A stretch of 64,000 nt of DNA from Luzula sylvatica (Eukaryota > Streptophyta > Magnoliopsida > Poales > Juncaceae), in assembly GCA_946800325.1 (NCBI GenBank), contig OX326959.1:21830242-21894241 (forward strand), written 5' to 3'. Numbering within the stretch: the stretch's first letter is position 1; each line of letters starts with the position of its first letter. Below the pieces are notes generated by a model. The model worked only from the letters and a program-made list of their open reading frames with translations, had not been told where the DNA came from and ran no database searches. Made by a program: the position numbers and the translations under genes. Below, one piece after another: positions 1 to 64,000 of the stretch.

Positions 1-1961
1 ACTATTGAGTTATTATTCTCTTGTCTGCATAGTAAAGATTATATTGCAGAGGTTATTTCACCTATCTTTCTCCCTCCACTGAATATTTTTATCAATCAAT
101 TAACCAAGATTCAAGTAAACTCTCTCACCTGGTGAGGAGGAGAAAAACTAGAGTTATTTTAATTTTATGTTTTCGACTTATTTGAATGTTGTTGATGTTT
201 TAAGAATATTGTTGAGAATTTTGGACAAGTAAAAACAAGAATCTATATTTTTGTTGCAAGAATTACTCGAGTGAGTGACTGTATTTGATTGAATGTGGTT
301 CACTTTTTGTTCGGTACTGACTGGTACGAAACTAAATATCATTTGTTAAAAACAAAATTAAGATTTCATTTTATGTTTCATTGGTCTAATTTTGGTCGAG
401 TTATCTTGAACCATCATTTACTTTTTGGCCGAGTTATATGAAACATCGTAATAGAAATCATTAGAAAATATTTTAACATAGCAAGTTATGTTCACCAAAA
501 TATCTGTACAAGTAACTAAATTCTCAATCTCAAACAAGAATACCAATTAACTTAAACTCTATTATTCACAAGTTTGCAATGCATATTCAAAAGATTGTCG
601 ACATTACAAGACAAACAAATTTACAAGACTAACAAATTTACAGTTTAATCTCTCAATTTAAAATGCATCACAAGATTGTCGACATGCGTTCGATTCTCGT
701 CATGTGCACCCATTCTCGTCTGATTCTAACTTCTACATACCTGCAAATCATAAAATATTCAATCACTAGAAAGTAGAAATAGAGTATTTTACTCTTATTA
801 TAGACCATAATCTTATTGTACATACTTAAATCCAAGTATCATTTCTCTTTACATAAACTAAGTGAAACAAAATCATAATAATTTCTCCCCTGATTAACCA
901 ATCTGCATTAAGAACAAGCAAAATTTAAACATTTGGCTTTACTTTTCCTTAACCGAATAAATGGAGAAGCTCATAATTAAAAAAGTGATTAAAGTAGTAT
1001 CCTTTAGAGATTTGAGGGTATGGGTCCTGAAAAGTAGTATCCTGAAAAGTTGTTACTAGTCATACCACGACTTTGGGCCTGAATGAAAGCCAATCAGACC
1101 CGTATTAGATAATCTCACGTTCAAAGCTCGATTTCAATTTCATTCGAGCTAACAATGCCATTGAATTAACTTGCAAATAATTTTTTCTTGGCTTATTTTT
1201 TTGTACTTGACGTTAGAAAAAAAGAACTTTTTCTCGGCTTAAGAAACAATTAAGATGAAGTATTTGTAGAGGCAAGTTTTTCTTGCAGCCTTGCCACACG
1301 AGCCTTGAATGAATCAATCTACAAAAATGATACAAAATCATATGAAATTCATTAATCAATCTACAAAAATGTGATAATATAAGTTAAAATCCTTAATAAA
1401 CTAGCTCAGACTCCATTTCAACGCCCCCAAATCCACTTCAATTACATTCAACGTGTCCAAGTTACACAAAAATTAAACCTCAGCTTTTCTCCCATTACAT
1501 ATCCTCTAAACCCAAAATCACGGATTCAGTGAATTTCGTGATATGAGTCATATGACATCCAACAACAATCCAAAAGCAATCACAATTAACTTCAATCCCT
1601 TTCAATTAACCTGAATTAAGCCTAAACTACTTTGAATTATAGAAACTCTAAACCCAAATCCAGAAAATCGGTGAAACCTTAAAATCAGAGAAGGTTACTT
1701 CACAATTTCAGTAGTGATCGGTCTTCTGTTTTTTTTAGCGAGCTATAGCCTTTCACTTCACTTCTTTACTCGACAGATCACAATGGAAATTTATGGCGAC
1801 ACGTCGAGTTCTTTGAATAGGTCATTGTTGGTACCAGTAGCCGCTTTGAATGGGTCGTTGGAGGTCTCCATTCATGGCGAGGTCTCGATAAAGTCTGTGC
1901 GAGAGGGAGAGAAGAGTTATGGCAAGCGTTAATGTTTGGAAAGAGGCATAATGATTTTTGG
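1..1961. other. AT-rich intergenic DNA, no recognised gene
   Basis: No reading frame here resembles a known family. The longest frame (1714-1932, plus) has no recognisable domain, and its codons run through ordinary AT-rich sequence. A short direct repeat built on AAGATTGTCGACAT recurs near 590 and 670. Nothing else is supportable. Confidence 0.5.
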
Positions 1962-2299
1962 CACTACAACACAATAGTTTTTTAGGGTCGGGCCGCCCCT
2001 AAATTTGAGCTATTATTGGGTCGGCCAGTTCCAAAAAGAAGTTTGGGTCGGTCAAAACAGGGTCAGATGGGACGTCTTTTATTTGGGTCCGCCCGACCCT
2101 AAAATTTGGGTCGGCCCGCCCCAAAAGATAAAACCGCCCCAACAAGCATTTGTAACTGCCCGCCCCAATAAATTCCCGTCCCAACAAAGGTTTGCAGCTG
2201 CCCGCCCCAATAAATCCCCGCCCCCAATGCTCTATTTGGTCGGCCCGCCCCAAACTCTACCGCCCCAAAACCTTACACGTTAGTCAGCTTTGTCCCCCT

Positions 2300-2692
2300 T
2301 CTCTCTATTTTTCCCTCGCCAGCACTCTCTTCTCTCTTTCTTTTTCCGCTCGCTCTCCCTCTCTCTCTCTCGTGCTCTCTCTCGTGCTCGCTCTCCCTTT
2401 CCCTCTCTCTCTCTCCGCTAGGGTTAAGCCGAGAAGACTCTCCATCCCTCTCTCTCGTGCTTTCTCTCTCAGCTTCTCCCGCTCTGTCTCTCAGATATGT
2501 CTCTCTCGGCTCGCGGATCTGCCTCTCTCGTGCTCTCTCTCTCTCAGCTTCTCCTGCTCTGTCTCTCTCTCCGCTAGGGTTTTTGCTCTGGATCTATCTT
2601 TCTCGGCTCGCGGCTACATCAGAGGAGGAATGGAGAAGGGACGACGGCGGTTTCAATTGGGATTTCAGCTCCGGATCTCTTGCATCTGGTAA
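2300..2692 (+). other. CT-rich leader-like segment inside CACTA element
   Basis: About 300 bp of CTCTCT/TCTCTCG-rich sequence resembles a plant 5' untranslated leader. It is followed by an ATG at 2630 and a possible donor (TG|GTAATTTT) near 2689. The long frames across it are low-complexity Ser/Leu/Arg translations and are not claimed as proteins. It may be the first exon of a captured gene or of a degraded element gene. Confidence 0.35.
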
Positions 2693-3608
2693 TTTTGTGT
2701 TTTTCTTTTCTTTTTTCAGTTTTTTTCGTAGTAAATTGTTGAATTCGGATTTCAATTTGGGAAAATGCAGAATTAGGGTTACGATTTTTGTCATTATTGC
2801 TGAATTTGAGTTTTAATTGTTGAATTATGATTTTAATTGTTGATTTGGAGTTTGAATTGTTTAATTATGGCTTCAATTGTTTAATTGCTGAATTTGGGTT
2901 TTTTTTCTGTCAATTTGAGTTTACTGGGTCTACCTCCCTCCTCTCTTGTGCTCTCGCGCTGGACCACACTGGCAGCCAAGCCACTTCCTCGCCTCTCCTC
3001 GCCTCGTCTGAGAGGATCCAGTGACCTGTGACCACTTCCTCGCCTCATCTGAGTTTACTGGTATTTTTTTTGTTTGTTTCTCTCAATTCTTGATAAAATT
3101 TAGGGTTTCATTATAGTGTTTTTTAACATGATTTCGACTGTTCAGGGTTTTTTAACTGACATTGTCGATTTTACTGGTTTTTTTTTTAATTTTCGTCACT
3201 GCTTTTTGTTCCTTTTTTACTGTTTTTCTTGCCCCTTTTTTACTGATTTAATATTTTGTAGGTATGTTCAATGCGATGCAAAAGCTAGACTAGACGAAGG
3301 TTCCAGCAATTCCTTTTGAAAAAAGGTTAATATTATTCAAATTTTTATTTATTTATTCATTAATGAAAATAAATTTGTAAATGCAAATTTGATAAGGCTT
3401 AGCAGTTATGGTTTAGGTTTAGTGTTTAGTTTAAATTTGATAAGTAAATTTATTTAAACAAGCTTCAATTATACAATTTAATCCCAATTCATCTTCAATA
3501 TCAAGCTAGCCATCGGTTCAATCGAATCATTGTTCAATTTGCAATTAATTAAAAAAATGGCAGTAAAAAGACAACAAATCACAATTTTTTGCTACTTCTG
3601 TTTTGCAG

Positions 3609-3685
3609 GTATACGCAACAGATTTGGGAGTGGCTACCGATCCAAATGCGATTATCATAGCAATTAGAGGAACTCAAGAAAATAG
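3609..3685 (+). pseudogene. Captured exon of class-3 (alpha/beta hydrolase) lipase
   Basis: A T-rich tract ending TTTTGCAG precedes 77 nt encoding a peptide with the core GVATDPNAIIIAIRGTQEN, followed by a GT donor (AATAG|GTTCTT). This matches the stretch of plant lipase class 3 proteins just upstream of the GTQENSIQNW segment, including an exon junction inside the Ser codon. The catalytic GHSLGG exon is absent. Being inside a CACTA element with perfect ends, it is best read as a transduplicated host fragment. The family assignment is from memory; other exon-like pieces in the element (for example near 3262-3300, after TTTTGTAG) were not identified. Confidence 0.6.
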
Positions 3686-4671
3686 GTTCTTAATAATTTT
3701 CTTCATTGATTTTATAGCAAATTTTCAAAAAACAAGGGGTAATTTGGTAAATTGGCAAAACTTTTTGCTTATTATTTTGTTTCACTACACAAAACTGATT
3801 TTTTGTTAAATACTTTTATTAAATATTTTCTGATTTTTTAATGTTTTTTATTGTATTTTTTGATGTTTTTGAAATGGATTTTTTTTGTGTTCATTTTTTT
3901 TTATTTTTTTATTGTTGAAAAGTATTTAATATTTTGGAAATGTTTTTCCTGGTTTTTTCTACTGTTTTTGAAAAGTATTTAATATTTTGGATTTATTCAA
4001 TACTTTCATGAAATATTTATTCAATGTTTCTTTTTGTATTCATTTTTTGTATTCACTGATTTTTTGTTCACTGTTTTTTCAATCTTTACATACTTATTTA
4101 TGTTCACTGTTATATTTTGAATGTTAGTTTTCACTAGTTTTTTTTGTTATAATTTTTTTGTATTTTTTTTTTTATGTTTTTTAAAGTTTTATTTCACTGC
4201 TTTTTTTTTTTTTTTTAATTTGCTTTTTCTTTCTTTTTTTATACTTTTATTATTTTTTATTTTATTATTAAATATATTAATCATTTTGATTTAATATTGT
4301 GTATGTACGTTTCAGCGATAACAAATTTCTTCGTAGGGGTCTGGGGGGTGGGGGTATCAGGGGGGGTTATATTAAATATTCTTTATAGGGTTTTTACTAA
4401 GTTATTATGTTATGTATTTTTGTAGGTACGCGCGTACGATTTTGAATGGTTTTAGTAAGGCGGTGAGGACAATTTTTCAAGGGTTTTTATTAAATATATG
4501 TATTTTTGTATTTGTACGTAATTCGTATCGTCGGAAAATATATGTAATTTGTTATTGATATACTTTTTGCTATTGATGTGTGTTTGTAATTTGTAATTTG
4601 ATTTTGTATTTGTAATTTGTAATTTGTATTATCGAGAAATATATGTTTGTGTATTTTGTATCATGGATTTT

Positions 4672-4673
4672 AA

Positions 4674-4748
<75 letters not shown>
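4672..4748. repeat. Poly-A plus (AT)n microsatellite
   Basis: About 20 A residues are followed by an uninterrupted AT dinucleotide run to about 4748, inside the right half of the CACTA element. Confidence 0.95.
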
Positions 4749-4751
<3 letters not shown>

Positions 4752-5040
4752 AATTAAAAAAATATTAATAAATACTATTAGGGTCGGCCAGCCCCATTAG
4801 CTGACGCGTCAGTACTGACAGTACTATTTATGCTGTGAATTGACTGATGGTTATAGGGTCGGACCGCCCCATTAAATACCGCCCAAAAAACGTTATAGGG
4901 TCGGCCCGCCCCTGACAGGAACGCAGCTTTTAGGGACACCCATTTAGGGTCGCCTCACCGACCCAATAACCTATAGGGACGGTTTTGAGGTCTTGTTGGG
5001 TCAGTTTTGGCCGCCCCAATAGTCCATATGTGTTGTAGTG

Positions 5041-5474
5041 TGGGCAGATTTGGGCAGATGTGTAATGATCTTTGGGCAGCTTTTGTTTACAAGAAATCTC
5101 ATCCGTTAATTAAATTCAGATGGAGGGTTTAGATACGGACTCAAAATAAGGACTCGAAATAAAATAATCAAGGGTCATTAGGGTTCATGTGCATATATTA
5201 AAGTTTGTATGAAGGAGTGCATGAATAAAATAATCAAGGGTCATTAGGGTTCGAAAAAATAATTAAGAAAAGGCGGGGAATGATACCCCGCCGGGCGGGG
5301 AATGATATCCTGCAAAAGACAAATCCCAAATTTTATAAAAAACTTGGTTAATTCGAGTATATAGTTTAAAACTTGGTTAGAAGCGAAAAATTTCCACCTT
5401 ATAATCCAATTCCACTCTACTAATTCCGTTTGCCAAACGGCCCCTAAAAGAAAAAGGGGGAAATGCAAAATTAC
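5041..5474. other. Short intergenic stretch with a direct repeat and orphan TIR-like end
   Basis: A direct repeat (AATAATCAAGGGTCATTAGG) occurs at about 5163 and 5225. A GC-rich doublet based on GGGGAATGATA lies near 5276-5310. CCAAACGGCCCCT at about 5432-5446 looks like one end of a PIF/Harbinger-type MITE, without a partner nearby. It lies only about 30 bp from where homology to PECT1 stops. Confidence 0.4.
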
Positions 5475-6636
<1,162 letters not shown>

Positions 6637-6670
6637 TTATTGGGAGAGAGAGAAGGATTTGATGTGATTC

Positions 6671-9491
6671 TAGACTAAAGACAATTATGTGGTCACATAA
6701 AGCCTAATTTTACAATTTATTATATTCAATTTACTCATGTTTTAAAATATTTTTATAGTTAACAAGTAAATATGTGCGCATATTTCAGACGATATTTTGT
6801 TTGTAGTATAATTAGAAATTCGGCAATAAGGTCGATGGTTAAAATTATTAAGAAATATAATTTTACGTATAACTCGCATTTTTAATATGGTTATAAAATA
6901 GGGATGGTCATGTGTTTTTGTTTCCAAGGACCCAAGATCTATGTCGAAGACGGATCTCTTTTAATTATCATTATGAAAAAAATTTAAAATCTAATTTTTT
7001 TTTTTTAATTTAATCATATCAAATATAAATTCTGGGGTCGCGACTAGTTGTCTAGTGGAGATGGCATGCCGTCGGGGAATATGATGTCGTAAGACGTTGT
7101 CGAGACGAGGATTGGACACGTTGCGTGTGGAGTCGAGCCGATGAGTTGGCGATGATACACTCGGTCAAGGACTCAAGACATAGAAGAAATAATAGTTTTT
7201 TTTTCTTATCATATATGGTTTGTAATTGTTTAAACGGGCATGTGTTTGTTTTTTCCATACCGATTCTATCTTTTTCCGATACTGGATTTGTTTTTTTCAT
7301 ATTTTGTTGAAAAAGCAGGTCTTGTTTTGTTAAATTAATTTGATACTATTGGGCATAATAATAAACATTCGAATAATTAAATACATAGAAATAGAAGTAC
7401 ATATTACAAAATTGAAACATACTCACAAAATATGTACCAAATTAGAACCTCGTGGACCTGTTCATGTGGCCGTCCGGATTGTAATCTAGAAGCTGGATTA
7501 TTATTTTAATATATTATTTATGAGCAAATTAAGAATGACAAAAAAAAAATATGTTCTTTAAAATTTTCATTATGTTTGTATTTCAAACTAGAACAATAAA
7601 TATTTGTTTTTTTTACTTATATATATATTTGTTCACGAGGATTGTGTTTATAAAATACACTGTGTATGGAAATTAGATATTTCCTAGTATTTGTTTACAG
7701 GTATTGCCTAGTATCTGTTTACAGGTATCGAGTTGGACAAATTTTAATTAAAATTATAATCCAATCCGATCATAATGTGTGTTAATTTTTCTAACCAACA
7801 TACTCTCGAACATAAAAAAGTAATAATACTCAAACTCATCGTAACAGGGCTGAGGCGGTTTGGGCCAATTGACCGATTTTTTTTTAATATTTAATGTATT
7901 TTATTATAATATAAATGGATTAAATATTCTGCATGATCTTAATGCATCAATATTAAAAAATATATATAATTAAAAACATTAATTTTTAATTATTAAAATA
8001 AAAATAAAAATTGTATAAAATACAATTGGATTAAATGTTGATTTTTAAAATTTCGATATCTTTGAAAATCGCGTACAAAAATCATATTGTACAAGACTAG
8101 ATGGGTTAAAGAATGACTTGCATGTTTTGTTTATCTTTGATTACTTACGTATACATTATTAATTAATATCCGTTGCGTGCTATGTTAGATAATTAGCAAA
8201 GATGATTACAAGATGATTATGAACACAATCCTATCCTGATTTGACTCGCTACACGTAAGTGACTACAATCTTAGATTTAGTAGACAATATATTTCGATTA
8301 TGTTCAGTATCTCTGTCGGATTAGTTAATTTTGGCCATCTGTTTTTCCTAGGTACTTCCAAATTTCTTGGTACTTAAAAAACTTGCAAATGGATTCAATC
8401 AGTAGGGACATAAATAAACATTTCTTTCATTTGATGATTGATTCTTTATGATGTTATTTAAATTTATGAAGTATTGCAATGTGGATTAGTTTAGACTTTA
8501 GAGCATAGATAGTCATTTTAATTTAGAAGGTAAAAAAGTTTGATAAATAAAATGCAATCTTCTCCAAAAAAGTATGTTCTTCTTTAACTTTGTGAAGTTC
8601 CTACATAGCATATAGCATATAAGCTTCGATTCTTTTTTGAAAGTCACGAGGAATTAGAATAAAGGTTACCTCTCTTCTTTTTTTTATCTTTTCATTTTTC
8701 TTTGTCATGTCTCCATTAGATCGATTCTATTCATACTTCAAAACATATAATTGCTTTTAAAGGGAATGTATATTATATTTTTTTGGTGCATTTACAAAAA
8801 GATACACTATTACAAGAACCAACATGACTAAATTAAAAACGATTTGATCGTTATACTCATGTTAATGATGAATCGATGTTTGATATTTCTTATATTTATC
8901 TATTAATTTATCACTTTTTATAAATCATGCAAATAAATCTTTCATATAAAAAAAATAATTTTATTCATAATTTTTTTCATCATAAAGAAATAATTAAATT
9001 GTAACATATCATATATATTAAAATATGAACATTAATATATATTGGTTAGATTTAATTTTTGCATAATATTAGAAAAAATATTTTTACATTATTCATGAAA
9101 GATATAAATAATAATATATATAAATCTAATAAATATAAATCATCATAAATAGAAGTACAATGGCCATTTGATTAAAAAAATAAATTAAAATCACTCTCTG
9201 CTTATCCATGTTAGCTCTCACCCTACTAAAATTTCCTATATAAAAAGACATGTAGACATTATTATTCCTACTAAACAATTTGCATTATTAATTTAAAAGG
9301 TTTCGATTTATTCTTTTGGAAAGATTCCAAAATTTGTAATCTTAACTGGACCAGGCCAAATGGGCCTATTATCTATTATTTGGGCCGAAGGGAAACCTAT
9401 TTGGTCCTACTAAACCAAATTTCAGCCTTTCAAGAAAAGTTTTAAGAATATTTCCTTAAAAACTATTTTAGTTAGCCAGTGGAACTTCAAA
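6671..9491. other. AT-rich intergenic DNA
   Basis: No family-level similarity was recognised in either strand. The segment holds long A/T tracts and scattered short direct repeats (for example TATTTGTTTACAGGTAT-like copies near 7689 and 7707). Frames near 6742-6927 and 7052-7310 have no domain features. Confidence 0.5.
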
Positions 9492-9496
9492 CTAAA

Positions 9497-9966
9497 TGTT
9501 ATAAATAAATACGAATAACAAAGAGAGGAGAAAAAAAATTATATTCAAATGATCAACCATTACAATTGACAATGCCCTCTTTATATAGTACAAGATAGGT
9601 GCATGAATTAAATGGAAGTTACAAATAATCAATACTAAATCCCTATAATTATATCTTTAATATAATTAATTTTAATTGACAATGCCCTCTTTAATTATGC
9701 TTGAATTGCTTCATTTTTATTTTAGTCACTTTGATTGTGAATGGAGAATTGATTACGAAATTTCTCTTAGGAGAAATATCATAAAAATCTGCCTCATTAA
9801 AACCTTACTAGGTAAAATCCAATTGAACAAAAATCCTATTGAAGGAAAAAGAGTGCAACATTATTATGTTTCATATGCTTTATAAGTTGCCTCATTAAAA
9901 ATCTTGTGAGGAAAATCCAGTGGGACAAAATCATGACCAAGGACAAAAAGAGTGCATTGCGTATTA
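9497..9966 (-). repeat. 3' LTR (left), rearranged
   Basis: Bases 9497 to about 9674 align with 18247-18430 of the other LTR. Beyond 9674 the two LTRs differ: the left copy repeats AATTGACAATGCCCTCTTTA and then runs through 'GCCTCATTAAAA...GAGTGCAACA'-type sequence, which I associate with copia LTRs, to a C-rich tract at 9969. The inner boundary is inferred from that tract (polypurine on the minus strand). Confidence 0.55.
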
Positions 9967-9968
9967 TT

Positions 9969-9978
9969 TCTCCCCCTC
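9969..9978 (-). other. Polypurine tract candidate
   Basis: TCTCCCCCTC on the plus strand reads GAGGGGGAGA in the element sense, the usual tract just before a copia 3' LTR. A second similar tract (GGGGGAGATA in sense) lies near 11182-11191, so the exact functional one is uncertain. Confidence 0.5.
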
Positions 9979-11846
9979 ATGGATACAAATATTTTACGAC
10001 AAAAAAAAAATTCAATCTTTTGCATTCGCTGTTTCGAAATCTTAGTAGCCAGCGACGAGCTAACTTCTTCATGAAATATTTATTATATTTGTGATCCATG
10101 AAAAAAAAAATTCACATTCGATATCTTTTATGTCAAATTTCTTCTTTTAGTACTTATCTTTTATAGCTCTTCGGGAGTTCAAATAGTTATAATTAAGGAC
10201 TATTTATCTGTAATAAATACGTATCTCCAAATTTTATCATTTATATCGGTATATATGTTCTTAATTATTACATCGATTATATCTTATGACTCAAATTACT
10301 AATCATGCAAGGATCTTTGTAATTTAATATATGTCTCGAGAGTTTAAATTGTACGCTTCAGACATACTAAATTCTTCGGGGATTTTCATGAATATTGTAG
10401 CAAAATGAGTCATGTGAATAATCTAATATAATGAATAAAAGAAACAATTTTAGTCCTTCAGAGACCTTTAGATAAATTGAAAACATAAATACAATTTGTG
10501 TCACCATGTATGGTGATTTTCGGACTTCAGGTCCATCAATTTTACTTTCTTATGTGATTTTTGTTATTGGCCAATAATGTTTAAATGCCGACATTCCGCA
10601 ATTGATTTAATTTCAGATCCTCGTTTTATTAATTATAAATTGAAAGCGCACTCATGCCAACTTTCTAATGACTATAGTTTCATTTCGGTTCCATCTTTTT
10701 CTAGTAGAGAAATTATTTTGAGATCTCCTTATTTTCAACAATTTTGATGTTGTCAGGTACCTGAACCTTTTACAAAGGTTATATATTTATTTATGTCAAA
10801 TCTACTAATTAATCTTTTATTATCTTGTTAAAAAGGATATATATTATTAGAAGTATTATCAACTTCTTTATCGCCAACTTTTTATCATGCTCTTTCTTAT
10901 TCCTTTGGATTTTTAATATTGGAACCGATTGGTCGACCAAACTTCAGGCTTATATCAAATTTAAAATTAACCAAGGATATTATACTAAAAATATGAGCAT
11001 GCATTTTAGACTGGAAAGCTTTTATTTATTAATCATTCCTGTATTGATAAATGCATCAAATTACCGATTTGCAATTCCATGCAAGTAATTAATTTATGAA
11101 CTCCTAGTTCACTTTTACTTGTTCGAGGATCTGATGTGATGATGCAATCCATATAATTTCTCACTTTTCCAGTTTTCATTATCTCCCCCTAATTTAGGCA
11201 CGAGTTGTTGATATTTAATTAATATGTAATGAAGTTCTTCGGGACTTGCATGATATCTTATATCTTGAAAATGTTCACTCAAGTTTGGTTATTTCATAAT
11301 ATCTTATTTTTATGTAATTTTTCCTTCTGTGATTTAATATTTGCAACATACATATATGGCTTTGTTGCTTTCTTGAATGTAAACTTCTAGTTTACAAATA
11401 CAATTAAAAAATTTCTTTTTCGGAACTTCTAGTTTGCATAAATAAATGTTCAAGATATACAACTTTCAAGAAAAACACTTATTTTTAACTCGTCCATGTG
11501 TTATCACATATCTATTGCACGTTAAAAAAATAATAATTCGGTGAATGTTTTTTTTTCCGTTTACTCACAAGTTAAACTAAAGATCAGGGAGTACATAGGA
11601 TAAATAGTTGGTCTTACACTACAACAGAACTGGATATCAGCAACGGCAAAAACCGTCGCTGAAAGTAAGGAAAACCGTCGCAGAAGCATTTTCCGACGGC
11701 CGCCCGTCGCTAAAAGCCCGTCGGTGAAAGCCTCATCGGTGATGTCACTTTCTCCGACGGCCCGTCGCTGATATGAGCATTTCCGACGGCATATTTTCTC
11801 CGGCGGCCCGTCACAGAAGCCTTCTCCGACGGCGGATTAGTACATT

Positions 11847-12235
11847 TAATATTATAATTAATTAATTAATTAATATTTAATTAATATTAATATTATAATT
11901 AATTAATTCGTATTTAATATTATATTGTAATTAATTCATATTTAATAATATATTTAATATATTAATTAATATTATATTTAATATATTAATTAATATTACA
12001 TTTAATATATTAATTAATATTATATTTAATATTATAATTAATTAATTCATATTTAATATTATAATTAATTAATTAATTCATATTTAATATTACAGTTAAT
12101 TAATTAATATTTAATATTATATTAAATATATTAATTAATATTATATTTAGTATTATAATTAATTAATTCATATTTAATATTATATTTAATTTATTATTTA
12201 TTAATATTAATTATAAATAATATTTAATATTAATT
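11847..12235. repeat. ATTAAT-rich low-complexity tract
   Basis: Nearly 400 bp consist of overlapping TTAATATTAAT/ATTAATTAATTC words with almost no G or C. The tract lies inside the CACTA element, directly after its left subterminal repeats and where the transposase gene fragment ends. Confidence 0.85.
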
Positions 12236-12287
12236 TTTATCAAATAGTTCAAATACAAAAATCGATAACAATTCAAAAATGTGTTTT

Positions 12288-13113
12288 CCTTTCTTACCGC
12301 AACACTTTAATCGAGGAGTTATTGGAAGATACCGCAACACTTTACATGGAATGGGTTTTCCTTTCTTACCTTCTTCCATAGGTAAGAAACGAGATTTATT
12401 ACATTTATCATATTTATTTTTGAGACTGTCATTCCCATAAAAGAGCATGCAGTTATCCGGACATACATCAATTTTTTCGTACTGCATACCCAAACCTTTG
12501 ATGAATTTCTTGGATTCATTGAAAATTTCGGGAAATTTATTTTTCGGAGGGATAATAAAGTTTTTGATTACATACAAGAACATATCGAAAGCATTTTTGT
12601 TACTTCACAATCGGATTTGACATTCAGTAACATGGTAACAACCGACATTAGAGAATGTTCCGAAAGGGCTGGTCCATCCAATAAAGTCTCATCAGAAGCT
12701 CGAAGCATCTCAAAGAAACGAGCAACTTCAGGATTTGGTTCCTCATTCTCTTCTTAATGCCAATCAAACAAAGGACCGGCAACATCACGAATAATTTCTT
12801 CCATCCGATTTGTATTTGGTGACGAGGACCCGCCCAAATTCGAATCATCCTCTCCGTGTTTGGACCAAATTAGATAGTCCGGCACGAAACCGACACTACT
12901 TAAATGAGTTGCTATCACATCATGGGAACGAAAAGAAGTATTTTGACAAGAAATACATGGGCAACAAATACATGTTTTTCCTTCACTATTTATTTGCACA
13001 TTCTCGGGATTTGCGAATGCAAAATTTAGAAAACCGACCATTCCATTCCAAAACTCATTCGTAACGGAACGGTTAACAATACGATTATACATCCATGAAC
13101 GATCGGTCTCCAT
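12288..13113 (-). pseudogene. TNP2-type CACTA transposase, 5' fragment, broken
   Basis: The first 119 codons (13113-12754) form the transposase-associated domain of En/Spm elements: SWMYNR near the start, then a Cys-rich centre (CICCPCISCQN), HDVIATHL and FVPDYLIWSKHGE. A stop follows FDWH. The frame continues as a TNP2-like linker (EARFFEMLRASDETLLDG-type), shifts frame near 12595, and resumes with NAFDMFLYVIKNF, KIDVCPDNCMLFYG and KVLRYLPITPRLK, all typical of TNP2 N-terminal regions. Homology then ends at the AT-rich tract, and the catalytic core is absent. One stop, one frameshift and the 3' loss make it inactive. Confidence 0.88.
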
Positions 13114-14974
13114 AGATAATTATTCTAAGATTGAAAAAATATGTATTAGGAAAGTGTATTTGAGAAAAGAAATTGGAATAAGAACACTACTAAAGATTTC
13201 TCTAAAAAGTATGAAATACTCTTGAGATATTTGGAATAATAATGTTTCGAAGGAATTGTTTGTATTAGAATGATTACTTACAAGTTATACTATAACTACT
13301 AAAGATTTTGTTTGGATGAGTGCAAATGTGTAGTACAAATTATAATATAATATATTCCTAAAAACTTTCATAATTTCTTTTATGTTTTGAATATCCAATA
13401 TTAATTTATAATTTGTTCATACAAAAGTCCCTAAATTATAATTCATAATTTTTTAAAATTATAAATTTTTATAATAATATCATATAAATTAATAAAATTA
13501 GTTAAATATTCTAATATATTTAATAAAATAATATAATTCCATAAAGACATTTAGTTACAATATTTTATAATTAAATACTAATTTCTAATTTTTTAATATA
13601 TAATACGAATATTTTTAATACAATATAATTAAATAGTACAATATATTATATTTTACTGTTCTTTATAAATAAATTTGCTATTGTCAAAAATATAACTAAA
13701 ACTTCATTGTGAACACACCAATGTATAAAAATACACAACGTTATAATCACAACAAATAGTACTACATCCAAACAATTCTTAAATCCTAAACTTAAAACTA
13801 ATATTTCTACTAAAAATACACTATGTTATAATCACAACAAATACTACTACATCCAAACAACTCTTAAATCCTAAATCTAAAACTAATATTTGTACTAAGA
13901 TATAAACTACACATATTTCAAATATATATAATTGATACAAAAAAATTATAAATATCGAAATAATATTAGCCTTGATCCGAAGCTAATTAATTAATTCGCC
14001 ATGCTTCGTCCAGAATTCCACACCAATCCACAAATTAATCCTTGCCTAAATTAACAAGTTTCCTAAAATAATAACAACAAAAATTAAACCACTATATATT
14101 TGCAAAAAAAAGGAATAAAAATACTAATACATTTTCAAAAAAAAAGGGCCAAAAAAACTGTTAATAAACCACAATAATTTGTAAAAGGAAACTAATAAGC
14201 TTATCTTTTTCTGCAAATTTAAAAAAAAAAATTTATCCTGGCAATTCAAATTTAAAACAGATTTAAAAACGACAATTTTTTTTCTTCTGAAAACCAAATA
14301 AGGATTCAATTTCAAAAACAGAAATTGAAAATAATTTATTGCAAACCGAAATTGAAAATATTTTGGAAAAAAGACAATAAAAACAGGAATAAAAAAACCA
14401 AAATTTGAAAATATTGCCAATTCGAATTATTTCAAATATTGGAAATTCATCAATTTTGAAAAAACCAAATAATTTCAAAACCAGGAATAAAATAGAAAAT
14501 ATTGCGAATGCCAATTTTAAACAGAAATTCGAAAAATTATCTGCCAGGAAATTAAATAAAATAGGGATTTTAAACAAGATAAAACAAAAATTATTTCAAT
14601 TTTTTAAAACATTATTTTAAGAAAGAAATGACATAAAACTTCTAAAATGACATAAAACAGGGAATTAAATTTGCCAATTCAAAAAAAAATTCAGCACAAA
14701 AAAGTCATAAAACAGGGATTTTAAAGAAAGCACCAAAAAATTCAGCATTAATAATCGAGATTTGTATGATAATCCTAAAATAATTTGACAAACAAGAGGA
14801 AGTGTACCTCAAAAATAGAGCTCGCACAAATCCGAGCACCAATCTTAGCCTCCGAATCCAAGCACAAAATCCTAAATTCGTAAAATTGAAACGAAAATCA
14901 ATTCATAATAACAAAAATTAAAAACAACAAAAAGAAACCAACTTCATATCTTACCAAATTAGTGGGAGAATGGT

Positions 14975-15260
14975 GTGTACAAATTTGCACCACCAGTTTC
15001 TGGGGAGGGAGAAGGGAGGGGCAGCATTAGTAATGGGAAGGGAGAAAAAGAGGCGTTAGGGAGGGGCTGTAGTGAGGGCGGGGCTGTGGTGAAGGCGGGG
15101 CAGCACGAAGAGAGGATGGTTGTGGTGAAGGCGTTAGGAATGGGGGCTGAGGGAGGAGGGTTGTGGGGAAGAGGGGCTGTGTGGGGACAGCGAGAGGGCT
15201 GTGTGGGGGGAAGAGAGGATGTAAAGGGAGAGAGAAGGGGGCTAGCACGCTTATATAATG
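14975..15260 (-). other. GA-rich tract (CT-rich in sense), possible transposase leader
   Basis: The plus strand is built of GGGAGG, GGGGCTGTG and GGAAGAG words. Read in the minus (transposase) direction it is a CT-rich stretch about 1.9 kb upstream of the TNP2 start and just inside the right subterminal repeats, a plausible promoter or leader position. Frames in it are low complexity and not claimed. Confidence 0.4.
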
Positions 15261-18232
15261 GGGTTAAAGTTTCACCGACGGGCCGTAGAGGGACTTTCTG
15301 CGACGGGTAGAGGCTTCAGCGACGGGCCGTAGCAGGGCTTCACCGACGGGTTTCATACACTGGCGATGGGCCCGGGAATGTGCGATAGGCCGACAGAAAA
15401 GTTCAAAAAATCACCTACGGGCCGTCGGGGAAAATACCGTCGGAAATGGGCTTTTTGCGACGGACTGGGTAATATGGGACGGGCCGTCGGTAGTAGCGTG
15501 GGGCCGTCGGAAAAACATACCGTCGGAAATGATCTTCGGCGTCGGCCCGTCGCAGAAAGTGGCTTAAATTTGTGTTGGCCCGTCGCTGATATTGCAATAT
15601 GTTGTAGTGTTAATCGAATAATGATCGTGACATGCATATTTTATGTCCAAGCAATTAATCCAAATCATATAATTGTTTTTATTTTATACATTGAACTTCT
15701 AGTTCATAATAACTTGATTTCTTTTTATCTAATACAATACAAGTGCATGTCATAAAAATAAACAAATATGTTTCAATTAACATAATGACTCTCTTTTTTT
15801 TTTCTCTTTTTTTGGAGTAAATAGATAATATATCTTCTAGAGCAATAACATAGTGACTCTTCTAGAGTCATCAATCATAAACATACAATCCTGTAATTAA
15901 ATATACATATCTCTTTATTGAAATTTACTAATTTGCGTGCATTGATAAACTGGATTGCAACTACAAGTGCATATATAAAAATAATAATAAATGTGTGAAA
16001 AACAAATGTACGAAAAAAAATACGTGCAACTTCTGGTGCATAATTTAAACAACCAACTTCAGGTGTGTTAGTAAAACTAACATTCAACTTCTAGTTGCGA
16101 ATAAATAATTAAATAAATAATCTATTGTATATGACTTATGGTGCATGAATATAACTGCTGACATATTCATTATTTTTATTTTTATTCATAATATGTAACA
16201 TAACTTAATATTTAAAATACAGTACAACAAAGAAATTATATAGTTAATCATACATCTGGTGCGCAACATGTATTTTATATTTACTAAATATTTAAAACAA
16301 GTAAATATTGATGGAAAATAACCAAGAAATAACTAATATAATTAAAACATGGAAATAACACTTCTGGTGCGTAACAGTTTCATATGATTATCATTCCAAA
16401 ACATAAATACATTCAATCATGATATTCTTATCAATTGCCAAATTATACCACCAGGATATATTGATGGCATTTAATTTAAAAATAGACATTTTTTCTTAAT
16501 TACGATTATTATTTCTAATAACATATATGAATTCATTAGCCTCTCATAATTAATTGGCCGTTACTTGAATATACACATTTTGATGTATATATTTCATTTT
16601 AAGTATACCATTTCTTATTGCCGGTTGTTAGGTATTATATCAAAAATAGAAATCCAGAAATTAAATAATAAATTTATATAACTTCTGGTTATATAATAAT
16701 ACCTTCACGATTTAACTTTATAAAATTTATATAACTTCTGGTTAAATAAAACTAATTTCTAAAATTTGAGATAATAAACTCAAATACATATTTTCTTAAT
16801 TAACATCTAGGAAATGTAAGGATATCAAGTTGCATGAATATTCGTCTGCTGACATGATGAACATTGATGTGCATCTACAAACTTTATTAAGTTGCATGTA
16901 TAAAGTTTATTGGATTCATGAAAAGCCCAACATATTCTAGCATAATGTCGCCATAATTTAGAACTTGATATGCATGTATCAATATTTATCTTCTGGTATA
17001 ATGTATCTTCTCTCAATGAAAACACCAATAATATTTACAATCAAATTAATGATATGATTAAACAGTTCCAAATTAATGACTCTCTGGACAATTCATAGAG
17101 CAATATTATTTGCCCCTTTTTTCATTAGTATCATGATTTTGACACTAACACTATCATGTTTTGACATTAGTATGATGCTTCTGGCATCGATACTCTTTCA
17201 TCTTTAAATAATAATAATCATACGCTTTCAATGAAAATAATATTATGACTATAGATCTTTTAAACACCAATAAGCGTATGTATCAATAAAAATAATCTAG
17301 CAACTTCAAGTGCATAAAAAAAAATGTTGAGAGATTGAATTCTATTTTGTCAAAACAAATATAATTAAAACTCAAAATTCAAATCAAATTAAATGATTTG
17401 AATTCTTGGTCCAATGTACAGGAAAATGTTAAATCAAATATTAAATCCTTAATGATCAATATAATTGTTATCATTGCATGTGGGCCAATTAATTTAGCCG
17501 TTTTCATCCAATTATATCTTTAATTTTCAAAACCACAGCCACATTAATTTCATTTGCGGTTTCTTCATATATTTTATTTTATTATGTTGTAACATTTTTG
17601 TAATAATAATCAAGTCAATTAATGATGAAAACGCACCAGCTACTGACAGCCAACAACTTCTGGTTGTTGTCAAGTATCTGAAAATTTTCTGTTCTTTTTA
17701 TACTTTGTATAACTTGCGGCAACCATGTTATATCTTATAAGTTATGTAATTGTAGAATCGTATCATACCATATTATATAAAACTTCGGGTTTATATAATG
17801 ATTAAAGGATTTTGTATAAAATTTCTGATTTGTACAAATTTTACGATTTAATGATGAACATATTATATTAAAATTCCAAAACTTCTGGTTTTGTGCCAAA
17901 TGCAACCATATCTTTTAACAATTATTGTTGTATTTTAATAATATCATAAATTTAATATTGAAACTTTGCCAAACTTGCAACATGCTAGATTAACATACTA
18001 GAATAGTATAAAATAATGGAGCTCAATATTAAATTCGAAAAAAAAAACAACATCATGAAATAAAAGTAATATTGTTGTAAAATAAAAAAAAAAGTGATTC
18101 AAACTAATACTAACCATTCATACAGTTGATTTCCGATTTAGGAGAATTATATTGGAATGTCGTGTATCTTTAAATCTCGTGTACCTTTAAATCTTTTTTG
18201 TCTTCGATTCGATTTCCAAACAATAGAACAAT

Positions 18233-18246
18233 TCGTGCTGATAACG
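18233..18246 (-). other. Primer-binding site, half-tRNA-Ile type
   Basis: Directly inside the 5' LTR the element-sense sequence is CGTTATCAGCACGA. It does not match TGGTATCAGAGC (3' end of initiator Met). It is the complement of UCGUGCUIAUAACG, the anticodon stem-loop of plant tRNA-Ile(IAU) as I remember it, with C opposite inosine. The primer 3' end would fall about at tRNA position 39-40, as in the half-tRNA priming known for Drosophila copia. The tRNA sequence is from memory. Confidence 0.65.
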
Positions 18247-18470
18247 TGTTATAAATAAATACGAATAACAAGAAAAGACAGGAGAGAAAATTTTCTATTC
18301 AAATGATCATCCATTACAATTGACAATGCCCTCTTTATATAGTACAAGATAGGTGCATGGATTAAATTGGGAGTTACAAATAATCAATACTAAATCTCTA
18401 TAATTACTTCTTTAATATAATTAATTTTAAGTTACAATATGACATTTATATATTTTATATATTCGTAACA
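18247..18470 (-). repeat. 5' LTR (right), 224 bp
   Basis: It begins (plus strand) TGTTATAAATAAATACG and ends ATTCGTAACA, with CTAAA immediately after. It shares AATTGACAATGCCCTCTTTA and TACAAGATAGGTGCATG with the left LTR but lacks the additional roughly 290 bp seen there. Confidence 0.8.
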
Positions 18471-18475
18471 CTAAA

Positions 18476-21400
18476 TACTTTTTATTTCTTTTTTTTGGAG
18501 AAAAGACCAAATACTTACTATAGGAGAACATGATGTTCAAATAAAATCTGATTAGTATATATTGCAATTGATTTTCCGAATTGAATATGTATACTTTAGT
18601 AGTGGAGTCATGACATTATTAAAATAAAATAATATTGATTAACATACCTTATTTTCATAATGAAAAGATTTTCGAGAATTTAATCTCATTAGTTTATGCA
18701 ACGAAAAGATTTTCCGAGTATTTTTTATTTTTCTGTTATTATAATAATCGTTTTCAGATTTCATCAGTATAGTTTGTACAGATGAAAAATAGTATTATCC
18801 ATTTAAGCAATATTTGATCATTAGTGGTTTAGAGAAAAAGAATGAAGTTATAATCACTTTTGACATGGCGATAAGATAAGCACTTAATTTGCTTACTCAT
18901 TACCTTACTGGCAAGCACTAAGCATGCATCAGGACTAAACATGCGAGAGAAAAAGAAAATGTAATTATTTTTTAGTTATCTTTAATTGCTAGTCTTTCTT
19001 TGCACCAGAGGGAAACATGTGAATGATTAATAATATATTATGAACAAAAATGGTATATCGAATATTAAACAAGCGTTTTAAATTTCAATTTACCGGATTA
19101 AAAAATTTTCGGGCAAAAGGCGATAGGGTCTATGAGGTGGCCAAATAAAATTGAGATCAGCCGTCAATCATGTATCTACACTACCACAAAAAACGCGCTT
19201 AAACACGATTTGTTTTCCTTTTATACACGGTCCAAACCGTGATAACGAGAATTCTACGGAATTAACAATGCATATATGTTTTGTTAGATAGAATTATGAA
19301 ACCCTACTTCATCATTGAATTTCTATTCAGACCCGAAGGGACGTATTCATAAATATTTTGATATTTATAAAAAATGAATAGATCAAGCGCGTACCGTCCT
19401 TGTTATTTTTTCTTGAATGACCCGGATAGTGGGCAGAGGAATTCCGGAGTGAATTACATTGACGGTCACGTTTATTTCAGTGAAATGCGAAAACATTTCT
19501 CATTATCCAATTTTTTAACTTTTCATTATTTCGAATTAGCTCGGATAGATTCGACATATTTTTCGGGTTGAATTCGATTTTGCCAGCTCTAAATTATTTA
19601 CCTGCTAAGAGTTCATTAATAAAGAGTTAATTAATAAAGTGAATGATGTCCCACAATCACTAGTAATTGATAATAAATTATATATTATGAATTCAATTTC
19701 TATTGAAATCAATATAATAACAAATAAGGAACAGACCATTTTCTCAGTTTAATCAGAAAAAATAATTAATAAAGAAAAAATAAGTTTATAGAGTTTGTAA
19801 GATATACAGAAATGGAAATGGCTGGTTGGGTATTCATATTCGAGTCAATAAAGATGAATATATGAGTCGATAAAAATTGACTTCTCCGTTATTCTTTTGG
19901 AATCTTGTGTAGAAATTTTGACATTTGGTGCAAAATCACATGATTATCTCAAATCAATCATGAGTGCAACAAAAAGGCACTTTGCAATTTCGATATGGGT
20001 AGTTGAAAATTCATGTATTTTATATTGTTCAACTCTTAAGACAGTTCAGTTCTTTAAGATATTATATTTTATCATATTTAATTTTACTATATTATATTAT
20101 GTAAATAAAATAATACAAGTAATTTTTTTAAAACAACACTTTCATAAAATTTCTTAAATTACATCCAAACATAACGTAGTGTGAATTAGTAATTTTTTTT
20201 GTATTCTATAGGATTTCACTTTTGAAACCCAATTTCTAAAAATTAACCATTCTATATTTAAAAAAACTAGTGCATCCAAACAAGCTCTAAATTTTAGGAA
20301 AACTGAGTTGTAAAAGCACAAATTAATTATTTATGATTTAAAAATGTTCTGATATTTTTGTTAAATGCTGACTCGTTTTTCTCCGTTCAAATGAAAATTG
20401 ATATCATATTTTGTTTTATGCACTCAACTACTTAATTTATCGGCTATTGGCTAAGAATTTTTTAGTTTTAGTTTCTAGTTAGTTGCAAGATTTAATGATC
20501 TTGACAAATGGTTATCTTAATTCTCATCATGATGTCATCAACCATTTTAATTTTGTAAAATAAATGACATAAACAAATTTGGGATTAATATAGAAAATAT
20601 TAGTTACTCCCGAGCATAGTTCGAAAAATCAAATCGGCTCGACATTTAACATAATGAAATTATTTAAGAACTCTTTTAAGAACTCGTTGAGTTTGTAACA
20701 TAATAATTCGTTTATCTATAATATTATTTTTCATAAACATTAAGATTTGATAGCATATATATTATGCTCTATAATTCTAGAAAAAAACCATTTATGATAG
20801 GTATAATATATTTTTGATTAAACACCAGGTATTTCATGTAACTCATATTTTCGGCAACCTTTTTATGGCAGGATTTGTTTGAATAAGTCATATATATGTT
20901 ATTTAATTTAAAAAATAATAATTTATTTAAATAAGGTATAATATACGGTTCAATATTTATTTAAGCCGGATGAAATATGTACATAAATACTTATTTATAT
21001 TTGGTGTAATATATACATAATTATAATTATAATATATTTAAGACATATTAGACATACGCAAAAAAAATTTAGGTTTGTATATACTAAAAATAAATGAGGA
21101 TATATTAATTATTAATCATCGATTAAAATTTTTGCTTGAGTGAAATTGAGTCGAGTCAACCGAGTCATTCCGAGTCCAGCTTAACTCGTCGACTCATATC
21201 CCTAATTTTACACAGAGTCAGCTCGAAATGTTAACTAGTGAAGTTAAATTTGCATAGTTTCCACTTAACCCGTCAAGTTTCTTTTTAACTATGTTAAGAT
21301 TCAAATTCTTGTTAAGTAAGTTTGAAAACGGTTTAGTCCTCATAATCAATTTGGAGAAATCTGAATTTGTTTTAATAATCAATCTGAACAAAATCAAGCG

Positions 21401-21858
21401 GAAAAGAATTATTTTGCTTAAGTTGGATCTTAATTGATTTTAATAATCAATTGACATAACAAAAATACAATATCGTAATCAATTAAAAAGCGATGCTGCA
21501 ACATCGTAATAGCACTAATATCAGAGATCATGATTAAATCATATTCGATTTCGAATTGCTACGAACCCCTACAGCACAGTTTAATACCTTCGAACCAAAA
21601 AACAAAGAAATTAATGTTCAATCGAGTACTCGAAGATTCATATCTCACATTCGCCGAACGAAACCTAGCCCTGCTTCGAAGCATCAACGGACCAGTCGAG
21701 GAAGTATGGATGAGTACCTGAACCGGCCAATTTTGAAGGCACACTGGCATTTGAGGAAGTATTTGGACACGTCTCTGCCCAAAAGACACTTTGAACTGAC
21801 CCTCTATTTTATACCAATAATATATTACTTTAGTCATTTCAATTATCTTTCGAGTGCA

Positions 21859-21860
<2 letters not shown>
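18476..21860. other. AT-rich intergenic DNA
   Basis: No gene family recognised. A sequence CACTACCACAAAAAACGCG at about 19178 looks like one end of a CACTA element, but no inverse end was found. Frames at 19374-19571, 19897-20157 and 21530-21721 show no domain. Around 21126-21190 there are repeated GAGTC/CTCGAC words of the kind seen in hAT MITE ends. Confidence 0.45.

Positions 21861-21863
<3 letters not shown>

Positions 21864-21920
<57 letters not shown>
21864..21920 (+). repeat. (TC)n microsatellite in 5' leader
   Basis: About 28 uninterrupted TC units end exactly at the ATG of the first cysteine-rich peptide gene, so the repeat forms most of its proximal 5' untranslated leader. Length variation here could affect expression. 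Confidence 0.95.
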
Positions 21921-21922
<2 letters not shown>

Positions 21923-22453
21923 GGATAAATTTTTCTTTGTTTGCCTCTTCTTCTCGGTCACTCTCTTCTTAACAATTTCTCCAAATGAAGGTATTTAATT
22001 ATTTAACCATAAACTTCGAGGAGAATTAAATAGAGGAGTTTCACAAATGTAACTCTATAATCCTGATTAAAATCTCAACCTTTTAATTCTATCTCGCATT
22101 CAAATTAGTAGTGTTTTATTTCTCAAAACAAAAAAAAATTTGTTTTAAGATGAGAATGAAATCAACCCCTTGTTCATCTTAAAGATGCTCATTCTTAAAT
22201 TGGATACCCAGGATCAACAACGGTTCTAACATACAAGCCCCATGCATCATCGATCCAGTACCGGCCATTTACTAACATGGCATCATACGAGCCGTTTCAA
22301 CTATGTTTGGCCTGCCGATGCTGTGCGGAAAAAGATGCGAACAATTGTAAATCAACGACTTGTTGTTATACAATAGATTGCAATCTTCCGGGTAAGCCCT
22401 TCGGAACATGTGCCTTCACGCCTAACACTTGCGACTGTGGCTCTTGCCAGTAG
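21921..22453 (+). CDS. Small secreted cysteine-rich protein (two exons), DUF7866-like
   Basis: Exon 1 is 21921-21990 and exon 2 is 22212-22453, joined in frame through a Gly codon (GAAG|GTATTT donor, ACCCAG|GA acceptor), giving 103 residues. Residues 1-23 are a signal peptide with a hydrophobic core (FFFVCLFFSVTLFLTI). The mature part ends in a cysteine domain with spacing C-x2-C-x-CC-x7-C-x4-CC-x4-C-x9-C-x6-C-x-C-x2-C, containing the block LPGKPFGTCAFTPNTCDCGSC. This block and spacing match a plant family of unknown function I know as DUF7866. It is secreted or apoplastic by inference. A paralogue with the same exon phase is 10 kb downstream. The start is chosen because it directly follows the TC leader and opens the signal peptide. 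Confidence 0.82.
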
Positions 22454-22661
22454 GTAATATTTTAGTTTGAAGGGTGTGATTTGTAAATTAAGGTGAACTT
22501 TAGTTTTGAATTGAAAGTTATTTTGTTGTAGTCAAAAGTGTTTGTTTTATTTTGATGGAAATTTTTATGTAGGTAGAAAACTTTTTGTTGTATATTAAAT
22601 TTAAGAGGTGAAATTTTAAAATCACACTTCCCTCAATTTAAAAGGATGAACATCACTTTTA

Positions 22662-23560
22662 CTAAGAGAACACTCTGCTACGCCAAGAACATGTTAATTT
22701 TTTTTATTATTATTGTAATACAAAATACATATTTGTATGATAATATTGATAATATCATCTTATAATAAAATTATTTAAACTCATTTGTCTATGATTATGT
22801 ATATGTTAAACATTTATTTTTACATTATGATAACAAATCTCATTTTTTTAATCAAATAATAACATTTATATTAGTGTCATCGTATAACAATATATGAGAT
22901 GTCACACAATTTTACGAAAAATATAACAACAAATATTATAGCATTCTTGTTCATGATATTTTATACAATATAAAATATAAAAATAATGAATCATACGACA
23001 TATGTAGTAAGCCATCATTAATTATATAGTTCTAATAAATTTTGTATTGATTTAAAATGCAATGAAAATTATAAATAATATCAAACTTAATAGTGAAAAT
23101 AATTTAATAATTAATATAGAAATTTAATTTAGCATAAACATAAATATAAATTATTTTATATCATATGACTTTTGTAAAATTTACATTTTTAAAAATAACA
23201 ATACTATTGATAGGTGTTTATAAATTTAAAAAATTATTTAGATGTATAAACTATTTTTATTTCTATTTTTTTTTTTGTAATATTAAATTTGTTTAATTAA
23301 ACACAAATATAATCAACTTAGTATTACATGGAATTCTTATAATTATAATTATTTAAAAATAAATAATAATAATTAAACAATTTTGGGGGCATCTATGTTA
23401 TATATCTTTGACATCTATATATACCTATTGCTTGACGGTTTCACTTTCATAAAGAGTTTATTATAGTGACGCTCAAATATTATTACTATTAAGTACTTAT
23501 TTAATATATCTGCTTAATATCAAATAACCACACACACAATTACACAATTATATGAAACAA
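22662..23560 (-). mobile_element. Helitron, degraded copy (family H)
   Basis: On the minus strand the 3' end reads a hairpin-like GCGTAGC region, then TGTTCTCTTAGT, close to the end of the better copy at 30765 (GAGTATTCTCCTAGT). Bases 22690-23330 are the reverse complement of sequence shared with 29800-30700 (for example ATATTTGTGTTTTAATCA-type and ATGAAATATTGTGAACAA-type words). No Rep/helicase gene. The 5' end was not located; the next Helitron starts at 23570. Confidence 0.6.
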
Positions 23561-23569
23561 TAATAAATA

Positions 23570-24940
23570 CTAGCTTTATCCCCGCGCAATTGCGCGGGAC
23601 AACATATCTATTTTTTTACATGTTTTTTATATAATTATTTAAATAGAATTAACTCGTGTGCGAATTAACGCGCGTGCGTTTGAACTAAATTAATCTAACC
23701 ATGATATATTTGCAAATATCATGATGTCAATAGATGCATAAGATTAATGAAATTAATCTATCACGGATATTATTTTTTGATATAATTTGTATAAATAGCA
23801 TTTGTTCAAGTGATTTTAAAATCGATTAATATAATCAGGACATATTCGCAAATATATTTGATGTCAATATATGCATTATAGTTACGGTTCGTTAAAGGAT
23901 CACAATGTGTCGAGATGGATACAACGGGCAAATGACAAAAAAACTCGCATAAATTTGAGGTTACAAAATTTCATATATACCTTGCAAAATGAGCAAATAC
24001 AAAAAAAATTGAAAAGCAAAAAAAGGACCAAAATATAAAAAGAAAAAAAATTGGGTAAAAAGGAAAATGACAAAAAAAGTGGAACTTACGAAATTGCATA
24101 CATAACCCTGCCCAATGAGCAAATTAAAAAAAAAATTGGAAAATAAGAAAAAATGTAAAAAAGACCAAAATATTAAAAAAAAGATAAAAATGTAAAAAAG
24201 GACCAAAATATAAAATAGGAAAAAAAGATCAAAATGTAAAAAAGGACCAAAATGTAAATAAACCAAAAAAAGGACCAAAATATAAAATAAGGAAAAGGAC
24301 CAAAATGTAAAAAAGGACCAAAATGTAAATAAAAAGGACCAAAATGTAAATAAACCAAAAAAATTACTAAAATGTAAATATATCAAAGAGGTGTCGAGAT
24401 GGATACAACGGGAAAATGACAAAAAAAACTCGCATAAATTTGAGGTTACAAAATTTTATATATACCCGTGCAAAATGAGCAAATACAAAAAAAATTGAAA
24501 AGCAAAAAAAGGACCAAAATGTAAAAAGGAAAAAAGTTGGGTAAAAAGGAAAATTACAAAAAAAAAATTGAACTTACGAAATTGCATACATAACCCTGCC
24601 CAATGAGAAAATTAAAAAAAAATATTGGAAAATAAGAAAAAATGATCCAAATGTAAAAAATGACCAAAATATTAAAAAAAGATAAAAATGTAAAAAATGA
24701 CCAAAATAGAAAATAAAAAACAAAGATCAAAATTTTAAAAAAGACCAAAATGTAAATAAACCAAAAAAAGGACCAAAATGTAAAATAAGAAAAAAAGAAC
24801 CAAAATGTAAAAAAGGTTCAAAATGCAAATTAATAAAAAAAAATGATTAAAATATAAAAAAACCAAAATATACATATATCAAAAAGATGATGTGACATCA
24901 TGTATGATCAAGAATTTTGTTTATTTATACATAAGTATAA
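23570..24940 (-). mobile_element. Helitron with internal minisatellite (family G), copy 1
   Basis: The minus strand ends with the perfect palindrome CCCGCGCAATTGCGCGGG, then GATAAAG and CTAG followed by T, the canonical Helitron 3' hairpin and CTRR end. The opposite end (plus TTTATACATAAGTATAA near 24925-24940) equals the 5' end of the 45250 copy. The interior is a minisatellite of GGACCAAAATGTAAA units. No coding sequence. The long Phe-rich frames on the minus strand are translations of the repeat. Confidence 0.8.
24000..24870. repeat. GGACCAAAATGTAAA minisatellite
   Basis: Units of about 17-23 bp (AAAAAGGACCAAAATGTAAA with A-tract length changes) repeat through this stretch. A larger internal duplication is also visible: the segment starting GTCGAGATGGATACAACGGG recurs at 23912 and 24392, with the following AACTCGCATAAATTTGAGG. 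Confidence 0.85.
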
Positions 24941-25306
24941 TAACAATAAAGGACAATAGTGATATGTACATATTGTTTACCTTTTTTTAAACCTAGAAAA
25001 TCAGAACTTTTCTAATTTGTCACGATAATCCAATATCATATTAAGGTGCATGGATTCATATAAATGAATCAAATGATGCCCTCGTGCCTCGGGTCAACAG
25101 ATTAGTCTGACTAGTTGTGGTGACCATCACAAATCACATATATCATGTATATTTTCATGGTAACGTGGTCAATCTAGTATATGATCACTAACCTACGATG
25201 TGAGACTAGATAACATGTATTAATGATTACTAATATACTTGATAACATGTATTCATGATTACTAAAACGTAGTTATTAATTTGTTAACTTACTAGCATAC
25301 ACATAT

Positions 25307-25444
25307 ATATGTCAATGGGCTTGTGTCCCAGTGGTTGGGTGTGAAACACAAGAAACCTTATGTTGTGAGAGGTTGTGGGTTCGAGTTCCGTTGGTACCAA
25401 TGGATGGAGGACCACCAAGCCCTCTCCATTTACTCGTTTTTTTT
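25307..25444 (+). mobile_element. tRNA-derived SINE
   Basis: An A-box-like GTGTCCCAGTGGTTGG and a B-box GGGTTCGAGTTCC sit at tRNA-like spacing, followed by a body (TGGATGGAGGACCACCAAGC) and a T-rich tail. The 13-bp target duplication AGCATACACATAT / AGTATACACATAT (25294-25306 and 25445-25457) flanks it. The paralogous copy at 61870-61882 has this target once and no SINE, so it shows the empty site. Confidence 0.88.
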
Positions 25445-25734
25445 AGTATACACATATGCTTCGTTACTTTTAAGTATGGTTTATTTTTACAAACACCACA
25501 CGGCATGGATTTCGTGGCACCATTTAACCAAAACAAATCCCAAGAGAAATTGGGCCTAAAATTAATATGGATACTCGTAAATGAAGGCCCGTCAATATGG
25601 GCCCAAAAAGTAACCCAACATGGAAATCCATAATGAAAGTCCACTTCCACATTACATATCATACACAATGAGAGAATGGACTAAAGGCCAAGCTATTGGA
25701 AGCCCATGGGACCCAAATTTGAAAGGAAAATTAT

Positions 25735-25945
25735 ACGATTACAACAAAAAACCCACTAATTTTTAATTAATCTATTTAATTAATATTTCAATTAACAGAA
25801 ATATTGAATTAATAATTTTTTTACAACAATATATGCACTTAGATGTTAATTAACATTCTAATTAGTGAGTTCACATGTATTAATCCATAAATTAATTAAC
25901 TGAGTTAACTAAAAATTAATGATTTTTTGTTGCAATCTGATAATA
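25735..25945. mobile_element. MITE-like inverted-repeat element
   Basis: GATTACAACAAAAAACCC at the left is mirrored by TTTTTTGTTGCAATC at the right, with further inverse similarity through CTAATTTTTAATTAA. The stretch is missing from copy B of the surrounding repeat, so it is an insertion in copy A or a loss in B. Superfamily not assigned because no clear target duplication was found. Confidence 0.55.
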
Positions 25946-26027
25946 TGTGAAATCATACAATCCCAGATTCAATTATCACCTAAATTTAAAAGTGGCAGAA
26001 GTATAGAATATACTACTAGAACAATGG

Positions 26028-26195
26028 GGAGTGGCAGAAATTAAACGAGCTTTCTCTCACACAAACATAATTCACATAATAAACATAAACTACAACCCGG
26101 TCGAAAACGAAAACTCCCCAGACAGACAAACTAATATGGACACCAAGCTCTAATGGCCCGATATCGGGTAAGGAAGCTTATTCTTATCTAGCAGC
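26028..26195 (+). pseudogene. LINE reverse-transcriptase zinc-binding (zf-RVT) remnant, copy A
   Basis: The frame VAEIKRAFS...IIHIININYNP matches the paralogous peptide in copy B, which continues DKLIWTPSSNG as in plant LINE zf-RVT domains. In copy A a 4-bp insertion (GACA repeat) breaks the frame before that motif. Identification rests on a short match. Confidence 0.45.
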
Positions 26196-26877
26196 CCACA
26201 AATAGAACGATGCACCTTCTTCACAGATAACATTGAGGTATGTAATTCCCCGTCGATTAATAATAACTCAAATAGTTTTAATCTATCTGGATCGACGGCT
26301 ATCCAAGCGGCCATGGACCGTATCATATGTCATCTTCCCGAGAATCATCTAGGAAGAGTGTACGGCTCGTAATCTTCCCTGTAAGAGGAGTTCATTTTCT
26401 TTTCATTACGGTTCTTAGCGGTCTTAGCGTTATCGGTCTAATTTTCTTTTCTTTTATGTTATTTATTTTCAGTTTTGTAGTATACCCAAACATTGTATTC
26501 TTTTCTTTTAATTTAACGCGTAATGCCTATGGGTGTCCATAAAAAAAAATTCATATACGTAAATATATGAGAAATTATTACATTCATGAATAAATTTACA
26601 TTACATAATCATTTTATCATATAACTAATATAACTAATACGTAAGCTTGTGGAACTGTTCCCACAAATATTACACCTAAATTAAAATAACACAAAATATA
26701 TGATTTATTCATCTAAATCCTGACATAAAGAATGTTTAAAATACGGCTTATGTTGAATAACTGACTAACAAACAAATGTATTGTACTTACACCTGACATA
26801 AATATCCTATTTATTTTTTTCTTTTAAATTCCATTAGAACATATATTATCACCGAAAGTCCTTTAGTAATGCTCCCA

Positions 26878-27045
26878 ACACGCCGTCACGAAAATCTTGG
26901 CGGACCGTCACTAAAGTACATTAGTGACAAGACCGTCACGAAATAATACCTTTTAGCTATCGAGTCGGTAGCGAAGGGGTTTCGGTGATAGTAGCCGTAA
27001 CCGAAACTATATAGGCAAGAAGAACATACAAATTTTAGTGTAGTG
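26878..27045. mobile_element. CACTA-type element end, remnant
   Basis: CGCCGTCACGAAAAT, GGACCGTCACTAAAGT and ACCGTCACGAAAT repeats are followed by a terminus AATTTTAGTGTAGTG. The repeats and terminus fit a CACTA right end. No matching CACTACACTAAAATT left end was found in the window. Confidence 0.4.
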
Positions 27046-27454
27046 AGTGTTAATAAATTTGAAATGGATGAAGATGCATTATAAGCTATATAGGCAAGAA
27101 GAACAAAAATTAAGTTGAAATTAACTCTCAATCATTAACTTCATTTTGTATTCACAAACTATGTTTTATTGTACATGGCTTAATATTGGTTTGAGGATTT
27201 GTTGTCGCGTCCAATTTTGTATTTCATAAACTATTTACTTCAAACTGATGGACTGATAATTTTCAATAACAAATAATATTCTCAAATTGTTACTTTCTTT
27301 TTTCCCTCATATAACTCTAGCCTATTGTTTTCATGGCAAAAAGTTCAAAAAAGACGATTACAAGATATAACTCTATCCAATATGTCGAATTTATTTATTT
27401 ATTTATATCGTACATTCTTTATATTTATATTAGTATTTATTCACATTCTTATTT

Positions 27455-29256
27455 TCAACTCAATTTTTTACAATTTCATTGCGCCACATCATCACAATCA
27501 TTTGAACCATTGAATTATGATATGTGACAAAATTTGGATCATTAATTTTTTATAATCATACTTTTTTTATAACCACTATCTTGTTTAAACTATCTTGTTT
27601 TAAACATTCTTAGAAATCAACATCATTCTACATTAGTGATGTGGACTATTATTATTGGTTAGTTACATGTTAAACTAAGTTTATTCAATTGTTTATCATT
27701 TCACATAAAATTACATGTTCAAATGTTAATATAATGAAAGACGAAAAATTTATATACGAAATATTAATAATTTAATATGTAATATAATAATACATACAAC
27801 ATATATTAGTATTATTTTTAGAAATTTATTTTTAAAAATCCGCCAAATATATTCATTTTAATTTTTTTTTTATTATGACATCTATATTAGTATAATTCAT
27901 ACATACCGTTTTATATAATGTAAGAAAAATCATATAATATAAAATAATTTGTATTTATGTTTATACTAAATTACTTTATTATATTATTTATTGAAATATT
28001 TTCATTATTAAGTTTAATTTTGATTGCATTTTGATTCAATAAAAAAATATTAGTACTAGGAGCATTTCTGCATATAACCATATTTAAAATCAAAATTTAA
28101 AACATAACCACCTTTCTAAAAAAATTCCAAAAATAACCCCCTTTTTGATAATAATCCAAAAATAACACAAACTTGGTTTTTAAATCCCGCCGGTAAAAAT
28201 TTCATTTTTAAAATATTTTTATATATGATATATTTCCCCAAATTTTACCATAACATCTTTTATGAACTGATTAATACACTTAATTAAAATAATAACTAGT
28301 GCATGTTGGCTGTTAACTCAATACATAATTAATATTTATTCGAATTCATAAATTTGAATAAATTTTAATGAATATTTAATTATATCTTTTAATTAGCACG
28401 TTAATTAAATGTAATTGTTCTATAATGGAGAATTCGGCGGGTACATTTTGGGGAGTGATTTTTTTTTTCAAAAAAAAAATAGACACGTTGAAATTTTTTT
28501 ATTAAAATTTATTGCACTCCAAAATGTACCCGCCGAATTCTCCATTATTGAACAATTAAATTTAATTAACGTGATAATTAAAACATATAATTAAATATTC
28601 ATTAAAATTTATTCAAAATTATGAATTGGAATAAATTTTAATTACGTATTAAGTTAACAGTTAACATGTACTAGTTATCATTTTAATTAAATGTATTAGT
28701 TAGTTCATAAAATATGTTATGGTAAAATTTGGACAAATATATCATATTTAGTACTATATAATTAATGATGTGTTACTTAAAAACCCGGTTTGGGTTATTT
28801 CTAGAATATTATAAAAAAGAGGTTATTTTTGGAATATTTTTAGAAAGGGAGTTATTTTTAAAATTTTGATTCTAAATAGGGTTATATGCAGAAATCTTCT
28901 TTAGTATTATATAATTAATGATGTGTTACTATATATATCGTATGATTCATAATTTGTATATTTGATATTGTATGAAATATTGTGAACAATAATGATATAA
29001 TATTTATTGTTATCATTTTTCGTAAAGTTGTGTTGTAGCTCATATATTATTATACAATGACACTAATATAAGAATTATTATTTGATGAATAAAATATTTT
29101 TTGCTATTGTAAAACAAATACATAATGGTAGATAAATGAGTTCAACTAATTTTATTATGAGATATTATTATTAATATTATCATTAAAATATGTATGTTAT
29201 ATCACAATGAAAAACATAATCAATATCTTCCTCATGTAGCACAAGTATTCTCCTAG
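27455..29256 (+). mobile_element. Helitron (family H), copy interrupted by a MULE MITE
   Basis: The 3' end is CTCATGTAGCACAAG, then TATTCTCCTAG followed by T, a weakened version of the hairpin and CTAG at 30765. Bases 27455-28050 and 28910-29256 align with 29345-30765 (GCCACATCATCAC near the left end, ATGTGGACTA, GTTTATCATTTCACAT, ATGAAATATTGTGAACAA). The 842-bp insertion at 28059-28900 splits it. The 5' end is approximate. No Rep/helicase. Confidence 0.65.
28059..28900. mobile_element. MULE-like MITE with very long inverted repeats
   Basis: The ends are GGAGCATTTCTGCATATAACC and the inverse of AGAAGATTTCTGCATATAACC. The flanks carry a 9-bp duplication TTAGTACTA / TTAGTATTA with one mismatch. 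The whole unit is a foldback with roughly 400-bp arms meeting near 28470; the inner arm words GGAGAATTCGGCGGGTACAT and their inverse are present at 28426 and 28525. No coding sequence. A 9-bp duplication with long TIRs points to Mutator-like elements. Confidence 0.8.
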
Positions 29257-30765
29257 TCAATATCAAAATGTAGTTCCAAGAAGAGCAATGATAACTCCTA
29301 GCAAATCCTAACATGCAATATGAGTAATTTACCCACACCCATATTTTGGACCCAACTTTTTGCAATTTCATTGTGCCACATCATCACTTTCTTTTTAACA
29401 TCATCACCTTTCTTTTTAACCATTGATTATAATATGTGTCAAAATTTAGATCATTGATTAATCATTGATTTTTTATAAACATTTTTTCTTTGTAGTCATT
29501 TAAGTGTCCCTTATTTTACACTATGTTTTAAGGATTTTTAGAAAGTCACATCATCATATATTAATGATGTGGACTACTTTTATTGGTTAGGTTCATGTTA
29601 GACTAAGTTTATTTAATTGTTTATCATTTCACATGAGTGTATATGATCAAATGTGAATACAATGGAAGATGAAAAGTTAACATATGAAATACTAATAACT
29701 TAATATATAATATTATAAACATACAACATATAATAGTATTATTTTTAGAATTTTAATTTTAAAAATTCATCAAATATATTCGTTTTAATTTTCTCTTTAT
29801 TTTGACATCCATATTAGCATAGTTCATACATACAATTTTCCATAATTTGAATTTGTAAAAATATTATGTAAAAAATGCAATGCAAAAAATGCATTTTTAC
29901 AAATAATAGTTTTAATTATTTTATTTACATAGAATTTTAAATATTTTAAATATTAATATTTATTTTTAGAAATTACAACTATACTAATATCATATAAAAC
30001 TAAGTTGATTATATTTGTGTTTTTAATCAAAAAAATTTAATATTATTTTCTTTGAAAAATTATAGAAATAAAAATAGTTTATCCATAGAAAAAAATTGAA
30101 TTTATTAACACTTACAAAATAGTAATGTTATTTTTAAAAATATAAAGTTACAAAAACTCATATGACTTAAAATAATTTATATTTATGTTATGCTAAATTA
30201 TTTTTTTATATTATTTATTAAATTACTTTCACTATTAAGTTTGATATTATTTATAATTTTCATTAAATTTTGAGTCAATAACAAATTATTAGTACTTGAT
30301 AATTAATTATATGTTACTACGTATGTTGTATGATTTATTATTTATAATTTGTAATTTCCATTGCATTTTGAATCAATAACAAATTATTATTACTTGATAA
30401 TTATTTATATGTTACTACGAATGTTGTATGATTTATTATTTTTTACATTTGATATTGTATGAAATATTGTGAACAACAATGATATAATATTTATTTTTAT
30501 GTATTTTTGTAAAATCATGTTATACCTCATATATTATTATTATACAATCACATTAATATAAGTGTTATTACTTGATTAAGAAAATGAAATTTTGTGTCAT
30601 CATAATGTAAAATAATTGAAAAACTTATACATAATCATAAACAAATTAGTTCAAATAATTATATTATGAAATGATATTACTAGTATCATCATATTTATAA
30701 GTACTCTATATTGTAATGAAAAATATAATTAACTTCCTCGCTGCGTAGCGCGAGTATTCTCCTAG
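29257..30765 (+). mobile_element. Helitron (family H), head-to-tail second copy
   Basis: It ends with the hairpin CTCGCTGCGTAGCGCGAG (30737-30754), then TATTCTCCTAG followed by T, a textbook Helitron 3' terminus. Homology to the preceding copy begins by 29345. The sequence TCAATATC directly after the CTAG of the first copy could be its 5' TC end, which would make the two elements exactly adjacent. No helicase gene. Confidence 0.72.
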
Positions 30766-30822
30766 TGAAATACGACCATTAGCGAGGAGGATGTGATTTG
30801 GGGTCCGGCTTCCCGAGATTTT

Positions 30823-31688
30823 GGGGCCGTTTGATGTGTGAGAATATACAAGATTAAGAGAGAAAAGAAAGTCATGTCATGGACAAGTGTGATTTTTTGC
30901 GTTTGATAAGGATGATTGAGATAGAATATGAAGTCTTGCATGTTTGTCTCTCATCCTTATTTTTCATCAAGTGTTGTCCCACAAAATTTTTGGGAAAACA
31001 CAAGAATACTCTTCTTGTTCATCATTATTATTATTTTTACTAGTATTATTAAATGTAATAATTAAAATTAGTAATTATTATTATTGTTATAATAATATAA
31101 TATAATATTTTTACTATTTTTATTATTATTTGCCATAATAATATAATATAATATTTTTATTATTATTAAATGTAATAATTATAATTAGTAACTATTATTA
31201 TTGCGATAATAATATAATATAATATTTATATTATTATTATTAAATGTAATAATTATAATTATTAATAAAAATTATTAGATAATAATATAGTAATAGTAAT
31301 AATAATAACTATTATTATTGATTTATTAATTAAATGTAACAATAATTTATACAATAAACTAATTAATTCAAATATGCATTAATTTATAATTATGATTAAT
31401 TTAATTTGAATAATCTGCGTCAATAAATTAATGTTTGGTTAATAAATATATACAAACCAACTACTTTTCAAATAAAACATATCTCATATATCTCAAATCC
31501 TTGATAACTATTTTTCAATTATCATTTACATCAAACAATAGATTTCACTTTCCATTATCTAAATCTAGCACATCAAACAATACATGCAAGACAATGATGT
31601 CCTTCAAATATTTACCCTCATTTCACTTTCTCTAGAAAATACAAGAATCTTTCAATATCCTTCAAAGTCTTTTACATCAAACGGCCCC
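30823..31688. mobile_element. PIF/Harbinger-like MITE
   Basis: GGGGCCGTTTGATGT at the left and ACATCAAACGGCCCC at the right are perfect inverses, flanked by TTT on both sides (3-bp target). The inner region (31020-31330) is a TAATAATAATA-rich tract. The GGGGCCGTTTGRT terminus and 3-bp duplication fit Tourist-type elements. No open reading frame. Confidence 0.78.
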
Positions 31689-31691
31689 TTT

Positions 31692-32318
31692 ATGTATCAT
31701 ATCTTGTTGTAGTGTTCATTTTTTTATATAAATTTTCTCTTCATTTTCTTTTCCCTTTTTCTTTTAATTTTTTTTTTAAATATTTACATAACTTGTATGC
31801 GCATTTTTTCTGCAAATACTTGTGTATATACTTTAGATATCTAGTGGTGTCAGGTGTGTATATAAAATGGGTGAAGGTTGTAGAGTATTGTTATTTTTTG
31901 TTCAGTTTTAATCTGATCCGATAAGATTGATATATAATTTTCCTTGTTTTAATTTAATTTAAACGGGAGACGTTAAGAAAACAATGCTGACTGTGTATGT
32001 CGATTAGGTTTTGTAACGTACAGATACAAATATATTAATTGCTTTTAACTATTACAGATCAAATTCATGAATAGTTTTTATTATAAGTTTAAACAATGTA
32101 TTTTTTTAAAGGAACAGTTGTCATTGTTAAAATATAACGTAATTAATTTAATGACTTCCAAAATATAACGTAATTATGTTTTTGATACTGCATTATTTCT
32201 TTCCTATTTTTTCCTAAAAAACTTCTTTAAAAACCACCCTTCATCACCTCCATCAAACGCAAAAATCTCTAATAATTCTACACCTAAATCTCTAAACCCT
32301 AAAAAAACTCTCAGTCTC
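31692..32318. other. Upstream region of second cysteine-rich gene
   Basis: AT-rich DNA with no recognised element. CTTGTTGTAGTG at about 31704 resembles a CACTA right end but has no partner. The last 150 bp before the ATG at 32319 are C/T/A-rich and leader-like. Confidence 0.4.
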
Positions 32319-35300
32319 ATGGCCAAGCCAATCATTCTTGCTATGCTTGTGGTTTCTCTCTCCCTCCTAATTTTGGCCCCACTCAACCAAGGTAAAATTA
32401 CAACAGAAGAATCTTAAAAATACAAAATAACTAAATAGACAATAAACTTCATAATCAAAATAAAAAATCTCAATACTTGTGGATAAACATGTTGGATAAT
32501 ATGACTATATTTCTATGGAGAAGAGGAGGAAGAAAAAAAAATTTACTCTTAATACTAGTTATGTTTCTCTTTCTATTTTCTTATCTCTTACAAACAAAAT
32601 GGGTCCCTATATATATGCTAAGTGGTTCATGTATATATGAATCACATTAACTCCTACCCATTAACTCTCACTAATTTCCAAGTACATGATCCATAATTCT
32701 AGGTAATGGATACATGTATTACAACTCCCAATGGTCACATGACCTTTCACACCCATATAATTAATTACCAAAATATCTTAACTAATTAAATTAAGTTTAA
32801 ATATTCAACACTCCCTCTTAAACTTAATTCCTCGATACTCCAAGCATCATCCGTAGTTCCGTAAAAACATCGTGCTTGAGTGCCTTCGTGAAGATATCCG
32901 CAACTTGATCTTGAGTCTTCACGTATTTCACTTTGACTTCATCATTTGCAACACAATCTCGAATGAAATGATACCTCGTATCAATGTGCTTGCTTCGATC
33001 ATGAAACACGGGATTCTTCGCAAGTGCAATAGCTGACATGTTGTCAACATAGATCTCCGTCGCTTCGTCTTGCCTTATCTTCAATTCTTTCAACAAATCC
33101 TTGAGCCATATAGCATGACACACACATGATGCGGCAGCTACGTACTCAGCTTCACACGTCGAAAGTGTCACGATTGGTTGTTTCTTCGACCTCCATGTGA
33201 ACGCCGTTTCTCCCAAAAAGAAGACAAAACCGGTTGTGCTTTTTCGATCATCCGTATCTCCTGCCCAATCACTGTCGCTATATCCTACAAGGTTGAACTT
33301 ATTCGAAGAGGAATAGTGTAACCCGTAGTCACTCGTACCCTTGATATACCGAAAAATTCGCTTCACCGCCTAGAAATGTGTCTCGGTCGGTTTCTCCATG
33401 AATCGGCTCACGAGACCGACTCCAAAAAGAATATCCGGTCTAGTACAAGTTAAATACCTCAAACTACCTACGGCGCTTTTGTAGGTAGATGGATCTACAA
33501 GGTTTCCTTCTTCGTTCTTTGACAATTTTAATCCGGTTTCGACCGGAGTTGCCACCGATTGGCAATTGTCCATCTTAAACTTCTTGAGAATCTCTTTCGC
33601 AAAACCTTCTTGGGAAATGAAGATTCCTTCTTCGGTTTGTTTGACTTCTATGCCGAGATAGTACGACATGAGACCGATGTCGGTCATCTCAAATTCTCTA
33701 GCCATTGCTCCCTTAAATTCTTCGAACATTTGTTGATTGTTTCCTGTGAATATCAAATCATCAACATAAAGACAAACAATCAAAATATCTCCATCTTTGT
33801 TTGTCTTCACATAGAGAGCATGCTCATGTGGGCATTTTTCAAACCCATTCTTCAAGAAGTATTTGTCGATTCGAATATTCCAAGCTCGAGGTGCTTGCTT
33901 CAAGCCGTACAATGCTTTCTTCAATCTCAACACCTTGTCTTCATGACCTTTGATCACGTATCCACGAGGTTGTTCGATGAACACCTCTTCCTCAATAGTC
34001 CCATTCAAGAAAGCCGACTTGACATCAAGTTGATGAATCCTCCACTTGTTTTGTGCCGCTAACGCAATGATCATTCGAATCGTCTCGAGTCGAACAACAG
34101 GGGCAAACACTTCGTCATAGTCTATCCCGACGCGTTGACTATATCCTTTAGCCACCAATCGAGCCTTGTATCGTTCGACCTCGCCTTTTGCGTTCTTCTT
34201 TTCTTTGAAGACCCATTTCACTCCGATAGGTCTCTTACCTTGGGGTATCGTGGCCAACTCCCAGGTTTTATTCTTCTCGATGGACTTCATTTCTTTGTCC
34301 ATGGCTTTCCTCCATCTTTCGTCTTTGACGGCTTCTTCGAAAGATATGACATCAACACCTGCGAAATGACAATAAAGATCCATGTCATCATTCAGGTTAC
34401 GCGTCACGTCATAAAGCTCTTGGATCGTTCTCGTCTTTCGTGGCACTTCGCTCGAACCACCGCTCGAACTACCGCTCGAAGAAGATGACGATGCGATACT
34501 TGAATCCGTCGGTGAATGAGGAGGTGTGACCGGTTCTTGAGGAATTGCATCTCTTTCCTCATTATCGCCTTCGAATGGTAGAAAGTTAAACCTTTCCTTG
34601 TCCTCATTACTCCAACTCCATTCATCTTCTTCATCGAACTCCACGTCTCGACTAACGATCACTTTACCATTACTCGGGTTGTAGAGCTTGTACCCTTTCG
34701 ATCTTTGAGAGTATCCGACGAAAATGTGCTTCTTGCTCTTATCGTCGAGTTTCGATCGTTCTTGATCCGGCACATGGACATATCCGATGCTCCCAAACAC
34801 TCTCAGATGCGACACACTTGGTTTTCGTCCACTCCATGCTTCTTGAGGAGTTTGGTCGATCAAACTCTTTGTCACACATCGATTCGATAGGTAAACCGCA
34901 CACGTAACTGCTTCTGCCCAAAACTCTTTAGGCAAGTTTTTCGTCTTCAACATGCTTCTCACCATATTGAGAATACTTCGGTTTTTCCTCTCAACAACGC
35001 CATTTTGTTGAGGAGACCTTGGAACGGTCAAGAATCGCCTGATGCCTTGTCCTTCGCAAAACTTGTTAAACTCGTTGGAGATAAACTCGCCACCATTATC
35101 AGTCCTCAAGGACTTAATATAGCATCCACTTTCATTCTCTACAAGGGCCTTGAAGTTTTTGAAACAACCGAACGATTCCGACTTCTCTTTCAAAAAATAG
35201 ACCCAAGTCTTTCTACTAAAATCATCGATGAAGAGTAGAAAATATCGATTTTTACCGAATGAAGATGGCTTGATCGGTCCGCACACGTCTGCATGAATCA

Positions 35301-37512
35301 GTTCAAGTGGCTTGCGTGCTCTTGAAGTGCCTTCTTTTGGAAAACTCTTGCGAGATTGCTTGCCCATGAGACACCCTTCGCAAACTTGATTCGGTTCTTC
35401 GATAGATGGCAATCCTTTTAGCATCCCCTTTTGTGCCATCGTCTTCAAGCCTCCGAAATTTTCATGACCAAGTCGTAAATGCCAAATCCACGAAGTTTCT
35501 TTCACACATGCCTTGAGACACTTCGCAACATCGGTTTGGATCTCGAGGTAGAACATTCGGTTCTTGGTCATAGGTACCTTCGCAATTACCTTTCCTCGAT
35601 CATCTTGAAGGATGAGAGCTCGATTCTTCATGTGAACTTCATAGTTCTTCTCGAGGAGTTGTCCCAAACTCAAGATATTGGTCTTCATGTTTGGAATGTA
35701 GTACACGTTACTCATGTACTCGTGACTATCATTCTTCGTACGGATCAATATCGTCCCTTTTCCTTTGATTTGCACCTTGGAGTGATCTCCGAAAGTAACA
35801 TGACCCATTACCGATTTATCAAGCTCGACGAATTTGCTCTTGTCTCCACACATATGATTACTCGCTCCATTGTCAAGACACCATAGATCGTTCTTTCCAC
35901 CTTCATCGCTTGCTAGCAATAAAGTCGCGTCGACTTTTTCATCCTCGGCGTAATTGGCCTTTTCTTCGTCACCGTCATTCGATTTACTCCAACAATCTCG
36001 AGCATAATGTCCGGGCTTGTGACAATTATAGCACTCGAAATTTTGTTTCGGGTAGCCTCCTCTACCGCGACCTCGAAAGGATTTACCTTCTTTATTGGAC
36101 GTCGGCTTTTGCTCGTCCCTTCCATACCCTCGGCCGCGACCTCCGCGTCCTCGTCCTCGTCCTATGCCACGTTGGCTTGTTTCGCGAGCTCCATCTTTCT
36201 CCTTTAAAGAGAGCTTTGCGGCGAAGACTTGTTCGGCCGGTTCTTCCTTCTTCTTGTTCATGCGTTCTTCATGGGCTTGCAACGAACCCATAAGCTCATC
36301 AATGGTCATAGTGTCCACATCTTTGGACTCCTCAATAGCTACTACGATGTGCTCGAACTTCACATGCAATGAGCGTAGCACCTTTTCTACGACCCGAACA
36401 TCCGCCAAAGTTTCTCCATATCGCTTCATTTGATTGGTTGTCGCCAATAATCTCGAAAAGAAATCCGCAATAGATTCGGAATCTTTCATTCGCAATCCTT
36501 CGAATTCACCTCTTAACATTTGAAGACGCACCTTCTTCACTTTATTAGCTCCTTGGTTGGAGTTTCGTAGGATCTCCCATGCTTCTTTAGCATTCGTCGC
36601 ATTAGCTACTATTTCGAACATCGATTCATCCAAACATTGATGAATGAGAGTTAGTGCTTGTCGATCCTTCTTTCGACTCTTATGCAACGTGTCCTTTTGG
36701 GCAGCGCTTAACCCAACCTCGGTTTCCGCCTCGGTGTAGCCATTATCGACGATATCCCAACATTCGTGACAACCAAGCAAAGCTTTCAAACGAATACACC
36801 AATTCTCGTAATTTTCTTTCGTAAGACGCGGAAATTGGAACGGAAAGCTCGAATTCGCCATTACAATATTACTCTCGCTCTGATACCAATTTGTTGGATA
36901 ATATGGCTATATTTCTATGGAGAAGAGGAGGAAGAAAAAAAGATTTACTCTTAATACTAGTTATGTTTCTCTTTCTATTTTCTTATCTCTTACAAACAAA
37001 ATGGGTCCCTATATATAGGCTAAGTGGTTCATGTATATATGAATCACATTAACTCCTACCCATTAACTCTCACTAATTCCCAAGTACATGATCCATAATT
37101 CTAGGTAATGGATACATGTATTACAACTCCCAATGGTCACATGACCTTTCACACCCGTATAATTAATTACCAAAATATCTTAACTAATTAAATTAAGTTT
37201 AAATATTCAACAAAACAAACCGCATGTACGAGTACGACCGTTACATTAGAAACCTAATTTATACTTTTTCATGCAGGGTCATCGTTGGAGAATACTTCTG
37301 AGAGTGCTCCGGCCACGTATATTCCAACGGGTCTCCATTCCGACTACGACAAAGCGGTATGCCTACACGAGTGCAATTGCTGCCGTCCAGATGGAACTGG
37401 TTGCCAGAAAATGGATTGTTGCGGCGTAGTTATCTGCCCTCCCGATAAGCCATTCGGCCAATGCGGCTTCAAATTGTTGTCGTGCACTTGCGATAAGTGC
37501 ACTCATGCGTGA
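32319..37512 (+). CDS. Small secreted cysteine-rich protein (two exons), DUF7866-like, intron invaded
   Basis: Exon 1 is 32319-32391 (donor CAAG|GTAAAA) and exon 2 is 37277-37512 (acceptor ATGCAG|GG), in the same phase as the paralogue at 21921, giving 102 residues. Residues 2-24 form a signal peptide core ([18 protein letters not shown]). The mature protein has C-x3-C-x-CC-x6-C-x4-CC-x4-C-x7-C-x6-C-x-C-x2-C and the block [11 protein letters not shown]. The cysteine pattern and KPFGxC block are shared with the first gene. The 4.9-kb intron is a 157-bp intron plus a complete antisense copia element and its 5-bp duplication. Both splice sites and the frame are intact, so a functional transcript is possible if the long intron is spliced. 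Role unknown; secretion inferred. Confidence 0.82.
32490..32810 (-). repeat. 3' LTR of copia element
   Basis: 321 bp, TGTTGG...CAACA. It differs from the other LTR by five substitutions (four transitions and one T/G), with no indels. The polypurine tract TTTAAGAGGGAG (sense; plus 32811-32822) lies immediately next to it. Confidence 0.97.
32811..32822 (-). other. Polypurine tract
   Basis: Plus CTCCCTCTTAAA reads TTTAAGAGGGAG in sense and abuts the 3' LTR, the normal plus-strand priming site. Confidence 0.85.
32824..36861 (-). pseudogene. Copia gag-pol polyprotein, one nonsense codon
   Basis: Frame 36861-33370 (1163 residues) and, after a TAG at 33372-33370, 180 more in the same frame. Order: gag ([12 protein letters not shown] near residue 10), CCHC knuckle [14 protein letters not shown] (277-290), protease DNGAS (about 330), integrase zinc site H461/H465/C494/C497 and catalytic D525, D588, E624, RT with LYVDD (1031-1035), then RNase H ([27 protein letters not shown]) after the stop. 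Integrase before RT defines Ty1/copia. The stop lies in a THF-x-AVKRI context where Gln or Lys is usual, so it looks like one recent substitution (CAG to TAG). The protein would lack RNase H unless the stop is read through. Many plus-strand frames over this region are shadows. Confidence 0.96.
36877..36888 (-). other. Primer-binding site (initiator-Met tRNA)
   Basis: The sense sequence TGGTATCAGAGC is complementary to the 3' end of plant initiator-Met tRNA, three bases after the 5' LTR and 15 bases before the gag ATG. Confidence 0.95.
36892..37212 (-). repeat. 5' LTR of copia element
   Basis: 321 bp, followed by the AAACA duplication. Near-identical to 32490-32810. Confidence 0.97.
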
Positions 37513-39700
37513 TTTTCATTTATTACGTATTGCTTGTGTTCGTTTTGGGAGGTGGATTTTTAGATGAATGAATTAAATCTGTTATGTTGTTTTGTGGGAC
37601 ATTGAAATTAAGTTTATTTAAGAGCAAAAAAAATTGTTGATTTGAATTTGTTATTGGCTTGTTTGGAAACATTTTTATTGCCTACCTTATTTTCAGTAAT
37701 TTCATTTTTCATTTGTTGTTTAGATAACTTACAATATGGGCCGTTGTTTTAGTATGGGATAAAGTGGCCTTGGGCCGTAATTCATAAACAACTAATTAAT
37801 TATCCTAGAATCCTTGGTATGAAAATAAAACAAGAATATTAATTCGTTGATAATTTTAGATTTACAAACAGATATTTGTTCTTGGGCTATTGGCAAAATT
37901 TGTGAGTGTGCATAAACTTGGCCCATAAAATTATTTTTAGTATCCTTTATTGGCTTCCGAAACTTGAAAAGATATTTTGTAGTGGAAACAAGATTTAGTA
38001 AGTCTAATCAAACAAAGAGAGACCTAATTTATTTGTCATTTGGCATGTTAAATTAATGGCTTCATTTGTTCGCAAACATTTTTTTATGGTCTCATGATCC
38101 CATCTATAGAACCTATGGGTGTTATTAGGCTAATATTAGCTGCTTGGTTTTATGATTTAGGATTTATCAAAAAGAAAAAGAAAAAGTTAATACAAATTTT
38201 GAAATATGAAACCTCCTGAAAGTCTAAATAAAAAAAGGGTATTATTTCATCGTCAACATACAGATTATAGATTTAACATATTATTTATGTTATTTTATAT
38301 CTAAATATTAATTATCTAAATACTATGTTGGACGGATGATACGGGTATCATAAGCCCACATGATATGGATACGTCGATATGACAGTTTTAAAAAAGAATG
38401 TAGAATAAGATACGTTTATTATATATATTATTTTATTATTTTATTAATTATCATTTATAAATTTAATTTTTTTGTTTTAATCTTATTACAATTGATGTAA
38501 AGTACATTAAAGGTTTGTTATTATTTAAATAACATGTTATCAGTTACACGTTTATTATATTTATTTAATTTATTATATGTATTATTCAGTAATTTAAATA
38601 GCGATGCAATTACGCCGTTATGACTTAAATAACGGCGCAATTACGCCGCCATAACGCAAATTGAAATAAATAGTTATGAAATACAATACTGGAACCTACT
38701 AAATAACGTCACAATATCGCTGCAATATCGCACAATATCGGTGATCATATGTAAATTACAATCCAAACACAATATACCGCCATCTCGCAATTTAAAAATT
38801 GGTATTATTCATTTATTTTTATTTCAAATTTGATGTTGTTGTTTTTCTCTTTTTGATAGTTCTATGAACCGATGTCTACTTCGTTTTCTAAAGTTGGAGT
38901 TGTAGGCTCTTAGCTGTTTTATGTGATCCGAAGGGAAGAAGATGCATGCATAAAGAAGCGTGAATAGTTAAAAGAGAAGTACTTCCTTTTCTCAAGTGGA
39001 CATGACGATTTTCAACGTGTTAGCCGTATTTGAAAAATGTTTGTTATTATTTTGAAATAAAATATTCGAATACATTACGTGACATATTTGATACACAGTA
39101 CGACTTGATTTGATCAATCATTCAGCATAGGGGTTATATATGATGTCCCCCACTCTCACCCGATCATTTTTAATTTCGTCAATAGAGACTCGAGAGTGGT
39201 TAATTAAAACGATTAGTACTCTGATTAACGATTAATTAATCGGTTAATTGAATTGACAAGTCAATTAACCGTTAATTGAAATGTTAACCACTCTCATTCC
39301 AATTAACCACATTCTGATTAACGTATCAAGGAGGTTGGAGTGAGATTGGGAGAACTTTAACTTTTCCCATTAACATACATGTATGCGCAAATTACGGCTG
39401 TTATGTGTAGTACCTTTGGAGTATCCTTGAATACTTATTATCCTAATAATTATCTTAGATGCTGGGTGGAGTTCTTTGAACCTATCGTTTCACCTATTGA
39501 GCAAATAAAATAACAAATCCATTTCTAAGTTTATTAAACAAGTTCTTTCTAAAAAAAGTTTATTAAACAAGTTTGGTTAGAAAAGACAATTAGAATACGT
39601 TTGGGTGTATTTCGGGTCGGCATCGAATAAAAAACCACAAACGACTATTGTTAACATGGCTAACATAATCCATTTCACTGTTCACTGGTCCTCAAACTTT

Positions 39701-39701
<1 letters not shown>

Positions 39702-39750
<49 letters not shown>
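39702..39750. repeat. (CT)n microsatellite
   Basis: About 24 uninterrupted CT units in intergenic DNA. Confidence 0.95.
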
Positions 39751-39754
<4 letters not shown>

Positions 39755-40537
39755 GTTTTATGTATTTATGTTAGTGTGTGAACTCCTTACATTTTCTCTC
39801 TCAAACTATGTTGACACCTTCATATAGGTCCCACCTTTCCTACGCTCACAATCAACCACTCAAGACAAACTAAATGAACATTACGGTCCACTGACAACAC
39901 AACAAATTACTATAACACAATAGTAACATGTACGTTGTCGATACCGAACATAGTAAAAAAATATCTCCTTAGTAACTTGTACATATCCAAAGAAACTAAA
40001 AAAATATCAATTCAACTCAAATTCTGAAGGAACTACAATGGAACACAAATTCAAAAGGAAAACTATCAGAGTAGCAAAATATCAATTTTATTCTTCATAG
40101 ATTTTTCATGTCTGGCACCAATTCACAAATTAAAACTTAATAAATCACCCACAATAGATTTGTCTGGCTCTTTTTTCACTCAAAATTATCAAATCTCATA
40201 TTCAGTATTTGAATTAAAAATAAAAGTTCTTTCAATCAAGTTAAATGTACAACATTGAAAGAAAAACAATTGGAAAGTGAGTAAGATTAAGAAAGAAATT
40301 GTATGTTTCGAGTGAAAAGACATAACAATAATTGTACCTTTCATATTTTTGTCATAGATTAAAGGTACAGAGGAGGAATTATTTCATTTTATTTTGAATT
40401 AGGGTACCTAATTACCAATGGTATCCTTTTTGTCATTAAAATAAAGAAAGAGTATACAGTGTTTTTTTTAAGAAAGTAAATGAAAATTCTTAAATAAACT
40501 ATTAGGGAGCTAGTTTTGTTCAACCTATTCCACTTCT

Positions 40538-40559
40538 GGGGGGGGGGGGGGGGGGGGGG
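40538..40559. repeat. Run of 22 G residues
   Basis: An uninterrupted G22 tract between TTCT and CCGG, the only such run in an otherwise AT-rich window. It could form a G-quadruplex or be a sequencing/assembly artefact. Confidence 0.9.
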
Positions 40560-41644
40560 CCGGTTGATTCGTTGTTATTACTCTCCTCCCCATAACCTTG
40601 TCCCATAGAACGACTTGCTCGAAGACTTGCGTCCCCGTTAGGTTGGCCGGTTTTGTTTTGGTATTGAAGATGAAGTAGGAGAAATTTAGGTCCTCACCGA
40701 ATTCACTAATAGAAGACAAGTTTTAAATCTTAAATGTTGAAATTGTTTACATATACAACATAAATTATAAATAGAGAGTGTGAAGAAAATGACCAAAATA
40801 TAAAACAAATAGCAACAATATCAAAATGAGAAAGAAAAAATTGACAAAATAAATATCAATTTCGGAGAGAATGAGATTAGTACATTGCTTTTTTAATTAA
40901 TTATACAAAATCAATTAGTTTAGAATTGGAAGATTTGCAAATCTGACAGACAAAGTGATTTTTCATAAATTGGTATATTCGATTAATTTAAAAGATTTGA
41001 TCCGAAAACTAAAAGGAAACTTCGTAATTGTAAAGAAAGAAATTCATCATAGGTCAAAAAAAGAGGGGGTGCGGCTGTGGTTTTTTTTTCTTTTCATTTT
41101 GAGACCTAAATATTTTACATTAAATATTAGGCCTTCGATATTTCTAGACTCTCGGCCGAAGCCTAGATCGCCTATCTATTTGGACCGGTCCTGATCACTA
41201 GTAATTCGTAGAAGTGTGCATATATATAGTTTGATTTATGCATGTGCTCTTCGAGTGCCGAGACATGCAACACACTTTAACACTCATTAGAAGTGTGCAT
41301 ATAGTTTGATTTATTTGGGGATTCAAACCAATTTGATTTATTGGATTCAATATTGAAGTTTATTTGGATTGATGACACTATTGCAAGAGTTAACATAGTT
41401 TAATTAAGAATGACTTAAATTTATTTTTATCAAATGATCATTAATGATGATTGATATTTATTACATTTATCAATTAGTACAATTATCTTTTATAAATATA
41501 TATTGGAATTGAGAAATATAAAAATGACATGTCTTAATAATAATAATAATAATAATGATGATAATAATAATAAGACTTTTTTCACATATTTGAAGACTAA
41601 ATATCATTTTTTAGATGAAGATTTTAAATCATGGACATCATTAA

Positions 41645-42280
41645 TAGGGCTGCAACTTTAGCTCGTGGCTCGCTCGAGCTCGACTCGATAATAGTTCGAT
41701 AATAGCTCGCTCGATATTAACTCGAATTTAATCGAGCCGAGCCGAGCTAGCTCGAACGCTTATCGAGCCGAGCTTGAGCCAGACTCGGCTCGCTCGAATT
41801 AAGCTCGAAAAAAATTTGAGCTCGATTTAAAAAATTAAAATTTGTATCATAATTAATTCATATTATATATATTATTATAATTAGAAAACTTTATCTCCTT
41901 AATAATTCCAAGTCTGGTTACAACTCAAGTCCTAAAAGGAAAAAAAATTAACTAAGGGGACAAATTAATAATTCAAGTCCAAGTCCTATTATTTTGTGTT
42001 TTGTGTTGTATGTTTGATTTATTATTGTTATGTTTTAAGATATTTTGGTATTTATAATATTTTTTGTTTATTCGATTGTTACAATTTTTTTAATTAAAAA
42101 TCAAGTTGATTTTTTAATTGAGCTACTGTTGAGCCGAGCCGAGCTAGCTCGAATTAGAACGAGCCGAGCTTGAGCTTGATTTTTTAGCTCGAACCATTTG
42201 AGCCGAGCCAGCTCGAGTAAGTTGCGAGCCGAGCTGGAGCTTGGCACAGCTCGCTCGAGCTCGACTCGTTTGCAGCCCTA
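41645..42280. mobile_element. hAT non-autonomous element
   Basis: TAGGGCTGCAA at the left and TTGCAGCCCTA at the right are perfect inverses, with an exact 8-bp duplication ATCATTAA (41637-41644 and 42281-42288). Subterminal arms are long and built of GAGCCGAGC/GCTCGAGC words. The centre is AT-rich. No transposase. Confidence 0.93.
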
Positions 42281-42653
42281 ATCATTAATCATTTTTTTTA
42301 AGTCATCATTAAGCATTAAAATAAAAGAACGGAATTGTATAAATAATTTGACTATTTATATTTCTATATTTATTATATTTGATTTTTTCAAAATATTAAA
42401 AAAAGATTTGTTTCCATGATTGAGGGAAAATAATAACCACTAATATATGAGTAATAACAATCAAAATAAATAGGGGTATAAATTTCATTTGTAGTAAAAA
42501 ATTTAAGTTTCTCTTAATTAAACCATGTTAGTTTTTGCAATAGCAATACCCTATTTGGATTTGGATTTGGATTGCTTTGGCTCAGTTTCAGTATTTAAAA
42601 ACACGTTAAATCAAATGGACTGAATTGTATCACATTTTTCTAATATATTAACA

Positions 42654-43935
42654 CAGGCCTGGTCCTAAGATTTGAAGGGCTTAAGGCAAATATTATGTTG
42701 AGGCTCTAAGTTTGAAATTTTTTCAATGCATAAATTCCTTTTATATCGATTTGTAAAATTAACTTTTTTTTTATATATATAAATTGCATTTTTTCCACAT
42801 AATATGGCGAAAGTATCGTTTTTTTTTTAATATTTACAGGTTCGAAAACAAGAAAAAAACTCATTTGTGTTAGATTATTCGGCGAAAATACATGTACAAA
42901 ATGTAATTTCCTATTTTTCTTTGAACAAAAACCTTATTTTTTGCAAATTGAATTGAAAAGAAGGTTATCCATAAAAAATAATGAATTTTAAATATAGATA
43001 TAAGAATGAATCTAAGACTAAAACTCATCAAAGTTGTATATTGATTTTTTTTTTATGAAGTAATAATTGTTAAATAAATATGGTATAAAGTTAGTAAAAA
43101 TTAAGTGTTGAAAAATGTGCATGAATTATCAATGCTTATGGGGATCCATTTTGTCTGATCTAATTCTATGATTTTTATTGTGTTTTCTTTACGTTTATAA
43201 TTTATTATCATATATTTAATGCAAACCACATCACAACACTCGTTTGGTATTTACAAACGGGAAATTTACAAAGAACCCCCTAATTTTTTTTTAATTTACA
43301 GAAAACCCCAAAATATTGAGAAACTCCAAAAAAAACCCTACATACAAGATTTTCTTTTCAATTACCCGCCTCTAGGGATATTTCATGGTATTATCATTTT
43401 TTTATGACCAAAATACCCCTCTATTTTTCATCTTTAAATTTAATAAACATATTTTTGTATTATTTTATTAATTTAAAATTACTATAAATATTTTTTAGCA
43501 TATACTAATTTTAAAAAATATATGTCATATACATAATTTTAATCTTTTATTTATTATATATTTCATCATAGAAAATTAAAATTAAATAAAAAAGTTAGGA
43601 GGTTATCTGTAAATTTCCCTTTACAAAATATCATGCTTTAAACTTGCCTCCCAGAAGACTTTCTTCATTTCTTCTCCAAGAACGTGAGTTTTTCCTTCTT
43701 CACCAACAATGGCGTTCTGTTAAAGTTTCATTTTCTAAAAACATTCCACAATGAAATATTAGATTTCTCCAACAATAATTTTTGTTTTATTTTGAGAGTA
43801 GAAGCAAATGTTAAATGGGGAAAATCAAATATTCTAAAGAACCAACAAGAGTTAGGAGTTGAACAAATTTTTTGGGGGCAAGGGTTTTGATGGGCTTTAG
43901 GCGACTGCCTTCTGCGTCAATGCTCAAGGCCGACC
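42654..43935. mobile_element. Degenerate hAT-type element
   Basis: The left end CAGGCCTGGTCCTAAG, followed by TTTGAAGGGC, resembles the start of the clear hAT MITE at 55310 (CAGGGCCGGCCCAAGGGTTT). The right end AAGGCCGACC is a decayed inverse, preceded by TAGGCGACTGCCTT-type sequence. A MULE MITE (43259-43619) is nested in it. The target duplication is not clear. Confidence 0.45.
43259..43619. mobile_element. MULE-like MITE
   Basis: GGGAAATTTACA at the left and TGTAAATTTCCC at the right are perfect inverses. A 9-bp flank TTTACAAAC / TTTACAAAA has one mismatch. The interior has no coding sequence beyond low-complexity frames. Confidence 0.72.
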
Positions 43936-44081
43936 ATTAATTAACATTAAAATATTGAAATTGAATATTACAAATAATATAATTATATTTTGTATGATTT
44001 ATTTATATATTTTGTATATAAAACATTATTTATCTTTATTTTAAGATTATAATACTTTATTCGATTCAAAATTTAGTTCAA

Positions 44082-44112
44082 CTAGAGAGTTGCTCGCTCC
44101 GCTTCGCTAACA
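44082..44112 (-). mobile_element. Helitron 3' terminus (extent unknown)
   Basis: On the minus strand GCGAAGCGGAGCGAGC is followed by AACTCTCTAG and then T, a hairpin plus CTAG typical of Helitron 3' ends. The element would extend to the right on the plus map. Direct repeats ATGTGTCATGGCCATTCAAAT at 44255 and 44315 are within its possible body. The 5' end was not found. Confidence 0.5.
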
Positions 44113-45057
44113 TATATTTGAGTTTGTCACAACGAATTGATTTAATTTTTTTTAATAATTTCAATACAATCACCACATATTATAAATAAATAATAATTTT
44201 TTTGTCATCCTCAATATAACGAATGTTAAAAAAAATATATACAAAAAGGTAAAAATGTGTCATGGCCATTCAAATGTTAAAAAAACATATATAACGAATG
44301 TTAAAAAAATTTAAAATGTGTCATGGTCATTCAAATATATATAACGAATGTTAAAAAATGTATAATAAACACATAAACAATTGAAATTATTTATGTAATA
44401 TTTTGTAGGTACGAAAACAAAATTATAATGTTAAAACAAATTGTATATGTTGTAGGTAATAATTGTCCTTTACGAAAAATATTATTAAATTTATTGGGGG
44501 ATTAATTATTCTTATTACTAATATCTACTAACTAAGTTAATTAATTATATTTACGATAATAATAATTTATCGTGTGTGCGTGCGCGCGTGTGTGTCTTAT
44601 TGTTAGTATGATAATAATACTATAACAATAATTTTAAGATTGTAAGTTAATAATGAAGATATTGCTATATTAACTTATAAATAATAATAATTTTTAAATA
44701 TTATTTATTTCAATATTGGCATGGCATTTAATAAATATAGCATAATTTATTTGCTTACAAAAAAAATATTTTATAGTTTTTAGTACAACTTTTATGTTGT
44801 TCTATTTGTTTATAAATGTCAAAAAAAATTTAGACTACTAAAAGGGAAAAAAAATTATGTTATTCATTTAGTTCTTGTTAAAAAAAAAAGTGTCATTCAT
44901 TAGTTTTCTCATTATTCCAACAAAATGTGGTATTAATGGCTTGAACACGGGTGTCCACAACCACAACCAAGATTCTAGCCACTTAACTACTACACACATT
45001 TTGTGAAATATAATCATCCTTTCTTTATAGCAAAACAATCGAACATAATTGTTTTAA

Positions 45058-45135
45058 AAAAAAAATGAGAACTCCGGGACTCGAACTGGGTGAAGCCACA
45101 GCCGAGCTATTCACCACTTTGCTAACGTTCACTTC
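45058..45135 (-). mobile_element. tRNA-derived SINE fragment
   Basis: On the minus strand TTAGCAAAGTGGTGA matches an A box and CAGTTCGAGTCCCGG matches a B box about 35 bp later. There is no cloverleaf with paired acceptor arms, so a SINE head is more likely than a tRNA gene. A related inverse-oriented stretch (TCCACAACCACAACCAAG and following) lies just to the left. Confidence 0.5.
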
Positions 45136-45249
45136 TTGAAATTAATCATCCTTTTGTTTGTTTTATTACTTTTACTTTTTGTTTGTTTTACTACTTTTAC
45201 ACATTGACAGGTGTCAATGCCTCATCTCTTGCATTAAACATTAAATATA

Positions 45250-47336
45250 CTAGATTTATCCCCGCGCAATTGCGCATAATATTTTTTATATAATTATTTA
45301 AATAGAATTAACGCATGTGCGAATTAACGCGCATGCGTTTGAACTAAATTAATCTAATCATGACATATTTGCAAATATCATGATGTCAATAGATGTATGA
45401 GGTTCACGAAATTAGTCTATCACGAATATTATTTTCTAATATAATTTGTATAAATAGCATTTGCTCAGGTGCTTATAAATTCGATTAATATAATCAGGAC
45501 ATATTCACAAATTTTAATATGTATGTAAAATAGGAAAAAAAGACCACATGTAAAATAAGAAAAAATGTAAAAAAAAACCGAAATGTAAATAAAAAGGACC
45601 AAAATGTAAATTAAAACTAAAAAGGACCAACATATAAATAAAAAGGACCAAAATATAAATTAAAATGTAAAAAAGGACTGAAATTTAAATAAAAAGGACC
45701 AAAATGTTAATAAAAAGGACCAAAATATAAACTTAAATTAAAAAGGACCAAAATATAAATAAAAAGGACCAAAATGTATATTCAGAAATGTAAAAAAGGA
45801 CCGAAATATAAATAAAAGAGGACGAAAATATAAATAAAAAGGACCAAAATATAATTTTCTAAATTAAAAGGATCAAAATGTAAATAAAAAGGACCAAAAG
45901 GTAATTTTTTAAACTAAAAAGGAACAAAATGTAAATTTAAAAATATTTTTTTACAAAAAATCCCTTGATGACGTGGCCTCATGTATGAGCTCCATTTCTT
46001 CCAACTTTATACATAAGTATAAAAAAAAAAAGCCCTCGATGACGTGGCCTCATGTATGAGCTCCATTTCACAAATTTTAATATGTATGTAAAATAGGAAA
46101 CAAAGACCAAATGTAAAATAAGAAAAAATGTGAAAAATGTGAAAAAAAAACCGAAATGTAAATAAAAATGACCAAAATGTAAATTAAAACTAAAAAGGAC
46201 CAACATATAAATAAAAACAATGATAAGCAAACGCATAAATAGATTCCTGCAAAAAGTGATGTATTCTATCCAAATCCAATTTTCTATTGGATTTCCATAG
46301 AAGAGGACCGAAATATAAATTAAAATGTAAAAAAGGACTGAAATGTAAATAAAAAAGGACCATAATGTTAATAAAAAGGACCAAAATATAAGCTTAAATT
46401 AAAAAGGACCAAAATATAAATAAAAGGACCAATATGTAAATTCAAAAATGTAAAAAAGGACCGAAATATAAATAAAAGAGGATCAAAATATAAATAAAAA
46501 GGACCAAAATGTAATATTCTAAACTAAAAAGGACCAAAATGTAATTTTTTTAAATAAAAAGGACCAAAATGTAAATTAAATTTTTTTTTTTACAAAAAAG
46601 CCCTTGATGACGTGGCCTCATGTATGAGCTCAATTTCTTCCAACTTTATACATAAGTATAAATAAATAAAAAGAGGATCAAAATATAAATAAAAAGGACC
46701 AAATTGTAATTTTCTAAAATAAAAAGGACAAAATGTAAATTACAATTACCAAAATGTAATTTTTTAAACTAAAAAGGACCAAAATAATTTAAAAATATTG
46801 TTTTACAAAAAAGTCCTTGATGACGTGGCCTCATGTATGAGCTCCATTTCACAAATTTTAATATGTATGTAAAATAGGAAACAAAAACCAAATGTAAAAT
46901 AAGAAAAAATGATCAAAATGTAAAAAAAAAAACCCAAATGTAAATAAAAAGGACCAAAATGTAAATTAAAACTAAAAAGGACCAACATATAAATAAAAAG
47001 GACCAAAATATAAATTAAAATGTAAAAAAGGACCAAAATGTTAATAAAAAGGACCAAAATATAAACTTAAATTAAAAGGACCAAAATTTAAATTCGAAAA
47101 TGTAAAAAAGGACCGAAATATAAATTAAAGAGGATCAAAATATATAAATAAAAAGGACCAAAATGTAATTTTCCAAACTAAAAAGGACCAAAATATAAAT
47201 AAAAAGGACCAAAATGTAATTTTTTAACTAAAAAGGATCAAAATGTAAAGTTAAATTTTTTTTTTTACAAAAAATCCCTTGATGACGTGGTCTCATGTAT
47301 TAGCTCAATTTCTTCCGACTTTATACATAAGTATAA
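45250..47336 (-). mobile_element. Helitron (family G) copy 2, internally amplified
   Basis: The minus strand ends GCGCAATTGCGCGGGGATAAATCTAG followed by T in outline (palindromic core TGCGCAATTGCGCG with CTAG at 45250-45253). The opposite end, GACTTTATACATAAGTATAA, is at about 47317-47336. Its 5'-terminal block (GATGACGTGGCCTCATGTAT, GAGCTCCATTTC, CATAAGTATAA) occurs five times inside (about 45968, 46037, 46606, 46817, 47281), each next to GGACCAAAATGTAAAT minisatellite runs. No coding sequence. Confidence 0.8.
45530..47270. repeat. Higher-order GGACCAAAATGTAAAT minisatellite
   Basis: Units of about 20 bp (AAAAAGGACCAAAATGTAAAT and variants with ATATAAA or GGACCGAAATG) repeat dozens of times and are grouped into larger units by the copies of the Helitron 5' block. 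Confidence 0.88.
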
Positions 47337-47454
47337 ATTGATAATTTGGCTTGAATCTAGTTTATTTCGTTGTGAATCATTTTGGTTTTAGTCCAGCCGA
47401 ATGCATGTCATTCATACTATATAATTATCCTCTCTTTAAATTTTCAACAATTCT

Positions 47455-48655
47455 AAGCTTCCACAATGAACCAGCATATTTTTTTTGCCAGTGAATTAAA
47501 AAAATTTCATTCACATGAAACATTGATTTTAATATACTTTTTGATTTTGTCTCTCAAAGAATTCATTGATATTATATTTTATCTTCGTCAAGACAAATAA
47601 TATTTCCTAACAACTTCATATCTCTCATCAATTTTCATTTATCTCCAAACTATTTCTTGCAAGACAATAATCTTCTTAACTAAACCACATAAATAGAATC
47701 TCCATTTGTACTCTTTCGTTTGAGATCATGAAAATCATGTGTTGACTTCAAATGACAAATGAGTATCTCATGTATAAGCATGGTGTACGTGTATTGGTAA
47801 GTGTCTTTCAGTGATATTTTTATGTACCTCATATATGTGAATGATGTATACGTATTTGTAAGTGTCTTTCAACGAATTTTTCTTTACCTATCTCATGTTG
47901 CATGATTTATAGATATTTGTATGTGCTTTTCAATGGAATGGTCTTTTTATATAACTATCCCTAAACTTTTTCAATGGAACTCGAAAATTGTGATTGTTGT
48001 GTGTTTTAATTTAAGATAATAAAATAAAAATATTCATAATAAGCTTTCACAATGAACCACATGTATTTTTTGTGCCATTGAATTAAAAAAAATTCATTCA
48101 CGTGAGACATTGGTTTTAATATATTTTTTGACTTTATCTCTCAAATAATTCATTGATATTATGTTTTATCTTCATCAAGACGAATAATACTTCCTAACAA
48201 CTCCATATCTCTCATCAATTCTCATTTATCTCCAAACTATTTCTTGCAAGGCCATAATCTTCTTAAATAAACCACATAAATAACATTAATAATAAAAATA
48301 ATAAACCACATAAATAGATTCTCCATTTTGTACTCTTTCGTTTGAGATCATGAAAACCATGTGTTAGCTTCAAATGAGTATCTCATGTATAAGCATGGTG
48401 TACATGTATTGACAAGTGTCTTTCAATGATATTCTTATGTACCTCATATATGTGCATGATGTATACATATTTGTAAGTGTCTTTCAATGAATTTTTTTTA
48501 CCTATCTCATGTATGTGCATGATTTATAGACATTTGTAGGTGTTTTTCATTGGAATGGTCTTTTTATATAACTATCCATAAACTTTTTCAATAGAACTTG
48601 AAAATTGTGATTGTTGTGTGTTTTAATTTAAGATAATAAAACAAAAATATTCATA
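47455..48655. repeat. Tandem duplication, two units of about 590 bp
   Basis: AAGCTTCCACAATGAACCA at 47455 and AAGCTTTCACAATGAACCA at 48041 start two adjacent units that share nearly all their sequence (CTCCAAACTATTTCTTGCAAG, GAGATCATGAAAAYCATGTG, CTCATGTATAAGCATGGTGTA). The second unit has a short AATAATAAAAATAATAAACC insertion. No coding potential. They may form the body of the Helitron that ends at 49047. Confidence 0.85.
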
Positions 48656-49019
48656 ATAATTTATTTTAACTACTATATATATAATATGATTATTTTACTA
48701 AGACATATTAACAATGGGAACATTAGTTTTTCGTAATATGACAACTAAAAAACAATTGTTCAAAGAGATTTTTAATATTTTTTTTATGATTCATGGTTCC
48801 AACATAGAATTTGGACTAGCGCGAGCTATTTTTTTTTTTTTTTTTTACAGATGATCAGTTACAATTACTTTTGGCAATTTGACCATATATTATGTTTGTA
48901 TTACTATCATTTTTATATAGTCACTTTGTGTTGGTTAACTTTCATATAATTTGGCAAAATTAAATTAAATAGTAACTAATTATTAAATAATACGACAATG
49001 GTCATAAAAAATAAAAATT

Positions 49020-49047
49020 CCGCCGCAAAGCACGGACAATGTCCTAG
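49020..49047 (+). mobile_element. Helitron 3' terminus (extent unknown)
   Basis: CCGCCGCAAAGCACGG, then ACAATGTCCTAG followed by T, gives a decayed hairpin and CTAG end on the plus strand. The body would lie to the left and may include the tandem duplication at 47455-48655. The 5' end was not found. Confidence 0.5.
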
Positions 49048-49897
49048 TTATTATAATAATTAGTCATTTTACAAATAAATTTTAATTAGAACAATTTATA
49101 TATACCATTATTTGTGATTATAAATTAAATCACTAATGTTTAATATAGTATTTGTGATTAGTTAAATCACAAATATATAATTATGATTATAAATTTAATA
49201 TAATCAAATTAATTGACAAATTAATTAAATTGGAAAGACAAATCTACAGCTTAGTGAGAACATTATGACATTTAAAAGTCGAGGAATTAAAGTGAACAAC
49301 TCAATGTTGAATTTATAATATTCGATATAGTGATATATTGTTGAAATAAAAAATTTACTAGCAACAAAATAATAAACAAAAATAAAGAGATTAATTTTGA
49401 CAATTAAAACTTGAGATGCAAATTTGACAAAGCTATCTCATTTGGAAAAATCAAAATTCAATGTTGGAAGTTCTAATATTCAATATAGTGATACATTTTG
49501 TCCATAAATAAAATCATAGCAACAAAATAATAATTAAAAATAAATAAATTCCACATGCATTCCGGGATTGTCCACTGTTAGATTGTTCGGTCCTATGTTC
49601 TCCTATACTTTTTATATTAGTTTATATACTTTTCTATACTATATGGGTAAACGGTATTTATTATTATTATTATTATTATTATATTCTTTCTTTATTATTT
49701 TATCATTTTTTTACCATAAATTAAAGATCTCTTAAAAAAAGTTATTGTTAGTTATACCTTTTTAATATATTTTTATATTTTTGTTATCTTTTTCTATACT
49801 TGAAATTAAATATATGTTGTTATTTTTGTTTTTATTATTTTTTATATATTTTTTATATTATGAAAAAGATCTTTGTTGTTTAAATTTTTTTCATTGT
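49048..49897. other. AT-rich intergenic DNA
   Basis: No recognised gene or element. A short (TTA)n run lies near 49657-49682. Confidence 0.5.
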
Positions 49898-49905
49898 ATA
49901 AATAT

Positions 49906-50567
49906 CAATGTTCCAGAAATCGCTCGACGCTCGCTGGTCGGCAGACGACCATCAAGCGCCAAGGATGATTAATCGGGAATCTCGGCGGACCTCGGCGAAT
50001 TTTTATTTTTTATATTTAATATTTAAATTAATTAAACAAAATTACAAATCACAGTTTTTTTAATAAGTTTTGAATAATTTAAGTAACAAAATACACTACG
50101 TCACTAAACTAACATAAACTCAAATAATAATAATAATTTATATATATATAAATAATATTAAAAATATGAAAAAATTTAGTCCAAATTTATTTTTTTGAAT
50201 AGTATCCGACAAACGATCGTTTTTATTATTGATTCATAATTTTTTTTGATGTCAATGGAGATCCATTGGCAATCCATAACGAAAACGATCGTTATTTTGA
50301 ATAGTATCTCACAGCCTCTCATAATATGTAATTTTTTGTGCTTCACATTCAAACAACTAGGCTATGGATGGCAATTAAAAAAAAAAAAAACAATTTGCCA
50401 AAAAAAAAAAAAAAAAAAACACTTCTAAAAATCGGCTCGGCGGGGGCTTGGCGGTCTTGGCGGATTCCGCCAAACACAAAACGCCAAGGGCTTATCTCGA
50501 CGGCGGACCATCGTGGAACGATTAATCGGTGATTAATCGGCAGCCAAGGCCGATTTCCAGAACACTG
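49906..50567. mobile_element. hAT non-autonomous element
   Basis: CAATGTTCCAGAAATCG at the left mirrors CGATTTCCAGAACACTG at the right with two mismatches. An exact 8-bp duplication ATAAATAT lies at 49898-49905 and 50568-50575. Subterminal arms repeat GGCGGA, TTGGCG and ATTAATCG words. The short frames within it are not genes. Confidence 0.9.
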
Positions 50568-50575
50568 ATAAATAT

Positions 50576-52602
50576 ACACATATGAGGGTGAAATATATAA
50601 ATATAACTAATTAAATATTTGTACATATTTGTTATACTAGAGATAGCCGCTCTGATCTTGTTTATATATATTTCCCTGTAAAGAGTGTAAATATGAATTA
50701 GAAAGATACAAAAATAACAATTTCAATATGAAGTCGGTCGGAAAGTATATTCGACACTGCCCGAAATAAACAACCATTCGTCTAATTGTGTGCTCGCATT
50801 TTTTTTAAAAACATGCATGTTTGTTGCGTGATGTTACGTGATTAAAATGAGCAGTCGATAATGCAATAAGATCGGAGTGCATTAACGATCCTCTAATTAG
50901 AAATGAAAAAAAATTAGACAGATAAAACTTGAGATACAAATTTGACAAATCTATCTAATTTGGGAAACCAAAAATCTAATGATAACATTAAAAAAAATTG
51001 AGTCTACCTTTGACTATTAAATATTGAGCTACTAAAGTTTGGTAGAGTAATTTAATTTGAAAAAACAAAAAAAATATTGAACACATGCAGAGGATTATAA
51101 ATTGAGTGACTTATCAAACAACTCAACATCGAGTCACAAAATTTGACAGGAGAATATAATTTAGACAACTTAGATTTTTAGTGACAACATGGTACTAATT
51201 AATAAATGAGCGACTAATTAATACAATTAAAAGTTGAAGACCAGAAATTTGATAAAATGGTTCTAATTCGCAAAAATTTTGTGCCGACAACGAGAGAATT
51301 AAAGGTTGAATAATTAGATTCTGATAATTAAATATTGAGTGAAGACGGCTAAGATATTTAATTAAGTATCGATACTTTTGATACTTAAAACTTTTAATCT
51401 TAACACAAATTCCAATACACATCCCAAAAATAAAAAATAATAATACTATTGTAAGAATTACATAATTTAACAAACAATTATTAAAACAAAAATCAAACAA
51501 ATAATATTTTATCCTCATTTATAATGAATGTATTATTTTGTATATAAACAATATATATTACTATTTCTATTGTAAAAAATAACATCTGACAAATACGAAT
51601 ATATAAATGAATAAGTTTACTCGAATTATTATTCTTAATATTATAATTATTAATTTACTAAGTGAAATTAGAGATATAAATAAATGACAAAAAATACTTA
51701 AAACTACAAATTACGAGAAAATAGTTATTGTGATTTGAACTCTTGATCTACGAAATCACGAAATCCTATTAAATTATTTAATAATTTTGAATTGACTCAT
51801 AATATATGTATAGTGTGTTTATTGTGTTTGTCATGGACCGGTCCTGATCATACATAATTATGTGCTGATTAGATAAACACTAAATCAATTATGTGCTGAT
51901 TAGATAAACACATCAATCAACAATTAATGTTAATTATTTTTTACGACATGGTGAGTGAAACTGAAGACATGGTAAATAATCTCATAGTAACGTCAAACAA
52001 AACTTGGACGATGATTTTGCTTAGTCACGGGAAATAGCACGTACTGAGGAGTAAAGACTTGTACAAATGATTATTACATGATGACAAAGCAAATATTTAA
52101 TCCATACATAGCCAATCAGTCAGGAATCACGGCTGGACCCCAATCATAGACACATAATTTTGTGAATGGACTCGTTCACATGGACGACTGGTTCATATTT
52201 GTTCCTAGACCTAGATCCATCACAAGGTGCATTGCACCTTAAAATTTTATAACCTTTGTAAGTTCCAATGCTATCCATCAGGTTACTCTTTCCAGAAGAT
52301 TCCAAGATTTGATGACTGATATAAAATTAAGAATTTAAAAATTAACACATAAACAATTTAATATTTTAATTTATAATTTTATAATAAATTAAGATATTAT
52401 ATCACGAATTAAAATTTTAATTTTTATATCGTTAAGTCATATCTTCATCATCCAGTTCTTTGAAAAATAATCGGAGGTATATAAAATATTTTTTTTATTG
52501 AGAGAAATGTCCGCATGCATCTCAAATTTTTTTATTGCGTCTTAAATTTTTATTATTAACTACGAGGTACATATCAGTCATACAAAAAAATATGAAAATA
52601 TT
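50576..52602. other. AT-rich intergenic DNA
   Basis: No gene recognised. A tandem repeat ATTATGTGCTGATTAGATAA occurs twice (about 51857 and 51888). GGACCGGTCCTGATCA at 51836 also occurs near 41180. Confidence 0.45.
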
Positions 52603-52610
52603 GTTGGAAT

Positions 52611-53223
52611 TAGGAATGTCAACGGAGCGGGTCGGGTTCGGGTAAGTCTCTCTCATACCCGAATCCGAATTTTCGGGTATTATCCGAACCCGAACCCAAA
52701 ATACCCGCAGGTATAAAATGATATCCGAACCCGAACCCGCGGGTAACGGATATACCCGCGGGTATGCTCGTTATCCGAAATTGCCGTCGCCATGACGGTC
52801 AGCAGTGAAATCGCCGTCGCCAGGAAGGTCCGTCGCCAAGAGCATCATCGCCGGCAGCAGCGAAATCGCCAGAGAGCATCGTCGCCACTCGCCAGTCGCA
52901 GCGTCGTATCGTCGCCACTCGCCAGCGTCGCCACTCGCCAGCATCGTCGCCACTCGCCATGAAGAAATCGCCACTCGTCATGAGGAGGAGGCAGAGGATT
53001 GAGGAAGAGGTGACCACGTCCACGAGAATCTAGGGTTTTAAGTTTTCGGGTACGGGTTCGGGTTACCCGCGGGGCGGGTAGTACTCCGCCCGTACCCGAA
53101 CCCGGAGCGGGTATTTTTTTTGGGTATTACCCGACCCACGGGTATTTTTTTCGGGTATTACCCGCCCCGTTCGGGTCGGGTACCCGCGGATTCGGGTTTC
53201 TACCCGGCCCATTGACATCCCTA
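52611..53223. mobile_element. hAT MITE with GGGTACCCG-type arms
   Basis: TAGGAATGTCAACGG at the left is the near inverse of CATTGACATCCCTA at the right (terminus TAGGGATGTCAATGG, common in plants). An exact 8-bp duplication GTTGGAAT lies on both sides (52603-52610 and 53224-53231). Arms are dense in CGGGTA/TACCCG words. A GC-rich core minisatellite is listed separately. Confidence 0.93.
52785..52985. repeat. CGTCGCCACTCGCCAG minisatellite
   Basis: Imperfect units ATCGTCGCCACTCGCCAG/CGAAATCGCC repeat through the core of the hAT MITE. The region is GC-rich against its surroundings, and its open frames are repeat translations. Confidence 0.75.
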
Positions 53224-53334
53224 GTTGGAATATCTTATGCTTGGATCAAATGGACCTCTCCAATCACAAATCTAACGGAGAATGTTTTTGTTTTTCAAGA
53301 GTTTGTTTTCAATTAGCTCACTTTTAGATACAAA

Positions 53335-53420
53335 AAAAATCATATATTGTGAAGTTATAAACTTGAGTCTCGTTGACACCAATGAAAAAAGAATCCCGTC
53401 TTCTCTATTTATTCATTTGT
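53335..53420 (+). mobile_element. Degenerate SINE 3' half
   Basis: TGTGAAGTTATAAACTTGAGTCTCGTTGACACCAATG-type sequence parallels the B-box and body of the SINEs at 25307 and 55270 (TTCGARTY, CATTGACAYCAATGRATRG). The A-box half is not recognisable. Confidence 0.35.
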
Positions 53421-53439
53421 TTTAATTAGCTCACCGTTA

Positions 53440-53650
53440 CTATATATACACACTTTGTTTTTCTCTTTGAACAATTTAATGAAAGGGTTAAAATTCTTCT
53501 ACATGGTATGAGCTTGAAGGATCCTCTCCTCTCTTCCGCTCACTCTCTTCTATCACCTCGAAATCCGGCGATTATGGCATCTCTCAAGCCAACACCTACC
53601 TCTGATTCATTTGATCCAAACATAAGATATTCTAACAAATATGAATAATA
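53440..53650 (+). mobile_element. Copia remnant: LTR end, PBS and gag start
   Basis: The sequence AAAATTCTTCTACA is directly followed by TGGTATGAGC (53504-53513), a one-base variant of the initiator-Met primer-binding site. An ATG at 53574 then opens a gag-like frame (MASLKPTPTSDSFDP) that stops within 25 codons. The upstream part looks like a copia LTR 3' edge. Nothing else of the element is recognisable nearby. Confidence 0.5.
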
Positions 53651-53983
53651 ACTTCGCGACTATCCAAGATTAATATAAGGTATAACTACTAGCCGCTACT
53701 AAACGAGGAATGCACGCTCTTTTGTTGAAGATTGTGTTGCTTTTTCCCATATCGTCCATACGTATGTTGTCCATGATCGTTTGGCAACGTTGAATCCGTT
53801 TGTGTGACTTGTATTTTCTTAGTTGTTTCTCCCATGATTGAAGGATTGATTCTTGTATGCCAAGATGTATTCGAGATCTTTTTGCCAAGTTCTCATGAGA
53901 TAGATAAACAAAATGTAATATTCATATAAAATAGATTAGTTATCTCCTATGTTACGCGAACACTTCAAAAATGCTGAAGTATC

Positions 53984-54285
53984 CTGATGATACGGGTATC
54001 TGATACGGATACGGATACGATACGGCTCGGATACGTATCGGATATTTCTAAAATAAATTTATGATAATTTTATGATACTTGTATTGTTTTGTTGATTTTA
54101 TTTGTTGTCATGATATTTAATTAAAAAATATTATTAATTTATTAATTATATACAATATAAATATATTAAAATAATAACTATATAGCAGAATTCGTATCCG
54201 TGATTTTTTAAAAATTGCCGTATCGTCATCTTCGTATCGTATCGAATACGATATCCGTATTCGTATCCGTGCAACATTGGTTATC
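53984..54285. repeat. ATACGGATACG-rich inverted-repeat segment
   Basis: GATACGGATACGGATACG words on the left are mirrored by CGTATCCGTATTCGTATCC on the right around an AT-rich centre, a MITE-like layout. A related GGATGATACGGGTATC stretch occurs at 38334. End points and target duplication are not clear. Confidence 0.45.
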
Positions 54286-55269
54286 TTATAACTATTCAAT
54301 AAATGAACTTAATTTTAAAAAAAGATGATAATATATCAATAAAAGTACTAATCTTTTAAATATATAATATATTTTTGTTAAAATATAGATGCCAATTCAG
54401 CATCACCCATGTAATATTTGTCGTATGTTCATTAACACGTTAACCTATCTTAATTACGATATACATGTCATTTTAGTGGAATATGGGGACAAATAGTTCC
54501 TTCCTATTGAGCCGCAAATTAAGAAATAGATGAGCATTCTAGACATGGTTTACATAGTCCATCACCCTGGGCAGAAAGCGTGTTCTCTCTATGTGTCATA
54601 CATTTATGTCCACTCGTCATATGTTCCCCACTCTTAGCTGCGCTCAATGTTAAAGGTCCCCCTCCCCCTTTTGTCGTGCCATGCTCACTACCAATCTATT
54701 CCTGACAAATCAAAGGGACATTTATAAAGAAATTTTTGAATTTGTCAAAATGTACGTAATTGATTACGTGTTAGAATATTTGTCATGTCTTCGTCATGTC
54801 ATTTATTATAAATTAGTTAATATTTGTGAACATTTTTTATCATTAAATTTGTTAAAAAATCAATATTTATATTATTGAATATTAAAATTTATGGTAATAG
54901 ATTATGTATCTAATTTTTTTAAGAATATGAAAATATATATTTCTAATGTCACAACATTGTTTTTGTCGAAAGAATATTTGTCATGGCATTGATAAAGTTA
55001 ACGGACAAATAAACATTTAATAGATGAAAGATCAAAATATGAACTAATTTAATAATTGATGAATTAAATGTATCACGTAAAAGTTGAAGGTAAAAAAATA
55101 CACCAACACAATAATTTTAGACCAAATTTAGACTTAATCTCTTTATAATTTTATGCATATGGTCATGCAGACCATGGATCACTAATAATCTCCTATTTCT
55201 GCTAATAATTTTGAGTTACAACAACTTATAACTTGTTATTAAATTAATCTAAATATCATAATTAATTTA

Positions 55270-55616
55270 TGGTTGGGTATCGAACACAAAAAAACCATAC
55301 TTGTGAGAGCAGGGCCGGCCCAAGGGTTTGAGGAGCCCTAAGTCAAATCATGAACTTACCTCAAATTATTTTATAATGGACCCTAATTTTTGTATTATAC
55401 TATGTAATTTGTTAAAATGGACCCCAAATTTTCTATAATGGACCCCAAATTTTATGAATTATACTACGTAATTTTTTTTTTGTACCTAGAGTTTGAAGCG
55501 GTTGATTTATTTTTTGTTAATATGGGCCGGCCCTGTGTGAGAGATCGTGTGTTCGAATTGCATTGACATCAATGAATAGAGGACCGTCGAATCTTCTCCA
55601 TTTACTATTTTTTTTT
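55270..55616 (+). mobile_element. tRNA-derived SINE interrupted by a hAT MITE
   Basis: The SINE parts are 55270-55309 and 55544-55616, with B-box-like GTGTTCGAATTGC, the body GACATCAATGAATAGAGGAC and a T-rich tail. A 14-bp duplication TCATAATTAATTTA lies at 55256-55269 and 55617-55630. It is the same family as the SINE at 25307. The 226-bp hAT MITE sits between the A-box region and the B box. Confidence 0.85.
55310..55535. mobile_element. hAT MITE nested in SINE
   Basis: CAGGGCCGGCCCA and TGGGCCGGCCCTG are perfect 13-bp inverses, flanked by an exact 8-bp duplication TGTGAGAG (55302-55309 and 55536-55543). The interior carries direct repeats ATAATGGACCCYAAATTT. No coding sequence. Confidence 0.95.
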
Positions 55617-55885
55617 TCATAATTAATTTAAATAAGTACTATTTTTTCTTGAAAACATAATTTAAATGAGAGTATTATCCTAGTTTACCTAAAAGGCTAA
55701 AAAGGTAAAATCATGGTCTATTTCACTATTTGGCTTCCAACACTCTGATGTGCCGGCGCCCTCCAGTTATAATTAAAAAAGAGAGAATTTACTTTGTACC
55801 TACAAGTGTGCGTATATTTAGGTTTAGCCATTATAAAGTACAAGAACCACCTAATTTCAGCCTTCATTTACAAATCACAAATCAC

Positions 55886-56623
55886 ATGCTAACACCTACC
55901 TCTTTCAATCCGGTGAACAAGATACACCCAGTGGATACCCAGAAACATCTAGACGAATTAGCTTCAAAGGAGGATCATGAGTTAGAAAGAGTTTATACGA
56001 TTTGGAAGAAATCAAGCATGAATTTTGATGGAAGCGATGGATTCTCAGTGTTCGATAATAATTCAGGAAAATTGGTCTATCGAGTTGATAATTACTCGAG
56101 AAGATGCACTTCTTTTACCAGAGAGATTGTATTGATGGATGGAGATGGGAATCCACTTCTCTTTTTAAGACCCAAGGTACGAAACTTTTCTTAAATCGAA
56201 TTTGAAATGTAAATATTTAACTTTATTTTTACATTGTTGTAGATTATGACCATGCATGATCAATGGAACGTCTATGAATTCGAAAAATCCACTGAAAAAC
56301 TGAATGCCAAACTTTTCTCAATTAGAAAATCTTCAATCCTTCAAAGTAGTAACCATGCAGAAATACAACTCGCCAAAACCCTAGATATTGTTAATAATCC
56401 TAATTTAGTACCAGATTTCACAATTCAAGGTTGTTTCAATGAAAGATCTTGCACAATTTGGGGGTACGACGGGGTGGAGATTGCAAGGATCTCGAGAAAA
56501 ATCGCAGGAGAAAACTCGATTTTATTGGGAAATGATGTGTTTAACATTTTAATTCAACCTGGCTTCGATCCTGCAATGATAATAGCCTTCGTAGTCTTAG
56601 GGGATCGTTTATTTTGTTCTTGA
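55886..56623 (+). CDS. LURP-one-related (LOR) protein, two exons
   Basis: Exon 1 is 55886-56176 (97 codons, donor CCAAG|GTACG) and exon 2 is 56243-56623 (acceptor TTGTAG|ATT), phase 0, giving 223 residues, a normal length for the plant LOR family (Tubby C-terminal-like beta-barrel). Visible hallmarks: YTIWKKSS (about 37-44), FSVFDNNSGKLVYRVDNY (53-70), an IVLMDGDGNPLLFLRPK strand pair before the intron, then IMTMHDQW just after it, and a C-terminal hydrophobic helix (MIIAFVVLGDRLF) replacing the usual VVLLDQ-type ending. The family includes LURP1, a factor in basal defence against an oomycete; the role of this member is unknown. The frame extends upstream to an ATG at 55730, but the start at 55886 fits family N-termini better. 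Confidence 0.88.
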
Positions 56624-57940
56624 TCGTTAGTATGTTATATGTAATAGCATTAATACATTATCAATAAATTAGTATCCCTACTGGTACAGTTTCCAACCCA
56701 TTTCCTGCTTCAGGAAAGTGCCACGTCATATTTATTTTATTTTATTCATTGGCTGTAATTTGATCGATGATTTGGTTGGGATAAAATCCTTCAAAAATAA
56801 TAATAGAGACCTCTATGATTGCATTCTCTCTGCCCCTCGTATAACGCTAACTCGTGGTGCCGACTGCCGCGCGACTCTGACACTTGCGTCTCAGTGACCA
56901 GATCGTTGTGAAAGGAACAACACAGTTACACAGGGCTAATACCAAGTGGTCCCCTGAGGAGGCCAAAAACCCCAGTAAGATTCCATGTCTCTACATTCCT
57001 CAAAATGATTTTCTCTCTTTCATTAATTCGTTTCTTCGTGTCGTACGATGATATAATTTTTGTTTTTCACAATATCGAAAACCATTGTTCTTAGTTCATT
57101 AAGTTTGATGTTAAGAAAAAAAAACCAATTATCTAAATTTCTTCCTGATTTTTCTTTTGCTTGTCAAATTTGATAAAGATAAGATGAAAGCAAAAGCAAA
57201 TCAATGAGCAATACATTGATAAAAGAAAAATCATTGTGAATCATGCAATCATACTCACTATTGATAGTATGAACTTGCCATGCAATCATACTTACTATTG
57301 ATAGTATGAACTTGCGCGGCAAGCCGCGGCCTCATAATTTTTTAGGATTATACTGTTGTATTTATGATAAAATTAGAAATATTTACGCAGCAGTCCCCCC
57401 GAATTATCTTTGAAAATTCTCAAAGTGACCTCTCGAGATTAGCACCCTCCATTGATATGGAGCAAGATCCGGCCCTCTAGGGTTTTCTCAAGTATGTGCT
57501 TTTGAGGAGAAGAAAACATGAGTAAGAAGACGAACATAACTTACTCTAAGGTCATTAACAGGTGTAATCTCAGGCCATATAGTTTTGTATTGTTTTCTTT
57601 TTCTTTTTCAATTTTTATTATTTCGATCAATTTCAAAGTTAATTGACTAGTAAGCTTAAAGTGGGTAAAAAAATATTAAAGACAAGTTCATTTATTTGTT
57701 AATTGTTGATTTTTGTTTTGTTTTCATAAAAAAATGAAAAGTTCCTCCTTTTTGGTTTTGTAAATCTTGCCACATATATATTTATCGTAAATATTGTGAT
57801 ACCACGACATCACAACATAATTGATTATAAATATTGTTAACAAAAAAAAATTGGTACAAAACACAACTAATATTATACACGATATCATATTTAATAGATA
57901 AAATAATTAAAATTATTTAATATGATAAAGGGAAGAAACG
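56624..57940. other. Intergenic DNA downstream of LOR gene
   Basis: No gene recognised. CATGCAATCATACTYACTATTGATAG occurs twice in tandem in outline (about 57242 and 57279), directly before a hairpin CGCGGCAAGCCGCG (57315-57328). The latter looks like a Helitron 3' hairpin but is not followed by CTRR at the usual distance. Confidence 0.4.
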
Positions 57941-58070
57941 CTCTTTCAAGAAACGCCCTTTCAAGAAACGGTTTGATCAACCTGATTTTTACTGTTTGAT
58001 CAATCTAAGATAGTGAAGAAACGCTCTTTCAAGAAACGCTCTTTGATCTGAACTTTTCTTTGATTTGAAT
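57941..58070. repeat. Short tandem repeats AAGAAACGCTCTTTC
   Basis: AAGAAACGCTCTTTC/AAGAAACGCCCTTTC units recur (57955, 57970, 58016, 58031 approximately), followed by TTTGATCTGAAYTTTTCT units. Confidence 0.7.
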
Positions 58071-59066
58071 TCTTCTCTTTGATCTGAATTTTTCTGGTGA
58101 TCGATTAGTTTGAGCAAGGCCATAGCCCCGAAAGGGTGTAGCGGGCTTAGGAGTTTATTTTTTGGTCGAAAATAGAAGCAAGAATAAGCTTGAAAAAGTA
58201 ATTTAAGCTTCTACTACTACCTTAGATTTTCTCTTCTACTACTACCTTTGAATATAAACATAACTCGATTTTTCCTCTCTCCTCTGAAAACCTAAAAGAG
58301 CGAAAAAGAAAAAAGCCCAAGCTTGGGGTGGAGGCGGCGCCTCCACGCCTCCACCCCCAACCTCACCCCCACCTCTGCCTCTACTCCTCTTCACCTCAAC
58401 CTTCACTCCTCTTCACTTCCGCCTCTGTCCACTCTCCAGCCAAGACCCTCTACAAGCACAGGCCATCCCCTTTCCTCCCTGGACCACCTCCAACCCGTCC
58501 CCTTTCCTCCCCATGCCAGCCAACCCTGCCCCTTCTTCCCCTTGATCACCTCCAGCCTCAACCCCTAACAACGGCCTGAGAGGACTCATCATTTTTCTTC
58601 TTTTTCTTTTTTGTACGATCTCAAGCTCTTTCTTCTTCCTTGGCAAAAAGCACATGGCACTCGGCAAATGGAGGACAATACTTGAGATTCGGGTGAGAAT
58701 TTAGTGTTTAAATTCCACATTTTCAGTCACGCAACACCGGCAAATGGCACATGGTGTCGGCAAATGACAAGACGGCATTGGCGGAAGGCAAATGTCGGCA
58801 AAGGATGTTCACGATCGACTTTCATTAGCGACGGCGGCCGTCAATAAATTAGGGTTATGATAACCCTAATTATGACTCTTTTGTTTTTTCTTCTATTTTT
58901 GGTCAATTGGATTGTGAATCATGGACCATGAAATTTTCTTGTTCTTATGTTTTTCTTTCTTAAGAAAAATATAATACTCATTGTAAATATCATTTTTTCA
59001 TATATGAAAATCCAAAGGTAGGCATCGTCCTTCCTATTCAAAAAAAAAAACTAATCTTTCAAACTT

Positions 59067-59258
59067 ATGGATCGTAGAGATAAATCGTATCTTCAAGATT
59101 TAACTAACAATAGTCAAGTTTCAACAGAAAATTGGCAATTGGTACAAAGAAGAAAGAAGAGATTTTTGAATAAATCGAATTTTGAATTAGCTAAGGAGTC
59201 TATTTTTAGGAATAAATGTTATAGATGTCTTTCTACATCTCATGAAAAACCGATATGA
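59067..59258 (+). pseudogene. LINE ORF1 N-terminal fragment
   Basis: 63 codons from an ATG include NWQLVQRRKK and end in a half zinc knuckle CYRCLSTSHE, the pattern of plant LINE ORF1 (CxxCxxxxH...C). The final His/Cys part is lost because the sense switches strand at about 59256. Confidence 0.6.
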
Positions 59259-59261
59259 CTT

Positions 59262-60718
59262 TCTGTATTAAATAATTCTAAGATCTCATCTTTCAACACA
59301 GTCCAAAATTTTTTGAAAAATTCCCCAATATACCCATCAGGTCCAGGGCTTTTATTTATTTTCCAATTTTTTATAACAATATCAAGTTCTTTCATTTCAA
59401 AATTGTGTTCTAATAAAGTTAAGTCTATATTTTCTTTTTCATATATTTTATCCAAATTAATTTTACCATAAGTATTATTATTGACAATTTCTTTTCCTAT
59501 TAAATCCCTATAAAATGCAAATAACAATTTTGATTTATTTCTATGATCTTTAACTTCAATTCCATTTTTATCTTTTAAAATTGCAATCATATTTCCTGTT
59601 TTCTTTATAGATGCATGTAAATGAAAAAATTTAGTATTAGCATCTCCATTTTTTAACCAATTAAATTTAGATCTTTGTCTCCAATATATTTTATTTAAAT
59701 AATTTATATTTTCAGACCTTAATTTTGCCTTTAATTTTAACCAATTTTCTATTTGAGTTAACTCTCTAGTCTCATCAATTTTATCAATCCATTGAATTAT
59801 TCTTTTACAATTTTCAGCTTGAATATTATATTTTTTATGTATATTTTTATTCCACTGTTTAAGTATTTTATTTAGTTGAAAATATTTGTCATAAAGATTT
59901 TCCATTGTTGTACTTTTAGAACTTTTCATATGATTTTCAATAATTTCTTTTGATTCATCCATATATAGCCATTTTTGTTCAAATCTAAAACCATTAAAAA
60001 TAGGGTATTTAGTATTAGCTTCATATAATATTGGTATATGATCTGAACAAGTGTTAATTCTTGTTGTTTGTTGTGAATTAGGAAAATCGTTAAACCAATT
60101 TTTATTCAATAAAATCCTATCTATTCTGGCTCTAGCTACTGCATTTTCCCATGTATAATTCAATCCTTTTAGAGGCAAGTCAATTAAATTTAGATCATTA
60201 GATAAATCCCTAAATTCCTGTGTGAATTGGTTATTATTATTTTGTCCACTTCTTTCATGTGTATAAAAAACTAAATTAAAATCCCCTAAAATCATCCATG
60301 ACAGATTATTATTATCACCAATTTCTTTTATTTCATTTAGAAAATCTTGTTTTTCATTTCTATTATTTGGACCATAAACACCAGGAATTAAAATATTTTT
60401 AGCATCCCATAAAGTTTGTAATATTATTGAAAGTGAATATTTATACTTTGTTGAAGATATTAATTTAAATAATTTTTTATTCCAAGATAAAATTATTCCT
60501 CCTGATGCACCTTGAGATTCTAAATATTCAAATCCTGTTAAATTTTTACCACAACATTCTTTAATTATTTGATCATTTACTATATTCAACTTTGTTTCTT
60601 GTAAACAACAAATATCAACATGCTCATCCATTATATTTTTACATACTAAACTTTATTTATTATTATCATTTAACCCCCTAACATTCCATGAAAAAATTCT
60701 AAGTTTTTTATATATCAT
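59262..60718 (-). pseudogene. LINE ORF2: endonuclease and start of reverse transcriptase
   Basis: From an ATG at 60718 the frame reads LRIFSWNVRGLND, meets a TAA at about 60655, and continues for 463 codons (60631-59240). APE-type endonuclease motifs are in order: CCLQETK, SQGASGGIILSW, WMILGDFNL, YTWENAVARARIDRILLN and SDHIPIL. A coiled linker with WLKNGDANTKFFH and KKTGNMI follows, then the first RT block NKSPGPDGYIGEFFKKFW. Homology ends within 20 residues of that at the inversion breakpoint. The RT catalytic box, zinc-binding region and tail are missing. One nonsense codon plus the truncation make it inactive. Confidence 0.9.
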
Positions 60719-60766
60719 TTAAAATAATTAAATTCCTCGAAAATAACTTTTAAAACTTTTAACTAC

Positions 60767-61300
60767 TTAACTTTCAGTAGCATCTAACATACTAATAATT
60801 TTCTCATTTAAATTAGGGTTTATTTCTATTCCTGTTGATGACAAAATTTCAATTATTTCATCTGAGTTTGTTAATTTAGTTGTTTCCTCTAAGTTTAATA
60901 GTTTTATATCATTATCATTTTTCTTTGATTTTTGTCTTCTATTCCTCTCTCTTTGAATTTCTTTATATTTTACTAATTGAGCTTTTTGAATAGGTGAAGT
61001 ATAATTACTAGATTGTTTATTTAATAACCTTGTACTCCTTCTATGTTCATCATTTTTAAAAGTTTTAGCAATTTCTTTACTTTTTTGTTCAGAAATAATT
61101 TGAGTATTTTTACAATTAAAAATAGTATCATCATTAATTGCCTTTTCCTGATTTTGATTATATACTTCTAAATTAATTTGAGAGAAATAATCCTTTATTT
61201 TCTTGGTGTGTTTCAGCTCCTCCTTCTTCAGCACCTACAATCTTGAGTTTCTTGCCTGAATTCTTTTTACTCTATCCTCTCTCTTGCGCTTCATTAACTC
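60767..61300 (-). pseudogene. LINE ORF1 C-terminal part
   Basis: Two in-frame blocks separated by one TAG (near 61238): an upstream basic stretch MKRKREDRVKRIQARN and a downstream 155-codon, Lys/Asn-rich block ending DATES shortly before the ORF2 start. The position directly upstream of ORF2 in the same sense supports ORF1. The composition is basic (nucleic-acid binding by inference), and no DUF4283 or knuckle is visible in this part. Confidence 0.5.
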
Positions 61301-62289
61301 ATTGTAATTTGATTGTTTTGGATTGTAATATTGTTTTGTAATTTTTCTCTGCAAAGTAATTTAACTCTAAGGAAATGAAGGGCTTAACTTTTCTCAACGA
61401 AAAGTCTATATACCCTTTTCCTTCCTTAGAGCATGAATCTGAATCTGAATTGGCTGAGTAACACAAAGTATGTCACTTATTAGTGATTGTAACTGCCTTA
61501 AACAGTTCACCTTAACTGCCTAAAGCGGTCTTGGAACCCACCTGAGTAGGAGAACTGCCTATGAACGTCGCTTTTTAGATTCTTAAATCGCTTCTTGAAG
61601 CCTAGAAAATCATAACTTTTCTAATTTGTCACGATAATCCAAAATCATATTAAGGTACATGGATTCATACACATGAATCTAATGATACCTCAGGCCCTCA
61701 AGTCAACAAATTAGTCTGACTAGTTGTGGTGACCATCACAAATGACATATATCATGTATATTTTTTTAGTGTGGTCAATATGGTATATGATCACTAACAT
61801 ACCTATGTTCTGGGCTTGATAACATGTATTCATGATTACTAAAACGTAATTATTAATCTGTTGACATACTAGTATACACATATGCTTCATTACTTACTTT
61901 GAGTATGGTTTATTTTTACAAACACCATATGGCATGGATTTCGTGGCACCATCTAACCAAAACAAATCCCAAGAGGATTTGGGCCTAAAAGATCTTCTAA
62001 CCCTAAACTAATCACTAATCCTAAAATTAACATGGAGACTCATAAATGAAGGCCAGTCATTATGGGCCCAAATATTAAGAACAAAATATTTTCCTGATCA
62101 AGTTTTCGACTATCCTAAAGAACCCAAAAGGTACCCCAACATGGAAATCCATAATGAAAGTCCACTCCCACATTACATATCATACACAATGAATATTAGG
62201 AAATAGACAAAAGGCCGAGCTATTGGAAGCCGAAATTTGAAATCATACAATCCCATATTGAATTATCACCTAAATTTAAAGAGTTGTGA

Positions 62290-62515
62290 GGTACATCCCT
62301 TAGTACTCTATTTTTACATATTTGATGACGTAAATATGATTTAACACTTTTAAAATTAACATACAAAAACATGATTTAACATCTTAATTTTTGATTCAAC
62401 ATACAATTAAGATGTTAAATCATGAATTGAAATGTTAATTTTTAAGGTTTTAAATCATGTTCACGTCATCAAGAATATGGAGGGAGAGGTATGGGTTATG
62501 TCCAACATTTTCCAA
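62290..62515. mobile_element. MITE-like inverted-repeat element
   Basis: TTGATGACGTAAATATGATT at the left is mirrored by AATCATGTTCACGTCATCAA at the right, with further inverse words AACATCTTAATT/AATTAAGATGTT in the middle. It is absent from copy A, where AAATTTAAAAGTGGCAG is continuous. Superfamily not assigned. Confidence 0.65.
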
Positions 62516-62537
62516 AATTAAAAGTGGCAGAACTATA

Positions 62538-62712
62538 AAATATACAACTAGAACAATGGGAGTGGCAGAAATTAAACGAGTTTTCTCTCTCATAAACATG
62601 ATTCACATAATAAACATAAACTACAACCCTGTCGAAAACAAAAACTCCCAAGACAAACTAATATGGACACCAAGCTCTAATGGCCGTAAGGAAGCTTATT
62701 CCTATCTAGCAC
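62538..62712 (+). pseudogene. LINE zf-RVT remnant, copy B
   Basis: The frame VAEIKRVFSLINMIHIIN continues to DKLIWTPSSNG, the pattern seen at the start of the zinc-binding domain after plant LINE reverse transcriptases (hydrophobic I..I...., then D.LIW....G). The following KFSVKSAY-type block is replaced by RKEAYSYLA, and the rest is lost. Confidence 0.5.
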
Positions 62713-62800
62713 GATGCTGTTATATTATTTTGTAATAAAATAATATTAAAATTTTAAAACTATTATTTGATGACATAAATGCATAGATGGAAATAACATA

Positions 62801-62804
<4 letters not shown>

Positions 62805-62846
<42 letters not shown>
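62805..62846. repeat. (AT)n microsatellite
   Basis: Uninterrupted TA/AT dinucleotides just before the candidate LTR start of the next copia element. Confidence 0.93.
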
Positions 62847-62851
<5 letters not shown>

Positions 62852-63819
62852 ATAGAGTAACTGTTATACTAATTAGTAAGAGAATATTGATGATTCTTAA
62901 ATGGGCAAGAGATATTGGCTGTTATTACAATAATAAATGACTGAAATAAAATTTCTTAATATTGGAGCTCCTAACCGTTTCTGTCTCTAGCCCTTCCTCT
63001 TATAAAATATGCAAATCAGCATAGTATATAAGATGGAAGAAAGGAAGACCAAGGTGGACATATAATACACTCTTAATCTGACGTTCTCTCTCCACAAATG
63101 GTTATACTATTCAACAAAATATTGTTTCTTCTCTACTGAACAACTCGGTTACAAAATTGGGTGCTCGGCTTCACTTTCTTCGAAGTGAACGCCATCTGCT
63201 TCGCATCTCTTGCTACCGAAGTAGATACGACGTTGCTCGGGGTGGAACCTTGGAGGTGGATAGCGATTAACCCTGCACGAGAGGGCGTAATCTATCTTTA
63301 GGGCAGCAGTGACTCGATCATGCGGCCACTATCTGAGTAATTTCGATTTATTAATTAATTTATAATTATTTGATTATTGAATTATTTGCAGATTAATAAA
63401 AAATAACCAACAATCTAAAGATAGATTAAGTCTTGTTATTCATGTTGAAATTATTAACTTGATGAGAACTACAAATACTGTATTCAAAGTTAAAACCATA
63501 TTGAACTATTGTAGTGTATAAAGTCAAAGATATAATTATACTGGAATATGCATTTGATCATCACTTATGTCTCAATATTGCATGGCCAAGATATCCATGA
63601 TATAATTTTTTTTACGAGTTTATGAATCTGTTTAATTGTGGCCTATCATTCCAGATCTGTTAGAGTTTGGATATTTTGACATATTTGTTTTCTTAACAAG
63701 TTAAATCTGTTTTGATAATTCATATTATTTAAATTTTGTAAATACTGTTACTAATTAATCTGATTTGTATTCTTTCACAGATTAGAATATTAGCAATTTT
63801 TCCTTAACGAGTTTTGATC
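62847..63819 (+). mobile_element. Candidate copia 5' LTR and leader
   Basis: The stretch begins TGTTGATAGAG after the AT microsatellite, has a TATA-like CTTATAAAATATGC at about 62999, and leads to the gag ATG at 63820. The LTR 3' edge and PBS were not identified, and the partner LTR lies outside the window, so the limits are provisional. Confidence 0.4.
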
Positions 63820-64000
63820 ATGACTACAAGAGATGATCTTATAAGTATCAAACCCGACAAATTCGACGGGGTAGGATTCAAACGTTGGCAAAGCCAAATG
63901 CAATTTTGGCTCACCACGCTTGGTTTGTGGGATGCAATAGAATTATCTATTGATAACAACCCCTCCAATGCTCAAACTGTTGTTGAATCAGACAAGGACA
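63820..64000 (+). CDS. Copia gag, 5' part, cut by window end
   Basis: An ATG at 63820 opens a frame with KPDKFDGVGFKRWQSQMQFW followed by LTTLGLWDAIE, the typical N-terminus of the UBN2-type gag domain of plant copia elements (KFDG.NF..W...M..WLTTL). 60 codons are visible with no stop, and the rest lies beyond the window. Confidence 0.8.
   Translation, partial: MTTRDDLISIKPDKFDGVGFKRWQSQMQFWLTTLGLWDAIELSIDNNPSNAQTVVESDKD

Follow-up and report, generated by a model that had tools for sequence, protein, structure and literature searches.

The locus and its relatives

We analysed a stretch of 64,000 nucleotides of Luzula sylvatica (assembly GCA_946800325.1, contig OX326959.1, positions 21,830,242-21,894,241 of the forward strand), hereafter called the window. 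It contains a retrotransposon bounded by long terminal repeats (LTRs), together with a transposon nested in its interior:

9497..18470, minus strand: LTR element without long reading frames (its sense strand is the minus strand)
18247..18470, minus strand: 5' LTR in element sense, from LTR comparison and end reading
9497..9683, minus strand: 3' LTR in element sense, whose inner end is missing or has been replaced
18232..18246, minus strand: primer-binding-site position, CGTTATCAGCACGAA in sense
11617..15609, no strand given: nested CACTA transposon, ends read, target site duplication (TSD) TTA at 11614-11616 and 15610-15612

Once the nested insertion is subtracted the element measures about 5.0 kb, with an interior of about 4.57 kb. 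Its LTRs are alike in 174 of 192 columns and its ends, read directly, are flanked by a 5-bp TSD, CTAAA, at 9492-9496 and 18471-18475. The inner end of the 3' LTR holds a 20-nt copy of LTR-internal sequence. The primer-site word CGTTATCAGCACGA is common to 12 LTR-bounded relatives and to a Copia element on L051; a search of viral contigs with this word gave no matches. The CACTA transposon carries a Transpos_assoc domain (PF13963) in a frame at 12754-13113 of the minus strand. The initial annotation had treated 10165..17893 as a single hairpin-bearing interior, which holds for the LTR element but not for the nested CACTA at 11617-15609: the latter lies outside the hairpin array, and only 1 of its 42 TTCNR sites has an arm of at least 4.

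Twenty stretches were fetched from the same genome and 12 were kept, each bounded by LTRs of its own, about 230-257 nt long, and seven with a readable 5-bp TSD. These 12 copies are the basis of the relatives' motif counts and of the identity and shared/private-change analyses; the latter two exclude the window copy, which is included in one run on orthologous changes. L038, whose bounds (a 178-nt repeat pair) are unsure, was left out of the 12-copy counts and is present in the Copia tblastn, open-stretch and site-position analyses and among the 28 relatives with which the window copy was compared. L031, L034, L035, L041, L042, L047 and L048 likewise stand outside the 12-copy counts and enter the LTR-pair check and the 28-relative comparison; for three of them the frames were used as well. 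Boundaries are off by a few bases at the start of L040 and at the ends of some other copies. The LTRs of L050, one of the 12, are 88.8% alike, so the 12 copies are not all young.

The longest open stretches of the window copy without the CACTA are 71 aa in sense and 91 aa in antisense; among 14 copies the maximum per copy on either strand is 91-150 aa, and none exceeds 150 aa. Pfam searches with the six X-stopped sense-strand frames of the window copy (three per interior half) gave no domain at E<=1, and tblastn with the Copia polyprotein of the L051 frame gave no match to it at E<=1. In the relatives the same query found decayed pieces of reverse transcriptase (best E 1.6e-6) and of RNase H (best E 3e-4), and an integrase-end piece at E 0.37 only. 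The L051 frame itself contains a gag domain, and its match to a zinc knuckle (PF14787) falls just below the cut-off (26.5 vs 27 bits); no relatives of this frame were confirmed in the viral contigs searched. The earlier description of the element as coding-free suits the window copy, but its relatives hold these decayed Copia remains. The window copy is an eroded member of a retrotransposon family that lacks long reading frames and, judging from the relatives, probably descends from Copia.

A hairpin motif with a constant loop

In element sense the motif reads arm-C[YNGNA]G-arm', and about one third of the hairpins leave a single nucleotide unpaired immediately 3' of the closing G. The window copy contains 16 such hairpins:

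10522..10534, minus strand: direct, 4 bp
11097..11111, minus strand: direct, 5 bp
11232..11247, minus strand: unpaired base (T in the plus strand), 5 bp
11378..11396, minus strand: direct, 7 bp
15692..15706, minus strand: direct, 5 bp
15854..15870, minus strand: direct, 6 bp
15956..15971, minus strand: unpaired base, 5 bp
16025..16040, minus strand: unpaired base, 5 bp
16085..16097, minus strand: direct, 4 bp
16674..16696, minus strand: direct, 9 bp
16732..16744, minus strand: direct, 4 bp
17174..17188, minus strand: direct, 5 bp
17300..17313, minus strand: unpaired base, 4 bp
17651..17669, minus strand: direct, 7 bp
17772..17799, minus strand: unpaired base, 11 bp
17877..17893, minus strand: direct, 6 bp

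Eight sites of the initial annotation (10522, 11378, 15854, 16674, 17174, 17651, 17772 and 17877) were found where it had placed them. The site at 17811 is present but is a weaker example, in which the closing pair is T-A and the stem includes both a bulge and a wobble, and the plain hairpin AACCTTT/AAAGGTT exists but starts at 10764, not 10756. The bulged A that had been noticed at 17772 and 17811 belongs to the motif. The loops listed earlier (TTCTG, TTCTA, TTCGG and TTCAG in the plus strand) hold, although the list is too narrow, the element-sense loop being Y-N-G-N-A.

The proposed descriptor search against dinucleotide-shuffled controls was run with the loop TTCNR and arms of at least 4 Watson-Crick pairs, LTRs and CACTA being left out. 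The plus strand of the element gave 13 hairpins among 66 loop words, whereas 500 shuffles averaged 0.43 and never exceeded 4; the minus strand gave 0 among 30, and the remaining 55 kb of the window 4 among 470. When all 1024 loop words are ranked by their number of hairpins, TTCTG and TTCTA take the top two places. A second test, in which the arms are not a criterion of selection, considered CTNCNRG words with at least 3 further pairs and used partner shuffles as control. Of the 24 CTNCNRG words in the element 12 pair directly in this way, another 4 do so when a single base 5' of the C is left unpaired, and one more pairs only with an unpaired base on the 3' side, against shuffle means of 1.84, 0.92 and 0.61; the first two classes together amount to 16, and the largest sum in 10,000 partner shuffles is 10. 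Elsewhere in the window complementary arms were found at 0 of 33 words in the plus strand and 2 of 26 in the minus strand. The claim of same-loop hairpins is thus confirmed, and the signal is stronger than had been claimed. In each of eight copies tested singly, the window copy included, the motif is far above chance.

The 12 LTR-bounded relatives have 22-38 hairpin sites each (about 30 per copy). Antisense to the element, 366 of their 477 CTNCNRG words form hairpins, compared with 0 of 32 on the opposite strand and with 1/26 and 1/22 in the DNA flanking the copies. The closing pair matters: among TTC-loop words, hairpins form at 296 of 389 with C-G, 14 of 118 with T-A, 2 of 30 with A-T and 0 of 9 with G-C. 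One unpaired base lies 5' (in plus coordinates) in 108 of the relatives' hairpins (A in 89, T in 19), while none has it solely on the other side. This strict one-sidedness is a feature of the relatives; the window copy has one word that pairs only with an unpaired base on the opposite side. The stems themselves are free, all four pair types occurring at stem positions 2-4, and the 31 hairpins of one copy have 24 different 4-nt arms. The hairpins are spread through the whole interior, and none lies in the LTRs of L045. Their individual stability is mildly higher than that of shuffles (mean z -0.94 in sense, -0.79 in antisense). Rfam searches returned no family in the window at gathering scores, nor in L045, L032 and L044 at E<=1.

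Conservation of pairing

Compared with L045, the other 11 copies show an identity of 0.972 in stems and 1.0 at the unpaired base (10 sites), against 0.919 in flanks. Within the loop, A5 (0.994) and G3 (0.943) are held fast, and the other three positions (Y 0.904, N 0.835 and 0.87) are no less variable than the flanks. Taken as whole intervals, the hairpins have an identity of 0.952 against 0.929 for random intervals, about 2.5 sd above, with the highest of 2000 random intervals reaching 0.956. A sharper contrast is seen in the changes that break pairs: only one is shared by at least two copies, where 500 control sets average 12.6 and never fall below 5, while private ones number 26 against 30.1 in controls. 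The depletion of shared but not of private breaks suggests constraint during replication and none after insertion; the family thus seems to maintain pairing for as long as it replicates.

The hairpins had been called covarying, which is true between sites inside one element, but between orthologous copies there is no excess over controls. Shared double changes that preserve pairing number 0 among the 12 LTR-bounded copies (control mean 0.76); the window copy and its 28 relatives gave 4 re-paired and 21 unpaired doubles (controls 5.4 and 7.3), and the run that included the window copy gave 2 and 2. Arm covariation in family alignments, whose failure the initial annotation had named as refuting its reading, is therefore absent beyond controls, the stems being conserved and not re-paired. 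As to the folded strand, 5 distinct internal mismatches would be G-U in sense RNA and 1 in antisense, and orthologous single changes in the relatives do not discriminate (28 antisense vs 24 sense), which leaves a thin case that the sense strand may be the one that folds.

Possible functions of the hairpins

The arms are unrelated yet complementary, the motif occupies a single strand, its unpaired base is mostly one-sided and shared breaks are few, all of which supports the proposal of a selected structure. The other process envisaged in the initial annotation, in which template switching or repair at a fixed word writes palindromes without selection, would account for a fixed loop with arms differing by site, and agrees with the lack of excess in orthologous re-pairing. 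It does not predict, however, an unpaired base at 108 to 0 in the relatives, the C-G closing, a loop held at positions 3 and 5 and free at the others, or a twelve-fold reduction of shared breaks without a reduction of private ones; it therefore fits worse, and we consider it quite improbable. Still less probable are coding remnants (Pro-Glu codons) or DNA-protein binding sites with incidental palindromes. In sense, L045 does read Met-Pro-Glu-Ala-Tyr at element position 2038 and Lys-Ile-Pro-Glu-Gly-Phe at 2056, the latter by eye like a stretch of the L051 frame, but it is covered by no tblastn match, and the absence of long open stretches from all 14 copies speaks against coding. Binding sites in DNA should have fixed arms, and the diversity of the arms already disfavours both versions.

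The family may instead be one whose RNA folds into same-loop hairpins that are predicted docking points for a packaging Gag supplied in trans, a reading to which we give a nearly even chance. In element sense, the RNA would fold at C[YNGNA]G sites into hairpins, for which many stem sequences serve provided that the arms pair; the fixed G in mid-loop would be exposed, a guanosine available to a CCHC zinc knuckle; Gag, probably from an autonomous relative, would bind the hairpins for packaging; and many weak hairpins would sum to selective packaging of an RNA without a large protein product. On L051, the Copia element that shares the primer-site word contains 8 CTTCNRG words, none of which forms a hairpin. 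A Gag that binds the hairpins must then have acquired its preference within this lineage; otherwise the binder would be a host protein. Binding by host protein or machinery, for export, stability, translation shut-off or granule targeting, would draw equally on the structural evidence, and the Gag of the L051 Copia, which lacks the motif, shows no sign of requiring it. We nevertheless regard it as rather unlikely: localisation or stability signals usually need fewer than the roughly 30 dispersed sites seen here, and the Rfam searches matched no family. A role in single-stranded cDNA (pausing, strand transfer or integration) is improbable; palindromes can fold in both strands with similar predicted stability, but the G-U-type mismatches lean towards sense RNA, and the sites are dispersed in the interior and absent from the L045 LTRs.

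Comparison with known systems

The family resembles large retrotransposon derivatives (LARDs), such as Sukkula of barley, in its LTRs, its long protein-less interior and an assumed trans-complementation. An LTR pair with a short TSD (in the window and in 7 of 12 relatives) and a long interior without coding capacity (maxima of 91-150 aa in 14 copies) are present, and conserved RNA secondary structure takes the form of local hairpins predicted from sequence. It differs in its repeated, precisely defined local motif and in the apparent descent of the relatives from Copia pol. Retroviral Psi hairpins cluster in the leader, whereas here about 30 lie across the interior. The likeness lies in loop guanosines, predicted here, of the exposed kind that retroviral zinc knuckles bind (PMC7599994). 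A further comparison is with the dispersed packaging signals of ssRNA viruses (MS2 and others) and the HBV pregenome, those of MS2 having (x)xYA in the loop and an A in a 5' bulge (PMC6281560). In both cases many stem-loops have a common loop and bulge motif with free stems, here at the level of sequence; the present loop is YNGNA, its unpaired base in sense follows the closing G on the 3' side, and it occurs in an LTR retrotransposon. BARE2, a parasitic Copia of barley, has lost the start codon of gag by deletion and makes no Gag; it is carried in BARE1 particles, its dimerization and packaging signals being said to be conserved (PMC3735527). Use of an autonomous relative's particles would be common to both, but the part of that source consulted mentions no hairpin array. 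In the portions of the literature searched, which lay mostly outside the subscription journals, the C[YNGNA]G motif is not described.

We tentatively propose, as a possibility short of an even chance, that a coding retrotransposon has shed its genes and converted its entire interior into an RNA tag array of about 30 C[YNGNA]G hairpins, set from one end to the other, that hijacks the Gag of another element. The motif is precise and repeated, so that loop, closing pair, unpaired base and stem could each be altered for binding tests. If a host protein binds it, a recognition motif that matches no Rfam family here would be revealed; if Gag does, the motif would be a direct packaging code. Should the tag-array reading be true, it would place a dispersed packaging-signal system inside an LTR retrotransposon and would explain why LARD-like elements retain kilobases of non-coding interior.

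The window element and its hairpins

The LTR retrotransposon of the window carries an array of hairpins, in each of which the plus-strand word CTNCNRG lies between complementary arms, and it encloses another transposon:

9497-18470, minus strand: LTR element, with the 5-bp target-site duplication CTAAA at its ends
18232-18246: primer-site word CGTTATCAGCACGA of this element
11617-15609: CACTA (En/Spm-like) transposon inside the element, with the target-site duplication TTA

The two LTRs of the element are alike in 174 of 192 columns. Its sense is assigned to the minus strand because the primer-site word adjoins the LTR on that strand, in this copy as in its relatives, and because the pol pieces of the relatives lie on the same strand as the word. 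The word CGTTATCAGCACGA is presumably unlike the usual initiator-Met primer site. In the left LTR, other sequence has taken the place of the inner end; 9674-9693 is an exact 20-nt repeat of LTR-internal 9564-9583, a pattern as after a template switch. The CACTA transposon has short, G+C-rich subterminal repeats and a Transpos_assoc domain in a minus-strand frame (12754-13113). An unrelated Copia element (window 32490-37191) has 300-bp LTRs that are 98% alike and minus-strand frames of 1163 and 180 amino acids.

The initial annotation had proposed covarying hairpins around one constant pentaloop, and the excess of such sites is borne out: the descriptor suggested there (loop TTCNR, arms of at least four pairs) found 13 sites against 0.43 expected, with a maximum of 4 in 500 shuffles. 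A second test dropped the arm condition and took all CTNCNRG words; arms are complementary at 16 of 24 words of the element, versus 0/33 (plus) and 2/26 (minus) in the window outside it. Shuffling of partners never gave more than 10 paired words of the element in 10,000 trials, and 0-2 remain when the arm is slid by 2-5 bases. Beyond these 16, one more word of the window copy (16990) can form a stem, provided that a base on the 3' side is left unpaired.

A family of hairpin-bearing relatives

Relatives were sought in the same 445-Mb plant genome with window 16600-18000 as query, which gave at least 53 matches; from 20 stretches fetched around matches, 12 were retained as full elements with LTR pairs of their own (88.8-99.2% alike). 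Each holds 34-46 words and 22-38 hairpins. Pooled over the 12 relatives, hairpins form at 366 of 477 words on one strand and at none of the 32 words on the opposite strand; in flanking DNA they form at 1/26 and 1/22 words. Erosion is greater in the window copy than in most relatives; for example, L045, the relative used as alignment reference, reads GTATGC-TTCAG-GCATAC where the window has GTACGC-TTCAG-ACATAC (10357). A stretch of about 126 nt occurs twice in L045 (locus 3055-3180 and 4334-4460, about 1.3 kb apart, 80% alike); 9 or more of the 12 relatives have such a pair, with a spacing of 2.3 kb in one (L050). By eye, the repeated stretch corresponds to the part of the element that follows pol, and pol-like sequence precedes each of its copies.

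Anatomy of the motif

Among 389 sites of 12 copies with TTC fixed in the word, 188 have direct stems, 108 have stems with one unpaired base and 93 lack a stem of three further pairs. The unpaired base (A 89, T 19) lies 5' of the closing C in plus-strand coordinates, and at none of the 389 sites is it found on the other side only. C-G as closing pair gives stems at 296/389 sites, and other closing pairs do so at 16/157 (12 copies). The element-sense loops with stems are CAGAA (129/157), CTGAA (64/80), CCGAA (47/56), TAGAA (30/41), TTGAA (18/36), CTGTA (16/24), CAGTA (14/14), CTGGA (13/13) and rarer ones, from which the consensus YNGNA follows; AAATT (10/14), GTGAA (8/12), TACTA (8/9) and AATAA (7/10) lie outside it and may be single conserved sites. 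All four pair types are used at stem positions 2-4, the 31 hairpins of L045 have 24 different four-base arms, and single hairpins are only mildly stable.

Conservation and covariation

Eleven copies were aligned pairwise to L045. Stems show an identity of 0.972, the closing C and G of 0.974 and 0.965, the fixed A and G of the loop of 0.994 and 0.943, and the unpaired base (10 sites) of 1.0; the corresponding values are 0.87 and 0.835 for the two N positions, 0.904 for Y and 0.919 for the flanks. Whole hairpin intervals (0.952) exceed random intervals (0.929) by about 2.5 standard deviations and fall below the highest of 2000 random intervals (0.956); the conservation signal therefore comes chiefly from how identity is distributed within the motif.

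The term 'covarying' holds for the different sites within one element. For copies of one site it is unproven, because three tests found no excess of compensatory changes between orthologous copies. Re-pairings are few; examples are ATCC/GGAT to ATTC/GAAT in relative L049 and T-A to C-G at 17778/17793 in relative L011. In one test, double changes left the two bases unpaired in 21 cases (control mean 7.3) and re-paired them in 4 (control mean 5.4); unchanged cells are commoner (816/936) than in controls (about 610/798).

Single changes were counted over the 164 base pairs that 31 hairpins comprise, in 12 copies from a single genome, and compared with 500 matched control sets. Pair-breaking changes common to at least two copies number 1, versus 12.6 in controls (minimum 5); a further 4 shared changes produce a G-U pair in the sense strand (control 12.2), and another 3 produce one in the antisense strand (control 9.9). 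Pair-breaking changes private to one copy are at control level (26 versus 30.1). Shared changes come from replicating lineages and private ones mostly arose after insertion, although recombination between copies could also be a source of shared changes. Because shared breaks are depleted and private ones are not, the stems appear to have been guarded while the elements multiplied and to have decayed freely afterwards.

Copia ancestry

Contig L051, a 6.4-kb MAG contig filed under uncultured Trichormus (cyanobacterial), carries a plant-type Copia element and is probably plant (host) contamination. It contains the primer-site word of the hairpin family, and its open frame of 1306 amino acids has Copia gag and RT domains above Pfam cut-offs and a zinc-knuckle match just below (26.5 versus 27 bits); the frame end is out of frame with an RNase H stretch elsewhere on the contig. 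None of its 8 CTTCNRG words (6 and 2 by strand) forms a hairpin. Searched against the relatives, this frame detects RT pieces (best E 1.6e-6) around element positions 1170-850 and RNase H pieces (best E 3e-4) around 800-690; a match to the end of integrase, around 3300, is weak (E 0.37). The part upstream of this last match, which should correspond to gag through integrase, gave no match at E<=1 and holds many hairpins. The window copy gave no match to the frame; by eye, its frames contain stretches that we take to be Copia-like. Given the Copia pieces of the relatives, descent of the hairpin family from a coding Copia element is likely. At L045 element positions 2038 and 2056, motif hairpins read Met-Pro-Glu-Ala-Tyr and Lys-Ile-Pro-Glu-Gly-Phe in sense, so some hairpins may be older than the loss of coding.

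Possible function of the hairpins

A stem of free sequence, combined with a constant closing pair, constant letters in the loop and an unpaired base on one side, would suit recognition by an RNA-binding protein. This might be a host protein, which is the main rival explanation, or Gag. We favour the hairpins as putative Gag-binding packaging sites, by analogy with three precedents. Exposed guanosines in hairpin loops are taken up by retroviral zinc knuckles (PMC7599994), and a single G is invariant in the loop of the present motif. A Gag-less element can be carried in the particles of a relative (PMC3735527). Dispersed packaging signals of RNA viruses are said to act as many sites with one motif (PMC6281560), and it is in this sharing of one motif by many sites that the hairpin family would resemble them.
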